Origin: Maritimibacter alkaliphilus
Lineage (GTDB): Bacteria; Pseudomonadota; Alphaproteobacteria; Rhodobacterales; Rhodobacteraceae
Assembly: GCF_019801605.1 (NCBI RefSeq)
Contig: NZ_JAHVIT010000003.1
Location: 1-64,000 of the forward strand
Direction of reading: 5' to 3'
DNA: 64,000 nucleotides
The translations under genes were made by a program, and so were the position numbers. The notes beneath the pieces were generated by a model. That model did no database searches, was not told the DNA's origin, and saw only the letters and a list, made by a program, of their open reading frames with translations. Of this stretch, positions 1-64,000 are shown piece after piece. How positions within the stretch are numbered: position 1 is the first letter of the stretch; each line of letters opens with the position of its first letter.

Positions 1-154
1 TCGGCAGAGTTCGGCAATGCTGTCCTCCCCGCGCAGCCCTTCAAGGACGATGCGGATCTTCTCTTCGGCGGAATGGTGCTTCCGCGTGCGCCGGCGGATG
101 TCCTTCACCATCGACTCCGCCCTCGGCTTCGCTGTTCCGGGTTTCTGTCTCATC
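1..154 (-). CDS. IS3-family transposase OrfA, N-terminal part
   Basis: The frame starts at an ATG whose complement is at 152-154, with an AAGGAG Shine-Dalgarno a few bases upstream. It runs out of the window after about 51 codons. The visible protein is rich in Arg and Lys and contains the segments EEKIRIVLEGLRGE and SIAELCR, which are characteristic of the helix-turn-helix part of IS3-family OrfA proteins. In that family OrfA binds the element ends and is fused to the OrfB DDE catalytic domain by a programmed -1 frameshift. Here only the N-terminus can be seen, so activity cannot be judged. Confidence 0.85.
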
Positions 155-220
155 TCCACTCCTTGGTGGTTACGATGAGCCAGAAACCCTCCGTTACAAA
201 GTCAACTCAGATGTCCCAGG
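1..220 (-). mobile_element. Left terminal part of an IS3-family insertion sequence, cut by window edge
   Basis: The leftmost bases hold the beginning of an IS3-type orfA on the minus strand, preceded by about 60 bp of non-coding sequence that should contain the terminal inverted repeat. The element runs off the left edge, so orfB and the other end are not visible. The exact boundary is uncertain. It lies somewhere between about 205 and 232, because the coding sense of the adjacent ABC ATPase resumes at about 229. No target duplication can be checked from one end. Confidence 0.75.
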
Positions 221-243
221 GGCGCTGACGGGGGACACGCGGC

Positions 244-1245
244 ATGGCGGTGATGTTCATCACCCACGACTTCGGCGTCGTGGCCGAGATCGCCGATGAC
301 GTCGTCGTCATGCAATACGGCCAGATCGTCGAGCAGGGCCCGGCCCGTGCGGTGCTGGACGCGCCACAGCACGACTATACGCAGCGCCTGCTGGCGGCGA
401 TCCCGCGGCTGACGCTGGAGCCGCGCGTGCTGCCCGACTTCGCCCCGTTGCTGGAGGTCCGCGACATCCGACGCACCTATGTCTCGGGCGGGGGGCTCTT
501 CCGCCCCGTGCGCCGGGTGGATGCGGTGCGCGACGTGTCCTTCACCCTCGGCAAGGGCGAGACATTGGGGATCGTGGGCGAAAGCGGCTCGGGCAAGTCG
601 TCCCTCGGGCGCTGCCTCGTGCGGCTGCAACCGGCGGATGCAGGCAGCGTGACCATGGAGGGGCGGGAAATCCTCGACCTCAAGGGCGAGGACCTGCGCC
701 AGCTCCACAGGCGGGTGCAGATGATTTTCCAGGATCCGTTCTCCTCGCTGAACCCCCGGATCACCGTGGGGCGCACCATTGCCGACGGGCCGATCGCCTT
801 CGGGATGAGCCGGGCGGAGGCCATGGACCGGGCACGTGCCCTACTGGAACGGGTGGGGCTCAACGCCGCCGCCGCCACCCGCTACCCCCACGAGTTTTCG
901 GGCGGACAGCGGCAGCGGATCGGCATTGCCCGGGCGCTTGCGCTGGAGCCGGAGGTGATCGTGGCGGACGAGGCGGTCTCGGCGCTCGACGTTTCCATTC
1001 AGGCGCAGGTGCTGGAGCTGCTGGACGAGATCAAGCGCGACCTCGGGCTGTCGCTGATCTTCATCACCCATGACCTGCGGGTCGCGGCGCAGATCTGCGA
1101 CCGGGTGATGGTGATGCAGCAGGGCGCCTGTGTCGAGATCGGCCCGGCGCACCAGATCTTTAGCGCCCCGGAGCAGGCCTATACCCGCTCGCTTATCGAG
1201 GCGATCCCCGGGCGGGCCCGTGACCTCGCTGGGCAAGCGGCATGA
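244..1245 (+). CDS. Tandem oligopeptide-type ABC transporter ATPase, 5' end removed
   Basis: This 333-residue protein begins inside an ABC ATPase. Residues 1-60 are the end of a first nucleotide-binding domain, with ITHD carrying the switch histidine followed by the VVAEIAD segment. A short linker and a complete second domain follow: Walker A GESGSGKS at 112-119, Q-loop near 163, signature SGGQRQR at 219-225, Walker B ending in ADEAVSALD near 249, and H-loop HD at 277-278. Intact relatives are DppD-DppF type fusions of about 550-600 residues that energise peptide or opine uptake. In-frame coding sense extends back to codon 229 after a TGA at 226-228, where IS sequence takes over, so the gene lost about 40 percent of its 5' end. 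The stop overlaps the next start by ATGA. Permease genes are not in the window. It is probably non-functional. Confidence 0.85.
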   Translation: MAVMFITHDFGVVAEIADDVVVMQYGQIVEQGPARAVLDAPQHDYTQRLLAAIPRLTLEPRVLPDFAPLLEVRDIRRTYVSGGGLFRPVRRVDAVRDVSFTLGKGETLGIVGESGSGKSSLGRCLVRLQPADAGSVTMEGREILDLKGEDLRQLHRRVQMIFQDPFSSLNPRITVGRTIADGPIAFGMSRAEAMDRARALLERVGLNAAAATRYPHEFSGGQRQRIGIARALALEPEVIVADEAVSALDVSIQAQVLELLDEIKRDLGLSLIFITHDLRVAAQICDRVMVMQQGACVEIGPAHQIFSAPEQAYTRSLIEAIPGRARDLAGQAA

Positions 1246-2186
1246 GCACGGCGGGGCTTCTCGTCTGCAACCAGCTGAGCGCCGCCACCGGCGCCCGGCT
1301 GGAGGCGCATCCCGCGCACCCCCGCGTCATCACCCGGACCGAGCCGGAAGCGCCGTGGGAGCTGCCCGAGGGCACGGAGGTGCTGGTCACCCGGGGCAAT
1401 CCCGCCTGGGCCAGGGCACCGGAGGTCGCGCCCGCCGCCTTTGCCGGGCTGAAGTGGATACAGGTCATGTCCGCCGGGCTGGATTTCTATCCCGACTGGC
1501 TGCTGCGGGCCTGTCCGGTCTCCACCGGGCGCGGGCTGACGGCGCATCAGATCGCGGATTACGTCATGGCCGCGCTGCTGCGCCGGGCCAAGCCGCTGGA
1601 CGCGGTGGCGCTGCGCCGGGGCGACGAAGGGCAGCACCGGCTGGGCACGCTGACGGGCGCGCGTCTGGGGCTGGTGGGATATGGCGCCATCGGCGGCCAG
1701 ATCGCCGCGCGGGCGCGGGCCTTCGGCATGGAGATCCGCGTGCTGCGGCGGCGGGAGGCCGCGCCGGATGCGGGGGTCTCCTTCGTCACCGAGATCGAGG
1801 CGCTGACCGGCTGGGCCGATCACCTCGTCCTCGCCGCGCCCCTGACGGAGGCGACCCGGGGCCTGCTCAGCCGCGCCCGGCTGATGGCCTGCCGGCCCGG
1901 GCTGCACCTCGTGAACATCGCGCGGGGGGAGTTGCTGGACCAGGAGGCGCTGATCGACGCGCTGGAGGCCGGGGCGCTGTCCCATGCCACGCTCGACGTG
2001 ACGGTGCCAGAACCGCTGCCCAAGGGCCATCCGTTGCTGGCGCATCCAAAGGTGCTGGTCACGCCCCACGTCGCCTGGTCCGGGGTGGACCTGGAAGAGG
2101 CGCTCTGGCCCCGGCTGGCAGAGGGGCTGAGCGCCGTGGCCACGGGCGGCACGCCGCCCTATCTTGCCGCCGACCTCGGCTACTGA
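1242..2186 (+). CDS. D-isomer-specific 2-hydroxyacid dehydrogenase family protein
   Basis: This is a 314-residue cytoplasmic NAD(P)H-dependent oxidoreductase that should interconvert a 2-oxo acid and a D-2-hydroxy acid. The Rossmann glycine motif GYGAIG is at 146-151. The catalytic triad of the family is visible as Arg228 (in ARGELL), Glu257 (in VPEPLP) and His276 (in TPHVAW). The start ATG overlaps the stop of the truncated ABC ATPase, so the two were translationally coupled. A partner enzyme for an imported substrate is likely but the substrate is unknown. The 3' end overlaps the convergent LysR gene by 7 bp. Glyoxylate/hydroxypyruvate reductase is one possible specificity. Confidence 0.85.
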   Translation: MSTAGLLVCNQLSAATGARLEAHPAHPRVITRTEPEAPWELPEGTEVLVTRGNPAWARAPEVAPAAFAGLKWIQVMSAGLDFYPDWLLRACPVSTGRGLTAHQIADYVMAALLRRAKPLDAVALRRGDEGQHRLGTLTGARLGLVGYGAIGGQIAARARAFGMEIRVLRRREAAPDAGVSFVTEIEALTGWADHLVLAAPLTEATRGLLSRARLMACRPGLHLVNIARGELLDQEALIDALEAGALSHATLDVTVPEPLPKGHPLLAHPKVLVTPHVAWSGVDLEEALWPRLAEGLSAVATGGTPPYLAADLGY

Positions 2187-3130
2187 GCGCCCGCCGATTG
2201 CAGCGCCCGGCCCGTCGCCGTCAGCACGGCGGCGGCGTAGTCCGCCACGAAGGCCTCCACCACCGGGTTGCGGCGACTGTCCTCCTTGGTGATCAGCTCC
2301 ATCTGGCTGGCATAGCGCAGCTCGGCCCCGCCGATCCGCTTCATCTGGCCCCGGGCGACCCAGCGATGGGCGACATGGTCCGGCAGGAAGCCGATGATCT
2401 GGCCCGAGAGGATGAACATCGCCCGCGCCTCCTGCGTCGGGGCAACGGCCCGCACCCGCATGCCGGGCACCACGTCGCGGATCGGCGCGGTTTCGGTCCG
2501 CAGGACGAAGTCGAAGTCCGAGAAGGCCTCGGGCGGCATATCGGCCGTCTGGCCCCCGAAGAGAGGATGGCGGCTCCCGCAGTAGAGGCTCGCCTTCTCC
2601 TCGTAGAGCGGTGTCCGGCGCACCCCCTCGCGGGCGAGGGGGAAGCTGCCGATGCCCACGTCGATGTCGCCCCGCAGCACGCCCTGGATGATGAAGGTCT
2701 GGGAGCCGATCTCCATCCTGAGCGCCACGCTGTTGTCGGGCCGCGACAGGAAGCGGTCCACCGCCTCGGGGATCAGGTATTCCGGGTGGGTGTAGTCGCC
2801 GCCATGGCCGGCGATGGTCAACTCGCCGCTCAACACGCCGCCCAGCAAGGCGATCTCGCTCGCGGCGGAACTGAAGCGGTTCAGCAGGTCGCGGGCGATG
2901 TCATAGACCACGCGCCCCTCATCGGTCAGCTCAAACCCGCCGCGGCCCCGGTGGCAGACCGTAATCCCGAAACGTTTCTCGAAGGTCGAGATGCTGGTCG
3001 AGATACTCGACAGGGTCATGTTCAGCGCAGGCTGCGCCGCGGTCATCCCCCCGGAAGAGGCGACGACAACGAAGACCTGGAGATGACGGATGTCCTGTGC
3101 GTGCAGGTTTTGGGTGCGGAGAAGGGCCAT
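2180..3130 (-). CDS. LysR-family transcriptional regulator
   Basis: The protein has 316 residues, the usual LTTR length. The winged HTH occupies about residues 12-70, with a divergent recognition helix (Ser/Thr-rich TLSSISTSISTFEKRFG) where the family usually has PSAVSQ-like residues. The remainder resembles the periplasmic-binding-protein fold effector domain. The gene converges on the 2-hydroxyacid dehydrogenase gene with a 7-bp overlap, so it is not in the classical divergent arrangement. Its targets may include the upstream catabolic genes, but nothing in the sequence proves this. The start at 3130 gives MALLRTQNL; the internal ATG options are weaker matches to the family N-terminus. Confidence 0.85.
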   Translation of the reverse strand: MALLRTQNLHAQDIRHLQVFVVVASSGGMTAAQPALNMTLSSISTSISTFEKRFGITVCHRGRGGFELTDEGRVVYDIARDLLNRFSSAASEIALLGGVLSGELTIAGHGGDYTHPEYLIPEAVDRFLSRPDNSVALRMEIGSQTFIIQGVLRGDIDVGIGSFPLAREGVRRTPLYEEKASLYCGSRHPLFGGQTADMPPEAFSDFDFVLRTETAPIRDVVPGMRVRAVAPTQEARAMFILSGQIIGFLPDHVAHRWVARGQMKRIGGAELRYASQMELITKEDSRRNPVVEAFVADYAAAVLTATGRALQSAGAQ

Positions 3131-3456
3131 GGCTGCGCTGGTTGGCTTATGCTTCAGGCAGCCTAAAGTGAATTCAGATTGCTGTCACCAAAGCCAGAGC
3201 AATTCGGCTGGACCGCTGCCAGAACCGCCTGCTTGAGAGCGGGGGCGTGGCGGCAGGCAGTCCAGACCGTCCTGCCCGCCAGAAGATTCCGGGCCCCCAA
3301 GTGTCTGATGACAGACAAGGAGGAGGCTGCGGCAGCGCATCGTTGGCTGGTTGGCTGGTTGGAAACTGTTCATATTCAGCTGCTCCCCGACAATTCGAGG
3401 GTCGCGGAAGCCGCGATCTGACGCCTGCTGGTCTCAAAGACAGAAGAAATCAGACC
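3131..3456. other. Gene-free remnant region with an 8-bp tandem repeat
   Basis: No convincing coding sequence was found between the LysR start and the transposase remnant at 3457. The stretch contains TTGGCTGG twice in tandem plus a partial third copy at 3343-3362. Given the IS3 remnant immediately downstream it is probably debris of a decayed insertion, but no terminal repeat could be assigned. Confidence 0.4.
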
Positions 3457-3555
3457 ATGTCGAAGCGCAGGACCCATGACGCGGGCTTCAAGGCCCGCAT
3501 GGCGCTGCACGCCGTGAAGGGCGAGCGCACCGTATCGAAGCGTGTGGCGGCCTGA
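3457..3555 (+). pseudogene. IS3-family transposase OrfA remnant (N-terminal 32 codons)
   Basis: The 32-codon frame begins MSKRRTHDAGFKARMALHAV and continues with KGERTVSKRVAA before a stop. This closely resembles the first part of IS3-family OrfA proteins of the kind beginning MSKRR-HDAAFKARVALEA. The rest of orfA and all of orfB are absent, because the convergent regulator gene follows within 40 bp. It is a different IS3 subgroup from the element at position 1, judging by the dissimilar N-termini. It marks an old insertion and deletion at this locus. Confidence 0.7.
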
Positions 3556-3591
3556 TCAGTGCCTACCGCCGGAGGGGACGCGCGACCGTGC

Positions 3592-4257
3592 TCACTCCGA
3601 CTTCTCCCGGACAACATAGGTGCACCGGCGGCCGCCGTTGACGATATGTTCGTCGCGCTCGATCCGGGTCCCCGTGCCGAGGGCCGACTGGAACACCGCC
3701 TTCTCGGCCCGGCAGAACCCCTGGCAAAAGGTCGCCGCGGCACAGATCGGGCAATGGCTCTCGATCAGCCGCAGGCTGCCGTCCTCCCCTTCCTCGACCG
3801 AGGCCATGTAGCCCTCGGCGCTGCGCAACTCCGCTAGTTTCTCCAGCCGGGCGCGGATGTCGGGGCAGTCCGCCATGGCGGTGCGGTAGCGCGCCAGGGT
3901 TGCCGCCTCGCGCTCCGCGATGATCCGGTCGAGCGCGTCGGGCCCCAGCACCTCCGAGATGCTGCTCAGGATCTCGACCGTCAGCGCCGCATGGGTATCG
4001 GGGAAGCGCGCCTGCCCCTTGTCGCTGAGCTGCCAGTAGACCGCGGGCCGCCCCCGGCCCAAGGCCCGGCGCTCCTCGGTCACGAGCCCGTCCTCGAGCA
4101 GGCGCTGGAGTTGCTGGCGCGCCGCCTCGCCGGTGATGCCCTGTCGGCGGCCCACCTCGGCCGACGTCTGCGCGCCGTGCATCTTGAGCGTCATCAGCAG
4201 ACGCTCGGCCGGGGCGCGCGGTGACCAGCTCTGTGTTTCCGTCTCCCGAGACGACAT
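3592..4257 (-). CDS. SufR-like HTH regulator with C-terminal cysteine cluster
   Basis: This 221-residue protein has an N-terminal winged HTH (about 17-80), including a segment of the type GITGEAARQQLQRLLEDGLV and the wing residues GRGRPAVYW. A C-terminal cluster has Cys169, Cys172, Cys178 and Cys182, plus Cys212 in RRCTY. The layout matches the COG2345/SufR group, whose founding member is an Fe-S cluster-binding repressor of sufBCDS. A redox or iron sensing role is therefore inferred. It stands alone on the minus strand, and its upstream region (4270-4304) contains a near copy of a sequence in front of sodB, suggesting autoregulation and control of the superoxide dismutase cassette. No suf genes are in the window. 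The start ATG at 4257 leaves a leader just long enough for the promoter element. Confidence 0.85.
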   Translation of the reverse strand: MSSRETETQSWSPRAPAERLLMTLKMHGAQTSAEVGRRQGITGEAARQQLQRLLEDGLVTEERRALGRGRPAVYWQLSDKGQARFPDTHAALTVEILSSISEVLGPDALDRIIAEREAATLARYRTAMADCPDIRARLEKLAELRSAEGYMASVEEGEDGSLRLIESHCPICAAATFCQGFCRAEKAVFQSALGTGTRIERDEHIVNGGRRCTYVVREKSE

Positions 4258-4269
4258 CCTTGCCCCACA

Positions 4270-4304
4270 TTTTCAAAGCAAATACTTGATAAAATTAGCC
4301 GAGG
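4270..4304. promoter_or_regulatory. Candidate operator shared with the sodB promoter
   Basis: This AT-rich element sits 13 bp upstream of the SufR-like start codon. It shares TTTTCAAAGCNANTACTTG, then TAAAATT and CCGAGG, with 14420-14453 in front of sodB. The core contains an imperfect inverted repeat (TCAA-G ... CTTGA). Relative to the downstream gene it is in the opposite orientation from the sodB copy, as a near-palindromic operator would tolerate. Binding by the adjacent regulator is an inference. Confidence 0.6.
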
Positions 4305-4457
4305 CGCGCCCGGATCGCAAGGTGCTGCGCCGAAACGCATACTGGCCGCGCAGCGTCCCCTGCACGGCCAGTGATGGATCGAAGAGCCCAGGGGCGGGAC
4401 ATGCGGGCCGCCGGAGCCATGACTGGCGACGGGATGCCCGGGCGTCCCCCGCGCCGG

Positions 4458-5411
4458 TCAGTCTGCGTGGGCGAACATCGGCGCCCCGGAAATTCCCAGG
4501 TCCTCGGGGAAATCGACCTTGAGGATGCTGCCGCTGTCGCTCTCGGTGATGAAGAGGCTGCGCCCCCCGGGCCCACCGAAGGCGCAGTTCGTCGTCCCAA
4601 GCCCCCGTGGAGAGCGCACCACCGCGATCGGCTGACCGAGGGCATTGTGCACCCAGACAAGCCCCATGCCGGTCTGGCAGACGACCACGCCGCCCTGCGC
4701 CGTCAGCGCCAGACCGTCCGGCCCCGCGCGCCCGCCAGAGAACTGGATGAAGAGCCCCGCCTTGTTCACCCGCCCAGAGGGCGAGAGCATCAGCCGCCAG
4801 ACCGCGTTGGCCCGCGTCACCGCGAGGAAGAGCACATGTTCGGACAGGTCCAGCGCCAGCCCGTTGGGGCTGGGGGCACTGTCGATCAGACAGTCGAGCC
4901 GCCCGCTCTCCGGCGTCCAGCGATAGACGCGGCCCGTGGGATCATGCAGCCCGGTCTGGCCTTGATCGGTGAAGAACAGCGTCCCGTCGCGCCCGAAATG
5001 CAGGTCATTGCAGCCCTTGAAGCCCTCGGTGTCGCAATCGGCAAGCGCGGGCGTCACCGCGCCCGTCTCCGGGTCCAGCAGCATGATGCCGTTCTGGTAG
5101 TCGGCGAGGAAGACCCGCCCGTCGCGGTGGATCTTCAGCCCGTTCGGCTGGCCCTCGTATTCCGCCACCTGCGTGACCGCGCCCTCGGGATTGGCGCGGA
5201 ACACACGGCCAAAGGGGATGTCGACGAAATAGAGGTTGCCCGCCCGATCGAAGGACGGCCCCTCGACGAAGCTGTCCACGGCCTGCCCGCGCCGGTTGCG
5301 TTCGGCCCAGTACGAGGGAACGCCGGGACGGCGCAGGTGTGGTGGCAGTTCGGTGAAGACCTCGGCGTCGAGGATCACCGGCTCGGGGGCGGGATAGGTA
5401 TGGGTCGTCAT
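4458..5411 (-). CDS. SMP-30/gluconolactonase/LRE family protein
   Basis: The protein has 317 residues with the repeated blade pattern of a six-bladed beta propeller: FVEGPSFD, GQPNGLKI, GCNDLHFG, APSPNGLAL and GPDGLAL. Acidic and Asn residues at the usual metal positions (Glu in EGP, Asn in PNG and CNDL, Asp in PDG) are retained. The family comprises divalent-cation-dependent lactonases that open sugar lactones. There is no signal peptide, so it should be cytoplasmic. Its start overlaps the end of dctM by 4 bp (ATGA), making it the last gene of a TRAP transporter operon. That points to an imported sugar acid or lactone as substrate. Confidence 0.88.
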   Translation of the reverse strand: MTTHTYPAPEPVILDAEVFTELPPHLRRPGVPSYWAERNRRGQAVDSFVEGPSFDRAGNLYFVDIPFGRVFRANPEGAVTQVAEYEGQPNGLKIHRDGRVFLADYQNGIMLLDPETGAVTPALADCDTEGFKGCNDLHFGRDGTLFFTDQGQTGLHDPTGRVYRWTPESGRLDCLIDSAPSPNGLALDLSEHVLFLAVTRANAVWRLMLSPSGRVNKAGLFIQFSGGRAGPDGLALTAQGGVVVCQTGMGLVWVHNALGQPIAVVRSPRGLGTTNCAFGGPGGRSLFITESDSGSILKVDFPEDLGISGAPMFAHAD

Positions 5412-6700
5412 CCGAACGTGACCTCCGGCAGGAAGAGCGCGATCTGCGGGAATGCGATCATCAGCAGCATGAAGAGAAGGATGATCGCGAAGAAGGGCAA
5501 GGTCCCGAGGATCACATCCTCGACCGTCACCTCGGAGGAGGAGCTTGCCACCACGAAGAGGATCACCCCCAGCGGCGGGGTCAGCTGCCCCAGTTCCACG
5601 AGGATCACCACGAAGACGCCGAACCAGATCGGGTCCACGTTCAGCGCCAGCAGCGCCGGGAAGATCACCGGCACGATGATCGCGATCATGCCCAGACCTT
5701 CCATGAAGCAGCCGAGGATCGCGAAGACCACCATGATGATCAGCAGGAAGGCGACCTTGGAGACCTCGGCGCTTTCCAGCTTGGCCACGAGGTCCTCCCC
5801 CACCCCCGACAGCGCCGTGGCGTAGGCGAAGATCATCGAGGTGAAGACGATGAAGAGGATGTTGCCGCTCATGGTCGCGGTCCGAACGAGGGCCTTGCGG
5901 ATCAGGTCAAGGGACAGGCGCCGGTAGAGGGCGGAGATCAGCAACGCCCCCACGGTGCCCACGGCCCCGGCCTCGGTCGGCGTGGCAAAGCCGCCGTAGA
6001 TGCTGCCCAGCACGATGACGATCAGCAGCAGGAACGGCAGGATGTCGAGCAGCGCCCGCCCCAGATCGGCCGGCGAGGCCTTGGTCTCGACCTTGGGGGC
6101 GAGCGCGGGATTGCGCAGCGCCCGCAGCATGATGAAGCCCATGTAGAGCAACGCCAGCACGATCCCCGGGATCAGCCCGGCAGCAAAGAGCCGTGCAATC
6201 GAGGTCTCGGTGAAGGTGGCGTAGATGATCATCGTGATCGAGGGCGGGATCAGGATGCCCAGCGTGCCGCCCGCGGCCAGCGAGCCCGCCACGAGGCGGC
6301 GGTCATAGCCGCGCTTGCCCAGTTCGGGCAGCGAGACGGTGGACATGGCCGCAGCGGTCGGCGCACTGCCGCCCGAGATCGCGGCAAAGATGCCGGAGCC
6401 CACGATATTGGTATGCAGCAGCCCGCCCGGCAGGCGCCGCATGAAGGGCGCGACCCCGTTGTAGAGCCGCGAGGCGAGGCCCGAGCCCAGCAGGATCTCG
6501 GCCATCAGCACGAAGAGAGGGATCGCGGCGAGGGTGAAGCTGTTGGCCGCGCCCCAGCTAACGAGGCCGAGCGCCTTCCAGCCTGCGAAGCCCTTGAGCA
6601 GCCAGAGGTAGAACAGCCCCGCGCCCGCGACGGCGAATTGCACCCACATGCCCCCGAGGATGAAGCCGATGAGCAGGCCGAAGGCAAGGATAGCGTCCAT
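5408..6700 (-). CDS. TRAP transporter large permease, DctM type
   Basis: This 430-residue, very hydrophobic protein has about 12-13 membrane spans. It carries family landmarks such as GSGIFAAISGGSAPTAAA, GTLGILIPPS and the C-terminal LTPPLGV segment. DctM forms the ion-coupled translocation pathway in the inner membrane together with DctQ. The start lies one base after the dctQ stop, and the 3' end overlaps the lactonase gene, so the four genes form one transcription unit. The order dctP-dctQ-dctM-lactonase, read leftwards, is typical of a carbohydrate-acid uptake operon. Confidence 0.93.
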   Translation of the reverse strand: MDAILAFGLLIGFILGGMWVQFAVAGAGLFYLWLLKGFAGWKALGLVSWGAANSFTLAAIPLFVLMAEILLGSGLASRLYNGVAPFMRRLPGGLLHTNIVGSGIFAAISGGSAPTAAAMSTVSLPELGKRGYDRRLVAGSLAAGGTLGILIPPSITMIIYATFTETSIARLFAAGLIPGIVLALLYMGFIMLRALRNPALAPKVETKASPADLGRALLDILPFLLLIVIVLGSIYGGFATPTEAGAVGTVGALLISALYRRLSLDLIRKALVRTATMSGNILFIVFTSMIFAYATALSGVGEDLVAKLESAEVSKVAFLLIIMVVFAILGCFMEGLGMIAIIVPVIFPALLALNVDPIWFGVFVVILVELGQLTPPLGVILFVVASSSSEVTVEDVILGTLPFFAIILLFMLLMIAFPQIALFLPEVTFG

Positions 6701-6701
6701 G

Positions 6702-7211
6702 TCAGTTGCTTTCGTTGGAAGAGCGGAAGGTGAGCAGCAGCTGCTCGACCAGGAAGAAGCCGATGACGAGGAACCCCGCCGGCATGACCATCTGCGGGAT
6801 CCACAGCGGTGTGCGCAGGACCGTGGGGGCGAACTTGCCGCGCGAGAGGGAGGAGAGCATCAGGTCCTTGGTCTTCCACGCCAGCGTGACGCAGATCACG
6901 AGGGCGATCAGCACGAAGACCCGCGCGATCCATGTCTTCGCCGTCGGGGAGAGCGCGTCGAAGAGGAAATGCACCCGGAAGAGTGACCCGTGGCGCAGCG
7001 CGAGGGCGGCCCCGAGGAAGGTCAGCAGGACCACGCAGTAGCCGGTCAGCTCCTCGGCGAAGCCCAGCGAGTAGTTGAAGCCGCCGCGCAGCAGCGCCTC
7101 GGCGCAGACAAGCAGCACGAGGAAGCACAGCACCAACCCGGTCAGAAAACGCGTCAGCGTCTCGGCCAGATCGAAGACGGGGCCGGCGGAAACCGGCCCC
7201 AGGGTGTTCAT
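6702..7211 (-). CDS. TRAP transporter small permease, DctQ type
   Basis: This is a 169-residue protein with four membrane segments and the DctQ-typical GYCVVLLTFLGAALALRHGS region. Two starts are possible: ATG at 7229 (six residues longer, overlapping dctP by 17 bp) and ATG at 7211. The second is chosen because it gives the compact TGACATG junction with the dctP stop. DctQ tethers the periplasmic receptor DctP to the DctM channel. Sequence conservation in this family is low, so the call leans partly on the position between dctP and dctM. Confidence 0.88.
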   Translation of the reverse strand: MNTLGPVSAGPVFDLAETLTRFLTGLVLCFLVLLVCAEALLRGGFNYSLGFAEELTGYCVVLLTFLGAALALRHGSLFRVHFLFDALSPTAKTWIARVFVLIALVICVTLAWKTKDLMLSSLSRGKFAPTVLRTPLWIPQMVMPAGFLVIGFFLVEQLLLTFRSSNESN

Positions 7212-7212
7212 G

Positions 7213-8187
7213 TCACTTGCCGATGGCATCGCGCACCACCTTCAGGGCCTCGACGTATTCCGGGCCGTTCTGCTCTGCCCAGGCTTCCCAGTAGGGCGCG
7301 AGTTTCTCGGTCGCCATGGCGACTTCGTCCGCATTGGAGGCGGTGATCGTCATGCCTGCCTTCTCCTGCGAGGCCTTCTGCACCTTCTCGTCCTCGATGA
7401 ACTCCGCCGTGGTGGCGGTGCCCTCCTCGGCGACGATGCTGCGCAGTTTCTCCTGCGTCTCTTCCGACAGCGCGTCGAAGGCATCGGCGTTGGCGATGAT
7501 CATCGAGTTGCCGTAGTTCACCGCGAACCGGTAGTCATAGGGCAGGAACTCGTGCCAGTTCTTCGCCCCGCCCGCGCTTGCGGTCAGCACGCCCTCGATC
7601 ACGCCGCGCTCCAGCGACGTGGGGACTTCGCTGCCCGAGAGCGTGATCGGCGCCCCGCCGAAGTCCTCGATGAACTTGCCCTGCTCGGGCGAGGTCACGC
7701 GGATCTTGTGACCTTCGAGATCGCTCAAGCTGGTCACCGGGAAGGTGGTGAAGATGGTCTGCTCCGGGTAGCGGTAGCCCCCCAGCAGGACGACGTTCTG
7801 ATCCGCGAAGGCCTCGATCAGGGTCGGCTCGATCGCGGCATAGGCCTTGGCCCATTGCTCGTCGTTCTCGATCAGCATCGGCAGGTTCAGGATCCGCGCG
7901 ATCGGCACGTTGCCCGAGAAGAAGAAGTCCGCCGCAAATTCGACGATCCCGTCGCCGACCGCCTGCGTGATGTCCGCCGAGGCGATCTGCAGCGTCTTGC
8001 CGAGGTGCAGCGTGATATCCAGATCGCCGTCGGTTTCCGCCGCGACGCGATCCGCGATGCGGGTCATGCCCTTCACCGCCGCCGTGGTCGAGACCGAGGA
8101 ATAGGTATAGGCGGTCCAGTCGTCGGCGTGGGCGAGGGTCGTGGTTGCAGTGAGGGCCACCGTCGTGGCCAGAACAACGTGTTTCAT
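7213..8187 (-). CDS. TRAP transporter substrate-binding protein, DctP type
   Basis: The protein has 324 residues with an N-terminal Sec signal peptide (hydrophobic core VVLATTVALTATTTLAHA, cleavage near residue 21). The mature part contains the DctP-family order of motifs, including KIRVTSPEQGKFIEDFGG, the stretch around the usual conserved Arg that contacts a carboxylate group. It is the periplasmic receptor that delivers substrate to DctQM. A strong GGAGGAG Shine-Dalgarno lies eight bases before the ATG. It is first in the operon with dctQ, dctM and the SMP-30 lactonase; an organic or sugar acid is the likely ligand, but the exact one cannot be read from sequence. Confidence 0.92.
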   Translation of the reverse strand: MKHVVLATTVALTATTTLAHADDWTAYTYSSVSTTAAVKGMTRIADRVAAETDGDLDITLHLGKTLQIASADITQAVGDGIVEFAADFFFSGNVPIARILNLPMLIENDEQWAKAYAAIEPTLIEAFADQNVVLLGGYRYPEQTIFTTFPVTSLSDLEGHKIRVTSPEQGKFIEDFGGAPITLSGSEVPTSLERGVIEGVLTASAGGAKNWHEFLPYDYRFAVNYGNSMIIANADAFDALSEETQEKLRSIVAEEGTATTAEFIEDEKVQKASQEKAGMTITASNADEVAMATEKLAPYWEAWAEQNGPEYVEALKVVRDAIGK

Positions 8188-8268
8188 GGGAAGTCTCCTC
8201 CGATGTCGTCAGTGTCTTGGGGCGACCGCCCTGCCCCGGTGGCCCGGGATCAGGGGGTGTCCTTTGGC

Positions 8269-8315
8269 CCCGCCTCGAGGCGGGAGCCGGAGGGCGACAC
8301 CTCGCCGCCCTCCGG
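8269..8315 (-). terminator. Two adjacent G+C-rich hairpins downstream of tctA
   Basis: A perfect 10-bp stem (CCGGAGGGCG, 9-nt loop, CGCCCTCCGG) at 8287-8315 begins 20 bp past the tctA stop. It is followed by a 16-bp perfect palindrome, CCCGCCTCGAGGCGGG, at 8269-8284. There is no T tract, so this may be a weak terminator or an mRNA 3' stabiliser. It separates the tct operon from the dctPQM operon, which lies downstream on the same strand. Confidence 0.5.
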
Positions 8316-8335
8316 ATAGTCATCGCCGTCTGGCG

Positions 8336-9841
8336 TCAGGCCTGCCGACGCGCCTTCCGCGCGTCGAGGATGCGCTGCTTCAGCCCCGGCCCCACGATGA
8401 CGGCGATGGTCAGCGCCACCAGCACGAGGCTCGTCGTATTGCGGAACAGCACGCTCCAGTCGCCGCGGCCGATCCGCAGGGCGAGGCGCAGGTTCTCTTC
8501 CGCGAAGGCGCCGAGGATCAGGCCCAGCACCACCGGCGGCAGCGGAAACTTCAGCTTGTCCATCACCCAGCCCACGGCGCCGAAGCCCAGCATGAGGTAG
8601 ACGTCGAACATGCGACCATGGATCGAGTAGACCCCGATCAGCATCAGCACGATGATGATCGACCCCAGCAGCGGGCGCGGCAGGTTCAGCAGCCGGGCAA
8701 AGCTGTTGGTGGCCAGCGAACCGCCCAGCAGGACCAGCAGGATCGCCCCGAAGAGGAACTGCCACATGAAGCCGAAGACCACGTCCGGGTTGTCCCGGAA
8801 GAGCATCGGCCCCGGTTGCAGCCCGTGCACCAAGAGCCCGCCCAGCATGACCGCCGCAACCGCGGTGCCCGGAATGCCCAGCGTCAGCGCGGGGATCAGC
8901 GCCGAAGCCGTGTCGGCGTTGTTGGCGGTCTCGGCGGCAGCGACACCCTCGGCCTCGCCCTCGCCCCAGCGTTCGGGGTGCTTCGAGGCACGGCGAGCCT
9001 CGTTGTAGGACATGAAGGCCGCCATGGAGCCCCCCGCACCGGGCAGGATGCCGATCCAGATGCCGATGAAGGAACCCCGCAGCCAGGTTTTCCAGAACCC
9101 CTTCATCCGAGGCAGCGCCTTCCAGATCGGCTCGGTCCCCAGCTTGTCCTCGGACACGCCGGTCTTGAGCGGGGTTTCCAGCAGGTCGATCACCGGTGGC
9201 AGGGCATAGAGACCCACCAGCAGGATCACGATGCTGATGCCGTCCAGCAACTCCAGCTTGCCGAAGGTGAAGCGGTCGCTGCCGAAGATCGGATCGGAGC
9301 CGATGACCGAGACGAAGACCCCGAAACAGGCGCTGATCAGGCCCTTCACCGGGCTGCCGCCCAGCAGGAAGATGATCGAGGCGAGACCGAAGACTGCGAC
9401 CCAGAAGACCTCGGCCGGGCCGAAGAGCAGCGTGACCCGCGACAGCGGCGGCGCCAGCAGCATCAGCGCGAAGGCCGAGGCGATACCCCCGATGGAGGAG
9501 GAGACCACCGCCACCTGCAGGGCAAAGCCGCCCTCGCCCTTCTGGGCCATGGGATAGCCGTCAAAGGTGGTGGCGACGGCGGCAGGCGTGCCGGGGATGC
9601 GCAGCAGCACCGCCGGTATCGCGCCGCCGTACATGGCGCCGTTGTAGATGCCCGCCATCAGGCCGAGCGCCACCAGCGGCTCCAGCCCGAAGGTGAAGGG
9701 CACGAGGACGGAGATCGCCATGGTGGCCGACAGGCCCGGCATCGCCCCCACCACGATGCCCGCGATCACGCCGATGATCACGGCAAGGAAGTTGGCGAGA
9801 CCGAAGACCTCCGGCAGGGCGTTGAGAAGATCGGAATACAT
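8336..9841 (-). CDS. tctA: Tripartite tricarboxylate transporter permease TctA
   Basis: This 501-residue integral membrane protein has about 11-12 spans. It shows the TctA signature region GAMPGLSATMAISVLVPFTF near residue 35 and a second conserved block GILPGAGGSMAAFMSYNEARR near residue 265. It is the large permease of a TTT system for carboxylates, working with TctB and the periplasmic TctC. tctB ends 6 bp upstream of its start. The associated RraA-type aldolase and hydroxyacid dehydrogenase suggest the cargo is a hydroxy or oxo carboxylate rather than citrate itself. Confidence 0.93.
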   Translation of the reverse strand: MYSDLLNALPEVFGLANFLAVIIGVIAGIVVGAMPGLSATMAISVLVPFTFGLEPLVALGLMAGIYNGAMYGGAIPAVLLRIPGTPAAVATTFDGYPMAQKGEGGFALQVAVVSSSIGGIASAFALMLLAPPLSRVTLLFGPAEVFWVAVFGLASIIFLLGGSPVKGLISACFGVFVSVIGSDPIFGSDRFTFGKLELLDGISIVILLVGLYALPPVIDLLETPLKTGVSEDKLGTEPIWKALPRMKGFWKTWLRGSFIGIWIGILPGAGGSMAAFMSYNEARRASKHPERWGEGEAEGVAAAETANNADTASALIPALTLGIPGTAVAAVMLGGLLVHGLQPGPMLFRDNPDVVFGFMWQFLFGAILLVLLGGSLATNSFARLLNLPRPLLGSIIIVLMLIGVYSIHGRMFDVYLMLGFGAVGWVMDKLKFPLPPVVLGLILGAFAEENLRLALRIGRGDWSVLFRNTTSLVLVALTIAVIVGPGLKQRILDARKARRQA

Positions 9842-9847
9842 GGTGCC

Positions 9848-10309
9848 TCAGTCCTGCCAGAGCCGGCCGGCAGGGAAGTCCTGCGACATGCCGAAGTCGA
9901 AGATCAGCCAGATCGAGCCCACCACGATCGCGGTCGCGATCACGAGGCCCAGCGGACTGCGGTAGCCGAAGATCGCAGAGACCAGCGGGATGATGACGAC
10001 GGTGCTGGGATAGAAGCCCAGCAGGTCGGTTGCCACGGCGTAGCCGACGATCAGGGCGAAGGCGCCGATCACCCGGCCCGGCGCGGTGGAGACCGGCTTG
10101 GCCACCTCACCTGCCGCGGCCTTGCGCTGATCGGAGACCAGCAGCAGCGCGGAGAGCACGATGAGGCCGATCAGCATGGCGGCCGGCAGAAGCGCCGAGA
10201 TCGGGCGCAGGTCGAAGGTCGGGATCAGGAAACCGGTGGCGGCCACGATCAGGCCGATGGCGGTCAGGGTTTCGGGCCTCAGCAGGCGGTTCTGGCGCGC
10301 TTCGGTCAT
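9848..10309 (-). CDS. tctB: Tripartite tricarboxylate transporter small subunit TctB
   Basis: The 153-residue protein has four predicted membrane helices, beginning around LTAIGLIVAATGFLI and ending at IATAIVVGSIWLIFDFGM. The length and the FGM(S) end segment fit the TctB family. It is a poorly conserved accessory membrane subunit, so its identity rests largely on being sandwiched between tctC and tctA. A 128-bp spacer separates it from tctC, longer than the other junctions of the operon, and could hold an mRNA processing or stability element. Confidence 0.87.
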   Translation of the reverse strand: MTEARQNRLLRPETLTAIGLIVAATGFLIPTFDLRPISALLPAAMLIGLIVLSALLLVSDQRKAAAGEVAKPVSTAPGRVIGAFALIVGYAVATDLLGFYPSTVVIIPLVSAIFGYRSPLGLVIATAIVVGSIWLIFDFGMSQDFPAGRLWQD

Positions 10310-10437
10310 GGGTCAGCTCCGTTGGAAGTGGCGGGACGCGCGGGGCCGTGCGGACCTCCGGCGAGCCGGATACACGCGCGGGGCCCCGGCGTCGGGGACC
10401 ACCGGCAGGCGCAGGGCCCGCCAGTGGGACATCAGGC

Positions 10438-11391
10438 TCAGTTCCAGGGGGTTTCCTGCCAGACCTTGTTGGCAAGGTCGTAGAGGTCCGAGGTGAGCTG
10501 CTTGAAGTCGTCTCCGGTGACGACTTCGATCGGGTTCGCCGTATCGGCCATGGCCTTGAGGAACTCCGGGTCGCCGGCCATCTGCTCGAAGGCGTCGTCG
10601 AGCTTGGCCACCACGTCCTCGGGCAGGCCGGCGGGCGCCACGAAGCCGCGCATGGAGCCGTTGATCAGGTCGATGCCCTGCTCGCGGAAGGTCGGCAGGT
10701 CAGGCGCGAAGTCCGACCGTTCCTCGGTGGCGACACCCAGCACGTTCAGCTCGTCCTGGAAGCTGGCCACTTCCGAGATGTTCAGGATGCCCATGGCCAC
10801 ATGGCCGCCCATCAGCGCGGTCCGCGCGGGCGCCGACCCCTTGAAGGGCACGATGGTGAACTCGGTCTCGGTCAGCCCTTCGAGCTTGATCAGCGCGAAG
10901 TGGTCGTCACCGCCGAGGCTCGACATGCCCACGGTGATCGCGCCCGGGTCTTCCTTGGCTGCGGCGATCAGCTTTTCCATCGTGTCAAGGCCGCTGCCCT
11001 TGGAGGTCACGATCACGTTGGGATCGTTCACCACGTTCGCGAGGTAAGTGAAGCTTTCGCGGTCATACCCGGCCTCGCGGTCGATGGTCCGCGCCATCAT
11101 GCCGGGCAGGTTGAACGTGCCGATGGTATAGCCGTCGGGCTTGGCGCCCGCGACCTCGGTCACCCCGATCTGGCCCGAGGCGCCGGGCATGTTCTTGACC
11201 ACGAGGCTGGCCCCGCTGCCAAGGTACTTCTCGATGAAGGGCGCCGCCGTGCGGGCCATCACATCGGTGCCGCCGCCGGCGGAATAGCCCACGATCACCT
11301 CGATCGGCTTCTCGGGGTACTCCGCCAGTGCGGCACCAGCCGCGAGGATCATGGCACCGGCTAGGGCGCCCTTCTGGATCAGTTTCAGCAT
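10438..11391 (-). CDS. tctC: Tripartite tricarboxylate transporter substrate-binding protein TctC (Bug family)
   Basis: The start is placed at the second in-frame ATG (11391), giving 317 residues. An AGGAGGAG Shine-Dalgarno lies directly before it, whereas the ATG at 11409 would put that sequence inside the gene. The signal peptide (LKLIQKGALAGAMILAAGAALA) is followed by the Bug-family opening YPEKPIEVIVGYSAGGGTD, which shapes the carboxylate-binding pocket, and later by the LAG- and PAGLPEDVV-like segments of the family. It acts in the periplasm as the high-affinity receptor for TctAB. The preceding gene is rraA-like, 43 bp away. Confidence 0.92.
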   Translation of the reverse strand: MLKLIQKGALAGAMILAAGAALAEYPEKPIEVIVGYSAGGGTDVMARTAAPFIEKYLGSGASLVVKNMPGASGQIGVTEVAGAKPDGYTIGTFNLPGMMARTIDREAGYDRESFTYLANVVNDPNVIVTSKGSGLDTMEKLIAAAKEDPGAITVGMSSLGGDDHFALIKLEGLTETEFTIVPFKGSAPARTALMGGHVAMGILNISEVASFQDELNVLGVATEERSDFAPDLPTFREQGIDLINGSMRGFVAPAGLPEDVVAKLDDAFEQMAGDPEFLKAMADTANPIEVVTGDDFKQLTSDLYDLANKVWQETPWN

Positions 11392-11434
11392 GTTACTCCT
11401 CCTGTTCATGCGTAGTTCTGTTCTTGGTCTTGTC

Positions 11435-12115
11435 TCAGTCGGCCGGGAATTCGCAGCCGAGCTCCTTCAGCGCGGCGTCGACCCAGCTGCGGTCGTTGGT
11501 GCCCTCGGCGATGGCCTTCATCTGGCCGATCTCGGCGGCGGACTTGGCCTGGGTGCTCTTCAGCACGGCCTCGGCCTCGGCCAGCGGCACGCAATGCACG
11601 CCATCGCTGTCGCCGATCACGATGTCACCGGGGTGGATGACCATGCCGCCAAGGCTGATCGGCACGTTGATCTCGCCGGGGCCGTGCTTGTAGGGCCCGC
11701 GATGGGTGATGCCCGCGGCAAAGGTCGGCAGATTGGTCTCGACGAAGGCGTCGAGGTCGCGGATCGCCCCGTTCAGCACGAAGCCCGCCACGCCTTTCTT
11801 CACCGCGTAGGCCAGCATCAGCTCGCCCATCAGGGCGTTGGTCAGATCGCCACCCGCGTCCACCACGATCACGTCGCCCGGCACGGCCATGTCGATGGCC
11901 TTGTGCAGCATCAGGTTGTCGCCGGGGCGCGACTTCACGGTCAGCGCGACGCCGGCCATACCGCCGGAGGCGTGCATCGGGCGCAGGGTCGGACCCGCCG
12001 CGGTCATGCGAGACATGCTGTCCGAGACGTTGGCAACCGGCAGCTTGGCGTAGGCCGCGACGAGCTCCTTGGAGGCAACTTGGGTGCGGTTGAGGATGCG
12101 GAAGCCTGCGGGCAT
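11435..12115 (-). CDS. RraA-family aldolase (HMG/CHA aldolase type)
   Basis: This 226-residue protein of the RraA fold has the conserved GDVIVVDAGGD segment (80-90), the GE-LML region around 97-100 and the metal and substrate residues Arg119-Asp120 in NGAIRDLD. Members are class II, divalent-metal-dependent aldolases that cleave 4-hydroxy-4-methyl- or 4-carboxy-4-hydroxy-2-oxo acids, or decarboxylate oxaloacetate. A subgroup instead inhibits RNase E. Its place three bases after a hydroxyacid dehydrogenase gene and before tctCBA argues for the catabolic role. It may release pyruvate or oxaloacetate from an imported branched hydroxy acid. Confidence 0.85.
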   Translation of the reverse strand: MPAGFRILNRTQVASKELVAAYAKLPVANVSDSMSRMTAAGPTLRPMHASGGMAGVALTVKSRPGDNLMLHKAIDMAVPGDVIVVDAGGDLTNALMGELMLAYAVKKGVAGFVLNGAIRDLDAFVETNLPTFAAGITHRGPYKHGPGEINVPISLGGMVIHPGDIVIGDSDGVHCVPLAEAEAVLKSTQAKSAAEIGQMKAIAEGTNDRSWVDAALKELGCEFPAD

Positions 12116-12118
12116 GGG

Positions 12119-13129
12119 TTATTTCTCCACGGAAGTGAGGGGGGCCGCGGCGGCGGCCATGAGGGTGCGGTTCACGATGCGCTCCGGCGGCACCGGCTGA
12201 CCAGCGAGAATTTCGAAGATCCCACGCAGCGCCTCGGTGCCGACCCGCGCATTCGCCTGCGCGGTGACCCCACCGATGTGCGGGGTCATGACGATATTGG
12301 GCTGCGCAAAGAAAATGTGATCCGGTTCAGGCGGTTCGCTGGCAAAAGTATCAAGACCCGCGCCCGCGATATGGCCGCTCTCGACCGCCGCGACCAGCGC
12401 CGCCTCGTCGATCAGGCCGCCGCGCGCGGTGTTGACCACGTAGGAGCCTGCGGGCATCCGGGCGAGCGCCTCGGCGTTCAGGATCTGGCGCGTGGCATCG
12501 GTCAGCGGGCAATGCAGCGACAGCACGTCAGAGCCTTCCAGCAGTTCCTCGAAGCTGGCGCAGCGCCGTGCGCCTGCCGCCGCGAAGGCGCTGTCCGGGG
12601 CAAAGGGATCATAGGCGATCCGCTCCATCCCGAGACCGGCCGCCATCTGTCCCGTGGCCCGGGCGATCGCCCCGATGCCCATCAGGCCAATGGTGCTGCC
12701 TGCCAGTTCCCGGCCCTGAAAGCCCGGCTTCTCCCAGCGGCCCGCACGCAGGCCGGCATCCAGCGGAAGCACGCGCTTCACCGCGGCCAGCAGCAGTGCG
12801 ATGGCATGTTCCGCGACCGAGACCGCGTTCGCCCCCGTGGCGACCAGCACCGGGATGCCCCGCTCTGCGGCGGCGGCGGTGTCGATGTTGTCGACGCCCA
12901 CCCCGTGTTTCGAGATCACCTTGAGCTGCGGCGCCGCATCCATGACCGAGGCGTCGATCCGCCCCATCCGTGACACGATGCCGACGGCGCCCGAGGAGAC
13001 CATGCAATCCGCGATCACCGCCGCATCGGCGTAGGGAGGGGTGTGCACCAGTGCGTAGCCATGGTCTTCGGCCAGTTGCCGCGCCGCAGGGGCAAGGTCG
13101 GGGCCGGTTACAAGGATGGTCTTGCTCAT
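12119..13129 (-). CDS. D-3-phosphoglycerate dehydrogenase-like 2-hydroxyacid dehydrogenase
   Basis: The start is set at the ATG beginning MSKTILVTGPDLAP (13129), giving 336 residues. A longer frame upstream lacks family similarity. The NAD-binding loop appears as GLMGIGAIARATG, followed by catalytic Arg in NTARGGLID, Glu in ASEPPEP and His in TPHIGG. This is the SerA-like branch without an ACT domain. It is probably the first gene of the leftward operon with rraA-like and tctCBA, and it is divergent from a LysR gene 189 bp away. It is likely to oxidise or reduce the imported hydroxy acid rather than make serine. Confidence 0.87.
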   Translation of the reverse strand: MSKTILVTGPDLAPAARQLAEDHGYALVHTPPYADAAVIADCMVSSGAVGIVSRMGRIDASVMDAAPQLKVISKHGVGVDNIDTAAAAERGIPVLVATGANAVSVAEHAIALLLAAVKRVLPLDAGLRAGRWEKPGFQGRELAGSTIGLMGIGAIARATGQMAAGLGMERIAYDPFAPDSAFAAAGARRCASFEELLEGSDVLSLHCPLTDATRQILNAEALARMPAGSYVVNTARGGLIDEAALVAAVESGHIAGAGLDTFASEPPEPDHIFFAQPNIVMTPHIGGVTAQANARVGTEALRGIFEILAGQPVPPERIVNRTLMAAAAAPLTSVEK

Positions 13130-13318
13130 CGCGCAGGTCTCCAGTGACGTCCCGAGAGACGGGACGCGTGCAGCGGTTGTCGTTTTATCAGGGAACCGCC
13201 GCCAGCCTCCCAGCTTGGCGCGGAACACCTCCTCCATGTCAGACCTGTGTAAGGGATAGAAACTCTGCACAACAGCGATTAATAATGGTTCACACATTTA
13301 GAAAAACTGGATCAAATA

Positions 13319-14212
13319 ATGGACACCCGCCAGCTCAAGACCCTTGTCGCCATCCACTCCCACGGCACCTTCGCCCGGGCGGCGGGGATCGTGGGGCTGA
13401 CGCCCTCGGCCGTGAGCCAGCAGATCCACGCGCTGGAACAGGAACTGGCCATCACCCTGTTCGACCGCAGCTCACGCCCGCCCAAGCTGACCCCGCAGGG
13501 AATGCAGGTCCTTGAAATGGCACGGGATATCCTCCAGCGGGAAGAAGACGCGAAGGCCAGCCTGCGCGGCGATCAGATCGCGGGGACGCTGATGCTGGGC
13601 TCCGTCCGCTCCAGCGCGCTCAACCTGCTGCCGCAGGCAGTGGTCCAGATGCGCACGAAGCATCCCAAGCTGAAGGTGAACCTGCGGGTCTCGCTGTCCA
13701 CGACCCTGATCGCGGACGTGGCAGCGGGCCGTCTCGACGCGGCCGTGGTCGCCGAACACGTGGGATTCCCCAATGCGCTGCGATGGTCGCCCTTCCTGAA
13801 GGAGCCCCTCTGGCTGATCGCCCCGCCGGGCACCCCCGAACGCAGCGCCATCGACCTGCTGAACACGATGCCCTACGTGCGCTTCCAGAGCGCCGTTCCG
13901 CTGGCCAACCTGATCGACACGGAACTCTCCCGGCTTGGCGTGGTGACGAAGGACGTGGCGCAGATCGACACCATCGGCTCCATCGTCACCTGCGTGCATC
14001 AGGGCCTCGGCGTGTCGGTCGCGCCCCACGCCGCCCTCAGCGCCCCCGAAGGCCGCAACCTGCTCAGGCTCCCCTTCGGCACCCCGCAAATCTCGCGCCA
14101 GATCGGGCTGGTGGAGCGAACGACATCCTCCCGCAAGAACCTCATCTTCGAGATGCACAACATGCTCGTCTCCCTCTGCGGAGAGTACGGCGTGCCCCAC
14201 ACCGCGCAGTAG
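13319..14212 (+). CDS. LysR-family transcriptional regulator, divergent from the tct catabolic operon
   Basis: The protein has 297 residues with a canonical LTTR N-terminus: MDTRQLKTLVAIHSHGTF, the recognition helix in LTPSAVSQQIHALEQEL, and FDRSS...LTPQG. The effector domain fills the rest. The 189-bp gap to the divergent hydroxyacid dehydrogenase gene is the classical LTTR layout, so this protein is the best candidate regulator of the operon from 13129 to 8336. The gap is AT-rich just before the start (GGTTCACACATTTAG area), a plausible promoter and operator zone, but no T-N11-A site could be fixed with confidence. Confidence 0.9.
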   Translation: MDTRQLKTLVAIHSHGTFARAAGIVGLTPSAVSQQIHALEQELAITLFDRSSRPPKLTPQGMQVLEMARDILQREEDAKASLRGDQIAGTLMLGSVRSSALNLLPQAVVQMRTKHPKLKVNLRVSLSTTLIADVAAGRLDAAVVAEHVGFPNALRWSPFLKEPLWLIAPPGTPERSAIDLLNTMPYVRFQSAVPLANLIDTELSRLGVVTKDVAQIDTIGSIVTCVHQGLGVSVAPHAALSAPEGRNLLRLPFGTPQISRQIGLVERTTSSRKNLIFEMHNMLVSLCGEYGVPHTAQ

Positions 14213-14419
14213 CGCCGCGGCCCGTGTCCCGGCTCCACGCGCGCCGCCACCGCTCCCAACGGCGCCCTACCCCTGCGCGGCGCTCCCCGCGCGAGGCCAG
14301 GTCCAGTGCGCGCCTCCCCCGTCCCCCTCCCGCAACGTCCGACCGCGCGGCACCGCCTTCGCGGCCCGCGGGCGCCCGGCCTTATTCCAAGTCATCACTT
14401 GACATATTGCCGCCAATAT
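14213..14419. other. Intergenic leader upstream of the sodB operator
   Basis: This is very G+C-rich, gene-free sequence that changes abruptly to AT-rich at about 14390. A TTGACA hexamer at 14399-14404 is a reasonable -35 candidate for the sodB promoter; a matching -10 is ambiguous because the operator begins at 14420. No RNA gene or riboswitch was recognised. Confidence 0.4.
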
Positions 14420-14453
14420 TTTTCAAAGCCATTACTTGTTTAAAATTCCGAGG
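14420..14453. promoter_or_regulatory. Candidate operator of the sodB-fdxA-flavin reductase unit
   Basis: This element is the second copy of the one at 4270-4304. The first 10 bases are identical, TACTTG is identical at the same spacing, and TAAAATT and CCGAGG match with small offsets. It lies 40 bp upstream of the sodB ATG, overlapping where RNA polymerase should sit, so a bound protein would most simply repress. Control by the SufR-like protein encoded at 3592-4257 is inferred from the shared sequence. Confidence 0.6.
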
Positions 14454-14493
14454 CCTGCGCGACTCACGCACCTCGGAGCGAAAGGAAACGCAT

Positions 14494-15096
14494 ATGGCTT
14501 TCGAACTCCCCGCCCTACCCTATGATCACGCCGCCCTCGCATCGCGTGGCATGAGCGAGGAAACCCTCGCCCTGCATCACGACCGGCACCACCTCGCCTA
14601 TGTCACCGCGCTGAACACCTTCGTCTCGGAGAACGCCGATCTCAAGGGCAAGACCCTCGAAGAGATCATCGCGCTGACCTATGGCGATCCGGCGCGTGCG
14701 GGCGTTTTCAACCAGGCCGGCCAGCACTGGAACCACATCCACTTCTGGAACGCGCTCTCGCCCACCGGCGGCGGCATCCCCGGCAAGTTGGAGGCGAAGC
14801 TGGTGGAGGGCTTCGGTTCGGTCGAGGCCTTCAAGGCCGCCTTCAAGACCGCCGCGACCGGGCAGTTCGGCTCCGGCTGGGCCTGGCTGATCCAGAAGGC
14901 CGACGGCACCCTTGGCGTCACCAGCACGCCGAACGGGGTCAACCCGCTCGCGACCGGGGAAGGCACCGCGCTGCTCGGCCTCGACGTCTGGGAACACAGC
15001 TACTACGTCGATTTCCGCAACAAGCGGCCTGACTACGTGAGCAACTTCCTCGACAGTCTCGCGAACTACGAGTTCGCCGAAGCCAACCTCGCCTGA
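14494..15096 (+). CDS. sodB: Superoxide dismutase, Fe type
   Basis: This 200-residue protein of the Fe/Mn SOD family catalyses superoxide dismutation in the cytoplasm. Metal ligands appear as His28 (in ALHHD), His81 (in HWNH), Asp164 and His168 (in LDVWEH). Gln77, in NQAGQHWNH, is the outer-sphere residue typical of iron enzymes; manganese enzymes have Gly there and supply Gln from the C-terminal domain. AAAGGAAA precedes the ATG at 14494. The gene begins a likely unit with a 7Fe ferredoxin and a flavin reductase and carries the shared upstream element. Confidence 0.94.
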
Positions 15097-15107
15097 CCTG
15101 CCAGGAG

Positions 15108-15130
15108 GCGCCCCGCCTCCCCCGGGGCGC
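15108..15130 (+). terminator. Hairpin between sodB and fdxA (attenuator or processing site)
   Basis: A 7-bp perfect G+C stem, GCGCCCC and GGGGCGC, with a 9-nt loop starts 11 bp after the sodB stop. It is not followed by a T run, so it may lower rather than end transcription into fdxA, or protect the sodB message from 3' decay. Confidence 0.4.
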
Positions 15131-15155
15131 TTCCGATCCGGCCATTGGAGCCAAC

Positions 15156-15494
15156 ATGACCTACGTTGTCACCGACAATTGCATCGCCTGCAAATACATG
15201 GATTGCGTCGAAGTCTGCCCGGTAGACTGTTTCTACGAGGGCGAGAATACACTGGTGATCCACCCCGACGAATGTATCGACTGCGGCGTCTGCGAGCCGG
15301 AATGCCCCGCCGAGGCGATCCGCCCGGACACTGATCCCGACATGGACCGATGGGTCGCCTTCAACCGCGAATGGGCCGAGAAATGGCCCGTCATCGTGGC
15401 GCGCGGCACACCGCCCGCAGATGCCGCAGAGATGGACGGGGTGCCCGACAAGCTCTCCACCCACTTCTCACCCAATCCGGGGCACGGCGCATGA
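15156..15494 (+). CDS. fdxA: 7Fe ferredoxin FdxA ([3Fe-4S] and [4Fe-4S])
   Basis: The 112-residue ferredoxin has an N-terminal cysteine array Cys9, Cys12, Cys17, Cys21-Pro and Cys25, then Cys40, Cys43, Cys46 and Cys50-Pro. This is the Azotobacter ferredoxin I pattern that holds one 3Fe and one 4Fe cluster. The C-terminal extension (about residues 58-112) is also typical. It is a soluble electron carrier. Position between sodB and a flavin reductase gene, with an ATGA overlap to the latter, suggests a role in redox repair or in supplying electrons during oxidative stress, but the redox partner is unknown. Confidence 0.93.
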
Positions 15495-16009
15495 TGGCCC
15501 AACCCAAGCCCCCGGCGGACACCGAAAGCGCCGACGCTCGGGATTTCCGCGACGCCATGGCGACGCTGGCCGCCACCGTTTGCGTTGTGACCGCGCGCGA
15601 CGGGGATCGCTGCCTGGGCCGCACCGTGACCGCCGCCCTGTCTCTGGGCGTAGCGCCGCCCACGATCCTCGTCTCCATCGCGGCGACATCAGAGCTGGCC
15701 CGCGTGATCCACGCCGCGGGCGGCTTCTCCTTCGCCATGCTGTCCGAGGGACTGGACGACGTGGCGGATGCCTTCGCCGGCAAACTGCCCCCGGACCAGA
15801 GGTTCTTCGATGGCGACTGGCTGGACTGGCCGTCGGGCCACCCCAGGCTGGTGGACAGCGTGGCCTCGATGGACTGCACCGTGACCGGCCAGTTCGAGGC
15901 CGAGGGCCACCAGCTCTTCATCGGGCAGGTGCGCGACATCATCCGCACCCCGCGCCGCAAACCGCTGCTTTGGTACAAGCGGAACTACGGGTCGGTCAGC
16001 GCCTTGTGA
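15491..16009 (+). CDS. Flavin reductase-like FMN-binding protein
   Basis: This 172-residue protein of the flavin reductase split-barrel family shows [20 protein letters not shown] at the N-terminus and a [18 protein letters not shown] segment matching the FMN-binding region. Near the end is the [11 protein letters not shown] motif. It should reduce FMN or bind it as a cofactor with NAD(P)H. The start overlaps the fdxA stop (ATGA), so translation is coupled. Association with SOD and ferredoxin suggests a redox-defence role instead of the usual partnership with a two-component monooxygenase. A second, different member is at 51888. Confidence 0.88.
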
Positions 16010-16272
16010 TCCGCCGAGGGGCGACAGTCCCCAGCCGGCGGGGCACCGCCCCCGGAACTCCCGCGTCCGCGCGACCGCTAAGCGCATCGTCCTTGAGCGG
16101 CGGCGCGGCGCAGATGGCAGCCCGTCGCGCACCGCGCGGCCTCGACGACCAGGCTGAGCAATTGCATTGCGCAGCACCGGACGCTTCGCGTTCCGGTGCC
16201 GCACTTGGGAAATGGACCAATGGTCATGCGTGATTGATCGACGCCTGCGAAACCAATTGCGCCGCTCGCGTC
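16010..16272. other. Intergenic region downstream of the flavin reductase gene
   Basis: No gene was recognised. A short G+C hairpin (GGCGGGGC, ACC, GCCCCC) near 16038-16055 could end the sodB-fdxA transcript, but it lacks a T tract. Confidence 0.3.
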
Positions 16273-16545
16273 TTACTTTTGCGCGAATGTCTGGAGGGTT
16301 TCGGGCATCGGGCGCTCCTGTCTGCCGGAATTGCGCCCTTTGGACACCGGAGCAGCGACCATTGCAGAGGTCTGCCAGCTTCGGGCGCCCCTTGCACAAT
16401 TGCGGCCCTTGCATTTCTCACGCACCGACGCATCATGAGCGAGGTTGGTGTCCGAAGCCACGATCGTCGCAGTTTGATTGCCCGCGAATGCGGGACCTGC
16501 GAACAGCACGGCAGCCGACAATACGACAAATCTGAATTCTGACAT
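16273..16545 (-). CDS. Small predicted secreted protein, unknown function
   Basis: This 90-residue frame has a clear Sec signal peptide (SEFRFVVLSAAVLFAGPAFA, cleavage after residue 21). A well-spaced AAGGAG Shine-Dalgarno lies 9 bases before the ATG, which makes translation likely. The mature part is basic and contains two cysteines in EKCKGRNCARG, enough for one disulfide. No family was recognised. It is divergent from the ArgP-like regulator gene, so the two may share control. Base composition is slightly less G+C-rich than the neighbours. Confidence 0.6.
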   Translation of the reverse strand: MSEFRFVVLSAAVLFAGPAFAGNQTATIVASDTNLAHDASVREKCKGRNCARGARSWQTSAMVAAPVSKGRNSGRQERPMPETLQTFAQK

Positions 16546-16567
16546 TTGGCTTGTCTCCTTCGGGACG

Positions 16568-16589
16568 GACTATTGAATTATGACTATTC
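16568..16589. promoter_or_regulatory. Repeat element between the small secreted protein and the LysR gene
   Basis: GACTATT occurs twice with a 14-bp period (16568-16574 and 16582-16588). Within it GAAT-N7-ATTC forms an inverted repeat at 16575-16589. The spacing and dyad fit an LTTR-type site in the divergent promoter region. Binding is not demonstrated. Confidence 0.4.
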
Positions 16590-16658
16590 CAGCACCTTAG
16601 GAGACCCGCCCCGGGCTTGGCGAACGCGCTCTCCTTAAGGCCCATTAGGAGCATTCGC

Positions 16659-17546
16659 TTGCATCTGGACCTGAAGCATGTCGAAGCACTTGCCGCAGTC
16701 CTCGGGACAGGCAGTTTCGAAGCCGCAGCCAAGCAACTCAACCTCAGCGCGTCGGCGCTCTCACAAAGGGTCCGCCTGCTGGAAGACAGGATCGGTGCGG
16801 TGCTCCTGACGCGGGATACACCCTGCGCACCGACCGATGCGGGGCGGCTTGTGTGGCAGTATGCGCAGGAGATCATTCTGCGCGAACAGGCCCTTGTCGC
16901 CAGCCTGGCCCTCGATGCGGGCAAGGCGCGTGCTCCGGTCGCGATCGCGATCTCGCCCGACACAATGGCAACATGGCTGCTCGACGCGCTCAAGGACGTG
17001 CCCGACCGCCTCTTCGTCCTCAAGGTCGACAATTATGCGCAGGGCACCCGTCTCCTCGCACGGGGCGAAGTCCTGGCGGCGGTCACTTTCGGTCAACGTC
17101 AGGTTCAGGGCTGTGACGCATTCATCCTGGGGGCCTTGCAGTATATCCCCGTCTGCAGTCCCGCTTTTTTCACGCGATGGTTCTCGCAAGGGCTGACGGC
17201 GGATGCCTTAAAGGCGGCACCCAGCCTGACCTACAATCCTGACGATCGGCTGCAAATCGACTTCGCGGAACAGTCCACGGGGCAGAAACTGGTCCCGCCG
17301 ACGCACTACATGCCGGACGCGAGAGGGCTTGCCGATGCCGCGGCCCTGGGGTTCGGATGGGTGATGTTGCCCCATTTGCTGGCGCAGCCTCTGATTGCAG
17401 AAGGACGCCTGACCTGTATCTCCGAGGACAATCACATCTTTTCGGAGCTGACATGGCAGGTGACGCGGGCATCACGGAGCATCATGCAGCCCCTCACGCG
17501 CGCCGTGCGCAAGTCCGCGCGCAACCTGCTGGTCCAGGAGTACTGA
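16659..17546 (+). CDS. ArgP/LysG-like LysR-family regulator
   Basis: A TTG start at 16659 is chosen because AGGAG lies 8 bases upstream and the protein then begins MHLDLKHVEALAAVLGTGSF, matching ArgP-type N-termini. An upstream TTG at 16617 would add 14 residues without Shine-Dalgarno support. The 295-residue product has the HTH with SASALSQRVRLLEDRIG and then TRDTPCAPTDAG, both typical of ArgP/LysG. ArgP homologues sense lysine or arginine and usually activate a LysE/ArgO exporter, but none is adjacent here. The divergent neighbour is the small secreted protein gene. Confidence 0.85.
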   Translation: MHLDLKHVEALAAVLGTGSFEAAAKQLNLSASALSQRVRLLEDRIGAVLLTRDTPCAPTDAGRLVWQYAQEIILREQALVASLALDAGKARAPVAIAISPDTMATWLLDALKDVPDRLFVLKVDNYAQGTRLLARGEVLAAVTFGQRQVQGCDAFILGALQYIPVCSPAFFTRWFSQGLTADALKAAPSLTYNPDDRLQIDFAEQSTGQKLVPPTHYMPDARGLADAAALGFGWVMLPHLLAQPLIAEGRLTCISEDNHIFSELTWQVTRASRSIMQPLTRAVRKSARNLLVQEY

Positions 17547-17587
17547 CAGAAGGGATGCGATGGCGCCGAGAGACCGGGCACGCAAGG

Positions 17588-18442
17588 TCAGCCCGTCTTG
17601 ACTGAAATGAGCCTGCCGACCCTGAGCGAGCCGACCCGCAGATTATGCTCCATTGCGCGAGATGCCGCGACCCGTTTGACCAGGACCTCCGCGGGCAGGC
17701 CATCGACCTCTCGCCCGGCGTCAGCCGCAGCGCCCCAGCGGTCGATGATCCCCATGTGAAAGCGCTGCCCCAGTTCGGAGTCATCGATGAACTCACCGGG
17801 GGAAAGTCCAAGCGCCCGCAACCGGGCCACGGCCGCCTCCAGAGGCTCCAGCGCCGACATGGCTGGTTCCGTTGCCCAGGCGAGCGGCCAGCGAAGTTCC
17901 CCCTCTCCCGAGAAAATCTCGTGCAGGGCAAGCCGCCCTCCGGGCGCGAGTGCTCTGACCAACTCGCCAAAAAGCTGCTCCTTTTCGGCGATCTGCATTG
18001 CGACATGCTGCATGACCACCACGTCGAAGCTCTCACTTGCAACCGGCAGGTCGAGAGCACTCCCGTTGATGACCGTCACTTTCGACGAAAGACCCACAAG
18101 CTCGTTCAAACGTATCGCGGTCGAGGAAAGGGTTTCCGATAGCTCGACCGCCGTGACGATTGCGCCGTAATGGTCGGCAAAGCGGCGGGACGATCCACCG
18201 ACGCCGGCACCGACATCGAGAAGGCGTTCGTCCCTGCCGAGCCCGGCCTGCTGGGCAAGCGCATCAGTGGCAGCCAGCCCGCCCATGTGGATCATGTCGA
18301 CCGAGTGCAGGTCTTCTGGCCTGGCGTCGGCGCGAGCAATCCCCTTGTCCTGAAGCGCCTTGACCGCTCCCTCGTAGCTGACCGCGAGCGATGACCAGTG
18401 CGCGGCGACCTTTCTTCCCTGATCGGTGATTGCTTCAGTCAT
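17588..18442 (-). CDS. Class I SAM-dependent methyltransferase
   Basis: The start at 18442 gives MTEAITDQGRKVAAHW and has AGGA upstream; a longer frame to 18505 is less likely. The 284-residue protein has SAM motif I as LLDVGAGVGGSSRRF (about 74-88), the acidic motif II in VTAVELSE, motif III around GSALDLPVASESFDVV, and ALAPGGRLALHE after it. It resembles sarcosine/dimethylglycine-type and UbiE-like small-molecule methyltransferases. The substrate is unknown. It converges on the ArgP-like gene and lies 237 bp downstream of the P-type ATPase gene on the same strand, so a metal or metalloid link is possible but unproven. Confidence 0.85.
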   Translation of the reverse strand: MTEAITDQGRKVAAHWSSLAVSYEGAVKALQDKGIARADARPEDLHSVDMIHMGGLAATDALAQQAGLGRDERLLDVGAGVGGSSRRFADHYGAIVTAVELSETLSSTAIRLNELVGLSSKVTVINGSALDLPVASESFDVVVMQHVAMQIAEKEQLFGELVRALAPGGRLALHEIFSGEGELRWPLAWATEPAMSALEPLEAAVARLRALGLSPGEFIDDSELGQRFHMGIIDRWGAAADAGREVDGLPAEVLVKRVAASRAMEHNLRVGSLRVGRLISVKTG

Positions 18443-18678
18443 GTCCGCGTCCTCACGTCGTTGGACTGGATCCATGGTCGGGACCCTGAGTGCAGTTTGC
18501 CACAAGACCCGCCAATGGCCAACGAAGCGATTGTTGCAGGGTCGGCCTGCCGTCCGCTTCTCCCGCAGTGGTCTGGACGCCTCGTGGAGCGAGCGATCCT
18601 CTCCTTCCGCCCGTCGCGCCGAAGACGCGGGTCAAGACGCGAAGGACACGATCCCCCGCGAAGGGCAGGACCCCACCA

Positions 18679-20580
18679 TCAGCTGTGCCCGGCACAACGT
18701 TCAGCAGCGGACCGATCTTCGCGGGCTTCGCGTTCCGAGGTCGAGGCAGGACGGATGCGCAGGGCGCGGAGGGCGTTGAGGATCACCGCGACATCGATGA
18801 CCTCCTGAAGAACCGCCCCCTGCACAGGCGTCAGGAAACCAAGCGCGGCAGCTATCATGCCGAGCACCGAAAGCCCGATGCCCGCGGTAACGCTCTGCAT
18901 GGCTATCCGGCGAGCGCCTCGGGCAATCTCGATCCCCGCCCCCAGGTGGCCGATTTCGTCTACCAGCAGGATCGCATCCGCTGCTTCCGCAGAGGCTGCG
19001 GCCCCCCTGGCCCCCATCGCGACGCCGACGTCGGCGGCCGCAAGCGCCGGCGCATCATTGACGCCATCGCCGACCATCATGACGAGGCCATGCTTACGCT
19101 CGCCATCCACCAGCGACACCTTGCCGTTTGGCGACAGGCCGGCATGGACTGCGTCGAGGCCGAGGCCACGGGTCACGCGGTCAGCCACCTCCTTGCGGTC
19201 ACCCGTTGCAAGGAGAATGCGGGCGATCCCGTTGTGGCGCAGCCTTTCGATCATCTCGACTGCCCCCGCGCGCAACGGGTCGGACATGACGAGATGCCCG
19301 GCCATGGTGCCGTCGATCGCAACCGCAACCAGAACGGAGCCCGCATCCAGATCGGAGTGACGCCCCGCCGGATGGCCGGCCTGGCGGGAGACGAAGGCAT
19401 AGCCTCCGACGACAACCCGGTGACCGTCGACGCGCCCGACCAGTCCTTCGCCCGGGATCTCCTCGACCTCGGCCGGCAGCGGCAGGACGGCGCCATCCGC
19501 CTGCGCCGCCGCGACGAGGGCCTGCGCAACCGGGTGTTTCGAGGCCTGGTCGAGTGCTGCGGCGAAAAGGAGGATCTCCTCCCCGGACATCCCTCCATAG
19601 GTCGCGACGGACACGATTTGCGGCCGCCCGTCGGTCAGGGTGCCCGTCTTGTCGAGGATCAGCGTGCGGACACCAGCCATGGTCTCGAGGGGCTTGGCCC
19701 CCTTGACGAGCACCCCGAAGTGCGCCGCCCGCGACATGCCCGCGACAAGCGCGACCGGCACGGCGAGGATCAACGGGCATGGGGTGGCCACAACCAGAAC
19801 CGCGACGGCGCGGACCGGATCGCCCGTGAACCACCAGGCGCCCGTGGCGATGGCAAGGGTGACAAGCAGAAAACCAAGCGACCAGCGGTCGGCCAGCCGA
19901 GACATCGGCGCCTTGGAGCGCTGCGCTTCCTCGACCAGCCTGACGATGCCTGCATAGGTGCTTTCCGCCGCAACTCGGGTCGCAGTGAGGTCGAACGCCT
20001 CGCCTGCGTTGGTTGAGCCGCTCATCACCTGATCGCCCGAGGACAATCGCGCGGGCAAGGATTCACCGGTCAGGGCAGCGGTATCGAGAAAAGCCGCTTC
20101 GGACGCGATGGTGCCATCGACCGGAACAACGTCACCTTGCCGGATCAGCAAGCGGTCGCCGGGTGCGATCTCTTCCAAAGGGACCTCTTCCAACCCGCCA
20201 TTGCGGTGCCGGATCGCTGTGCGCGGCACGTGCGACAGGAGCGCCTGCATCTCGCGGCTGGCTCGTCCCTCGGCATAGCTCTCGAGAAAGGTGCCACCCG
20301 AGTACATCACCGCGACCACGGCGGCGGCCAGAGTTTCATCAAATATCAGGGCAGCCGTCATGGACAGGGCTGCCACGACATCGAGACCGATCTCGCCCCG
20401 CCCGATGCTGCGGACGATATCGACGATCAACATCAGCAGCGCAGGGACGACGCCGACGAACCAGACCCGATCGGCCACTCCCGGGTGACCCGCAAAGTGC
20501 AAAGCAAGCCCGGCGATCAGGCCCGCGGCCGAGATGCACAGGGTCAACGATTTCAAACGATCCGCGTCCAATCCGATCAT
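18679..20580 (-). CDS. P1B-type heavy-metal translocating ATPase with TPC motif
   Basis: This 633-residue inner-membrane pump has the actuator TGES (171-174), a membrane motif TPCP (266-269), the phosphorylated Asp in DKTGT (310-314), the P1B-specific HP dipeptide (349-350) and the hinge GDGVND (504-509). There is no N-terminal CxxC metal-binding domain and no C-terminal hemerythrin. TPC, rather than CPC (copper, zinc) or SPC (cobalt), is unusual; it is associated with the P1B-5 group linked to nickel or iron, which normally has a hemerythrin tail. The substrate is therefore open, with Ni, Fe, Co and Zn all possible. The gene starts with AAAGGA upstream of ATG 20580. Confidence 0.9.
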   Translation of the reverse strand: MIGLDADRLKSLTLCISAAGLIAGLALHFAGHPGVADRVWFVGVVPALLMLIVDIVRSIGRGEIGLDVVAALSMTAALIFDETLAAAVVAVMYSGGTFLESYAEGRASREMQALLSHVPRTAIRHRNGGLEEVPLEEIAPGDRLLIRQGDVVPVDGTIASEAAFLDTAALTGESLPARLSSGDQVMSGSTNAGEAFDLTATRVAAESTYAGIVRLVEEAQRSKAPMSRLADRWSLGFLLVTLAIATGAWWFTGDPVRAVAVLVVATPCPLILAVPVALVAGMSRAAHFGVLVKGAKPLETMAGVRTLILDKTGTLTDGRPQIVSVATYGGMSGEEILLFAAALDQASKHPVAQALVAAAQADGAVLPLPAEVEEIPGEGLVGRVDGHRVVVGGYAFVSRQAGHPAGRHSDLDAGSVLVAVAIDGTMAGHLVMSDPLRAGAVEMIERLRHNGIARILLATGDRKEVADRVTRGLGLDAVHAGLSPNGKVSLVDGERKHGLVMMVGDGVNDAPALAAADVGVAMGARGAAASAEAADAILLVDEIGHLGAGIEIARGARRIAMQSVTAGIGLSVLGMIAAALGFLTPVQGAVLQEVIDVAVILNALRALRIRPASTSEREAREDRSAAERCAGHS

Positions 20581-21002
20581 GCACCCTGTCCTTTCATGAT
20601 TGCGGGAGACGCGTGAAGAGCGAGCCCATCCGACCCGTTTCCATCGGACGATTCAATATCGTTGTCTCACGGAGCATCTGCGCTGCGTTCGCGCCAGTCT
20701 ACGACCTCGATGCCTCGGCAGGCTCGACACCTACCGGAGGCAGGGTAGCGGTCCGCTTCCGGCTGGGTTCTGCGGTTCTCTGCGTTCGGGGCCGGTGGCT
20801 GCTTCGGGCAGGTCATTGCACGGCAGCTTCATTCGATGCGCTGCGCGCCCGCAGTGTCTGTCGGGACACCTGTGCCCTGCCCGGTTTCATACCACGTACC
20901 TCGGCCCCTTCCGGGTAAACCGACCGGGTCGGAACCAGCGGCCTTTTGTCACCACGTCGCGCCAGCCGCGGCGCCTCGGACTGCATGCAGGCCGCTAACA
21001 TC
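20581..21002. other. Gene-free interval between the P-type ATPase and the PQQ dehydrogenase
   Basis: No protein with recognisable family features, signal peptide plus Shine-Dalgarno, or RNA gene was found. The short AT-richer part at about 20650-20680 (GATTCAATATCGTTG) could hold the promoter of the leftward ATPase gene. Confidence 0.35.
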
Positions 21003-21035
21003 GAAAAAGGAAACGGCCGCCTTTCAGCGGCCGTT
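21003..21035 (-). terminator. Rho-independent terminator of the PQQ dehydrogenase gene
   Basis: On the minus strand, 27 bases past the stop codon, AACGGCCGC and GCGGCCGTT form a perfect 9-bp stem with a 6-nt loop (21012-21035). A TTCCTTTTTCGA tract follows. The order of gene end, stem and T run fits an intrinsic terminator. Confidence 0.85.
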
Positions 21036-21061
21036 CCAAAGTCTGGCGATCGTCAGGGACG

Positions 21062-23467
21062 TTACTCCGGCAGCGCGAAGGCCATGATGTAGTCCCCGCG
21101 GATCGGCGTCGCCCGGTTGCCGCCCACGGTGATGACCAGGAACTGCCGCCCGCTTTCGGGGGAGACATAGGTCATCGGGGTGGTTTCGCCGCCGACGGGC
21201 AGTCGGCCTTTCCACAGCTCCTCGCCGGTGTGAACATCCAGCGCACGGATGTAGTAGTCCTGCGTGCCAGCCATGAACACGAGGCCCGAGGCAGTGGTCA
21301 CCGAACCGCCAAGCGTCGGCAGGCCGATCGGAATGCCGAGACCGGTGGGCATCCCCAGCGGGCCCGCATCGCGGATCGTCCCGAGCGGTTTCGACCAGAG
21401 CACCTCGTTGGTGTTCAGGTTGACGGCCGAGAGCGTCCCGTAGGGCGGTTCCTGACAGGGAATGCCGAGCGGCGACATGAAACGATCCTGCTGCAGGCCA
21501 TAGGGCGTGCCGTGCTGCGGGGCGCTGCCGCCGTGGGTCGCACCTTCGGCCGCGAGGGAGTCGAAGACCTCCCGCTCAATCAGGCGCGAGATGATCGGCA
21601 GACGAATGTCGTTGACGATCATGATGCCCTCGTCCTCGTTGATCGAGACGGAGCCCCAGTTCATCCCTCCGGACCAGCCGGGGTAGATGATGGTGGGATC
21701 GGTCGTCAGCGGGGTGAAGTCACCTTCGTAGCGCGCGCCCTTGAACCGGATACGGCAATAGAGCTGATCCAGCAGGGTCGCGCCCCACATCCGGTTCTCG
21801 GCCAGCTGTTCCGTCCCGAAGGAGGGGAAGCCGACAGAGTAGGGCTGCGTGGGCGAATAGGTCTCGGAGGGGACGCCATCCGTGGGAACCGGGCGCTCCT
21901 CGACCTCGGCGATGGGCACGCCGGTTTCCCGGTTCAGCGCGAAGATCTGGCCACGCTTCGTGGGCTGGTAGACCGCGGGGATCGTGCCGCCATTGCCGTC
22001 CGGCGCATCGTAGAGCACCGGCTGCGAGGCCACGTCATAGTCCCACAGGTCGTGGTGCGTGGTCTGGAAGTGCCAGGCTTCACGGCCGGTTTCGATGTTC
22101 AGCGCCACGATGGACGAGGAGTATTCGTTCGCCGCGTCCGAGCGGTGGCCGCCCCAGAAGTCCGGGGTCGCGTTACCGACCGGCAGGTACACGAGGCCCA
22201 GCGTGTCGTCGTAGGACATGGTCGACCAGACGTTCGGCGTCCCGCGCGAGTAGCTTTCGCCCGGGGGCGGCAGCAGGGTGATCGACGGATCGCCGAGGTC
22301 CCAGGCCCAGACCAGCTCCGAGGTGCGGGCGTCGAAGGCGCGGATCACGCCCGAAGGTTCGCCCACTTCCGCGTTGTCATGGACCCAGCCGCCGATGACG
22401 ATCAGCCCGCGCCCCATGGTGGGCGAGGACGTCTGGAAGTAGTAGCCGGTCTTGATCTCGCCCATGCCGTTGCGCAGGTCGAAGATGCCGTTGTCACCGA
22501 ACTCCACGCAGGGGGCGCCGGTGTCCGCATCCACGGCCACGAGGCGCGCATCCACGGTCGAGGAAATGATCCGGCGGGCGCACAGTGCATCTGCCGCGAG
22601 CGGCTGCACGTCGCCGTCCCGTTCGGAGGGCGCCTGTTGCTGGGCGGTGTCATAGTAGATCACGCCACGGCAGCGCGGGAAGATGTTGCCTTCGGCCTCG
22701 GGGTCGAAGGTCCAGAGTTCCTCGCCGGTCTCGCTGTTGACCGCGAAGTGCCGCGAGGTGTGGGTGCAGCCATAGAGCTTGCCGTCGACTTCGAGCGGCA
22801 CGACGATGTGGCCCTGGCCGCCCGAGGGGATCTCGCCGGTACGATAGGTCCAGGCAGGTTCGAGCCCCGCCACGTTTTCGGGCGTGAGCTGGGTCAGGCT
22901 GGTGAAGCGGGTGCCTTCGGCATTGCCGCCCCAAACGGCCCAGTTCTCGCCCGCGGGCTCCGAGACACATGCCCCGGCCGCGAGGTCCTGACGGCCTTCG
23001 GGCTTGACGATCCACTGGGTCTGGAACGCCCCGGCGAAGGTGGCGGCGATGCCAAGCGCGACCACGCCTGCCGCCACGCGCGACGGCAGGAACGAGGTCG
23101 GCTGCGTCTTGAAGTCAAAGGCAGGCCGCAGCAGCAGGACGATGACGGCCAGGACGGCCAGGACGGCCGGAGCCATCAGCCGCGAGATCAGCGGCCAGAG
23201 CGCGAGGCCGGAATCCACCAGCGCCCAGACGATCGTCGCGACGAAGGTCACGAGGAAGAGCGTCGCGCCTTCGGGGCGCCGCGCGGCGATCAGTAGGCCC
23301 GAGAGCACGAGCGCAAGCCCGGCGGGCGCGAAGTAGAGCGAGCCGCCCAGCATCAGCAGGCGGACCCCGCCGATGAGCAGGAAGGCCCCGGTGGCAAGAA
23401 TGATCAGGCCCAGAAGCAGAAGCGAAATCCGCTTCCACGGCCGGACCGTGTTCGTTGGTTCTGTCAA
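21062..23467 (-). CDS. Membrane-bound PQQ-dependent dehydrogenase, glucose/quinate/shikimate family
   Basis: The start is a TTG at 23467 with GAGGAG eight bases upstream, giving 801 residues, the normal length for membrane glucose dehydrogenase. Five N-terminal membrane helices (about 15-150) anchor it and carry the ubiquinone site. The rest is an eight-bladed PQQ propeller with W-motif-like repeats (ETGEELWTFDPEA, HTGEELWKGRLP). Other landmarks are THTSRHFAVNSETG, TPNVWS, TTHHDLWDYDVASQP and the end WGSVSINEDEG...GGSVTTASGLVF. It oxidises a sugar, quinate or shikimate in the periplasm and passes electrons to quinone. PQQ biosynthesis genes are not in the window. An intrinsic terminator follows. 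Confidence 0.92.
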   Translation of the reverse strand: MTEPTNTVRPWKRISLLLLGLIILATGAFLLIGGVRLLMLGGSLYFAPAGLALVLSGLLIAARRPEGATLFLVTFVATIVWALVDSGLALWPLISRLMAPAVLAVLAVIVLLLRPAFDFKTQPTSFLPSRVAAGVVALGIAATFAGAFQTQWIVKPEGRQDLAAGACVSEPAGENWAVWGGNAEGTRFTSLTQLTPENVAGLEPAWTYRTGEIPSGGQGHIVVPLEVDGKLYGCTHTSRHFAVNSETGEELWTFDPEAEGNIFPRCRGVIYYDTAQQQAPSERDGDVQPLAADALCARRIISSTVDARLVAVDADTGAPCVEFGDNGIFDLRNGMGEIKTGYYFQTSSPTMGRGLIVIGGWVHDNAEVGEPSGVIRAFDARTSELVWAWDLGDPSITLLPPPGESYSRGTPNVWSTMSYDDTLGLVYLPVGNATPDFWGGHRSDAANEYSSSIVALNIETGREAWHFQTTHHDLWDYDVASQPVLYDAPDGNGGTIPAVYQPTKRGQIFALNRETGVPIAEVEERPVPTDGVPSETYSPTQPYSVGFPSFGTEQLAENRMWGATLLDQLYCRIRFKGARYEGDFTPLTTDPTIIYPGWSGGMNWGSVSINEDEGIMIVNDIRLPIISRLIEREVFDSLAAEGATHGGSAPQHGTPYGLQQDRFMSPLGIPCQEPPYGTLSAVNLNTNEVLWSKPLGTIRDAGPLGMPTGLGIPIGLPTLGGSVTTASGLVFMAGTQDYYIRALDVHTGEELWKGRLPVGGETTPMTYVSPESGRQFLVITVGGNRATPIRGDYIMAFALPE

Positions 23468-23612
23468 GAGATGAACTCCTCGGTTGGCAGCCCGGTCGAC
23501 CGGAGGCCTGACGCCCCCTCTCCAAGCGCGACATTTTGTCCCTCGCGTGTTCGGCGGAGAACCGCCGATTGTCCAGATGGGCGAAGACACTGGCAGTCGT
23601 GAGGGAAATTCA

Positions 23613-23912
23613 TCAATCCCGTGCAACCTTTGCGAGAGGGCTTTGCGGTTCGTGGCTCGGAAGGCGATCAGAAGCCCACCCATGACCGCGGGCGATCAAG
23701 GCAAAGCCCCCGTCGATCACGGTCAGCGCGACGGGGCGCCGCCGGTCGAGCAGGTCGAGCAGGTTGAGCAGTCCCAGCGAGGGCGCGAGACAGAAGGTCC
23801 CGACGCCCGCCCGGGCAACGATACCCAGCGGTGCAATCGACAGCAGGCCCGAGACGAAGAAGCTGTGCCCCAGACATTCCGCCACGAGGATCAGCAGGGG
23901 CAGGGCAGTCAC
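23613..23912 (-). pseudogene. Possible DoxX-like membrane protein fragment
   Basis: A 99-codon frame encodes a hydrophobic stretch (PLLILVAECLGHSFFVSGLL) that resembles the middle of small DoxX-type membrane proteins, followed by a less convincing tail. The expected N-terminal helix is missing, and upstream sequence changes into the short-chain dehydrogenase remnant at about 23980. It is read here as a 5'-truncated relic. It may equally be a chance hydrophobic frame in G+C-rich DNA. Confidence 0.3.
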
Positions 23913-23988
23913 GTCGTTGCCCGCCGGGCGCTACCGGGCGAAGGGCCCCTGCCCCGCCAGCCCGGACCGTCGCGCGCCGTAGCGCCGG

Positions 23989-24390
23989 TTGTACAGCACG
24001 CCCAACCACATGATGCCCCGCAACGAGGGCCGCATCATCAACGTGTCTTCGGTCAACGGCAACAAGCCAATCTGCGGCGTGGCCTTTCCCTCAGCCAAGG
24101 GCGCGATCAACACGATGACCCTGAACATCGCCATCCGCCTCTCGGGCACCAGGATCCGATGCAATCCCATCACCCCCGGCGTGACAGGCACCGACTCCGC
24201 CCGCGCATGGGCTGCCGGTGAACAGGAAGGCGGTGGCAAGAGGCTGGAGTTCTCGGACAAGTACGTCAACACGACTGCCCCCCCGACTGAGGCGATCGAC
24301 CGGGCCTGCGCGGCGCTTTACCTCGCCCCGGGCATGGGCCGCGCCGTGACCGGCCAGATGATCCAGATGGACAACGGCCAGTTTCCCTGA
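23989..24390 (+). pseudogene. Short-chain dehydrogenase/reductase, N-terminal half missing
   Basis: The 133-codon frame corresponds to the second half of an SDR. It contains NEGRIINVSSVNG with the catalytic Ser region, KGAINTMTLNIA with the catalytic Lys, ITPGVTGTDSA, and the C-terminal ALYLAPGMGRAVTGQMIQMDNGQ. The Rossmann glycine-rich loop and NNAG are absent. The position of the catalytic Tyr reads AFPSAK, so Tyr is lost as well. It is a decayed fragment whose 5' junction near 23985 coincides with the DoxX-like relic on the other strand, indicating a rearrangement. Confidence 0.75.
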
Positions 24391-24476
24391 GGCAAGTTCT
24401 TCTGAGCCCATTGCGAGAAGCCCCAGCCGGGCTTCCCGCTGCCTGCCTGGCCCGCTCCTCCGACAGGGGTGCGCTG

Positions 24477-24914
24477 TCAGACGACCTCGATCCGCACCGG
24501 GTAGGTCCCCTTGTGCAGCAGCGGCGTCACCTCTCCTTCCAGATGGCCCAGCCGGATCAGGTCGTTGCGGAAGGTATAGGGGCCATGGAAGAGCGCGAGG
24601 TTGCCCCAGCCGAGGAAATAGCACAGGTCGCCGGGGGCCTCGTCTCCGAAGGGCTCGAAGCCCCGTTCGCTGAGACGCCGCGGCAGGTGGATGATCTTCT
24701 CGTTGGTCGAGAAGTCGCGGATTTCGAGGTCGAGCGGCAACAGGCTCAACAGGTCCCGCACCGTCGGGTTGTCCCGCAGCCTGTAGGTCACGATCTGGTC
24801 GTCGTAGCGGCAGCGCAGGCGCATCTCCTGCGCCCGGACGGTCGCGGGCACCATGAGCGTGGCGGCAGCGCCCGCAAGGAAGCCGCGGCGGCCGGGGCGT
24901 AAGGATCGGGTCAT
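24477..24914 (-). CDS. Tat-exported cyclophilin-like fold protein
   Basis: The 145-residue protein has an RRGFLAG twin-arginine type leader with the hydrophobic run AGAAATLMVPATVRA, so it should fold in the cytoplasm and act in the periplasm. The mature part matches the small cyclophilin-like domain family found next to hydrolases and oxidoreductases: a DNPTVRDLLSLLPLDLEI segment, then GDLCYFLGWGNLALFHGPY near residue 100. No enzymatic residues of true prolyl isomerases are evident. It is the last gene of a four-gene leftward cluster and has a cytoplasmic-looking paralogue at 27389-27742. Function is unknown. Confidence 0.8.
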   Translation of the reverse strand: MTRSLRPGRRGFLAGAAATLMVPATVRAQEMRLRCRYDDQIVTYRLRDNPTVRDLLSLLPLDLEIRDFSTNEKIIHLPRRLSERGFEPFGDEAPGDLCYFLGWGNLALFHGPYTFRNDLIRLGHLEGEVTPLLHKGTYPVRIEVV

Positions 24915-24984
24915 CGGCTGTAATCTCCTCGTCTCAATGCATTGTTGAAAGGAAACCGGGCGCGGCGCGGCGCCCGGTCAGGTC

Positions 24985-26157
24985 TCATTGCTCGGCCAGC
25001 GGCATGCGGGCCCGGTGCATCCCCGCGATCACGGCCAACCCGAGGAAGGCCAGCACCGCCCCGGCGACGGGCACGGCGCCATACCCCCAGCCCGCCCCGA
25101 TGGCGAGACCACCCACACCCGCGCCGACCGCGTTGCCGAGGTTGAAGGCCGCGATGTTCATCGAGGCCGCCAGCGTCGGGGCGTCTTCCGCCGCCTGCAT
25201 CGCGCGCATCTGGAGCGCTGGCACACAGGCAAAGGCCGCAGCTGCCCAGGCGACGAAGCCGATCACCGTGCCGACCTGTGTCGTCACCGCCAGCGGGATC
25301 ATCAGCGAGGTCAGCGCCAGCGCCAGCATCGCCACCCCGGCCCCGCCGTCCAGCGACCAGTCCGCCAGCCTGCCGCCAAGCCAGTTGCCCAGCGTCAGCC
25401 CTATCCCGATCAGCACCAGCATCACGGTCACGAAGGCGGAACTCGCCCCTGCCATGGTCTGCAGGATCGGCGCAACGTAGGTGTAGACGGTAAAGAAGCC
25501 TCCCGCGAAGAGGATCGTGCTGGCCATCGTGGCCAGCATCTGCGGGCGGATGAGGGTCGAGAGTTCACGCTTCACGTCGGGCCGCTGGCCCGGTTCGCCA
25601 TGCGGCAGGGCAAGGGCCAGCGCGCCGAGCGCGATCAGGCCCAGCACCACGGTCCCGGCAAAGGCCGCTCGCCAGCCGACCGCGTCGCCCAGCCATGTCG
25701 CGGCGGGCACCCCGCCGATATTGGCGATCGACGTGCCCATGAACATGATCGCCACGGCGCTCGCACGTTTCTCGGGCGGCACGAGGCTGGTGGCGGCCAC
25801 GGCTCCGAACCCGAAGAAGGCCCCTTGGCACAGGCTGGTGATCAGCCGTGCCGCCATGAGCGACCAGTACTCCGGCGCCAGTGCCGAGAGCAGGTTGCCG
25901 AGGATGTAGATCCCCATGGTCGCCAGAAGCGCCCTCTTCTGACCGAAGCGGGCGAGGTAGAGCGTCATGAAGGGGGCGGAGATCATCACCCCGACCGCGT
26001 AGGCCGTCACCAGCTGCCCCGCTGCGGGAATGGAAACGTCGATGCCCTCCGCGATGGCGGGCAGAAGCCCCATGGGGGCGAACTCGGTGGTCCCGATCCC
26101 GAAGGCGCCCAGCCCGATGGCCAGCAGCGCGAGGGAGGTTGAGGAGGTCTTGGTCAT
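24985..26157 (-). CDS. MFS transporter of the DHA1/AraJ type
   Basis: The start at 26157 (MTKTSSTSLALLAIGLGAFG) gives 390 residues and 12 predicted helices. The family motifs include IGTTEFAPMGLLPAIAEG in the first helix, ARFGQKRALLATMG between helices 2 and 3, and GNLLSALAPEYWSLMAARLI. Relatives export sugars, drugs or small organic compounds using proton motive force. An upstream in-frame ATG at 26274 adds 39 non-membrane residues without family similarity and is rejected. It lies 70 bp before the Tat cyclophilin-like gene and 122 bp after the hydrolase gene on the same strand. Confidence 0.9.
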   Translation of the reverse strand: MTKTSSTSLALLAIGLGAFGIGTTEFAPMGLLPAIAEGIDVSIPAAGQLVTAYAVGVMISAPFMTLYLARFGQKRALLATMGIYILGNLLSALAPEYWSLMAARLITSLCQGAFFGFGAVAATSLVPPEKRASAVAIMFMGTSIANIGGVPAATWLGDAVGWRAAFAGTVVLGLIALGALALALPHGEPGQRPDVKRELSTLIRPQMLATMASTILFAGGFFTVYTYVAPILQTMAGASSAFVTVMLVLIGIGLTLGNWLGGRLADWSLDGGAGVAMLALALTSLMIPLAVTTQVGTVIGFVAWAAAAFACVPALQMRAMQAAEDAPTLAASMNIAAFNLGNAVGAGVGGLAIGAGWGYGAVPVAGAVLAFLGLAVIAGMHRARMPLAEQ

Positions 26158-26279
26158 GAGGAGGCTCCGGTCATCGAAATGGGGGAAGGCCACCCCTCCT
26201 CCGGGTGACCTTTGCGCGTGCCCCTGTGGGCAGGCACGAAACGAGGACAGGGCCGCCGCGCGGCCCCGTCTCAAGACAC

Positions 26280-27230
26280 TTACTTCAGTGCGTCGGCGAA
26301 GAAGGTCTCGATCCTGGTGAAGGGGATCTTCTCGATCTGGTCATAGAGATCGACGTGGTCCGAGCCCTCGACGATGTAGAGTTCCTTCGGCTCCGACGCG
26401 GCGGCATAGACATCCTCCGAGAAGTAGCGCGAATGGGCCTCGTCCCCCATCACCAGCAGGATCGGGCGCCCGGCGAGCCAGTCGAGATCATCGAGCAGGG
26501 CGAAGTTCATCCAGCTCGGTGTCGAGGTCATGGTGAACTGCGTGGTCGACCGCGGATGATAGCCGCGCGGGCGCGAATAGAAGGCGCCGAATTCCGCGCC
26601 CACCGGGTTCGCCTCGGCGTCCCAGTCCAGCGGTGCGCCCCGGTCGGTCATCGCGGCATCGCCGCTCTCGAAATCGGCCCAGCGCTGTTCGGCCAGGGTC
26701 TTCAGAAGGCCCTGACGGTCTTCGTCGGACAGGCTGCCGCCAAAGCCCTCTTTCTGCATCCGGCTGATGTCATACATCGAGACGGTGGCCACGGCCTTGA
26801 TCCGCGGGTCGATCTTAGCGGCGGAAAGCGCGAAGCCACCCGAGCCGCAGATGCCGATGGCGCCGATCTTCTCGCGATCCACGAAGGCGCGGGTGCCGAG
26901 GAAATCGACGCCTGCCATGAAGTCCTCGACCATCTGCTCGGGCGAGGAGAGATGCAGCGCGCCGCCTTCGGAGGCCCCGTTCCAGGCGGGATCGAAGGTC
27001 AGAACCACATAGCCCTTCTGCGCCAGTTCGTTCGCATAGAGGCCGGGCCCCTGTTCCTTCACGCCACCATAGGGCGCGCCGATGATCAGCGCGGGATACC
27101 GCGCCGTCTCGTCGAAATCGCTGGGGCGATAGAGATCGCCCGCGATGCCGATGCCGAAGCGGGTTTCATAGGTCACCGGCGTGCGGGTGACGTTGTCGGA
27201 GAGATCGAAGATATAGCCATCCTTGGGCAT
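26280..27230 (-). CDS. Alpha/beta hydrolase, dienelactone hydrolase/acetyl xylan esterase-like
   Basis: The start at 27230 (MPKDGYIFDLSDNV) gives 316 residues. The fold is recognised from ARYPALIIGAPYGGVKEQ, YVVLTFDPAWNGASEG, the nucleophile elbow GICGSGGFAL (here Gly-x-Cys-x-Gly; Cys or the following Ser must be examined), GRPILLVMGDEAHSR with the acid, and EGSDHVDLYD with the His. The Cys at the elbow recalls dienelactone hydrolases. There is no signal peptide. It lies between two cyclophilin-like proteins and an MFS exporter, suggesting processing of a small ester or lactone, but the substrate is unknown. Confidence 0.85.
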   Translation of the reverse strand: MPKDGYIFDLSDNVTRTPVTYETRFGIGIAGDLYRPSDFDETARYPALIIGAPYGGVKEQGPGLYANELAQKGYVVLTFDPAWNGASEGGALHLSSPEQMVEDFMAGVDFLGTRAFVDREKIGAIGICGSGGFALSAAKIDPRIKAVATVSMYDISRMQKEGFGGSLSDEDRQGLLKTLAEQRWADFESGDAAMTDRGAPLDWDAEANPVGAEFGAFYSRPRGYHPRSTTQFTMTSTPSWMNFALLDDLDWLAGRPILLVMGDEAHSRYFSEDVYAAASEPKELYIVEGSDHVDLYDQIEKIPFTRIETFFADALK

Positions 27231-27388
27231 GGTCTGTCCTTTCCGGGCCTCGATGAGACCCTGTCGTGTGTCTGTCGGCCCAAACGGGCCTTTGGCGAAA
27301 CGGAGGCCGAGACGGCAGAAAGACCTGCCGCCGGTCGAGTCCGTTAGGGAATGGGTGCTGCGCCCGAGCGCCTCTGGCAGTGGCGCGC

Positions 27389-27742
27389 TCAGCCGGCCCG
27401 GGCGAAGGTGACGGGCTTGCCGTCCTGCGACAGCAGCGCGTCGAAGGCCCCGTCGAAGGCCCCAAGCCGCACAAGGCCCGCCGCGGGCCGGAACGGCTTG
27501 TAGAAGATGGCGAGGTTGCCCCATGGCGCGTAGAGCGTGAGGTCCCCGGCCTTGGCGCCATAGCTCGGCGGCGCACCGGTGGTGTCGAGCGCCCGGGGCA
27601 GGTCCGCGACCTTCTCGATGCCGTGGTAGTCCGACAGGGTCAGCTCCAGCGGCAGCAGCGCCGCGAAGTCGCGCCCGGCGGGGGTATCGTCGAGCGTGGC
27701 GTGCAACGTGGTCTGGCCCACGGTGACGGTGATCCGGGTCAT
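27389..27742 (-). CDS. Cytoplasmic cyclophilin-like fold protein
   Basis: The start at 27742 (MTRITVTVGQTTLHATL) has GGAGG nine bases upstream and gives 117 residues; a longer frame to 27865 lacks support. The protein shows the same order of blocks as the Tat-exported paralogue at 24477-24914: DTPAGRDFAALLPLELTL, then GDLTLYAPWGNLAIFYKPF. It lacks any leader, so one member of the pair is cytoplasmic and the other exported. It appears to be the first gene of the cluster that continues with hydrolase, MFS and the exported paralogue. Activity is unknown. Confidence 0.8.
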   Translation of the reverse strand: MTRITVTVGQTTLHATLDDTPAGRDFAALLPLELTLSDYHGIEKVADLPRALDTTGAPPSYGAKAGDLTLYAPWGNLAIFYKPFRPAAGLVRLGAFDGAFDALLSQDGKPVTFARAG

Positions 27743-28165
27743 GTCGCGCTTCCTCCATGAGGTTCCTTCGCCTGCGGACGGGAAGATCCGCCGCCCGCCG
27801 CTGCATGGAACGGATCTAGACGTTTCCGCCGGCGGGATAAGCGGCCAGCACTCGCTACCACTCATGAAGGCAGTTCATCACTGGAGCGACGCCCAGGCGT
27901 TTCACGACCCTGCTCCGGGACGGCCTCTCGACACCCTGCGCCCCGGGACCGGTCCTCGAGGGAGCGGACCGACGCCGGGGTTTCATGACGCGGCCTCATT
28001 ACTGGTTGCCACAATGCATCATATTCCCCCTGCCCCGCCCGCGATAGTGTCGTATCCGCAGGGGCCTGCACATGCGCCGCCCCTCCCTGGCGGCGCTTCG
28101 CCTCCCCCGGGACACCTCCTCCCGCTGGCCCCTGCCCTGCACCATTCCCCAGCCAGAGGCCTGCC
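27743..28165. other. Divergent intergenic region between the cyclophilin-like cluster and an MFS gene
   Basis: No gene was recognised. The AT-rich patch around 28000-28030 (GTTGCCACAATGCATCATATTC) contains the TGCATCAT stretch and is the only obvious promoter-like part of this 423-bp gap. The sequence downstream of it is strongly G+C-rich up to the MFS start. Confidence 0.35.
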
Positions 28166-29548
28166 ATGCACACCACCGCCGCCCAGCCGACCGCTTCAGA
28201 TGGCGCGTCTCCGGCCACGCTGATCCTGGTGGCCCTCGCCACCTGCCTTGCCCTCGTCGTCTTCACCGCTCCCCTGACCACGCTGGAGGCGATGACCGCC
28301 TCGCTCTCCCTCGGCGCCGGACAGCAGGCCTGGGTAATGAGCGGCATGCCCCTCGGGGCGGCCTGCGGTCTGCTGACCGCCGGGGCGCTTGGCGACACGC
28401 TGGGCCGCAAGCGGACCTTCCTCGCCGGGCTCTGGATCACGGCGCTCTCCTCGATCGCGGCAGCCATGGCGACGGGCGGCACGGTGCTGATCGTGATGCG
28501 GGTCGTGCAAGGCCTCGGCAGTGCCGGGATCATGGCCTGCGGGCTGGGCCTCCTCGGGCAGGCCTACAGCGGGGCGGTGCTGCGCCGCGCCACGGCGATC
28601 TGGGCCGCGGCCCTCGGTGCGGGGGTGGCCGTAGGGCCGCTCATCGCCTCCGGCCTGCTGGCGCTGTCGGGATGGCAGGCGGCCCACTGGCTGATCGTTG
28701 TCGTGTCCGCCGCCCTTGCCCTAGCCGCCCGCGGTCACCTGCCCGACAGCCCCAGCAGCGCCGAGAAGGTCGACGTCACGGGCAGCATCCTTCTGATCTT
28801 CGGCCTCGCCAGCTTGCTGTCTGCCCTCGTGGAACTGCGTGTTGGCACGGCGCGGCTGGTGGGGCTGCTGCTGGCGCTTGCCATGGCGCTGCTCGCCCTC
28901 TTCGCACTGGTCGAGCGACGGGCACGCAACCCGATCCTCACCTTCGGCCTCTTCGCCTATCCGCGCTTTTCCGGGGCCACGCTGGCGGCTTTCGCCTCCG
29001 GTGCGGGCGTCCTCGCGCTGATGTCGATGGTGCCGACGGTGCTTGTGCGGGGCCTTGGCCTGACGCCCATGGCGTCGGCCACCGTGCTGCTGGCCTGGTC
29101 GGGCGTGACGGTCATTGCCGCCCTCGGCGCCGTGGCACTGCCCGAGCGCCTCACCTCCCGCGATCGTGTGATCCTCTCGATCCTCGGCTGCGCCATTGGA
29201 CAGCTCCTGATGCTGTGCCTCGACCTGGACCAAGGCTGGGTCAGCGCCCTGCCCGGCCTGCTGGTGGCCGGGATCTCCAATGGCATCCTGAATGCCTCCC
29301 TCGGGCACGAGGCGCTCGCCACCGTGCCCGGCCACCGCGCCGCCATGGGCTCTGCGGCGAACAATACCGCGCGCTACCTCGGCTCCGCTCTCGGCATCGC
29401 GATGATCTCGATCCTCATGTCCGGCGGAGACGGAGAAGCGCTCCTGCACGGCTGGCATGTCGCCGTGATCGCCTCAACGGGCTTCAGCCTTGTCGGAGCC
29501 GCCGCGATCTGGCTCCTGTCGCGACGCGGTGCGCCTTCGGCGGCCTGA
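28166..29548 (+). CDS. MFS transporter of the 14-helix DHA2 type
   Basis: This 460-residue membrane protein has about 14 helices. Landmarks include the LATCLALVVFTAPLTTLEA first helix, AWVMSGMPLGAACGLLTAGALGDTLGRKRTF carrying motif A, and VMRVVQGLGSAGIMACGLG with motif B. GAGVAVGPLIASGLLA corresponds to motif C of antiporters. It is probably a proton-driven exporter of drugs or metabolites. It is divergent from the cyclophilin-like cluster and has no adjacent regulator gene. An AGAGG precedes the ATG at 28166. Confidence 0.9.
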   Translation: MHTTAAQPTASDGASPATLILVALATCLALVVFTAPLTTLEAMTASLSLGAGQQAWVMSGMPLGAACGLLTAGALGDTLGRKRTFLAGLWITALSSIAAAMATGGTVLIVMRVVQGLGSAGIMACGLGLLGQAYSGAVLRRATAIWAAALGAGVAVGPLIASGLLALSGWQAAHWLIVVVSAALALAARGHLPDSPSSAEKVDVTGSILLIFGLASLLSALVELRVGTARLVGLLLALAMALLALFALVERRARNPILTFGLFAYPRFSGATLAAFASGAGVLALMSMVPTVLVRGLGLTPMASATVLLAWSGVTVIAALGAVALPERLTSRDRVILSILGCAIGQLLMLCLDLDQGWVSALPGLLVAGISNGILNASLGHEALATVPGHRAAMGSAANNTARYLGSALGIAMISILMSGGDGEALLHGWHVAVIASTGFSLVGAAAIWLLSRRGAPSAA

Positions 29549-29568
29549 CGCCGCCACACGTCGCGAGG

Positions 29569-29717
29569 TGTTTGATCCAGCGGTTTCATGGTGTGATCCA
29601 GGCGTCGGACGGAAAGGGCCTTCCATGGGACAAGTGCGCCACGGCAGTACTTCGACCATGCACGCTGTCAGGGCCGGGATGCAGCGCTCCACTGCCCGGC
29701 TCTGCCTCGGCCTGTGA
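29569..29717 (+). pseudogene. IS481-family transposase remnant
   Basis: From 29625 the frame reads MGQVRHGSTSTMHAVRAGMQ followed by RSTARL. This closely matches the N-terminus of IS481-family transposases (MGQV-HG-A-TT-AVR-AIQ). It stops after 30 codons with no DDE domain. The preceding TTTGATCCAGCGGTTTCATG is a plausible terminal repeat of that family. It marks a decayed insertion about 260 bp from tRNA-Phe. Confidence 0.65.
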
Positions 29718-29979
29718 CTGCAGATGAAACCAATGCTCATCCAATTGATCAGCGGCCTGTCTGGCGCGTGCTTCGGCGATCCGCACCGACCGGGTGCACT
29801 AAGAAAACACGATACGAGGCGAGGTGTATTGGGTCCTCAACTCGGTCGGGATGCGACGGCTGAAGCAGTAAGTCACGGACATAAGGAAGGTGAACGAGGC
29901 GCAAATGGTCTCCGACATGGTCTACGGCTCCAAGCAGCTGCGAGAAGCTGAAGCAAAACCAATGGGTTACCGGAGATGA
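29718..29979. other. Unassigned sequence between the IS481 remnant and tRNA-Phe
   Basis: No intact gene was recognised. Composition is less G+C-rich than the surroundings (for example AAGAAAACACGATACG near 29802) and short frames on both strands look like debris. This lies directly past the 3' end of the tRNA, where integrated elements usually attach, but no integrase or repeat of the tRNA end was found in the window. Confidence 0.4.
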
Positions 29980-30054
29980 TGGTGCCCGGGGGCGGAATCG
30001 AACCACCGACACGAGGATTTTCAATCCACTGCTCTACCCCTGAGCTACCCGGGC
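29980..30054 (-). tRNA. tRNA-Phe (GAA)
   Basis: The minus strand folds as a 75-nt cloverleaf: acceptor GCCCGGG with CCCGGGC, discriminator A and encoded CCA; D arm GCTC-AGGGGTA-GAGC; anticodon loop TTGAAAA giving GAA; T arm GGCGG-type stem with TTCGATT. The anticodon stem GTGGA/TCCTC has a T-T opposition at the second pair. The 3' end faces the accessory region to the left. Confidence 0.95.
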
Positions 30055-30155
30055 ACGGGGAGCGGCTGAGCCGCTCGGGTTGCGGCGTTTTATGGCAGCG
30101 CCGCGGAGGTGTCCAGAGGGTTTCGGCAAAATATTTGCCTGCCCCTACGGCGTCT

Positions 30156-30374
30156 TCAGTGCGGTTTCCCGCGGGTCCCGAAACCGGGCTCGGCGCCCTC
30201 TTCGCCGAGGCCTTTTTCCAGCGCGTCCAGCGCCTCCTCGATGTCTTCCGGATCGGTCGAGGGCACCGAATAGCCGCCCTTCAGCCAGCGGCCGAGGTCG
30301 ACGTCAGCGCAATGGCGCGAACAGAAGGGACGATACTTCGCATCCACGTCCTTGCCGCAGATCGGGCAGCTCAT
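30156..30374 (-). CDS. yacG: DNA gyrase inhibitor YacG
   Basis: The 72-residue protein has the zinc-binding pattern Cys3-x2-Cys6 ... Cys18-x3-Cys22 and FCSRHCADVDLGRWL, which define YacG. In E. coli YacG binds GyrB and blocks DNA binding by gyrase. The C-terminal half is acidic and variable. The start overlaps the end of the RNase E/G gene by 4 bp, so it is translated from the same message as rng, maf and probably infA. Confidence 0.92.
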   Translation of the reverse strand: MSCPICGKDVDAKYRPFCSRHCADVDLGRWLKGGYSVPSTDPEDIEEALDALEKGLGEEGAEPGFGTRGKPH

Positions 30375-31405
30375 GCGGTCCCCCCTGCCAGCGGCAGGCG
30401 GGCGCGCTTGCGCTGCAGTTCGTAGTTGCCCAGCGGCGTCCAGCCGGAGAGGTTCGTCTCCACGTCGTCAGCCCGGAAGGCGGCGCGCAGGCTGCCCTCG
30501 AAGCCGCGGCGGTCCTTCTTGGGCATCGGCGCGGGATCGAGGATCACCACCCCGCCCAGCCCCCGCAGGCGCAGTTGGCGCGGCAGTTCGCGAGCGGCAG
30601 CCGTATTGGCCTTGAGGCCCGCGGCGGGGCTCGTGTCGCCCCCGGTGTTCACGTCGACAGCGACGAAGGCCTTGGTGGGTTCGACCACCATGGTGCCGCC
30701 ACCGGGCAGGGGCACCTCCGGCTCGGACAGGGCTTCGATCGCACCGGCCACGTCATCCCGCTCCAGCGCATCGGCGCCTTCGGTGACCTGGGCGGGCTCG
30801 GACCAGTCGCGCCAGGCCAGCGCATGGGGGCCGTCGCCTTCCACCAGCAACTCCGGCGCGCCCTCGACATCGGCCAGCACCTGTGTCGCCAGCGCGGCCA
30901 TGGCGAGGATGTCCTCGATGACTTCCTCGGCGGAGGCCTCGGCACAGGCGGAGCGCAGGATCAGCCCCGCCCCCTCCGGCGCGCCGGCCTCGGCCCAGGT
31001 CTCATGGGCGGTGGCCAGCAGATCGTCGCGAATCTCCTCGTCGCGGATCGCGCGCGAGACGTTGAGGCCCGGGGCCTCGGGCGTGACGATGGCATAGCGG
31101 CTCTTGAAGAGCACCCGCTGGGTCACCGGGATCGCCTTGCCGGGCTCCGCGTAGCCGGTGACCTGCACCAGCAGCGGCACGCCGGGGGCGAGGCCCTTCA
31201 CCTGCCGCAGGAAGGCGGACCCATCGGGGGTGGCGAGGAACATGCCCCCCTGCCCCTTCACCGGCCGGTCGGTCCGGGCCCGGTAGATGGAGCCGGGACG
31301 CGGAGCATCCCCGTCGATCAGCAGGTCCTCGAGCCGCCCGTCGCGCATCAGCGCGGCGGCCTCGCGGCCCTGCCATTCCCCCAGCAGAATCTCTGCACCC
31401 TTCAT
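30371..31405 (-). CDS. Ribonuclease E/G family protein
   Basis: The 344-residue product is shorter than RNase G (about 490). It retains the catalytic-domain end: [18 protein letters not shown] with the metal-binding aspartates, followed by [28 protein letters not shown]. The S1 domain expected at the N-terminus is reduced, and there is no C-terminal zinc-link CxxC. Short versions like this are found in alphaproteobacteria in the order maf-rng-yacG. A role in RNA processing is likely, but full RNase E activity is doubtful without the zinc link. It overlaps maf and yacG by 4 bp each. Confidence 0.88.
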
Positions 31406-31980
31406 GTCGCGTCCTTCCAGATCGGCAGGCCTGCCGCCTGCAACAGCGCCGCGGTCTCGGCCAATGGCAGGCCCACCACGGCAGTGAACGAGCCTGAAAT
31501 CCAGGGGATCAGGGCGCCTGCAGGCCCCTGTATCCCGTATCCGCCTGCCTTGCCCTGCCAGTCGCCACTGGCCACATAGCCCGCGATCTCAGCCTCGGAG
31601 AGGCGTTTCATCTGCACGGTGGTGACCACGTCACGCTCCCACAGGCGGCCCTCGCAGGTCACCGCCACGGCGGTGATCACCTTGTGGCGCCGCCCGGACA
31701 TGAGCCGCAGGAAGCCCTCGGCCTCGCCCGCATCGACCGGCTTGCCGAGAATACGGCGGCCAAGCGCCACGGTGGTATCCGCACTGAGCACCACTTCGCC
31801 CGCGCCCGCGGGCACGGCCTGCGCCTTCTCCCGGGCCATGCGCGCGCAATAGGGGCGCGGCAGCTCGGCCTTCAGGGGCGTCTCGTCGATGTCAGGGGGG
31901 CGGATGGCGTCGGGCGTGAGGCCCAGCTGCGCCAGCAATTCCAGACGGCGCGGGCTTCCGGAGCCGAGGATGAGTTTCAT
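31402..31980 (-). CDS. maf: Maf-like nucleoside triphosphate pyrophosphatase
   Basis: This 192-residue Maf/YceF family enzyme hydrolyses non-canonical or modified nucleoside triphosphates to monophosphates. Family features are [12 protein letters not shown] at the N-terminus, EKA(Q) near residue 54, [16 protein letters not shown] around 68-83 with the catalytic Asp, and SGRRHKVIT. The gene starts with GGGGAG before ATG 31980, 85 bp downstream of infA, with a terminator hairpin in the gap. The end overlaps rng by 4 bp. Confidence 0.93.
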
Positions 31981-32023
31981 GGCACTCCCCGCCAGAAGGC
32001 CACCGCCGGAACGGTGGCGGTCG

Positions 32024-32057
32024 AAAAGAAACCGGCGCGCCCCGGACAGGGGCGCGC
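32024..32057 (-). terminator. Hairpin downstream of infA
   Basis: GCGCGCCCC and GGGGCGCGC form a perfect 9-bp stem with a 5-nt loop (32035-32057), beginning 9 bp past the infA stop. On the minus strand it is followed by CGGTTTCTTTTCG. It probably ends or attenuates transcription between infA and maf. Confidence 0.7.
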
Positions 32058-32065
32058 GCGGGATG

Positions 32066-32284
32066 TTACTTGAAGCGGTAGTTGATCCGACCTTTGGTCA
32101 GATCGTAGGGGGTCATTTCGACCTGCACCTTGTCGCCGGCCAGAACCCGGATGCGGTTTTTCCGCATCTTGCCTGCCGTATGCGCGATGATCTCATGGCC
32201 GTTCTCGAGCTCGACCCGGAATGTCGCGTTGGGCAGGAGTTCCTTCACGACGCCGGGGAATTCGAGAATATCTTCCTTGGCCAT
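32066..32284 (-). CDS. infA: Translation initiation factor IF-1
   Basis: The 72-residue protein is a single S1/OB-fold domain, with [40 protein letters not shown] and the end [20 protein letters not shown] as in all bacterial IF-1. IF-1 binds the A site of the 30S subunit during initiation. AAAGGAG precedes the ATG at 32284. Upstream, the G+C hairpin CCCC-TTC-GGGG (32306-32316) sits in the leader and could influence expression. Confidence 0.97.
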
Positions 32285-32363
32285 GGGGTCTCCTTTAAGT
32301 GGCGCCCCCTTCGGGGACGGATGCGCCTAAATGGTCCCAATGCGCGCGATTTTCAAGGGGGAT

Positions 32364-33239
32364 TCAGCGCAAGGCGATGACTTCGGGCGAAATGTGATCT
32401 GCGGGCTGCTCGTCCCAGTCCCGAAGGTTGCGCACATGGCCGTTGGCACGGACCTCCGCAACCTGTGCCAGATCGACCTCCGCATAGGTCCAGCCGGGCT
32501 GCCCCAGTCGCCCCTCCGCAAGCACGCCATTGGGCGGAAACCCCGCGTCCGGCGGACCGAAAATCCCGCCCATGCCGGTGTTTGCCTCCACCGCGGGCAC
32601 CTTGGGATAGGCCCCCACGGTCGAGGCCATGGCCACCACGCATTGCCCTTCCAGCGCCCGCGCCTGGCTGCCGATCCGCACCCGCCAATAGCCTTCCTCG
32701 GCCTCGGTGCAGGACGGCACCAGCAGCAGTTCCGCCTCCCGCTGGGCCCGCGCCAGCAGCGGAAACTCGCTGTCATAGCAGATATTGATCGCCAGCTTGC
32801 CGAGGGCGGTGTCAAAGACCTTCAGCGGCCCCTGCCCCACGACACCCCAGGGATCGCGCTCCCAGAGCGTCATGATCACCTTGTCCTGGAACTCCACCGC
32901 GCCCGAGGGCGCCACCAGGTGCGCCCGGTTCACCAGGACCTCGCCGTCGAAGACCGGCCCCGAGGCCGCCACGATATACACCCCGTGCCGCGCCGCCAGC
33001 CGCTGCACCACCGCCACCGCGTCGCCCATGCGCCGCGCCACCTCGCGGGTTGCCACGTCCAGGTCCGTCGCCGCGTCACCGGCCAGCGAGGCCAGTTCCA
33101 TCGCGCCGTACTCCGGGAAGAGCAGCAGTTCCGCGCCCTCACCCGCAGCCTCGGCCACCCAGGCCTCCTGCTTGGCCACATAGGCCTCCCAGCTCTCGAA
33201 CCAGTCCAGCGGATAGGCCGCCGCCGCGATCTTCACCAT
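32364..33239 (-). CDS. Carbon-nitrogen hydrolase (nitrilase-fold amidohydrolase)
   Basis: The start at 33239 (MVKIAAAAYPLDWFESW) gives 291 residues; an upstream in-frame ATG at 33335 is not supported. The Glu-Lys-Cys catalytic triad is visible as Glu43 in FPEYG, Lys120 in QDKVIMT and Cys154 in INICYDSEFP. The family hydrolyses amides, nitriles or carbamoyl groups; the substrate here is unknown. It and the next two genes are inserted between the low-molecular-weight phosphatase gene and infA, which are neighbours in related genomes as I recall them. Confidence 0.9.
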   Translation of the reverse strand: MVKIAAAAYPLDWFESWEAYVAKQEAWVAEAAGEGAELLLFPEYGAMELASLAGDAATDLDVATREVARRMGDAVAVVQRLAARHGVYIVAASGPVFDGEVLVNRAHLVAPSGAVEFQDKVIMTLWERDPWGVVGQGPLKVFDTALGKLAINICYDSEFPLLARAQREAELLLVPSCTEAEEGYWRVRIGSQARALEGQCVVAMASTVGAYPKVPAVEANTGMGGIFGPPDAGFPPNGVLAEGRLGQPGWTYAEVDLAQVAEVRANGHVRNLRDWDEQPADHISPEVIALR

Positions 33240-33349
33240 GGCTTCACCATCTTTCGCTCCAAAATATCCTCGGGGGGAGTGTGCCGCAGGCACATGGGGG
33301 GCAGACAGCCCCCTCCCCGCCCGCCGCAGGCGCACTCTGCCGAAAAGGC

Positions 33350-33931
33350 TCAGAGCGCCCGCATCCAGACCTGCAAATCCTTGCCAGTCTGCTCGGCCGC
33401 GCCCACGTCGGTCCAGTGGTAGCGCGCCACTGCCCCCTCGACCGGCGCATAACCGCGCCCGCGCCAGAAGACATCCAGCGGACGATAGTCCGCGGGCCGC
33501 GCCGGGTGATCCGAGGGCCGCACCACCGAACAGAAGGCCGACCAGCGCCGCCCCAGGGCGCGGGCATGGGCTTCGCGCAAGTCGAAGAAGGCATGGCCCA
33601 GCCCCTGCCCCCGGTACTCCGGCAGCAGGACGGATTCGGCGCAGTAGAAGACCTCGCCCGCTTTCTCTGTCCGCCCGGCGAAGGCGGCGGCGAAATCCGC
33701 GTCCGCCTCCTCCATCCCCATGCCGGTGGCGACACCGACGACCCGGCCCGCGTCGAGCGCCGCCACGACCACCGCCGTTTCGGTGGTATAGACGTCGAGG
33801 TAGCGCCGCTCGTAGTCGAGGTCGCCCTCGTAGAGATAGGGCCAGTCCCGGAAGACGGCGATTCGCAGCCGCGCCACGTCGTCGAGCGCCGCGCCAAGCG
33901 CCTCTCCGGTCAGGACCCGCGTCTCGATCAT
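33350..33931 (-). CDS. GNAT-family N-acetyltransferase
   Basis: The 193-residue protein carries a GNAT core: RVVGVATGMGMEEAD, then AESVLLPEYRGQGLGHAFFDLREAHAR, whose RGQGLG loop binds the pyrophosphate of acetyl-CoA. The acceptor substrate is unknown. The start overlaps the end of the NTF2-like gene by 4 bp, indicating coupling. It is transcribed leftwards toward the nitrilase-fold gene, 110 bp away. Confidence 0.85.
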   Translation of the reverse strand: MIETRVLTGEALGAALDDVARLRIAVFRDWPYLYEGDLDYERRYLDVYTTETAVVVAALDAGRVVGVATGMGMEEADADFAAAFAGRTEKAGEVFYCAESVLLPEYRGQGLGHAFFDLREAHARALGRRWSAFCSVVRPSDHPARPADYRPLDVFWRGRGYAPVEGAVARYHWTDVGAAEQTGKDLQVWMRAL

Positions 33932-34323
33932 GCCGAGACCTGCGCGATCCAGTCCGCGAGGTTGTAGTAGGTCGTCACCCGGGCGATCTTGCCATCCTTC
34001 AGGTCGAAGAAGGACCCGCCCGGCAGGTGGTAGGTCTGGCCCTTCGCCTCCGGCAGCCCGTCGTCGGTCACGAGGTAGGTGCCGTTCACGATGAACTCCG
34101 CCGCGCCACGGGTGGCGTCCGGGTTGACGAAGATCACCATGTCGGTCAGCTCTTCGCGGTAGCAGCGCTCCATGTGGGCGCAGAATTCGGCAAAGAGCGC
34201 CTTGCCCACGCGCACCTGCCCCTCGTTGACGTGATGCGCCACGTCCTCGGTCAGACAGGCCAGCATTCCCTCGGTATCGCCCGCGTTGAAGGCGGCGAAA
34301 TAGGCACGGATCGTGTCGTTCAT
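33928..34323 (-). CDS. NTF2-like/SnoaL-type polyketide-cyclase fold protein
   Basis: The 131-residue single-domain protein has the opening YFAAFNAGDTEGMLACLTEDVAHHVNEG and later EFIVNGTYLV and GGSFFDLKDGKIARVTTYYN, all typical of the NTF2-like cone fold. Members bind or isomerise small hydrophobic substrates, and many have no known activity. It precedes a GNAT gene with a 4-bp overlap, so the two products may act on the same compound. Confidence 0.85.
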   Translation of the reverse strand: MNDTIRAYFAAFNAGDTEGMLACLTEDVAHHVNEGQVRVGKALFAEFCAHMERCYREELTDMVIFVNPDATRGAAEFIVNGTYLVTDDGLPEAKGQTYHLPGGSFFDLKDGKIARVTTYYNLADWIAQVSA

Positions 34324-34399
34324 TCTGTCCTCTTTGTTGGCAGGAAATCTATGTCGGCAGGAAACCTGGCCGGGGCCAAGCCCGGCGATCAGCCGCGGA

Positions 34400-34858
34400 T
34401 CAGACCTTTCGGGCGGGGCCCCAGCGTTCGGTCAGGTGCCGCAGGATCTGGTCGCGGCTCTGGCGATAGGCGTTGAGCTTGGTCTCGCGGGTCTCGCCCA
34501 GGCCGGTCGGGTCCATGATCGGCCAGTAATCCACCGTCAGGTGAAAGAACCGCGTCAGCTCCAGCGCGCGGTGCTGGCTGGCGGGCGAGAGCGCCACGAT
34601 GTGGTCGAAGGAGGACAGGTCGTCCCCCAGTTGCTGCATCTCGTCGAAGGAACGCGAGCGGTGCCGCTCCAGCTCCACCCCGATCTCCTTGCAGACCGTG
34701 ATGGCGAAACCGTCGATTTCCAGGTCGTTGTGGACGCCCGCGGACTGGACGTAGACGCCGGGGCCGTAGAGCTTCTTCATGATGCCCTCCGCCATGGGCG
34801 AGCGCACGGCATTGTGGTCGCAGCAGAAGAGAACCGAATGCGGCAGCTTGTCGGGCAC
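34400..34858 (-). CDS. Low-molecular-weight phosphatase/arsenate reductase-like protein
   Basis: The 152-residue protein has the P-loop Cys13-DHNAV-Arg19-Ser20 (a CX5R motif) near the N-terminus and a late DYWPIMDPTG segment supplying the catalytic Asp. It belongs to the low-molecular-weight protein tyrosine phosphatase superfamily, some members of which are arsenate reductases. The resolving cysteines of thioredoxin-linked ArsC are not obvious, so phosphatase activity is preferred. It starts 3 bp after the UPF0262 stop, within the murA-hisD block. Confidence 0.87.
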   Translation of the reverse strand: MPDKLPHSVLFCCDHNAVRSPMAEGIMKKLYGPGVYVQSAGVHNDLEIDGFAITVCKEIGVELERHRSRSFDEMQQLGDDLSSFDHIVALSPASQHRALELTRFFHLTVDYWPIMDPTGLGETRETKLNAYRQSRDQILRHLTERWGPARKV

Positions 34859-34861
34859 CCG

Positions 34862-35341
34862 TCAGCCCCCGAAGTGCAGGACGCAGATCAGGGTGAAGAG
34901 ACGGCGCGCCGTGTCGTTGTCGACCTCGGCCTTGCCCTCCAGGCGCTCGATCAGGACCCGGGCACCTTCGTTGTGAATGCCGCGCCGGGCCATGTCGATG
35001 GTCTCGATCTGCGCGGGCGGCAGGTTCTTCACGGCGTCGAAGTAGCTTTTGCAGATGGCAAAGTAGTCCTTCACCACCTGCCGGAACGGACCCAGCGACA
35101 GCAGGAACTGCGCCGCGGGCTGTTCATCCTCGGTCTTGATGTCGAAGACCAGCCTGCGTTCGCGGATCGACAGGCCGACGTGGTAGGGCCCGGCGGGCAC
35201 CTCGCGTTCGTCCCGTTTCGGCAGGGTGAAGCTGTTCTCCTCCAGGAGGTCGAACATCGCCACCTTGCGCTCCTGCTCGATCTCCGGGGTCGGAGGCGGC
35301 AGGTTGCTGTCATCCAGCTCGATCAGGCTGATCCGGGACAT
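34862..35341 (-). CDS. UPF0262 family protein
   Basis: The 159-residue protein is recognised by MSRISLIELDDSNLPPPTPEIEQERKVA-type sequence at the start and by RRLVFDIKTEDEQPAAQFLLSLGPFRQVVKDY in the middle, which are diagnostic of this alphaproteobacterial family. No catalytic motif, leader or membrane segment is seen. It is tightly packed, 3 bp after hisD and 3 bp before the low-molecular-weight phosphatase gene. A functional link to the phosphatase is plausible but untested. Confidence 0.92.
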   Translation of the reverse strand: MSRISLIELDDSNLPPPTPEIEQERKVAMFDLLEENSFTLPKRDEREVPAGPYHVGLSIRERRLVFDIKTEDEQPAAQFLLSLGPFRQVVKDYFAICKSYFDAVKNLPPAQIETIDMARRGIHNEGARVLIERLEGKAEVDNDTARRLFTLICVLHFGG

Positions 35342-35344
35342 CGC

Positions 35345-36649
35345 TCATTCCTCATTCAGATGGTCCAGACGGGCACGCACCGACAGGCCGTGAGCCTCCA
35401 GGCTCTCCGACTGTGCCAGCGTTTCGGCAGCGGGGCCAATGGCTTTCAGCGCCGCCGGGGTCATTTCTGCCAGAGTGGTGCGTTTGAGGAAGTCCAGAAC
35501 CGACAGACCGGAGGAAAAACGCGCCGAGCGTGCCGTGGGCAACACGTGGTTCGGCCCGCCGACGTAGTCGCCGATCGCCTCGGGCGTCCAGCCGCCAAGG
35601 AAGATGGCACCGGCGTGGATGGTCTTTTCCGCCAGCCCGCGCGGATCGGCGACGCAGAGTTCGAGGTGTTCGGGCGCCACGCGGTTCGACAGCTCTGCCG
35701 CCTCGTCTAGGTCACGCACCACGATCACCGCGCCGTAGTCGGCCCAGCTGGCGCCCGCGATCTCGCGCCGCTCCAGCGTCTTGAGGCGGTTGTCCACCGC
35801 CTCGGCCACCTTGCGGCCAAAGGCTGCATCGTCGGTGATCAGGATGGATTGCGCCACGGGGTCGTGTTCCGCCTGGCTCAGCAGGTCCAGCGCCAGCCAG
35901 TCGGGGGTGTTGTCCGCATCGGCGATGACGAGGATCTCGGAGGGGCCCGCGATCATGTCGATGCCCACCTTGCCGAAGACGCGGCGCTTGGCGGCGGCGA
36001 CGAAGGCGTTGCCGGGGCCGGTGATCTTGTCCACCGGCGCGATCGTGTCGGTGCCATAGGCCAGTGCGGCGACGGCCTGCGCCCCGCCCACGCGATAGAC
36101 CTCGTCGGCCCCCGCGATGCGCGCGGCCAGCAGGACCAACGGGTTCACCACGCCGCCGGGCGTGGGCACGCACATGGCCAGACGCTCGACACCCGCCACC
36201 TTGGCGGGGATCGCGTTCATCAGCACGGAGGAGGGATAGGAGGCCAGACCGCCCGGCACGTAGATGCCCGCCGCCGACACCGGCGTCCAGCGCCAGCCCA
36301 GCGTCGCCCCGTCCGGATCGGTCCAGAGCGCGTCCTCGGGCATCTGGCGGACGTGGTAGGCGCGGATGCGCTGCGCCGCACGTTCCAGCGCCTCGCGTTC
36401 GCCAGCGGGCACCTTGGCGATCTCGGCGTCGATCTCCTCGGCGGAGAAGGCCATGGTCTCGGGGGTCAGCTCAAGCCGGTCGAACTTCGCCGTCAGCTCC
36501 AGCACCGCGGCATCGCCCCGGGCGCGCACGTCGGCGATGATCCCGGCCACCACATGATCGACATCCGGGCTGTCCTCGCGCTTGGCCGACAGCAGGGCGG
36601 CAAAGCGGGCTTCGAAATCCGGCTCGGTCGTGTCGAGAAACTGGGGCAT
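35345..36649 (-). CDS. hisD: Histidinol dehydrogenase
   Basis: The 434-residue enzyme performs the last two steps of histidine synthesis, oxidising L-histidinol to L-histidine with 2 NAD+. Features include YVPGGLASYPSSVLMNAIPAKVAGV near residue 125, DKITGPGNAFVAAAKR, the GPSEILV(I)ADA block and QAEHDPVAQSILIT, carrying zinc and catalytic Glu-His residues, and GHVLPT-like NHVLPTARSARF. A hairpin that displays the Shine-Dalgarno in its loop sits immediately before the ATG. The gene follows DUF2948 by 98 bp and precedes UPF0262 by 3 bp. Confidence 0.95.
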   Translation of the reverse strand: MPQFLDTTEPDFEARFAALLSAKREDSPDVDHVVAGIIADVRARGDAAVLELTAKFDRLELTPETMAFSAEEIDAEIAKVPAGEREALERAAQRIRAYHVRQMPEDALWTDPDGATLGWRWTPVSAAGIYVPGGLASYPSSVLMNAIPAKVAGVERLAMCVPTPGGVVNPLVLLAARIAGADEVYRVGGAQAVAALAYGTDTIAPVDKITGPGNAFVAAAKRRVFGKVGIDMIAGPSEILVIADADNTPDWLALDLLSQAEHDPVAQSILITDDAAFGRKVAEAVDNRLKTLERREIAGASWADYGAVIVVRDLDEAAELSNRVAPEHLELCVADPRGLAEKTIHAGAIFLGGWTPEAIGDYVGGPNHVLPTARSARFSSGLSVLDFLKRTTLAEMTPAALKAIGPAAETLAQSESLEAHGLSVRARLDHLNEE

Positions 36650-36670
36650 TGGGCAACTCCTTGGTTGCCC
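36650..36670 (-). promoter_or_regulatory. Hairpin presenting the hisD Shine-Dalgarno sequence
   Basis: The minus strand reads GGGCAAC-CAAGGA-GTTGCCC-A followed by the hisD ATG. A 7-bp perfect stem closes a 6-nt loop that contains most of the AAGGAG sequence, and the start codon is one base beyond the stem. Such an arrangement would make ribosome access depend on stem opening or on a factor binding the loop. Regulation is inferred; the structure is directly visible. Confidence 0.6.
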
Positions 36671-36747
36671 ATCCCATAATACCTGTGTCCGGCACCCTCA
36701 AGCGGCAGCGTTTCAAGGCCCGCCTGAGGCCCGCGCCCGCAGGCGCG

Positions 36748-37218
36748 TCACTCGTGGCTCGGCACCTTGCCCGAGGGCGCGCGGTAGGGCCGGGTCACGT
36801 CCTTCAGGCTGACATCCAGCGCCTCGACCGTCAGCCGCAGCGCGCCGTCGCCCGCGAAGGTCAGCAGCACCGCGCCGGAGGGCGGCTCCGCGTCGGCCTC
36901 GAAGCCGATGGAGAGCAGAGAGAGAACCATCTCGCGGTCCTTGGGGTCGATGCCCTGGCTCGCAACCTTCAGCACGTTCTCGATGACGAGGAGCGAGCGC
37001 ACCCGCTCGGGCCCGTGACGTTCCATCCCGCGATCTTCCCACCGGAAGCGGTTCACCAGCAGCGCCAGCCGCCGCTCCTTGGGCCGCCAGGACACGTCCT
37101 TGGCCTCAAGCACCGCGTCCTGCGTCAGGGCGGCGATGACCTTGAGGTCCTCGCCATCCTCCGCTCCGAGGTTCAGCGGGCGTTCGCGCCCATCTTCGAA
37201 ACGTGCGTCTTCGGTCAT
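36748..37218 (-). CDS. DUF2948 family protein
   Basis: The 156-residue protein is recognised by [22 protein letters not shown], then [19 protein letters not shown] and [19 protein letters not shown], as in the alphaproteobacterial DUF2948 family. There are no catalytic motifs or membrane segments. Its start overlaps the murA stop by 4 bp, so it is co-translated with MurA. The conserved murA-DUF2948-hisD order hints at an envelope or housekeeping role that is not established. Confidence 0.92.
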
Positions 37219-38483
37219 GAGCCCTGGATCCTTTCGATCTTTGCGCCGACCGCCGAGAGCTTCTCCTCGACCCGCTCATAGCCGCGGTCGAGGTGGTAGA
37301 CGCGGTTCACCTGCGTTTCCCCCTCTGCTGCCAGACCGGCCAGAATCAGCGAGACCGAGGCCCGCAGGTCGGTCGCCATCACCGGCGCGCCCTTCAGCCG
37401 CTCGACGCCGGTCACCTTGGCGGTGCCGCCGTGCACGTCGATCTTGGCCCCCATGCGCATCAGCTCCGGTGCGTGCATGAAGCGGTTCTCGAAGATCTTC
37501 TCCTCCAGCACCGACGTGCCTTCGGCGGTGCAGAGCAGCGCCATCATCTGCGCCTGAAGGTCGGTCGGGAAGCCCGGGAACGGTTCGGTCATCACGTCCA
37601 CGGCGCGGATACGGCCGTTCTTGCAAGCGACGACCAGACCGGTCGGCGTCTCCGTGACCGAGATACCGGCCGCATCCAGCTTCTCGCAGAAGGCGCCGAC
37701 GAGGTCGATGCGCCCGCCCAGCAACTCCACCTCGCCACCCGCGATGGCGGGGGCCAGCATGTAGGTGCCCAGTTCGATCCGGTCGGTGACGACCGGGTGG
37801 GTCGCGCCATGCAGGCGCTCGACACCCTGAATGGTGAGGGTCGAGGTCCCCTCCCCCTCGATCTGGGCGCCCATCTTGCGCAGGCAGTGGGCCAGATCGA
37901 CGATCTCGGGCTCGCGGGCCGCGTTCTTGAGCACCGTGGTGCCCTTGGCCAGCGTCGCGGCCATCAGCGCGTTTTCCGTCGCTCCGACCGAGACGATGGG
38001 GAATTCATAGGTGCCGCCCTTCAGCCCGCCGGGGGCCTTGGCAAAGACATAGCCCTCGCGCAGGTCCAGCTCCGCGCCCATGGCCTCCAGCGCCTTGAGG
38101 TGCAGGTCCACGGGCCGCGCGCCGATGGCACAGCCGCCGGGCAGCGAGACGATCGCCTCGCCATAGCGCGCCAGCAGCGGCCCCAGCACGAGGATCGAGG
38201 CGCGCATCTTGCGCACGATGTCGTATTCCGCCTTGTGGCTGGTCAGGTCGTGGCTCGACAGGGCCAGCACCTTGCCGTCCTGCAACGCCGAGACTTCCGC
38301 CCCCAGCGACTGCAGCAGCAGGGTCATCGTCTTGATGTCCGACAGCCGCGGCGCGTTGGTCAGCGTCAGCGGTTCATCGCTGAGCAGCGTCGCCGGCATC
38401 AGGGTCAGGCAGGCGTTCTTGGCCCCCGCAATGGGAATCTGCCCGTTCAGTGCACCGTTGCCGGTGACGAGAATCGAATCCAT
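37215..38483 (-). CDS. murA: UDP-N-acetylglucosamine 1-carboxyvinyltransferase
   Basis: The 422-residue enzyme catalyses the first committed step of peptidoglycan synthesis, transferring enolpyruvate from PEP to UDP-GlcNAc. Evidence includes the N-terminal [22 protein letters not shown] with the catalytic Lys-Asn, and [20 protein letters not shown] with the active-site Cys that fosfomycin alkylates. [13 protein letters not shown] also matches. It is cytoplasmic. The gene lies 6 bp after a small basic protein gene and overlaps DUF2948 by 4 bp. Confidence 0.96.
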
Positions 38484-38489
38484 CCGCTC

Positions 38490-38675
38490 TCAGTCCTCTT
38501 CGCGTGTGCCGGTGTCGCCGGCTTGTTCTGTCCGTTTCTCTTCGCCAGTGGCGTCAGCGGCTTGCCGGGCACGGGCCTGCGCCTTGCGGCGGCCCATGTT
38601 GGCTTTCAGCGCGGCTTTCAGCCTGTCCTGACGGTCCTGGCCCTTCAGCCGAGAGGTACGGGATTTGTCGGTCAT
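38490..38675 (-). CDS. Small basic protein preceding murA
   Basis: The 61-residue product (MTDKSRTSRLKGQDRQDRLK onwards) is rich in Lys, Arg, Ala and Gln, probably mostly helical, with an acidic tail. It contains the pattern RLKAALKANMGRRKAQARAR, which I recall from short proteins encoded before murA in related genomes. There is no leader or membrane segment. It ends 6 bp before murA and may be co-transcribed with it. Function is unknown, and nucleic-acid binding is only suggested by charge. Confidence 0.7.
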   Translation of the reverse strand: MTDKSRTSRLKGQDRQDRLKAALKANMGRRKAQARARQAADATGEEKRTEQAGDTGTREED

Positions 38676-38916
38676 GCCCCTTCTCTACTTCAGACGCAAA
38701 AAAGGGTCCAGATTGCGCTTGCGCCCCGCGTCGAATGCGTCTAATCAGCCGCCCACAGCCTGACGGGCAAGCCCGCAGCTGACCGCACCGCCCGGCGATG
38801 GGCCCCTCGGATCGCGACACAAGCGCCGACGCGAGGGAAGGCGGGAAACGACAGAAAGGGTCTTGCCAGTGCCCGGTTCGGACGGTACTCACCGCCGCCA
38901 GAAACTGGAACATAGT

Positions 38917-38991
<75 letters not shown>

Positions 38992-39094
38992 TTCCACTCC
39001 CCCCGATGAAAGATCATCTAGCCGGCAACGCGGCGAGCGCATGCGGTTTCCGTGGCGTGCCTGCCTTCCGGTCTGCGGATGCCAGCCGCGCCCC

Positions 39095-39472
39095 TCAGTC
39101 GCAGCTGCGCAGGACGGCACCGCCCAGGCGATGCGCGGCGCGGGCGTCGACCTCGGCCAGGCTGTGAACGACGAAGAGGCGCGGACGGCTTTCGCAAATC
39201 CGGACGGCCCTGACATTCGCCTTGCGAAACGCGGCCTGCAGCGCCCTGACGGCCTTGCACGGCTGATCGAACTGGCCCAGGTCATCGACCGGCCTGCCCG
39301 ACGGGTCGATCAGTTCGACCGAGACAGTTCCACGCTCCAGTGCGCAGAACTCCAGGATCTGCCCTACGGGAATGACATCCAGCTCATCCGGAAGGCTTGG
39401 CGCTCGCAGGCACCGGACCAGCACAAAGGCTGCAACTGCGGCTACCCCCGCCGCGCATATGAAATACAGCAT
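39095..39472 (-). CDS. Hypothetical membrane-anchored protein
   Basis: The 125-residue frame has one N-terminal hydrophobic helix (LYFICAAGVAAVAAFVLVRC) followed by a soluble domain with mixed alpha/beta appearance. It contains several cysteines, including FCALERG, QPCKAV, RICESR and the C-terminal LRSCD. No family was recognised. The Shine-Dalgarno is weak (GAG nine bases upstream). Codon composition is compatible with a real gene, but chance cannot be excluded in this otherwise empty stretch next to tRNA-Thr. Confidence 0.5.
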   Translation of the reverse strand: MLYFICAAGVAAVAAFVLVRCLRAPSLPDELDVIPVGQILEFCALERGTVSVELIDPSGRPVDDLGQFDQPCKAVRALQAAFRKANVRAVRICESRPRLFVVHSLAEVDARAAHRLGGAVLRSCD

Positions 39473-39746
39473 TCAAAACGTCTCAACCAAAACGGCCCTT
39501 GCTTCATATCCCCTGAAGCACCGGCCCGGCCCCCACACTTTGACGCCCCCCGCATTTCCCTTGGCAAAATGACTAGGGCCGAGGTGCGACGTCCAGCAAG
39601 TCTACCGCAAAGAGGCGTTCCTATCCTAAAGAATAGCGCCTCGCGGGTGAATTTTATGTGACGCGGGCCGCCCGGCCTGCACCTACACACGCCGTTCCGG
39701 TCCGGCCGCGCGGCCCCGCTTCCGGGACCGCGGGCCAATCTCGGCC

Positions 39747-40892
39747 TCAGACCATGCGCAGGATGGTCAGCGCCATGGCCTGTGCGCGGGGCACCATGGT
39801 GCCGATGTCGAGGAACTCCTCGGGCGAATGGCCCTTGCCGCCGCGCGGGCCCGTGGCGCAGAGCGTCGGCGTCCCGGTGTAGGAGGCAATGCCGCTGTCC
39901 GCGCAGGAGCGGGTGAATTCCGCCTGCGTGGTCTGGCCAAGGTCATGGGCCGATTTTAGGTAGGCCGCGGTCAGGTCGGCGCTGCCGTCGGTCTGGAGCA
40001 TGGGCAGGAAGGCCCCGAGCCGCTCGAAGGTGGCGCTGACGCCGTCCTCGCGGCAGGTCAGTGCGATCTCCTTGATGGCGGCCTCCGCCTTCTCGTATTC
40101 CTCCTTGGTGGCATAGCGCAGGTCGATCTGGCACTCCGCGTAGGGCGCGATGGTGTTGACCGACTGCCCGCCCGAGACGAGGCCCACGTTCACGTTGATG
40201 TCCCAGCTGTCCTGCTCCGGCAGCGCGTGCCAGGCCAGCGTCTTGCGGGCCAGTTCGTCGATGGCGCTGCGGCCATCCTTGGGATTCTGGCCCGCATGGG
40301 CCGCGCGACCGGTGATCGTGACCTTGTAGAAGGCCCCGCCGCGGCGGCCATTCACCACGTTCCCGCTGACCCGGCCGGGTTCCGAGTTGAAGACCGCGCG
40401 CGCATCCGCGGCCGCGGCCTCGATCACCGGGGCCGAGGCGGGCGAGCCGATTTCCTCGTCCGGGGTGAAGAGCGCGTGCAGCGGCACCGGGCTTTCGCCG
40501 GTGGCGGCAAAGGCGGCCATGACGAAAGCGTTCATCACGAGGCCTGCCTTCATGTCGGCGCAGCCGGGGCCCGAGGCGATGCCGTCCTCGACCGTGAAGG
40601 GCCGTTTCGCGGCTTCGCCGGTGGGGAAGACTGTGTCCATGTGGCCCATCATCAGCACCGGGCGATTACCGGTGCCGGAGGCGAGACGGGCGTGCAGCGC
40701 GTCGCCGCCCGGGCCGAGGGTCGTGGTGGAGGTGGTCAGCCCCTTCTCGGTCAGGAAGGCCTCGATCTGGTCCTTGACCCGGTTCACGCCCTCGCGGTCA
40801 TGGGAATTGCTGTCCGTGTTCACGAGCGCCTCGAGCAGCGCATGCATGTCGGCCTCGTGCGCGGCCAGCCAGTCGAGCGTCTTCTGGGTCAT
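39747..40892 (-). CDS. M20-family metallopeptidase (carboxypeptidase G2-like)
   Basis: The start at 40892 (MTQKTLDWLAAHEAD) gives 381 residues; the longer frame to 41048 has no similarity upstream. Zinc-site motifs are in order: GHMDTVFP, GPGCADMKAGL with the bridging Asp, TPDEEIGSPAS with the catalytic Glu-Glu, and a late GKGHSPEEFLD. The dimerisation domain insertion (GRAAHAGQNPKDGRSA) is present. Family members cleave C-terminal glutamate or small amides and acyl amino acids. There is no signal peptide, so it is cytoplasmic. Substrate is unknown. Confidence 0.92.
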   Translation of the reverse strand: MTQKTLDWLAAHEADMHALLEALVNTDSNSHDREGVNRVKDQIEAFLTEKGLTTSTTTLGPGGDALHARLASGTGNRPVLMMGHMDTVFPTGEAAKRPFTVEDGIASGPGCADMKAGLVMNAFVMAAFAATGESPVPLHALFTPDEEIGSPASAPVIEAAAADARAVFNSEPGRVSGNVVNGRRGGAFYKVTITGRAAHAGQNPKDGRSAIDELARKTLAWHALPEQDSWDINVNVGLVSGGQSVNTIAPYAECQIDLRYATKEEYEKAEAAIKEIALTCREDGVSATFERLGAFLPMLQTDGSADLTAAYLKSAHDLGQTTQAEFTRSCADSGIASYTGTPTLCATGPRGGKGHSPEEFLDIGTMVPRAQAMALTILRMV

Positions 40893-41524
40893 CTGAGGGG
40901 TCTTTCCTGTTGCGAAACTGTCGGGCCGGAGACTGCACGGGTTATTGTCGGATGTACAATTGAAAGCGGCAGAGGCGCCGGCGGGCGCCCCGGGTTTTAG
41001 GGCAGTGCACAGGAAGTGGCAGCGCCTGTCGGGGAGCGCGACGGACATGGCATCGCGGGGCCCTTCGCCGATGGGCCATCAGGGCCAGCGTTACCCACGA
41101 TGTCAGGGCACCACCAAGCCACGGCGGCCCCTCAACACAACTGCCGCGAGCCCGCGACTGACATCTCTTCAACCCACCCCCCCACAGAGTGCCACCTGCG
41201 CGGGACAAGGCCGCAGGCCGCCGCGCATCGCAGGCAGGCCCCCACGCGGCGGCGATTTGGTGAGGCTGGGCGGTCGCTTGATGGAACACGATAAGTGCGG
41301 CTGAGATAAACTGCCCGCCAGAGAGGGCTGGTTCTCCCCCGCGCGCGCCGTCGATGCGCGGCTTTGCGTGGTGCGGCGAAGGATTTGGGGCGTTAAGCGC
41401 AGCGATGGCCTCGAGCCGTGCGGGAACGATCCATCAGAGAAAGGCGTCCCCCGCCCCCTCGCAGACTTTGAACCGGACAGGCCTGCCCCCTCACAGGCCA
41501 CAACACCGATTGCCCCGCCGCCCC
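40893..41524. other. Long gene-free interval between the M20 peptidase and proS
   Basis: About 630 bp without a credible gene on either strand. It holds the promoter of the leftward peptidase gene (the AT-richer stretch around 40940-40970) and a G+C-rich remainder. No RNase P, tmRNA, SRP RNA or 6S hallmark was recognised. Confidence 0.4.
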
Positions 41525-41553
41525 AAAAGAAAACCGGCCCGCGAGGGGCCGGT
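41525..41553 (-). terminator. Rho-independent terminator of proS
   Basis: Read on the minus strand past the proS stop, ACCGGCCCC-TCGC-GGGCCGGT forms a strong stem (41533-41553). It is followed directly by TTTCTTTTGG. A similar G+C box (GAGGGGCCGGTG) lies nearer the stop and may compete with it. Confidence 0.85.
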
Positions 41554-41593
41554 GTCTTTATCTTTGTGAGCCCCGAGGGGCCGGTGCGGGGCG

Positions 41594-42946
41594 TCAGACC
41601 CGGCCGATGCCGTGGGCGCGGTAGATCGCAGCCACTTTCTCGACCGCCTGTTCGGGCGGCAGTTCCTCGCTCTCGCCGGTACGGCGGCAGGTCAGCTCGA
41701 CCACGCCGTTCTTCAGGCCGCGCGGGCCCACGGTGATGCGCCACGGCAGGCCGATCAGGTCCATCGAGGCGAACTTGCCACCAGCCCGCTCGGTCGTGTC
41801 GTCGTAGAGCACCTCCAGCCCCAGTGCGCCGAAGCTGTCGTAGAGCGCGTCACAGGCTGCATCCGCCTCGGCGTCGCCCTGCTTGAGGTTCACGATACCC
41901 ACGTGGAAGGGCGTGACGCCCTCGGGCCAGATGATGCCCTTCTCGTCGTGGCTCGCCTCGATGATCGCGCCCAGCAGGCGGCTGACGCCGATCCCGTGGG
42001 AGCCCATGTGCACCGGCACCGGCTTGCCGTCGGGGCCCTGAACCGTGGCGCCCATCGGCTCAGAGTACTTGGTGCCGAAGTAGAAGATCTGCCCCACTTC
42101 GATGCCGCGGGCGGTGCGGCGGCGCTCTTCGGGGATCTGCTCGAAGGCGGCGGCGTCGTGGGTCTCGTCCGTGCGGGCATAGAGCGAGGTGAATTCCTCC
42201 ATCACCGCGCGGCATTCCTCGACGCTGTCGTAGTTGATCTCGCGGTCGCCGAGACGGATGTCGGTGACGGCGCTGTCGTAGAAGACCTCCGACTCGCCCG
42301 TTTCCGCCAGCACGAGGAATTCGTGGGTGTCATCGCCGCCAATCGGGCCCGAATCCGCGCGCATCGGGATCGCCTGAAGGCCCATCCGCTCATAGGTGCG
42401 CACGTAGGAGACGAGGTGCCGGTTGTAGGCGTGCAGCGCGTCTTCCTTGGTCAGGTCGAAGTTGTAGCCGTCCTTCATCAGGAACTCGCGGCCGCGCATC
42501 ACGCCGAAACGGGGGCGGACCTCGTCGCGGAACTTCCACTGGATGTGGTACAGCGTCAGCGGCAGGTTCTTGTAGCTGTTGACGTGGCTGCGGAAGATGT
42601 CGGTGATCATCTCCTCGTTGGTCGGGCCGAAGAGCATGTCGCGGTCATGCCGGTCGCGGATGCGCAGCATCTCGGGGCCGTAGGCGTCGTAACGGCCGGA
42701 TTCGCGCCAGAGGTCGGCCGACTGCAGCGTCGGCATCAGCATCGGGATATGGCCCGCGCGCTGCTGCTCCTCGTGGACGATCTTCTCGATGTTGCGCAGC
42801 ACCTTGAAGCCGAGCGGCAGCCAGGAATAGATGCCTGCGGCCTGTTGCTTGATCATCCCGGCCCGCAGCATCAGGCGGTGGCTGACGATCTGCGCCTCCG
42901 AGGGCGTCTCCTTGAGGACGGGCAGGAAATAACGGCTCAGACGCAT
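41594..42946 (-). CDS. proS: Prolyl-tRNA synthetase, short bacterial type
   Basis: The start at 42946 ([15 protein letters not shown]) gives 450 residues, the length of the alphaproteobacterial form that lacks the YbaK-like editing insertion. Class II motifs are visible: [17 protein letters not shown] (motif 1), [23 protein letters not shown] (motif 2) and [16 protein letters not shown] (motif 3). The C-terminal anticodon-binding domain follows, including [15 protein letters not shown]. An intrinsic terminator lies downstream. Absence of the editing domain means misacylated Ala-tRNAPro must be cleared in trans or tolerated. Confidence 0.96.
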
Positions 42947-43102
42947 CTTGGACCCTTTGTGGCTTGGCGTGTTCACGTGGCTCCGCGTTGTGCGGCAAGT
43001 GAGACCGCTTGGCAAGGGAGGGGATCCCGTGCAAAACCGGGCTTTTAGGTTGAATCCGCCGCCCCCTGCCCCAAGATACCGGGGAAACAAGGAGAATCCG
43101 CC

Positions 43103-44173
43103 ATGGGCCTGCCCGTCCGGGACCAGATGAAATACTGGGGTGTCGCCGCGGCGGTCTTCGTGCTGGCCCTGTGGTGGCTGGGCGACGTGATCCTGCCCTT
43201 CGTGCTGGGCGCCGCCGTCGCCTACTTCCTCGATCCGGTCGCGGACCGGCTGGAGGCCGCGGGGCTCAGCCGCGTCATGGCGACGGTGACGATCACGCTG
43301 GCCGCGATCCTGATCTTCGTGCTGATGGCGCTTCTCGTCATCCCGACCCTGATCGATCAGGCGATTTCGCTCTTCGACATGGCGCCCAAGCTCTTCGACG
43401 ATCTCCAGACCTTCATCGAGACCCGTTTCCCGGACCTGCTGCGGCAGGATTCGATCGTGCACCAGTCGCTCACCAGCATCGGTGAGACGATCCAGTCCAA
43501 GGGCGGAGAGTTGCTGAACACCGCCCTGACCTCGGTGGGCTCGCTGATCAACATCATCATGCTCTTCGTCATCGTGCCGGTGGTGGCCTTCTACCTCCTG
43601 CTCGACTGGGACCGGATGGTGGCCGACATCGACGGGCTGCTGCCGCGCGACCACGCACCCACGATCCGCAAGCTGGCCCGCCAGATCGACGGCACGCTGG
43701 CCGCCTTCATCCGCGGCATGGGCACCGTCTGCCTGATCCTCGGCACCTTCTACGCCGCGGCGCTGATGCTGGTGGGGCTCCAGTTCGGCCTCGTCGTGGG
43801 GGCCTTCGCGGGGCTGGTCACCTTCATTCCCTACGTGGGCTCGCTCACCGGCGGCGCGCTCGCCATCGGGCTGGCGCTGTTCCAGTTCTGGGGCGAATGG
43901 GTCCAGATCGCGCTGGTCGCGGGCATCTTCGTCACCGGCCAGATCGTCGAGGGCAACTTCCTGACGCCCAAGCTGGTGGGCAATTCCGTCGGCCTGCACC
44001 CGGTCTGGCTGATCTTCGCGCTCTCGGTCTTCGGCTCGCTCTTCGGCTTTGTCGGCATGCTGGTCGCGGTGCCGCTGGCCGCCGCCCTCGGCGTGCTGGC
44101 CCGCTTCATGATCGACCAGTACAAGGACAGTCGCCTCTACCGGGGCCTCGATCAGGACGACGAGGCTGCCTGA
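43103..44173 (+). CDS. AI-2E family transporter
   Basis: The 356-residue membrane protein has the eight-helix AI-2E/PerM layout, with the first helices [30 protein letters not shown], a long amphipathic periplasmic region at about 85-150, and the conserved [14 protein letters not shown] and [18 protein letters not shown] motifs. Despite the name, most members are not autoinducer exporters; some are Na+/H+ antiporters. AAGGAG precedes the ATG at 43103. It ends 1 bp before the HdaA gene, so the two are co-transcribed. Confidence 0.92.
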
Positions 44174-44174
44174 G

Positions 44175-44858
44175 ATGGAGCGGCAGATGAGCCTGAACCT
44201 GCCCGTGCGCACCGCAAGGGCACCGGAGGACTTCTTCACCGCCCCCTCGAATGCCATGGCCAAGGCGCTGGTGGACCTGTGGCCGCACTGGCCCGGCTCC
44301 AAGCTGGCCCTCGTGGGGCCGCGCGGCGCCGGCAAGACCCACCTCGCCCACGTCTGGGCCGCCCGCTCCGGCGCGACGATCCTGCCTGCCGATGGCCTGT
44401 CGCGCGCAGATGTGCCCATGCTGGCCCGCGGCCCCGTGGCGGTGGAGGACGTGCCCGGCATCGCCGGCGACCGCGACGCGGAGGCCGCGCTCTTCCATCT
44501 CCACAACCTCGTGCTGGCCGAGGGGCACACGCTGCTGGTCACCGGCACCGGGACGCCCGCCCGCTGGGGCCTGACCCTGCCCGACCTGCAAAGCCGGATG
44601 CAGGGCACGCAGGCCGCGGTGATCGAGGCGCCGGACGACGCGTTGCTCCAGATGATCCTGGTCAAGCTCTTCGCCGACCGGCAACTCTCGCCGCCGCCGA
44701 ACCTGCTGCCCTACCTGCTGCGCCGCATGGATCGCTCCTTCGAGAGCGCGCGGCGCGTGGTCTCGGGGCTGGATGCCTATTCGCTGGCCCGGCAACGCCC
44801 CGTCACCCGCGGCTTGGCCAAGGAGTTTCTGGACAGGGGCGAGTTGCAGGGCGCATGA
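44175..44858 (+). CDS. hdaA: HdaA-like DnaA regulatory ATPase
   Basis: The 227-residue protein resembles the AAA+ domain of DnaA without its DNA-binding domain. A clamp-binding peptide QMSLNLP (4-10) opens it, followed by Walker [10 protein letters not shown] (48-56) and a degenerate Walker B (VAVEDVPG). Hda proteins dock on the DNA-loaded sliding clamp and stimulate DnaA-ATP hydrolysis to prevent re-initiation. It sits between the AI-2E transporter gene and ppk1, which starts 63 bp on, a conserved arrangement in this order. Confidence 0.92.
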
Positions 44859-44921
44859 TTTCGCTCTAACGACAGTCAATTCCGACATGTTTCCGTTACA
44901 GCGTTAGACCATATCAGCCCC

Positions 44922-47096
44922 ATGATTTCCGCAGACTTCCTGAACGACCCGCTCCCCGCCCCCGTCGACCTGCCCGAGCTTGACCGCGAGGGCCCGGGAC
45001 GGTTCTATAACCGTGAACTGTCGTGGCTGGGCTTCAACTGGCGGGTGCTGGAAGAGGCCGAGAACCCCCGCGTGCCGCTGCTGGAACGGCTGCGCTTCCT
45101 GTCGATCTCGGCCAACAACCTCGACGAATTCTACACCGTCCGCGTGGCGGGCCTGCGCGAACTGGCGAAAGAGGGCAACACCACCCCCGCGCAGGACGGG
45201 CTGACGCCGGTGGAACAGCTCAAGCTGATCAACGAGGACGCGCGCCAGCTGATGGAGCGCCAGCAGAAGGTGCTGGGGGTTCTGCGCGGGCTGATGCAGG
45301 AGGCCGGGATTACCGTCGTTCTGCGCGACGGGCTGACCCAGGGCGATCGCGACTACCTCGACAACATCTTCCTGATGAAGGTCTTCCCGGTGCTCTCGCC
45401 GCTGGCGATCGACCCGGCGCACCCCTTCCCCTTCATCCCGAACACCGGCTTTGCCCTCGCCCTTGCGCTGGAGCGCAAGAAGGACCGCCGCCCGCTGATG
45501 GCGCTGCTGCCGATCCCGCACCAGATCGACCGCTTCGTGCCCCTGCCCTCCGAAGGGGGGCAGAACCGTTTCCTGCCGCTGGAGGAGCTGCTGCTCGAGA
45601 ACATCGAGCAGCTCTTCCCCGGCTACCGGACCACGGGCCATTGCGCCTTCCGCGTGCTGCGCGACAGCGACCTCGAGGTCGAGGAGGAGGCCGAGGACCT
45701 CGTGCGCGAGTTCGAGACCGCCCTGAAGCGCCGCCGCCGCGGCGAGGTGGTGCGGCTCAAGATCTCGGCCAACGCACCGGATGCGCTGAAGTCCATGATC
45801 ATGCGCGAGCTCCACGTCCACGAGGACGAGGTGGTCGAGGTCGACGGCATGATCGGCATCGCCATGCTCTCGGAGCTGGTGCTCGACAGTCGGCCCGACC
45901 TGCTGTGGCCCTCCTTCGCGCCGCGGGTGCCGGAACGGGTGCAGGACCACGACGGCGACATGTTCGCGGCGATCCGCCAGAAGGATATGCTGCTGCACCA
46001 CCCCTACGAGACCTTCGACATGGTGGTCCGCTTCCTGCGACAGGCCGCCAGCGACCCGGACGTGGTGGCGATCAAGCAGACGCTCTACCGGACCTCCAAG
46101 AACTCCCCCATCGTCGAGGCGCTCTGCGAGGCGGCGGAAGAGGGCAAGTCGGTCACGGCGCTGGTGGAACTGAAGGCCCGTTTCGACGAGGCCGCCAACA
46201 TCCGCCAGTCGCGCCGGCTGGAACGCTCGGGCGCCCACGTGGTCTATGGCTTCGTCGACTGGAAGACCCACGCCAAGGTCTCGACCGTGGTGCGCCGCGA
46301 GGGCGACAACCTCGTGACCTACACCCACTACGGCACCGGCAACTACCACCCGATCACGGCGCGGATCTACACCGACCTCAGCTTCTTCACCTGCGACGCG
46401 GCGCTTGGCCGCGATGCGACGAAGATGTTCAACTACCTCTCCGGCTACGTGCTGCCCGAGAAGCTGGAGAACATCTCGATCTCGCCCCACTGGATGAAGG
46501 ACGACCTGATCGAGATGATCGAGGCCGAGGCCGAGAATGCCCGCGCGGGCCGTCCGGCCGTGATCTGGGCCAAGATGAACTCGCTGATCGAACCCAAGAT
46601 CATCGACGCGCTCTATGCCGCCTCTCAGGCGGGGGTCGAGATCGACCTCGTGATCCGGGGCATCTGCGGGCTGCGCCCCGGCATCAAGGGGCTGAGCGAG
46701 AACATCCGGGTGAAATCCATCGTCGGGCGCTTCCTCGAACATTCGCGGATCGTGTGCTTCGGCAACGGCCACGGGCTGCCGCATCAGAAAGCGCGGGTGT
46801 TCTTCTCCTCCGCCGACTGGATGAGCCGGAACCTGAACCGCCGGGTCGAAACGCTGGTGGAGGTGACCAATCCCACCGTGAAAGCGCAGATCACCAGCCA
46901 GATCATGGCCGCAAACCTGCACGATCAGGCACAGAGCTGGGTCATGCAGCCGGACGGGAAATTCCTGCGGGCGGAGCTGCCCGAGGATGCCTTCGCCTTC
47001 AACTGCCACCGCTTCTTCATGGAAAACCCCTCGCTCTCGGGCCGGGGCTCGGCGGGGGCCTCCGACGTGCCACAGCTGACACACGAGCGGAACTGA
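44922..47096 (+). CDS. ppk1: Polyphosphate kinase 1
   Basis: The 724-residue enzyme makes long-chain polyphosphate from ATP reversibly. The four-domain layout is evident from [22 protein letters not shown] at the N-terminus, [35 protein letters not shown], the conserved KQTLYRTS, and the HYGTGNYHP segment with the phosphorylated His. [15 protein letters not shown] and [14 protein letters not shown] follow. It is followed by the exopolyphosphatase gene, so synthesis and breakdown are encoded together. Confidence 0.96.
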
Positions 47097-47151
47097 CACG
47101 GCTGCGTGACGGTTGACCGGGAGAGGCCGCGCCCCGCATAAGGGTCTGGCC

Positions 47152-47181
47152 TGACGTGGGTTAGAATGACGTGGGTTAGAA
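47152..47181. repeat. Exact 15-bp tandem duplication between ppk1 and ppx
   Basis: TGACGTGGGTTAGAA occurs twice without a spacer (47152-47166 and 47167-47181), starting 13 bp upstream of the ppx ATG at the right copy. It places a duplicated block just in front of the ppx ribosome-binding site (GGAAAG). It may be a slippage product or a duplicated control site. Confidence 0.85.
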
Positions 47182-47194
47182 GACGGAAAGAGCC

Positions 47195-48751
47195 ATGGAC
47201 GCCAACAACGAACCCGCCGCACATGCCGGTGAGCCGGATTGGGGCCCCTTCGGTCGGCCGCTCTTCAACGATGCCGCCGCGCGCGCGCTCAGCCGCGTGG
47301 GCGTGGTGGACGTGGGCTCGAACTCCGTCCGGCTCGTGGTCTTCGACGGGGCGGCCCGCTCGCCGGCCTATTTCTACAATGAAAAGATCATGTGCGCCCT
47401 CGGCGCGGGCCTGTCCGACACCGGACGGCTGAACCCCGAGGGCCGCCGCCGCGCGCTTGCCGCGATCCACCGGTTCCAGCTGCTGGCCCGCGGCATGGGG
47501 GCCACGCCCCTGACCGCCGTCGCCACCGCTGCCGTGCGCGAGGCCGAGGACGGCGCCGATTTCGTGGCCGAGGTCGAGAAGCAGACCGGCGTCCGCGTCC
47601 ATGTCATCGACGGCAAGCAGGAGGCGCGGCTTTCGGCGCAGGGCGTCCTGCTGGGCTGGCCCGGGGCCTACGGGCTGATCTGCGACATCGGCGGCTCCTC
47701 CATGGAACTGGCCGAGATCGCGGGCGGCGAAGTGGGCCGGGCCGAAACCTCGGCGCTCGGGCCACTGAAGCTGGCCGACGTGAAGGGCGGCAAGAAGGGC
47801 CGCCGCGCCCACATCAAGGCCGAGATCGCCAAGCTGCAGGAAGCGCTCGGCGCACAGCGCAACCGGATGTTCCTCGTCGGTGGCTCGTGGCGGGCGATCG
47901 CGCGGATCGACATGGAGCGGCAGGGCTACCCAATGCACGTCCTGCACGAGTACCGGATGACCGCGACCTCGGTCCGCGAGACGGTAAAATTCATCGAGGA
48001 AAGCGACACCTCCGACCTGCGCAGCCGCTGCGGGATTTCCGCGGCCCGGATGTCCCTCGTGCCGCTGGCGGCCGAGGTTCTGCTGGAGGTCGTGCGCGCC
48101 TTCCGGCCCTATGACATCGCGATTTCCTCCTACGGGATCCGCGAGGGGCTGCTTTACGGCCAGATGCCGCAGGCGCTGCGCGACCGCGACCCGCTGATCG
48201 AGGCGGCGCGGTTCTCCGACAACAAGGACAGCCGCATCCCCGGCTTCGGGCGGGTGCTCTATACCTTCATCAAGCCACTCTTCAACGGCGCCAAGCCCGA
48301 GAAGCAGCGCCTCGTGAAGGCCGCCTGCCTGATGCATGACGTGAACTGGCGTGCCCATCCCGACTACCGGGCCGAGGTCTGCTTCGAGACCGCCACCCGT
48401 GCCAACCTCGGCGGCATGAACCACCCCGAACGGGTCTTCCTCGGCGTGGCCCTGCTGCACCGCTACAAGAACAAGCGCTCGGGCACCCATTTCGAGAACC
48501 TCTACGACTTCCTCGACGAGAAGGAATTGCTGCAGGCGGAGGTTCTGGGCAAGGCGATGCGCTTTGGCGCGATGCTGTGGCTGGAGAAGGACGCCGATCC
48601 GGGCGAGCTGGTCTGGCAGCCCAAGAAGCGGCACCTGACGCTGAAGCTCAGCCGCGCGGCCTGGCCGCTCTTCGGGGAAGTGGCGCAGGCGCGTTTTGCC
48701 TCGCTGGCCTCCTCGCTGAACGCGACGACGCAGATCGACGTGCGGGACTGA
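47195..48751 (+). CDS. ppx: Exopolyphosphatase, Ppx/GppA family
   Basis: The 518-residue protein begins with the actin-like ATPase fold: VGVVDVGSNSVRLVVFDG for the phosphate loop, AVATAAVREAEDG, and CDIGGSSMELAEI for the second phosphate loop. A C-terminal HD-type helical region (LVKAACLMHDVNWRAHPDYR) follows. It removes terminal phosphates from polyphosphate, and some homologues hydrolyse pppGpp. It forms a pair with ppk1, separated by 98 bp that include a tandem duplication. Confidence 0.94.
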   Translation: MDANNEPAAHAGEPDWGPFGRPLFNDAAARALSRVGVVDVGSNSVRLVVFDGAARSPAYFYNEKIMCALGAGLSDTGRLNPEGRRRALAAIHRFQLLARGMGATPLTAVATAAVREAEDGADFVAEVEKQTGVRVHVIDGKQEARLSAQGVLLGWPGAYGLICDIGGSSMELAEIAGGEVGRAETSALGPLKLADVKGGKKGRRAHIKAEIAKLQEALGAQRNRMFLVGGSWRAIARIDMERQGYPMHVLHEYRMTATSVRETVKFIEESDTSDLRSRCGISAARMSLVPLAAEVLLEVVRAFRPYDIAISSYGIREGLLYGQMPQALRDRDPLIEAARFSDNKDSRIPGFGRVLYTFIKPLFNGAKPEKQRLVKAACLMHDVNWRAHPDYRAEVCFETATRANLGGMNHPERVFLGVALLHRYKNKRSGTHFENLYDFLDEKELLQAEVLGKAMRFGAMLWLEKDADPGELVWQPKKRHLTLKLSRAAWPLFGEVAQARFASLASSLNATTQIDVRD

Positions 48752-48857
48752 GCCCGCAGGTCAGTGCGGAGGACAGCGGTAGGCCGGAGGGGACGCCCCT
48801 GCCGACGCAGCGGTCGGTCTTCACCGTGTCGGCGTCTTGTCGCCGCGCAATAGCAGA

Positions 48858-49271
48858 TCAGAGGTCGATCGGCCCGCTTTCCGTCCCGGGCTCCACGTCG
48901 GGCTCTTCGCCCGGCTGGCGCTTGCGCAGGATGATGTCGCCGTTCGGCAGCACCTCGGGCTTGTGGTACTGGCTGAAGTCCTTGATGTCGCCCATCAGGT
49001 CACGGAATGCCGGGCCCATCTCCTCCATGAAGGACTTCATGCCCGGCCCCACGTCGCGGGCCCAATCCTCGAGCCCCTCGATGGCGGGCGCCATCTCGTC
49101 GCGCAGGCCCCGGAAGAAGAGCTGCGCCCCCCGTCCCATAAGGCCCGCGCCGTCCTCGGCCTCTTCCATCTCGGGCGTCGGATCGGGTTCGACGATCTCG
49201 GCCACGCCGGGACCGGGCAGCAGGGCAAGCCCCATGACAAGGGACAGCGGAAGCGTCAGGCAATGTCTCAT
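48858..49271 (-). CDS. Small acidic secreted protein, unknown function
   Basis: The 137-residue protein has a Sec signal peptide (HCLTLPLSLVMGLALLPGPGVA) and a strongly acidic mature part. A helical segment DEMAPAIEGLEDWARDVGPGMKSFMEEMGP is followed by KPEVLPNGDIILRKR. I recall similar short periplasmic proteins in Rhodobacterales without known function. It converges on ppx and is 39 bp downstream of the EEP-family gene on the same strand. Confidence 0.75.
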   Translation of the reverse strand: MRHCLTLPLSLVMGLALLPGPGVAEIVEPDPTPEMEEAEDGAGLMGRGAQLFFRGLRDEMAPAIEGLEDWARDVGPGMKSFMEEMGPAFRDLMGDIKDFSQYHKPEVLPNGDIILRKRQPGEEPDVEPGTESGPIDL

Positions 49272-49310
49272 GGGCTCAATATAGGCCCGCCCCCTGCCCG
49301 CGCATAGACC

Positions 49311-50336
49311 CTAGAGGTCGATATCCAGCGTGACCGGGAAGTGATCCGAGGCCATGAGCAAGGCATCGCGCAGCTCCGGCTTGGACCAGCAGGCGGGATC
49401 GTCGAAGGGATGCCAGATCCGCCACTTCGGATGTTTCGCCCTGAGCGTGGGCGAGATCATGATGTAGTCGAGCAGCGCCTGCAGGTAACGGTGCTCGCTC
49501 TCGATCCAGAACCGGGCCGAGGTCGGCGCGGCATTCAGCTTCGCGGCGAGTGCCCGGCGGGCATTGGGATCGAATATCTGCAACTCCCCCGGCAGCCCCA
49601 TCAGGATTTCGACCGAGGAGCGCCCGAAGAGATGTTCGAATTCATCAAGGCCGGGACCATCGTTGAGGTCCCCCATCAGCATCAGCGGCGTGCCCTCGGC
49701 CAGATGGGCCGCGATCCGCTGGCGCAGCCAGATCGCCTGCGCCAGCTGCTTGCGCCGGTTCGCGATCGAGAGCCGCATGACATCGTCCTCGCTCACCGCG
49801 CCATGGGGCGCCTTGGACTTCAGGTGCGCCCCGATCATGCGGAACTCGAACCCGCCCATGGTGCGCACCGCCAGTTCCAGCGGCGGCTTGGAAAACCGCA
49901 CGAGGTCCTCCGTCGCGTCGATGTCGAGGTCGATCCGGAACACCCCGTCGAAGCGCGGCGCCTCGCTCGCGCCCTTCTTGCCCGTGGGGTCGCCCTGCGG
50001 ATCGTGGCACACGTCCATCAGGTAGGGATCGTAGAGCAGCGCGATTTCCTGCTGCGTGTCGTTGGGAAAGCCGATGATCGCCGACTTCGCCCGCAGGTCG
50101 AAGGCCCGGGCGAAGGTCTCCAGCGCGGGGACGGAGGCCCGGCGGGAGTTCTGGTCCGGGGCCTCGATCACCATGATCGCATCGGCATCGAGCGCGGTGA
50201 ACACGAGGCCGAGCGCCTCGATCTGCTGCGCGCGGGTGATGTCATGCCGGGCGGACCAGCGATCATCCATCAAGAGCCCACCCTGATCGTCAAAGAGCGC
50301 GTTGAACCACTCGACGTTGTAGGTGGCGATCCGCAT
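49311..50336 (-). CDS. Endonuclease/exonuclease/phosphatase (EEP) family protein
   Basis: The 341-residue protein has the EEP signature order: TYNVEWFNALF with Asn, VIEAPDQN with the metal Glu, MIGAHLKSKAP, MGDLNDGPG with Asp-x-Asn, and the terminal ASDHFPV with the catalytic Asp-His. Family activities range from DNA repair nucleases to lipid phosphatases. There is no leader, so the action is cytoplasmic. The start overlaps the DjlA-like gene by a single base (TGATG), indicating translational coupling. Confidence 0.9.
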   Translation of the reverse strand: MRIATYNVEWFNALFDDQGGLLMDDRWSARHDITRAQQIEALGLVFTALDADAIMVIEAPDQNSRRASVPALETFARAFDLRAKSAIIGFPNDTQQEIALLYDPYLMDVCHDPQGDPTGKKGASEAPRFDGVFRIDLDIDATEDLVRFSKPPLELAVRTMGGFEFRMIGAHLKSKAPHGAVSEDDVMRLSIANRRKQLAQAIWLRQRIAAHLAEGTPLMLMGDLNDGPGLDEFEHLFGRSSVEILMGLPGELQIFDPNARRALAAKLNAAPTSARFWIESEHRYLQALLDYIMISPTLRAKHPKWRIWHPFDDPACWSKPELRDALLMASDHFPVTLDIDL

Positions 50337-51028
50337 CAGGCCGGCTGTCGGCTGGCCTGTATCTCTTCCCAGGCACGGTTGATGTCGACCATGCGCTTCT
50401 CGGCCATCTTGATGGCCTCCTCGGGCACGCCGCGGGCGATCATCTGGTCAGGGTGGCTCTCGCGCACCGCGCGACGCCACGCCTTGCGGGCATCGGCCAT
50501 GGTGGCGCCCGGTTCCAGCCCCAGCACCGCATAGGGATCGCAGCAGCGCGCGACGCCGGGCGCGAAGCGCTCGCGCAGCACCCGGAACTCCGCATCCGGC
50601 AGGCCGAAGATGCGCGACACGCTGAGCAGGAATTCGTCCTCCAGCGGGTTGTAGTGCCCGTCTGCCACGGCGATGTGAAAGAGCCCCTCCATCAGGTCAA
50701 GCAGCGTACCGCGCTGGTCGCGGAACATCTCGGCGATACGGCGGGCATAGACCTCGTAGCCCGCCACGTCCTGCCGGGCGAGGTTGAAGACACGGGCCGC
50801 GTCGGCCTCGTCCTCGCGGGCGATCTGGAACACCTCGCGGAAGGCCGTGACCTCGTCGCGGGTGACCATGCCATCGGCCTTGGCCATCTTGGCCGAGAGC
50901 GCGATGACCGCGATGGTGAAGGCGACCGAGCGTTCGGGCGGGGTGCGCAGACGGTCGAAGACCTCGCTCAGGGGTTCCCCCCCGGCCAGGGCCTTCAGCG
51001 CTTCCTTGATGCGGGACCAGACAGACAT
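50336..51028 (-). CDS. DjlA-like co-chaperone (TerB plus J domain)
   Basis: The 230-residue protein has an N-terminal TerB-like helical domain (about 30-150, AVIALSAKMAKADGMVTRDEV, then LFHIAVADGHYNPLEDEFL). A C-terminal J domain has DPYAVLGLEPGATMADARKAWRRAV and the essential HPD in SHPDQM. It should stimulate DnaK ATPase. Unlike E. coli DjlA there is no N-terminal membrane helix. It is translationally coupled to the EEP gene by a one-base overlap. Confidence 0.92.
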   Translation of the reverse strand: MSVWSRIKEALKALAGGEPLSEVFDRLRTPPERSVAFTIAVIALSAKMAKADGMVTRDEVTAFREVFQIAREDEADAARVFNLARQDVAGYEVYARRIAEMFRDQRGTLLDLMEGLFHIAVADGHYNPLEDEFLLSVSRIFGLPDAEFRVLRERFAPGVARCCDPYAVLGLEPGATMADARKAWRRAVRESHPDQMIARGVPEEAIKMAEKRMVDINRAWEEIQASRQPA

Positions 51029-51090
51029 GGCACCATCCTATCGGCTGCGATCCCCGCTGTCAGTGCGGCATCGCAGAATGTGTCAAGGAA

Positions 51091-51588
51091 TCACAAGATT
51101 TTTTGCATCAGAACAAGGTCGAGCCAGCGGTCGAACTTGCGCCCCGATTGCGGCATCCGCCCGACGTGGTCATAGCCAAGCGCCGCGTGGAAGGCGATGC
51201 CGATCTCGTTCTCGCCACTGACGCCGGCCACCATCGTATGGGCCCCGGCGGCGCGGGCGTGGTCCTCGACCGCCGCCATCAGCGCACGGCCCACGCCCCG
51301 GCCCCGCGCCTGCGGGCCGAGGATGATCGTATGCTCCATCGCGTGCACATAGCCGTCGCCGCCGCGGAACTGGTCGTAGGTGGCAAAGCCCAGCATCTCG
51401 CCCGCCTCTTCGGCCACGAAGAACTCCCGGCCGCGGGCGCGGCGGCCCTCGACATACTCGACCAGCGTCGCGGGCGTCTTCAGCTCGCTGGCGAAGGTGA
51501 TCGTGGTTTCACGGATGACCGGCGTCCAGATCGCGAGGATCGCATCGGTGTCGGCAGGCAGGGCGGCGGGGCGCAGGGTGATCGTCAT
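51091..51588 (-). CDS. GNAT acetyltransferase, phosphinothricin acetyltransferase-like
   Basis: The start at 51588 (MTITLRPAALPADTDAI) gives 165 residues. The features are those of the Pat/Bar-like branch: IWTPVIRETTITFASE near the N-terminus, EHTIILGPQARGRGVGRALM with the acetyl-CoA loop, and AGVSGENEIGIAFHAALGYDHVGRMPQSGRKF. Many homologues acetylate methionine derivatives or the herbicide analogue. The longer frame to 51852 is rejected because its extra N-terminus is unlike the family. Confidence 0.9.
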   Translation of the reverse strand: MTITLRPAALPADTDAILAIWTPVIRETTITFASELKTPATLVEYVEGRRARGREFFVAEEAGEMLGFATYDQFRGGDGYVHAMEHTIILGPQARGRGVGRALMAAVEDHARAAGAHTMVAGVSGENEIGIAFHAALGYDHVGRMPQSGRKFDRWLDLVLMQKIL

Positions 51589-51887
51589 GGCGGGCCTCGG
51601 TGGTTTGCCCCTTCCTCCGCCCAAGGCGCGCCAAGGGCAAGGGCGAACCGCGCGGAAAGCCCCGGGCGGTCCCGCCAACGGCCCCGTTATGCCAGCCGGG
51701 TGCCGCACGGGCGGGCACCACGGGGACACCGGGCAGGCCACGGACCCGCCCGCGCAACCGCGACTGTGCAGGGCTGCACGAAGGACGTGGCAGGAAATCC
51801 GCGGCCCGATGCTTGACCTTGGCCCGGATCCGCACGAAGTCGTGGCAGGCACCGCGCAGAGAGGCGCGCAGCCAGAGGAAGGACGAG

Positions 51888-52388
51888 ATGACCGAGCAGA
51901 CCGACCCGATCCGGACAGAGGTCTACCGCGAAGGCATGGCCCGCATGGGGGCGGCCATCACGGTGCTGACCACCGATGGCCCGGCGGGCAAGCACGGGAT
52001 GACCGCCTCTGCCGTCTGTTCGGTGACAGACACGCCCCCGACCCTGCTGATCTGCGTGAACCGCACGTCGCGCAGCCACGACATCATCCAGCAGAACGGC
52101 GTCGTGGCGGTCAACGTGCTGGCCGGGCGGCATCAGGCCCTGTCCACCGCCTTCGCGGGCAAGGGCGACGCCGACCGGTTCGACACCGGCGACTGGCGCT
52201 CGCTGGCCACCGGCGCCCCGGTGCTGGCCGATGCCTCGGTCGCCTTCGACTGCAAGATCACCGACAGCAGCCCCGTCGGCTCCCACACCGTCTTCTTCTG
52301 CGAGGTGCAGGCGATGGAGCTGGCCGAAGGTCAGGCCGAGACGCTGATCTGGTTCGGCCGCGATTTTCACGCGCTCAAGGCACTCTGA
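51888..52388 (+). CDS. HpaC-type flavin reductase
   Basis: The 166-residue split-barrel protein shows YREGMARMGAAITVLTTDGP, GMTASAVCSVTDTPPTLLICVN for FMN binding, NVLAGRHQALSTAFAGKG, and the C-terminal TLIWFGRDFHAL. It should use NAD(P)H to supply reduced flavin to a two-component monooxygenase such as HpaB. No monooxygenase gene is in the window. It converges on the MarR gene with an 18-bp gap. AGAGGAAGG precedes the ATG at 51888. About 300 bp of gene-free G+C-rich DNA lies upstream. Confidence 0.9.
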   Translation: MTEQTDPIRTEVYREGMARMGAAITVLTTDGPAGKHGMTASAVCSVTDTPPTLLICVNRTSRSHDIIQQNGVVAVNVLAGRHQALSTAFAGKGDADRFDTGDWRSLATGAPVLADASVAFDCKITDSSPVGSHTVFFCEVQAMELAEGQAETLIWFGRDFHALKAL

Positions 52389-52406
52389 GGCGTGCCGGGC
52401 GCGGGA

Positions 52407-52874
52407 TCAGAGATCGCCCAGCCGGTGAAACACCCGCTCCGTCAGGCCGTTGAGCAGCTGACGCTCCTCCACCGTGAGGTCCGAGAAGGCCGCCTCGAAG
52501 ACACCGTCCGCGATCGCCCGCGCCTCGCGCCGCTTGGCGTCCCCCTTGGCGGTCAGCGCGACCTCGGTCACGCGGCCATCCGTGGGCCGCGACCGCGTCG
52601 TCACCAGCCCGTCCGCCACCATGCGCTGAATGATCTTCGTCGCCGTGTTCAGCTTGATGATGCAGACATCGGCAATCTCGGAGACACTCAGATGCTCGTC
52701 CTCGTAGAGCGACATGAGCACCCGCCAGCGGGGCACGTCCAGCCCCATGGGCTTGAGCCGCTTCTCCAACGCCATGAAATAGCGGGCGGATGTGCGGGTG
52801 ATCCAGTAGAAAGGCCACTCGGTCTTGCGGAATTGCCCTTCCATTCCAGTCGCGTCGTCTGGCAGGCTAGTCAT
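52407..52874 (-). CDS. MarR-family transcriptional regulator (HpaR-like)
   Basis: The start at 52874 (MTSLPDDATGMEGQF) gives 155 residues; the alternative at 52958 would place the palindrome at 52949 inside the gene. The winged HTH is recognised by RWRVLMSLYEDEHLSVSEIADVCIIKLNTATKIIQRMVADGLV and the wing by RSRPTDGRVTEVALTAKG. Homologues repress aromatic catabolic genes and respond to phenolic acids. It is divergent from the TRAP transporter operon, and a TGCA-centred palindrome lies between them, so it is the likely repressor of that operon. Confidence 0.88.
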   Translation of the reverse strand: MTSLPDDATGMEGQFRKTEWPFYWITRTSARYFMALEKRLKPMGLDVPRWRVLMSLYEDEHLSVSEIADVCIIKLNTATKIIQRMVADGLVTTRSRPTDGRVTEVALTAKGDAKRREARAIADGVFEAAFSDLTVEERQLLNGLTERVFHRLGDL

Positions 52875-52948
52875 TATGCCTCTTTTCTTGTCCAAGATTT
52901 CCGCTTCTTTAGGCAACGCGGCCCTGCGATGCGAGAGTGTCTTGGCGG

Positions 52949-52962
52949 TTATATGCAAATAA
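52949..52962. promoter_or_regulatory. Candidate MarR operator between marR and dctP
   Basis: TTATATGCAAATAA matches its own reverse complement at 12 of 14 positions and is centred on TGCA, as many MarR-family operators are. It lies 65 bp upstream of the dctP ATG and 75 bp upstream of the marR ATG. Binding is inferred. Confidence 0.6.
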
Positions 52963-53026
52963 GAAGAATGTTCATGTGAATTCCGGAGCTTTCACTCCGC
53001 ACGACCTCAACAACAGGGAAAGAAAA

Positions 53027-54040
53027 ATGTTCCTCAAACGACTGATGCTGTCGACCGCGGCCGCCGTGACGCTGGCCGGCTCTGCCATGGCCCAGACCAC
53101 GCTGACCGTGGCCAACTGGCTGCCGCCCTCGCATCCGCTGGTGTCCGAGGTGATCGTGCCCATGACCGAGCAGATCAAGGACGCCACCGGCGGCGAGGTC
53201 GTGGCGAACATCCTGCCCGCGCCCCTCGGGCCGCCGCCGGCGCATTTCGATTTCGCCGTCAACGGCGTGGCCGACATCACCTTCGGCGTGCAGGGCTATT
53301 CGCCGGGCCGCTTCAAGACCACCAACCTTGTCGAGCTGCCCTTCCTCGGCGAAAGCGCCGAGGCGATCTCGGTCGCCTACTGGCGCGTCTTCGACGAAAT
53401 GCTGAAGGACGCGGGCGAATATGACCAGGTCAAGGTTCTGGCCGTCTTCACCCACGGTCCTGGCGAGATCTTCCTGAAGGGCGGCGACGTCAGCGCGCCC
53501 GACGTGATGCAGGGCCAGAAAATCCGCGTCGGCGGCGGTATCGTCCACGAAATCGCAAGCGCCCTCGGCGCCGTGCCGGTGGAAGGCCCCTCCTCCAAGA
53601 CCTACGAACTGCTCAGCCAGGGCGTCGCGGACGGGATCTTCTTCCCCTACGAGTCGGTGAACTTCTTCGGCCTGATCCCGCAGCTGACCGATGCGATCTC
53701 GGTGCCGAACGGGCTCTACAACACCTCGTTCTACATCGTCATGAACAAGGCCAAGTGGGACAGCCTGCCGGCCGAGGTGCAGGCCCAGATCGACGGCGTG
53801 ACCGGCGAGGCCCTGGCCCGGATGGCCGGCCAGATGTGGGACCGTCAGGATGCCAAGGGTCTTGCGGCCATGGACGGCAAGATCACCGTGACCCCGGCCA
53901 CCGAGGCGCAGGTCTCCAGCTGGGAAGAGCAGCTCGCGCCCATCGTTCAGGCCAAGCTGGACGAAGCGGCCGAGACCGGCATCGACGCGCAGGCCGCGCT
54001 CGAGCTCTTCAAGGCCGAGATCGCCAAGGAGAGCGAATGA
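53027..54040 (+). CDS. TRAP transporter substrate-binding protein, DctP type
   Basis: The start at 53027 (MFLKRLMLSTAAAVTLAGSAM) gives 337 residues, with a signal peptide cleaved after about residue 23 (AMAQ). The mature protein opens with TLTVANWLPPSHPLVSEVIVPM and contains GQKIRVGGGIVHEIASALGAVPV, the region with the conserved Arg that binds a carboxylate. It is the receptor of a second TRAP system and the first gene of dctPQM. The neighbouring HpaC-type reductase and MarR gene suggest an aromatic or aryl-acid ligand, but this is an inference. Confidence 0.92.
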   Translation: MFLKRLMLSTAAAVTLAGSAMAQTTLTVANWLPPSHPLVSEVIVPMTEQIKDATGGEVVANILPAPLGPPPAHFDFAVNGVADITFGVQGYSPGRFKTTNLVELPFLGESAEAISVAYWRVFDEMLKDAGEYDQVKVLAVFTHGPGEIFLKGGDVSAPDVMQGQKIRVGGGIVHEIASALGAVPVEGPSSKTYELLSQGVADGIFFPYESVNFFGLIPQLTDAISVPNGLYNTSFYIVMNKAKWDSLPAEVQAQIDGVTGEALARMAGQMWDRQDAKGLAAMDGKITVTPATEAQVSSWEEQLAPIVQAKLDEAAETGIDAQAALELFKAEIAKESE

Positions 54041-54573
54041 GCCCCCACGCGGCGGAACATTTCGCGAAAGACCCGGAGACGGCAACGTCTCCGGCCCCCG
54101 ATGCCGCGGTGCGCGCCTCCTGGCCGCGCCGCCTGCTTGCGGTGCTCTGCGGGGTGATCCTGCTGGTGATGATGGGGCTGACCGTCGTGGACGTGATCGG
54201 CCGCTATGTCTTCAACAGCCCGCTGGTCGGCGCCACCGAACTGACCGAGCTGCTGCTGGCGGCGGTGGTCTTCATCGGACTGCCCGCCGTGTCGCTGGAC
54301 GATGAACATGTCACCGTGGACCTGCTGACCTCGCGCCTGCCGGACTGGGTGCAGCCCTGGCGCAAGCTGGTGCTGGCGCTGGTCACCTCCGCCGTGCTGG
54401 CGGTGGTGGGCTGGCGGCTGTGGGTCTACGGATCGCAGATCGCCAGCTACAACGGCGTGACGAATTCCCTGCGCCTGCCGGTCGCGCCCGTGACCTGGCT
54501 CTGTGCGCTTTGTACCTTCGTGGCGGTTGCCGTCACGCTCTACGTGGCCCTGCGCGACGTTCTGCGCCGCTGA
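54037..54573 (+). CDS. TRAP transporter small permease, DctQ type
   Basis: The 178-residue membrane protein has four helices, with VVDVIGRYVFNSPLVGATELTELLLAAVVF containing the conserved Arg-Tyr and Glu of DctQ. A hydrophilic N-terminal extension of about 35 residues precedes the first helix. The start overlaps the dctP stop by 4 bp (ATGA), and dctM follows 20 bp later. Confidence 0.9.
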   Translation: MSPHAAEHFAKDPETATSPAPDAAVRASWPRRLLAVLCGVILLVMMGLTVVDVIGRYVFNSPLVGATELTELLLAAVVFIGLPAVSLDDEHVTVDLLTSRLPDWVQPWRKLVLALVTSAVLAVVGWRLWVYGSQIASYNGVTNSLRLPVAPVTWLCALCTFVAVAVTLYVALRDVLRR

Positions 54574-54593
54574 GACTTCCCCCGAGGATGCCG

Positions 54594-55892
54594 ATGTCGT
54601 TTCTTTCTTCCTGGCCCCTGGGCATGGTCGCCCTCTTCGGGCTGCTGCTGGTGGGCCTGCCGATTTCCATCGCGCTGACGCTGATTGGGGTGCTGGGCAC
54701 CGTCTCCATCATCGGCTGGACGCCCGCGCTGTCCCTGCTGGGCACCACCTTCTTCGACCAGGGTCGGAACTACTCGCTCTCGGTGCTGCCGCTCTTCCTG
54801 CTGATGGGCAACTTCGTGGTGCAATCGGGGATCGCGCGCGACCTCTACGACGCGGCCCATGCCTGGCTGCGCCACCGCCGCGGCGGGCTGGCACTGGCGA
54901 CCGTGATCGCCTGCGGCGGCTTCTCCTCGGTCTGCGGGTCGTCGATGGCGACGGCGGCGACGATGACGCGGATCTCCCTGCCCTCGATGCGGCGCTTCGG
55001 CTATCCCGATGACCTCTCCACCGCCTCGATCGCGGCGGGCGGCACGCTGGGCATCCTGATCCCGCCCTCGGTGATCCTCGTCTTCTACGGGATCATGACC
55101 CAGCAGGACATCGGCAAGCTCTTCCTCGCGGGGATCGTGCCCGGGCTGCTCGGCATTCTCGGCTACACGCTGGCCGTGGCGCTCTCGATCCGGCTGCGCG
55201 GGATCGAGCTGGTGGCCGAACCCAAGCTGCCGCTGGCCGAGCGCTTCCGCGCCCTGCGCGGCACGCTGGGGGCCATCGTGCTCTTCGTCTTCGTCATGGG
55301 CGGCATCTACCTCGGCGTCTTCACCCCCACCGAAAGCGCGGGCATGGGGGCGGCGGGCGCCCTGCTGCTGACCATGCTGTCGGGCAAGTTTTCCCTCGCC
55401 ACCACCTTCGCCACGCTCTTCGACGCGGCCAAGACCACGGCGATGATGTTCTTCATCCTCTTCGGCGCGCTCACCTTCACCAACTACGTGAACCTCAGCG
55501 GCATGACGCAGGACATGCAGCAGTTCGTGACCTATTTCGGTGACACGCCGCTGCATGTGATCCTGACGATCCTCGTGATCTACCTCCTGCTCGGCTGCGT
55601 GCTGGAGGGGCTGTCGATGATCATGCTGACGGTGCCGATCTTCTACCCGGTCGTGGCGGCGCAGGGGTTCGACCTGATCTGGTTCGGCGTCTTCGTCGTG
55701 GTGATCACCGAGATCAGCTACATCACCCCGCCGGTGGGCATGAACGCCTTCGTCCTGCGCTCGGTCGTGAAGGACGTGGAGCTGCGAACCATCTTCCGCG
55801 GGCTGCTGCCCTTCGTGGCGATGGACATCGTCCGCGTGGCGCTGATCATCGCCTTCCCGGTGCTGGTGCTGGCCCTGCCGAACTCCATGTAA
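54594..55892 (+). CDS. TRAP transporter large permease, DctM type
   Basis: The ATG at 54594 is preferred over 54588 because GAGG then sits six bases upstream. The 432-residue protein has the DctM hallmark segments SVLPLFLLMGNFVVQSG, CGGFSSVCGSSMATAATM, GGTLGILIPPSVILVFYG and VITEISYITPPVGMNAFVLR. About 12 membrane helices are predicted. It completes the dctPQM operon and is followed 54 bp later by an IclR gene on the same strand. Confidence 0.93.
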   Translation: MSFLSSWPLGMVALFGLLLVGLPISIALTLIGVLGTVSIIGWTPALSLLGTTFFDQGRNYSLSVLPLFLLMGNFVVQSGIARDLYDAAHAWLRHRRGGLALATVIACGGFSSVCGSSMATAATMTRISLPSMRRFGYPDDLSTASIAAGGTLGILIPPSVILVFYGIMTQQDIGKLFLAGIVPGLLGILGYTLAVALSIRLRGIELVAEPKLPLAERFRALRGTLGAIVLFVFVMGGIYLGVFTPTESAGMGAAGALLLTMLSGKFSLATTFATLFDAAKTTAMMFFILFGALTFTNYVNLSGMTQDMQQFVTYFGDTPLHVILTILVIYLLLGCVLEGLSMIMLTVPIFYPVVAAQGFDLIWFGVFVVVITEISYITPPVGMNAFVLRSVVKDVELRTIFRGLLPFVAMDIVRVALIIAFPVLVLALPNSM

Positions 55893-55946
55893 GCCTTCCC
55901 GACGGTATCGGCCTGCGATACGCTCGACCCGACAGGAGAGACGCGC

Positions 55947-56711
55947 ATGTCCGAGAGCCATGAGATCGACGAAAGGCTGTTCCTGCGCTCCGTGGCGCGG
56001 GCCTTTGCCGTGCTGGAGGTCTGGAGCGCCGAGCCGCGCGCCCTGTCGCTAGGCGAGATCGCCAAGGCCGCGGGCATCGACAAGAGTGCGGCGCAGCGCA
56101 TCTGCCAGACGCTGGTGGGGCTGGGTTATCTCGAACGCGCGCCGGGCGGGCTGGTGCCGGGCAAGCGCGCGCTGGACCGGGCCTTCGACTACCTGCGGAT
56201 CACGCCCCTGATCGAACGCGCGGCCCCGGTCCTTGCCACCCTGCGCGAGACCTGCGGCGAGCGGGTGGACCTGAGCCTCTTCGACGGCACCACAATCCTC
56301 TATGCCCTGCGCCTGCAATCGCGGCGCGAGGCCTTCTTTGCCACCCTGCCCGGCCGTCGGCTGCCGGCCTTCTGCACCTCCGGCGGGCGGGCCTGCATGG
56401 CGCTGATGAGCGATGCGGCGGTCGACCGGCTGCTCTCCCGGTCGGACCTGGTGGCGCGGACCCGCAAGACGCTGACCGATCCCGCAGCAGTGCTGGAGAA
56501 GGTCCGCGAGGCGCGCGAGCAGGGCTATGCCTGCGTCATGGAGGAAACGCTTCTGGGCGAGGTGGTGGTGGCCGCCCCGGTCACGGATAGCGCGGGCCGC
56601 CCGGTGGCTGCGGTGCATATCGCGGGGACGCTGGCGGAGTGGTCCGAGGCAGAGTTCCGGCGCCGCTTCGCGCCCCATGCGATTGCTGCGGCGGATGCGC
56701 TGTCGGGCTAA
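55947..56711 (+). CDS. IclR-family transcriptional regulator
   Basis: The 254-residue protein has an N-terminal winged HTH (RAFAVLEVWSAEPRALSLGEIAKAAGIDKSAAQRICQTLVGLGYLE) and a C-terminal effector domain with RLPAFCTSGGRACMALMS and VAAPVTDSAGRPVAAVHIAG. IclR proteins regulate catabolism of aromatics and organic acids. AGGAGA precedes the ATG at 55947. It lies downstream of dctM, so it may be co-transcribed and feed back on the TRAP operon alongside the MarR protein. Confidence 0.92.
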   Translation: MSESHEIDERLFLRSVARAFAVLEVWSAEPRALSLGEIAKAAGIDKSAAQRICQTLVGLGYLERAPGGLVPGKRALDRAFDYLRITPLIERAAPVLATLRETCGERVDLSLFDGTTILYALRLQSRREAFFATLPGRRLPAFCTSGGRACMALMSDAAVDRLLSRSDLVARTRKTLTDPAAVLEKVREAREQGYACVMEETLLGEVVVAAPVTDSAGRPVAAVHIAGTLAEWSEAEFRRRFAPHAIAAADALSG

Positions 56712-56872
56712 GATCCCAACCGCTGCCGTCACCCACCCACACCATTCGTCCTTCTCCAGCCCGCGCTCTGCGCGGGCCGCGCCCGACCCTCCCCCCCGGG
56801 GAGGGCGCCTTGCGCCTCCCCGAGTGTCGGGCGCGAGGCAGGTGGAGAGGGTGCAGTACCAGACACAGGAAA

Positions 56873-56898
56873 GGGCCGCCTGCGCGCGCAGACGGCCC
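56873..56898 (-). terminator. Terminator hairpin between the IclR and penicillin acylase genes
   Basis: GGGCCG ... CGGCCC encloses a second palindrome CTGCGCGCGCAG, giving a long G+C stem with one mismatch. On the minus strand it follows the penicillin acylase stop by 23 bp and is succeeded by TTTCCTGTG. It may work in both directions for the convergent IclR gene. Confidence 0.65.
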
Positions 56899-56921
56899 CT
56901 CGTCCTGTCATGTGCCCCAGA

Positions 56922-59273
56922 TCACCCTGCGGGCGTCAGAGTCACCACCGCTTCCGTCGCCGCATCCACAGCCGCGGCGGTATAGAGCAGCGGACGATAG
57001 CCACCGGTCAGCCAGTCGGTCTTCATGTCCGTGTAATGTGGCGAGCGCGGATCACCGGACTGCCCCGGCAGGTTCACGAAGACCGAGTTGTCCCAGTCGC
57101 CCACGTCCATGACGATCCGGCAGGACGGCCCGGTGAAGGTCTGGAAATCGCCCGCCCGGTAGACCGCCATGTTCGGGGTCGAGCCGGAGCCGCCAAGCGG
57201 CATCGCGGGGATCGACCAGCCCTCGGCCTCGGGATAGGCGCCCGCGAGCGCGTGGGGCAGCGGCAGCGTGTGGAGATCGCCCCAGGCCCAGCCCGCCACA
57301 TCGGCACCGAAGCGCGCCTTGCAGTCCGCCCAGCCGGAGGCGAGGCTTTCCGCCAGCAGCCGGTCGCGGGTCTCGACCCCACCCTCGAACCAGTCGGCCG
57401 GAGCTTCGAGGATCGCCAGCACCGTCTGCGGTGCGCCGGTGCCGACGAGGCCGATGGCCTTGTCGCCGGCGCCGAACTCCCGCGCAATGGCGGGCACCAG
57501 ATGCTTGGCCATCCAGTACTCGTAGAAGAGCCCCGGCGCACTGTCCGCCGTCAGGTGGCAATCCCAGCCCGCCAGCAGTGCCGCCGCCTCCGCCGCCGCG
57601 CCGTCAAAGCTCAGCCCTCCCAGCACCGCCTTGCAGCGCCGCGCCGGGTCCGAGAAGACGTCGTTCTGCAGCTTGCAGGCGGCCTCGATCGTATGGGCGT
57701 CGTCCTCGTCCAGCACCGAGTGGATGCGCGCCGCACGGCTGCCGTCTGTCCACTCGAAGGTCACCATATGGGCGTCGTGATCCCAGTCGTCAGGGGTGCG
57801 CTTCTCGTTCGCCGTGGCGACATAGCCGCGTTCGGGGTTCACGGAATGGGGCAGCTGTTCGACCGTCAGCTTGCCGTCCCATTCATAACGCCCGTCGCCC
57901 GGCATCGGCAGCAAGCCGTTCCAGTTCGGACGGATCGGGGTCACGCCGAGGGTCTGCCAGCCGATCTTGCCGGTGAGGTCCGCGTAGATGTGGTTGACCG
58001 AGGGCGTGCCCCAGCCCTGCACCGCCTGCATGTAGCTGTCGTGATCCTTGGCCCGCATGATCCCCAGCGAGGCCATGTAGGGCGCAGAGCCCGGTTCGCT
58101 CCACGCGGTCTTGATGCCATAGGCACGGGCGCCGTCGCGGCTGATCACCGGGCCGTGGCAGGTGTAATGCAGCTCGCGGGTCTGGTCAGGGGCGCCCTTG
58201 ACCGGGATCACCTCGGTCACCACTTCCATCTCGGCCCAGCCATCCTTGTAGCGGTAGCGCAGCGGGTTCTCGGGATCGAGGTCGTAGACCATGATGTCTT
58301 CCTGATCCGCGCCAAAGATCGTCAGCGCGAAGGCGATGGCGTCGTTGTGGCCGATCATCACACCGGGGACCGAGGGCTCGCCCATGCCGATCACGTCGAT
58401 GCCCGGCGCGGTCAGATGCACCACGTAGCGCAGCGAGGGCAGCGCGTGGGTGCGGTGCGGGTCGGTCGCCATGATCGGGCGGCCCGTCGCCGTGCGGTCG
58501 CCCGAAATCACCCAGTTGTTGGAGCCTTCGCTTTCCGCCGCCAGCACCACGTCACCAAGGGGGGTGACCTGCGTCCAGCGCTCGGCCTCCTCCAGCGGGG
58601 CATTCAGGCGCTCCTCGGAGAAGCGCACCGGGCCGCAGGCCAGCTTGAAATCGTTCAGAACGGACAGCGGCAGCGATCCCGGCGGCACGCTCTCGTCATA
58701 GGCGGGGGCGACGGGCGGGTTCAGCTCGGTCCGCAGGCGGTCGACCTTGCCGTCGGCCTGCCCCATCAGATGGTTGCGCACCAGTTCGGACAGCACGTTG
58801 CGGGTCAGCGTGTGGGTCCGGATACGGACCACGTCCGCCGCCTGCCAGTGCGACGGCAGGGTCCCGGCCAGCGCGAACTCGGGCGGCATCACGGCGCGGC
58901 CTGCGATGGCCTCGTCGACATAGGCATTGATGCCCCGCACGAAGGCCTCGCAGATCTCCTCGGCATCGGGGGCATAGGCGTCCCATTCCGGCTGCATGTC
59001 GCCGCGGTAAAGGAAGAGCCGCGCGCCGCGGTCCTGCTCGATGTAGCCGGGGCCGAAGTCCTGTGACAGCAGCCCGAGGCCCCGCTTGCGCCAAAGGTCG
59101 ATCTGCCACAGCCGGTCACGGGCCGCGTTGAAGCCCTGCGCGAAGAAGAGATCGCCCTTGGAGCCGGCACGGATGTGGGCGACGCCGTGTTCGTCCACCT
59201 TGATCTCGACCGGGCCGTCGAGGCCCTGAAGCGAATGGTCTGTCGAAGTGTCGTGCGGCATGTGCGTCCCCAT
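56922..59273 (-). CDS. Penicillin acylase family (Ntn-hydrolase) protein
   Basis: The 783-residue precursor has the family order: alpha-chain segment GPVEIKVDEHGVAHIRAGS, FFAQGFNAARDRLWQID, then the self-cleavage site Gly250-Ser251 in ESEGSNNWVISG, where Ser251 becomes the beta-chain nucleophile. HNDAIAFALTIFGAD with the oxyanion Asn region and the PIMATDPHRTHALPS block follow. Members cleave penicillins, acyl-homoserine lactones or other acylated amides. No signal peptide is evident at M1 or M5, unlike periplasmic relatives. Convergent with IclR; a role in aromatic amide breakdown or quorum quenching is possible. Confidence 0.92.
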   Translation of the reverse strand: MGTHMPHDTSTDHSLQGLDGPVEIKVDEHGVAHIRAGSKGDLFFAQGFNAARDRLWQIDLWRKRGLGLLSQDFGPGYIEQDRGARLFLYRGDMQPEWDAYAPDAEEICEAFVRGINAYVDEAIAGRAVMPPEFALAGTLPSHWQAADVVRIRTHTLTRNVLSELVRNHLMGQADGKVDRLRTELNPPVAPAYDESVPPGSLPLSVLNDFKLACGPVRFSEERLNAPLEEAERWTQVTPLGDVVLAAESEGSNNWVISGDRTATGRPIMATDPHRTHALPSLRYVVHLTAPGIDVIGMGEPSVPGVMIGHNDAIAFALTIFGADQEDIMVYDLDPENPLRYRYKDGWAEMEVVTEVIPVKGAPDQTRELHYTCHGPVISRDGARAYGIKTAWSEPGSAPYMASLGIMRAKDHDSYMQAVQGWGTPSVNHIYADLTGKIGWQTLGVTPIRPNWNGLLPMPGDGRYEWDGKLTVEQLPHSVNPERGYVATANEKRTPDDWDHDAHMVTFEWTDGSRAARIHSVLDEDDAHTIEAACKLQNDVFSDPARRCKAVLGGLSFDGAAAEAAALLAGWDCHLTADSAPGLFYEYWMAKHLVPAIAREFGAGDKAIGLVGTGAPQTVLAILEAPADWFEGGVETRDRLLAESLASGWADCKARFGADVAGWAWGDLHTLPLPHALAGAYPEAEGWSIPAMPLGGSGSTPNMAVYRAGDFQTFTGPSCRIVMDVGDWDNSVFVNLPGQSGDPRSPHYTDMKTDWLTGGYRPLLYTAAAVDAATEAVVTLTPAG

Positions 59274-59488
59274 GGATGGCCCCGCGCGGGGCAGAAATCA
59301 GAACCGTATCGCCTGACGATACGGATGCATTGATTTTTGCGCGAAGTGGGGCGCGAGTCCAGAACCCCTGTCAGGAAACCGCGCTTTGGGTGGGCCAGCC
59401 CCTAACCCTGCCCCGAAGCCTCCCCCCAAAACGGCGCCGCCCCGCGGGCCGGGCGGCACGCGGGGCGGCAGAGAGAGAGCCGGGGGGC

Positions 59489-59854
59489 TCAATAGTGCGA
59501 TTGCGGCGGCGGGGGTGGCGGCGGCGGCGTGCTGCGGGCGGCGCGCCCGGCGCTGAGCCCCTGCAGGAAGGCCCCCATCAGCCCGGGCATCGCGGCCATG
59601 GGCGCGGCCACCGGCGCGGGCGGCACCGGCACGCGCGGACGGCGCATGGCAAAGCCGAGGAACACGAGGCCGAGCCCGAAATAGACGCAGCCGATGACCG
59701 TTGCGGCGATCAGCGTGTCATAGGTGGTGGCCAGCAGGATCCATCCCGCCACGGTGAGAAAGGCCAGCCCCACAAGCATGAGGACCAGCCCAACGGCCCC
59801 GAGGGCCGATTTCTTCAGCGCCACACCGAGGCGCCATTGGACGTAACCGAACAT
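59489..59854 (-). CDS. Holin-X/phage-holin-like small membrane protein with Pro tail
   Basis: The 121-residue protein has two hydrophobic helices (GAVGLVLMLVGLAFLTVAGW and DTLIAATVIGCVYFGLGLVF) in the layout of the holin-superfamily DUF1469-like proteins. A Pro/Ala-rich linker follows, ending in eight consecutive prolines (110-117) and QSHY. The proline run should stall ribosomes and need EF-P. It starts 6 bp after the DUF883-like gene, and both belong to small envelope or stress proteins often found together. Phage origin is not implied. Confidence 0.75.
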   Translation of the reverse strand: MFGYVQWRLGVALKKSALGAVGLVLMLVGLAFLTVAGWILLATTYDTLIAATVIGCVYFGLGLVFLGFAMRRPRVPVPPAPVAAPMAAMPGLMGAFLQGLSAGRAARSTPPPPPPPPQSHY

Positions 59855-59860
59855 CCGGTC

Positions 59861-60187
59861 TTACGAGCGGCGCGTCAGCAGCCCGACGAGGAAGCCGACA
59901 CCGGCCGCCAGACCAAGCGCCATGGCAGGGTTCTCGCGCACGGAGGCTTCGGCCGAGGAATAGGCCGACTTCAGCTGCGCTTCGGCGTCGGTCAGCTGCT
60001 GCTGCGCGCGGGCCTGTGCAGTGGCTGCCGTCTCGGAGGCGGCGTCCCGCAGGTTGGCACCCTGCGCGCGACCGTAGTCGCCCATGGCCTTCGTCAGACC
60101 GGCCACATCGGCGCGCAGCGCTTCGAGCTGGGCCTGGATTTCTTCGGTGGAAGCTTCGGTCTTGGTGTTCTCGACAGCGCGAACCAT
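59861..60187 (-). CDS. DUF883/ElaB-YqjD-like protein
   Basis: The 108-residue protein has a long charged amphipathic helix (about 10-80, rich in Ala, Glu and Gln with ARAQQQLTDAEAQLKSAYSSAEASVRENP). It ends in the C-terminal membrane anchor AMALGLAAGVGFLVGLLTRRS, the diagnostic ending of the ElaB/YqjD family. YqjD in E. coli binds ribosomes at the inner membrane in stationary phase. It is 6 bp upstream of the holin-like gene in the same orientation. Confidence 0.88.
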   Translation of the reverse strand: MVRAVENTKTEASTEEIQAQLEALRADVAGLTKAMGDYGRAQGANLRDAASETAATAQARAQQQLTDAEAQLKSAYSSAEASVRENPAMALGLAAGVGFLVGLLTRRS

Positions 60188-60409
60188 GATGTGCTCCTAG
60201 CAGTATGTGTTCCGTCTTCCTGTAGCAAACGCGGGATCCCGCTCATGGTTCCAGAACTTTCTGCATCTGCGACGGGCCGCCGCATGAAAAAGCGCAGTGC
60301 CGCCAGATCACCCGCCGAGCGCCGGAGACAAGCCTCATTCTTGCCCGAATGGCAGACTAAGAAACAAAGCTGACCAAAACACCGTCATCATTTCGAGGCA
60401 CCGCCCGTC

Positions 60410-60859
60410 ATGCCCAAGCTGAAATCCCTGACCGTCCCGGCCATTGCCGTGATCCTGACGTCACTCGGTACGACGCCCCTGCTCGCCCGGGGCAGTGGTG
60501 GTGGCGGCGGTGGCGGTGGCGGCGGGTCCGAGGAATTCACCTACTCAGGCACCACGCATACGGTCTACTGGCTGGGCGCGGCCTGGTTCCCGATCCTCAC
60601 CCATGTCGCCAGCGGCGACCGGATCGAGTTCAACAACCTCACCGGTTATTCGCTGAGCGTCCGGGCCAGCAACGGCTCCTGGAGCGTCAGCACCGTCTAC
60701 GGCTATTCGAGCCAGACGCTGGATGTGACCAGCAGCCGCTACACCACCTTCTACGGCAGCAGCAGCAACTACTCGTCCTACGGGTACATGAGCTATGGCA
60801 GCCTCGATGACGAGGTGGATTACACCTACACGAGCAGCGACCTGCTTCAGCCGAACTGA
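60410..60859 (+). CDS. Secreted Gly-run, Tyr/Ser-rich protein of unknown function
   Basis: The 149-residue protein has a signal peptide (SLTVPAIAVILTSLGTTPLLA, cleavage near 26), then a run of ten glycines (30-39). A predicted beta-rich domain begins EEFTYSGTTHTVYWLGAAWFPIL and contains SGDRIEFNNLTGYSLSV. The C-terminal part is rich in Tyr, Ser and Thr (SSNYSSYGYMSYGS). No Cys is present in the mature protein. The spacing of hydrophobic strands recalls a small beta sandwich, but no family was recognised. It is divergent from the DUF883-like gene and converges on DUF1992. Confidence 0.75.
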   Translation: MPKLKSLTVPAIAVILTSLGTTPLLARGSGGGGGGGGGGSEEFTYSGTTHTVYWLGAAWFPILTHVASGDRIEFNNLTGYSLSVRASNGSWSVSTVYGYSSQTLDVTSSRYTTFYGSSSNYSSYGYMSYGSLDDEVDYTYTSSDLLQPN

Positions 60860-60873
60860 GGCAGGCCCCGCCC

Positions 60874-61188
60874 TCAGCGGCTGCGCGTGAAGGCCTGCCG
60901 GGCGATGTCGACCCGCGCTTCCATCATCGAGATATCCTTCATCAGCGCGTGACGCGCCGTGCGGTCGCCCTCGCCGCGCAGTTCCTCACGCAGCTTGGCC
61001 AGCTGCCGCGAGAGGCTGACGAATTCCGGCGTCGCACCCTGTTCCTTCGCGATCCGGTTCAGCAGGGCATTCTCCGGGTCATCGCAGGCCGGCAGCGGTT
61101 TGCCCGCACCGGGCAGGTTGTCGAAGGCGCCCTCGGCCTCGGCCTCGGCGATCCGGGCATTGATCAGGTCGATCAGGGGGTGATCCAT
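60874..61188 (-). CDS. DUF1992/DnaJ-like domain protein (YhdN type)
   Basis: The start at 61188 (MDHPLIDLINARIAEAEAEG) has GGAG nine bases upstream and gives 104 residues; a much longer frame upstream has no similarity. The sequence GAFDNLPGAGKPLP(A)CDDPENALLNRI matches the DUF1992 (DnaJ homologue subfamily C member 28) domain found in alphaproteobacteria and mitochondria. The HPD motif of true J proteins is absent. It is a cytoplasmic protein of unknown function. Confidence 0.85.
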   Translation of the reverse strand: MDHPLIDLINARIAEAEAEGAFDNLPGAGKPLPACDDPENALLNRIAKEQGATPEFVSLSRQLAKLREELRGEGDRTARHALMKDISMMEARVDIARQAFTRSR

Positions 61189-61341
61189 CTCAAGCGCTCC
61201 TTGTCGCTGGCCGCAATATAGGCGTCCCCGCCCTGCGGGAGAACGCCCTGCGACATCGAAACATCCTAAATAGCCCCCCTGCGACGGAACGTTCCGACCA
61301 CGGCGTAGAACCCTTCGTGACACGCCAACGAGGAACCAGCC

Positions 61342-61842
61342 ATGTCCGCCACCCTGAACCTGCGCAAATGGGCCACGCCCCTGACCGCCGCCACCTTCCT
61401 GATCGTCGCCGTGACCGGCGTCGTACTCTTCTTCCACACCGGAGGCACCCTGTCGCGGGTGGCGCACGAGTGGATCGGCTTTGCCGTCATGGCGGCCGCG
61501 GGTTTCCACATCGCGATGAACTGGCGCCCTCTGAAGGGCTATTTCCGCAAGCCTCTGGCGGTCGGCATCCTTGGCGCAGGCGTGCTGGCCACGGTGATCA
61601 CCTCGGTCAACCTCACCGGGGCGCAGGCGACGGGGGTGAACCCCGGCATGATGTTCCGCGCGCTGCAGGAGGCCCCGCTGTCGGCAGTCGCGCAGGTGGT
61701 GGGCAAGACGCCCGAAACCCTCGTCGCCGCGCTTCAGGCCCGCGGCTTCGCCGCTTCGCCCGAGACCTCGATCGCGCAGATGACCGGAAACGACCGCGCG
61801 CTGAACGGACAGGCGCTGCAGGTCGCCTTCGCGCGCGACTGA
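61342..61842 (+). CDS. DUF4405-like membrane protein with conserved His
   Basis: The 166-residue protein has two or three hydrophobic helices: TPLTAATFLIVAVTGVVLFF, the RVAHEWIGFAVMAAAGFHIAMNW helix with two His residues, and AVGILGAGVLATVITSVNLTG. A soluble C-terminal tail follows. Paired His in the second helix resemble bis-His haem ligands of small cytochrome b-type proteins, matching the DUF4405 family. A periplasmic or cytoplasmic tail partner is unknown. A strong terminator hairpin follows (61879-61910). Confidence 0.8.
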   Translation: MSATLNLRKWATPLTAATFLIVAVTGVVLFFHTGGTLSRVAHEWIGFAVMAAAGFHIAMNWRPLKGYFRKPLAVGILGAGVLATVITSVNLTGAQATGVNPGMMFRALQEAPLSAVAQVVGKTPETLVAALQARGFAASPETSIAQMTGNDRALNGQALQVAFARD

Positions 61843-61878
61843 TCCCGCCCCTCAAGGCAGGGACCGCGCCGAAGGAGA

Positions 61879-61910
61879 CGCCCCGCTCGGTTGAGGGACC
61901 GGGCGGGGCG
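61879..61910 (+). terminator. Terminator hairpin downstream of the DUF4405-like gene
   Basis: CGCCCCGC-TCGGT and ACCGG-GCGGGGCG form a 13-bp stem (one G-T pair) around a 6-nt loop, 37 bp after the stop codon. The following CATGTCTCTTGTG is only modestly T-rich. Confidence 0.6.
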
Positions 61911-61996
61911 CATGTCTCTTGTGGAGCGCATCGCGCCCGATGATCCGTGACCCGGGCAGAAGCGCCCGCTGCTCAAACGTCCGGGGGTCAACGGTC

Positions 61997-62041
61997 CGGG
62001 CGGTCACGCCCGATGATCAGACGTTCGGGCGGTCACGCCCG
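61997..62041. repeat. Pair of identical small hairpins with a 29-bp period
   Basis: CGGGCGGTCACGCCCG occurs at 61997-62012 and 62026-62041, each able to fold as a GGGCG/CGCCC stem with a GTCA-type loop. CGCCCGATGATC also recurs at about 61928 and 62008. The array sits between the convergent DUF4405-like and 5'-nucleotidase genes and may end or protect both transcripts. Confidence 0.7.
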
Positions 62042-62081
62042 GGAGGGTTGCCCCCGGAACGCCGCCGCCCGATTTGCCGGC

Positions 62082-63638
62082 TCACTTCGTCTTGATGCGG
62101 CCGTCGGTGTAGGGCTGGTAAGGCGCGTTCACCGCCAGATACTCGGCCGTTACATCGGCCAGGTCGGGGCCGAAGTCGTAGACGTTCATCGCGTTGATGA
62201 ACATCTTGTAGCCGTCACCGCCGCCCCGCATGTAGTTGTTCGACACCACGCCGTAGACCTTCTCGGGGTCCAGCGCCTCGCCACCCACGGTCACTTCGAC
62301 CACGCGGCTGCCCGGCTCGGCGGCGGGATCATAGGTGAAGGCCATCCCCGCGATCTGCGGGAAGCGGCCTGCGCCTTCCTCGATCTGGCTGACGCCGTTC
62401 TCCAGCGCCTCCTTCAGGGTCATGCCCTTCACCTGGAAGGTCGCCAGCGTGTTCTGGAACGGCAGCACCGTCAGAACCTCGCCCATGGTGACCTCACCGG
62501 CATCGATGGAGGCCCGCAGGCCGCCGCCGTTGGCAATCGCCACGTCGATGCCCTGATCCTTCACCCGGTCCAGCATGGCGTCGGCCACGAGGTTGCCCAT
62601 GGTGCATTCCTGCGCCCGGCAGGAGCCGCGCTCGCCGTCGATGGCCTCGGCGGCCTCGGCGACGACCTTGTTGCGGATTTCCTCCAGCGGGGCTGCGGCC
62701 TCGGCGATGCGCGACTTGACCGCCTCGTCCTCGGTCACGGCGGCATCCATGATCAGCGGCTGGCCCGAGGCCTCGATGAGCGTGCCCTCGTCGTCGAAGG
62801 TGACGTTCAGCTCGCCCAGGAACTTGCCGTAGGCATAGGCCGAGACGATGGCCGTATCACCCACCATGGTCGGATAGGGGCCCTCGGCGCCATCCATGTC
62901 ACCCAGCAGGGTGTTGGTGTGGCCGCCCACGATCACGTCCACGCCGGTAGTCTTCTCGGCCACGGTCTTGTCGACGCCATAGCCCGAGTGGCTGAGCACG
63001 ATGATCTTGTTCACGCCCTCGGCGGTGAGCTTGTCGACCTCGTGCTGCACGGCATCGGAGGGATCGGTGAAGATCACGTTCTTGCCGGGGCTGGCCAGTT
63101 CGTCGGTGTCCTGCGGCGTCAGGCCGATGAGGCCGATCTTCTCGCCCGCCTTCTCGATGACGGTGGATTTCATCAGCACGTCGGCCAGCAGCGGCTCGCC
63201 CGAGACATCGGCGTTGGACATCAGCACGGGGAAATCGACGGCATCCATGAAGCCGCGCAGAACCTCGGGGCCGTCGTCGAATTCGTGGTTGCCCACGGTC
63301 ATCGCGTCATAGCCCATCTTGTTCATCATCTCGGCGGCGAGCTTGCCCTTGTAGTAGGTGTAGAACAGCGTGCCCTGGAACTGGTCGCCGCCATCCACGA
63401 GGATCGAATTGTCGGAGCCGGCGCGCGCCGCCTCGATCGCGGTCATCAGGCGGGCCGAGCCACCGAAGCATTTGCCCTCGGTGTTGTCCTCGGCCGAGCA
63501 GCCCGAGTCATATTTGGAAATCGGTTCGAAACGGGCGTGGAAATCGTTCGTGTGCAGAATGGTCAGGTTGTAATCTGCCATTGCTGCGCCGGCGCTGAGA
63601 GCCAGCACGGCGGCGCTCGTCAAAAGACGGACAGGCAT
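62082..63638 (-). CDS. Bifunctional metallophosphatase/5'-nucleotidase, UshA type
   Basis: The start at 63638 (MPVRLLTSAAVLALSAGAAMA) gives 518 residues with a signal peptide cut near residue 21. The N-terminal metallophosphatase domain has the motif order ILHTNDFHARF, VDGGDQFQGTL, VGNHEFDDG, VLSHSGYG and VGGHTN. The C-terminal nucleotide-binding domain contains NGGGLRASIDAGEVTMGEVLTVLPFQN and SNNYMRGGGDGY. It acts in the periplasm, releasing phosphate and nucleosides from nucleotides. The region upstream (63640-63770) is the promoter zone, shared with the TetR gene end. Confidence 0.94.
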   Translation of the reverse strand: MPVRLLTSAAVLALSAGAAMADYNLTILHTNDFHARFEPISKYDSGCSAEDNTEGKCFGGSARLMTAIEAARAGSDNSILVDGGDQFQGTLFYTYYKGKLAAEMMNKMGYDAMTVGNHEFDDGPEVLRGFMDAVDFPVLMSNADVSGEPLLADVLMKSTVIEKAGEKIGLIGLTPQDTDELASPGKNVIFTDPSDAVQHEVDKLTAEGVNKIIVLSHSGYGVDKTVAEKTTGVDVIVGGHTNTLLGDMDGAEGPYPTMVGDTAIVSAYAYGKFLGELNVTFDDEGTLIEASGQPLIMDAAVTEDEAVKSRIAEAAAPLEEIRNKVVAEAAEAIDGERGSCRAQECTMGNLVADAMLDRVKDQGIDVAIANGGGLRASIDAGEVTMGEVLTVLPFQNTLATFQVKGMTLKEALENGVSQIEEGAGRFPQIAGMAFTYDPAAEPGSRVVEVTVGGEALDPEKVYGVVSNNYMRGGGDGYKMFINAMNVYDFGPDLADVTAEYLAVNAPYQPYTDGRIKTK

Positions 63639-63774
63639 CACTATATCCCTTCGATAACGGTATGATGTGCCGGAATGCTGCCCCGGCCCCGGGCATGAGT
63701 CAAAACCGATCTCTGAGTCACCTTCATGACGAAGCGGCAGGCTGCTCACCGCCGCTTAAGCTGTCATCAAACTG

Positions 63775-64000
63775 TCACACACCTGTTACATTCGGGTCGC
63801 GGATCCAGCCCTGCAGCAGGCCACGCGCCATGACATGGCCGTCCTGCCCCACCCGCCCGGTCAGCAGGCGCACCCACATGAGCGAGATGATCGCGTCGCT
63901 CAGCGCCTCGGCCTCGGCCCCTGCGCGCAGTTCGCCACGTCCGATGGCACGTTCGACCACCTTGATCAGCTGTACCTGCCGCTCCCGACGATAGGTGTTC
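63775..64000 (-). CDS. TetR/AcrR-family regulator, C-terminal part, cut by window edge
   Basis: The frame continues off the right edge. Its last 75 codons read ...TYRRERQVQLIKVVERAIGR and GELRAGAEAEALSDAIISLMW, then LLTGRVGQDGHVMARGLLQGWI. This is typical of the C-terminal ligand domain of TetR regulators. The DNA-binding domain lies outside the window. The gene ends 137 bp upstream of the 5'-nucleotidase start in the same direction. Confidence 0.75.
   Translation of the reverse strand, partial: NTYRRERQVQLIKVVERAIGRGELRAGAEAEALSDAIISLMWVRLLTGRVGQDGHVMARGLLQGWIRDPNVTGV

Follow-up and report, generated by a model that had tools for sequence, protein, structure and literature searches.

A predicted SufR-like repressor and its candidate operator sites at a superoxide dismutase promoter of Maritimibacter alkaliphilus

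The window analyzed here, a stretch of 64,000 nucleotides of Maritimibacter alkaliphilus (assembly GCF_019801605.1, contig NZ_JAHVIT010000003.1), contains a gene for a SufR-like winged-helix regulator and, 10 kb away, a unit formed by sodB, fdxA and a flavin reductase gene (Table 1). A previous sequence-only reading had described one promoter element in front of both the regulator and sodB, and had proposed an autoregulated sensor that also controls the sodB unit.

Table 1. Genes, predicted operator sites and promoter vestiges at the two loci.
Feature	Position	Strand	Remarks
SufR-like winged-helix regulator	3592..4257	minus	221 aa; C-terminal C169, C172, C178, C182, C212
Predicted operator site 2 of the regulator	4275..4288		AAAG-CAAATA-CTTG; 17 bp before the start codon of the regulator
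Vestige of the sodB leader	4332..4341	plus	GAAACGCATA; regulator side; short, suggestive only
Vestige of the regulator start	14382..14405	minus	ATG TCA AGT GAT GAC TTG GAA TAA (MSSDDLE and stop); sodB side
Predicted operator site 1 of sodB	14388..14401		CAAG-TCATCA-CTTG; right arm overlaps TTGACA
Predicted operator site 2 of sodB	14425..14438		AAAG-CCATTA-CTTG; 37 bp from site 1
sodB	14494..15096	plus	Fe/Mn superoxide dismutase, 200 aa; Sod_Fe_N and Sod_Fe_C
fdxA	15156..15494	plus	Ferredoxin FdxA, 112 aa; NF045490 over its cut-off
Flavin reductase	15494..16009	plus	171 aa; PF01613, E 1.5e-30

Against NCBIfam (E 0.001) the regulator matched a single profile, SufR_cyano (TIGR02702, E 1.1e-28), over its full length. 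The score of 100.4 bits lies under the curated cut-off of 178.8 and falls short of equivalog membership, while five relatives score from 98.8 to 122.7 bits; the SufR-type assignment made earlier for this gene holds at that level of likeness. No Rrf2-type profile matched at the same threshold, the SoxR profile TIGR01950 was not reached over its cut-off, and a PDB sequence search gave no match at E 0.01. Among 103 aligned rows, C169, C182 and C212 are each retained in 102, C178 in 100 and C172 in 97. The four first named are the likely ligands of a predicted Fe-S cluster, and the replaceable C172 suits a cluster held by them. It is unlikely, in our view, that the same protein acting on the same sites senses a ligand (a drug, a metal or the thiol state) instead of a cluster, like the pump-controlling MarR, PadR or ArsR proteins. 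The best PDB matches of the AlphaFold model (mean pLDDT 81, pTM 0.57) are indeed PadR, ZitR and MarR-type proteins, with low TM-scores (about 0.3 relative to the query), and many relatives have MFS or RND pumps next to them, but the near-invariant cysteines, the replaceable C172 and the whole-length likeness to SufR all point the other way. The model is uninformative on cysteine geometry and was kept out of the cluster argument.

The element described earlier proved to be exact: TTTTCAAAGCNANTACTTG occurs at 4270-4288 and 14420-14438 with zero mismatches, accompanied by TAAAATT (4290 and 14441) and CCGAGG (4299 and 14448). Both patches are, as had been claimed, AT-rich islands (G+C of 36% at 4262-4300 and 35% at 14378-14448, vs 67% for the window). 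There is no third copy with up to three mismatches in the window (0.02 expected from shuffles) and no further one in the 4.91 Mb genome, where the reversed control pattern gave three matches; the random genome hits that had been named beforehand as an argument against the element are thus absent for this 19-mer. Two features had gone unnoticed. The core of the 19-mer is a palindrome, (C/A)AAG-N6-CTTG, and at sodB a second copy of it (CAAGTCATCACTTG) lies upstream of the first, while the regulator side lacks a second copy, so that the regulator in the window has one site only. Most orthologues carry a similar site at about the same distance from the regulator start; at sequence level, this is a candidate operator in the regulator's own promoter, in the window and in the orthologues, and it differs from the SufR consensus. 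At sodB, a hexamer TTGACA at 14399-14404 is -35-like and probably serves as the -35 element of that gene.

The position of the sites bears on the sign of the regulation. That the regulator activates sodB, as SoxR would, and represses only itself seems rather improbable. Stenotrophomonas SoxR provides a precedent, activating mfsA and repressing itself from one common region, as parts of PMC4411124 describe. On the other hand, site 1 lies over TTGACA and site 2 just downstream, positions that would be expected to block the polymerase, and SufR proteins are repressors in those portions of the literature that we draw on.

The pattern in relatives carries most of the argument. The regulator is divergent from sodB in 48 of the 72 named loci with relatives, and the site pair lies between the two genes in 43 of these 48, a count to be read with the shared descent of the loci in mind, since it makes them non-independent. 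Site pairs were found in none of 9,600 dinucleotide shuffles of these regions. Four of the remaining five loci keep site 2 together with a site 1 that is one base off, and a Bacteroidota locus with adjacent sodB (L078) has AAAG-N6-CTTT only. Over 32 non-redundant rows the spacers are variable (0.23-1.01 bits per position) and the flanks TTTTC and ACATA nearly fixed; the arms are fixed as well, having belonged to the search pattern. Of the 198 family genomes, three carry the pair, exactly the three with a close regulator (without the window's genome, 2 of 197, the same two with a close regulator), and of 45 class genomes with a relative it is present in the window's own alone. Conservation of the element upstream of orthologous regulators and sodB genes, whose failure had been named in advance as a refutation, is therefore borne out, and together with the uniqueness of the 19-mer it supports the proposal of an autoregulated sensor controlling the sodB unit. 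A link by neighborhood only, with the conserved sites belonging to another regulator or to plain promoter sequence, is very improbable: the conserved block includes TTGACA and an AT-rich stretch, as such a reading would have it, but the sites accompany the regulator also where its neighbor is a pump, the pair is missing from the other 195 family genomes searched, and sodB retains it after separation from the regulator in three lineages.

Because the two genes are divergent, with the pair between them, in most of these loci, the two patches of the window go back, on comparative grounds, to a single ancestral bidirectional promoter, duplicated when the genes separated, and the distance of 10 kb is a derived state. 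On the tree, the two genes came apart on three separate occasions. Each time sodB (77-97% identical to that of the window) retained both sites, and one or more stayed with the regulator. Remnants of the old arrangement seem to persist. MSSDDL, encoded by the vestige on the sodB side, is the N-terminus of three regulator orthologues, and Arenibacterium, like the window, has a vestige of the regulator start next to sodB. The 10-mer GAAACGCATA of the regulator side has a second copy by the sodB start codon (14485-14494) and no further plus-strand copy in the window. These vestiges mark the patches as duplicates and site 1 has been lost on the regulator side, which would fit two relics of which one lacks a present function. 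Nevertheless, this is highly improbable, as the retained sites have undamaged arms in the window and in P. nanhaiensis, Arenibacterium and Poseidonocella, while in the window and Arenibacterium the old coding sequence beside them has decayed. One part of the earlier argument has to be given up, namely the mere likeness of the patches as a sign of co-regulation, since both descend from one duplicated promoter. What stands is the conservation of the sites in relatives, and it is this pattern that constitutes the evidence for co-regulation as far as sequences can provide it.

Relatives that do not face sodB extend the picture. A (C/A)AAG-N6-CTT(G/T) site lies near the start in 18 of 20 such relatives (vs 1.3% of shuffles) and in 14 of 29 more distant class loci; 16 of the 20 adjoin MFS or RND pump genes. 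The flanked pattern TTTTCMAAG-N6-CTTG gave 85 matches in 38 regulator-bearing genomes, 73 of them at the regulator or sodB by our own count of the listing, and its reversed control four; one of the 38 genomes (G615) has no match to the flanked pattern. Nine of the 12 off-locus matches were inspected: four precede pump or SOD genes and five do not. We reject a wider regulon within the genome of the window: MAAGYNNNNRCTTG matches it 17 times in forward and 18 times in reverse orientation, fewer than its reversed control (30 and 38), and (C/A)AAGYNNNNRCTTG is likewise no commoner than the reversed control. Four other places with MAAGYNNNNRCTTG in this genome were inspected, with gene names assigned by eye: L124 covers part of the dnaG end ahead of rpoD, L127 precedes a NirB-like ORF by less than 100 bp, and neither L125, at an ORF end, nor L126 is in an evident promoter position. 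All four lack the TTTTC flank, the flanked pattern has no match in this genome beyond the two described here, and we treat the four as chance.

We consider it probable (roughly 0.7), on sequence grounds, that this protein acts as a SufR-type Fe-S repressor that regulates its own gene through an operator of its own and controls the sodB unit. The sequences themselves establish the sites, their conservation, their tie to the regulator and the ancestral gene order; we infer the binding, the cluster, its signal, the repression and any role that iron may have. A dimer would bind the (C/A)AAG-N6-CTTG palindromes, site 1 covering the -35-like TTGACA of sodB and site 2 lying between this hexamer and the sodB start and, in the opposite direction, within the regulator's promoter region. 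As long as the cluster is intact, the dimer would hold down both promoters; damage to the cluster by superoxide, redox-cycling compounds or NO would release it, allowing synthesis of SodB, FdxA and the flavin reductase. In the relatives, release might also turn on a globin, a DoxX-like protein and efflux pumps. Originally, one bidirectional promoter served two divergent genes; in the lineage of the window it was duplicated, the copies coming to lie 10 kb apart and site 1 disappearing on the regulator side.

According to parts of a 2021 review (PMC8593673), SufR is dedicated to Fe-S cluster assembly and restricted to Cyanobacteria and some Actinobacteria; M. tuberculosis holo-SufR represses, and NO and high peroxide derepress, as portions of PMC10848736 describe. 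Our regulator resembles SufR in its N-terminal winged helix, in its C-terminal cysteines with a C-X12-C, besides the full-length profile match, and in having a site of two 4-bp arms around N6 before its own gene. It differs in the candidate arms, CAAG/CTTG instead of CAAC/GTTG (the SufR operator CAAC-N6-GTTG occurs in none of the 20 upstream regions of relatives not facing sodB and none of the 29 more distant class ones), and in the cysteine spacing beyond C-X12-C. Compared with the SufR pattern C-X12-C-X13-C-X14-C, it has C169-X12-C182 and a distal C212 (X29), with C178 instead of a cysteine at the third position; C169, C182 and C212 appear comparable with C203, C216 and C244 of M. tuberculosis SufR, going by the parts of its description used here. 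It also stands beside sodB or pumps in most named loci, apart from suf in the window's genome, and its branch is found in Proteobacteria, Bacteroidota and Chloroflexota.

The suf locus of this genome is headed by an IscR-like gene and has no (C/A)AAG-N6-CTTG-type site in 14.5 kb around it, and a SoxR match over the TIGR01950 cut-off lies elsewhere (C5:56026), so the circuit looks distinct from both, as had been suggested. Whether SoxR is missing wherever the regulator circuit occurs has a mixed answer: SoxR over cut-off is present in 20 of the 38 regulator-bearing genomes, the window's included; none reaches the cut-off in the other 18, where the regulator circuit may stand alone. SoxR belongs to the MerR family, unlike the SufR-like winged helix described here. 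If our reading is true, the two share a redox-type regulator placed by superoxide defense and MFS or RND pumps, and sites common to two divergent genes, comparable to mfsA in the parts of PMC4411124 that treat it. IscR of Rhodobacterales, whose gene comes first in the isc-suf operon of Rhodobacter sphaeroides (PMC4618611), is similarly an Fe-S-linked repressor but of the Rrf2 family.

Homologues of the regulator amount to 2,564 protein clusters at E 1e-10 (120 among the matches listed), some of which may fall outside the branch. More tentatively, and at somewhat less than even odds, a large and unrecognized SufR-type branch reading CAAG-N6-CTTG may form a second SoxR-like response to superoxide and redox drugs in Proteobacteria and beyond, with a regulon of SOD, FdxA, flavin reductase, globin, DoxX and RND and MFS pumps. 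Among the papers listed from an open library (at most 15 per search), titles and abstract openings showed none in which sodB or pumps are under a SufR-like regulator. A proteobacterial branch of this kind, with an operator of its own and located by superoxide dismutase or drug pumps, would be a second protein solution to the task that SoxR exemplifies in textbooks. Its simple site, searchable in genomes, would allow targets to be predicted, and the three partings of the regulator from its target, with sites kept at both, provide a natural experiment in how a divergent promoter turns into a trans-acting regulon.

The 19-mer that the sequence-only reading had found before a SufR-like regulator gene and before sodB is present in both AT-rich patches (~35% G+C each, against 67% for the window) without a single mismatch, and the window and the 4.91 Mb genome hold just these two copies when up to three mismatches are allowed. 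Its core is (C/A)AAG-N6-CTTG (site 2 in the table). Downstream of the second patch come sodB, fdxA and a flavin reductase gene, as had been described. The front of sodB carries a second site, CAAG-TCATCA-CTTG (site 1), 37 bp start to start from the other, the right arm of which continues into TTGACA, a -35-like hexamer.

Positions of the genes, sites and neighboring sequences (window coordinates unless a locus or contig is named)
Feature	Position	Strand	Remark
Segment of ~150 bp	3347-3500		no aligned counterpart in P. nanhaiensis
ORF end, MSKRRTHDAGFKARMALHAVKGERTV	~3458-3555		resembles start of IS3-type transposase, by eye only
SufR-like regulator	3592..4257	-	
Patch 1	4270-4304		
Site 2, regulator side	4275-4288		
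Gluconolactonase-like gene, 2-hydroxyacid dehydrogenase, LysR regulator	4458-14212		catabolic cluster between the patches, no relation to the finding
TRAP and tripartite tricarboxylate transporter genes	4458-14212		same cluster; names by eye
Site 1, sodB side	14388-14401		
Patch 2	14420-14453		
Site 2, sodB side	14425-14438		
sodB	14494..15096	+	
fdxA	15156..15494	+	
Flavin reductase	15494..16009	+	
14-mer CAAGTCATCACTTG, own genome	L124 4155-4168 (G000:C2:1665654)		exactly site 1 of sodB; dnaG end, before rpoD (both named by eye); lacks the TTTTC flank and is probably a chance match
AAAGCAGAAGCTTG, own genome	L127 3399		a little upstream of NirB-like ORF (by eye)
SoxR match, own genome	C5:56026		above cut-off
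Perfect CAAG-N6-CTTG, own genome	G000:C5:55168		~850 bp from SoxR match
Site of Pseudodonghicola RND operon	L035 5680		off-locus match
Sites of Stappia RND operon	L064 5752 and 5789		37 bp apart, CTTT right arms
Sphingobacterium relative with CAAG-N6-CTTG site	L066 ~6718-8636		ORFs that it faces look FMN-reductase-like (by eye), consistent with a redox role beyond Proteobacteria

Among 72 named loci with regulator relatives, from a collection holding one genome per species, the regulator is divergent from sodB at no more than 400 bp in 48 (three of them short pieces). By tblastn, sodB is followed there by flavin reductase (31 loci), fdxA (19) or DoxX-like genes (13), and the regulator by a globin gene in 26; in Pfam one globin and one DoxX-like protein exceed the cut-offs and a second globin falls slightly below. 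The site pair lies within the shared intergenic region in 43 of the 48; L016, L034, L037 and L074 have site 2 intact and site 1 off by one base, and the Bacteroidota locus L078 has AAAG-N6-CTTT alone. Dinucleotide shuffles of the same regions (n = 9,600) gave no pair, and any single site in 141. Site 1 spans regulator codons 2 to 6 in most loci. The 72 loci together contain 46 pairs: these 43, one at the Arenibacterium regulator (L023) and two in sphingomonads where an RND pump lies opposite (L059, L075). The inter-site gap is 23 bases in 43 of the 46. Across 32 non-redundant rows the spacer sequences differ and the flanks TTTTC and ACATA are almost fixed; the arms belonged to the search pattern, so that their constancy is no proof, which is provided by the 43/48 count.

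In the window the two genes are apart, and each side appears to retain a trace of the other. On the minus strand of the sodB side the first seven codons of a regulator can be read, followed by a stop (MSSDDLE*), and the regulator side retains GAAACGCATA, whose sole plus-strand recurrence in the window is the start of sodB. Taken together, these remnants argue that a bidirectional promoter was duplicated with one gene kept per copy, the matching patches being these copies, and that their likeness stems from the split promoter. That such loci do duplicate is illustrated by the two regulator-sodB loci of Salipiger bermudensis AmN7-7, L014 and L019 (one with fdxA, flavin reductase and globin, the other with DoxX and an RND pump). 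The closest relative, Pseudooceanicola nanhaiensis (regulator 93% identical, DNA 94% identical over 12.5 kb), is likewise split, and the genes are also parted in Arenibacterium and Poseidonocella. On a tree of 100 regulators the split state takes three changes, with starred branches separating the three places. The separated sodB carries the pair in all three cases (window, L131, L128, L129; the last three SodB are 77-97% identical to that of the window). A decayed regulator start is still legible beside the Arenibacterium sodB. On the regulator side Arenibacterium still has both sites; the window, P. nanhaiensis and Poseidonocella have only site 2. Every parted sodB retains site 1, which two of the three regulators have lost; this pattern points to a role of site 1 for sodB and of site 2 for the regulator, or for both. 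In Salipiger pallidus (L083) the regulator copy is degenerate, with C172 and C178 gone and a sodB fragment overlapping it.

The pair was found in three of 198 family genomes, exactly those with a close regulator (two of 197, the same two having the regulator, without the window's genome); a fourth has a relative 28% identical and no pair. Of the 385 class genomes searched, the pair is confined to that of the window, though 45 (own included) hold some relative at E 1e-15, which indicates that the pair marks the branch around sodB-linked regulators rather than the entire family. The looser (C/A)AAG-N6-CTT(G/T) lies near the regulator start in 18 of the 20 named relatives that have no sodB next to them (the decayed L083 and the three split loci having been removed from 24; shuffles 1.3%) and in 14 of 29 class loci (those fetched among 44 non-own matches, one cut by a contig end; shuffles 1.2%), counts that are not independent since the loci are kin. 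The SufR operator, CAAC-N6-GTTG, was absent from all 49 upstream regions.

Candidate targets other than sodB include pumps. The regulator adjoins pump genes at 16 of those 20 loci, MFS at 10 and RND parts at 6, divergently in all except L060, and an RND pump follows the sodB unit in seven sodB loci; this tblastn survey used ten queries drawn from the same loci and is not unbiased. TTTTCMAAG-N6-CTTG gave 85 matches over 37 of 38 regulator-bearing genomes (none in G615), 73 of them at the regulator or sodB by hand count, against four for the reversed control. Nine of the 12 off-locus matches were inspected (the remaining three are in G605, G590 and G586): two lie upstream of MFS genes (L145, L147), one of an RND operon (L035) and one of the second sod gene of Salipiger abyssi (L164); the other five (L022, L130, L146, L152, L165) are not upstream of pump or SOD genes. 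Pfam confirms four pump proteins at three of these places, the second SOD and two more pumps.

The regulator (221 aa) is SufR-like, as had been proposed, matching TIGR02702 at E 1.1e-28 with 100.4 bits, below the cut-off of 178.8. In 103 aligned rows C169, C182 and C212 are retained in 102 each, C178 in 100 and C172 in 97; departures from the first four come from the distant L011, L082 (which leaves frame) and the decayed L083. By this retention C169, C178, C182 and C212 are the four candidate ligands. A review gives the SufR pattern as C-X12-C-X13-C-X14-C (PMC8593673), and the M. tuberculosis protein requires C203, C216 and C244 (PMC6034842); the spacing here is C169-X12-C182-X29-C212. Holo-SufR of M. 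tuberculosis is described as a repressor, with derepression by NO or high peroxide (PMC10848736). By analogy, the present regulator is a putative sensor of superoxide, redox drugs or NO.

The genome's own suf locus is headed by an IscR-like Rrf2 gene (IscR model 144.5 bits, below the cut-off of 207.55; Rrf2 superfamily above cut-off), and none of these sites occurs in the 14.5 kb taken there, in agreement with the proposed separation from the classical suf circuit. SoxR exceeds its cut-off in 20 of the 38 regulator-bearing genomes, own included, and 18 have no match above it, which argues that the circuit is not simply a substitute for SoxR. As far as sequence can tell, the reading of the shared element as that of an autoregulated sensor also controlling the sodB unit is right, and the system would work like SoxR regulons. 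The regulator is a relative of SufR that does not pass three of its tests, cut-off, operator and suf linkage, and we have therefore filed the system as a new variant beside SufR.
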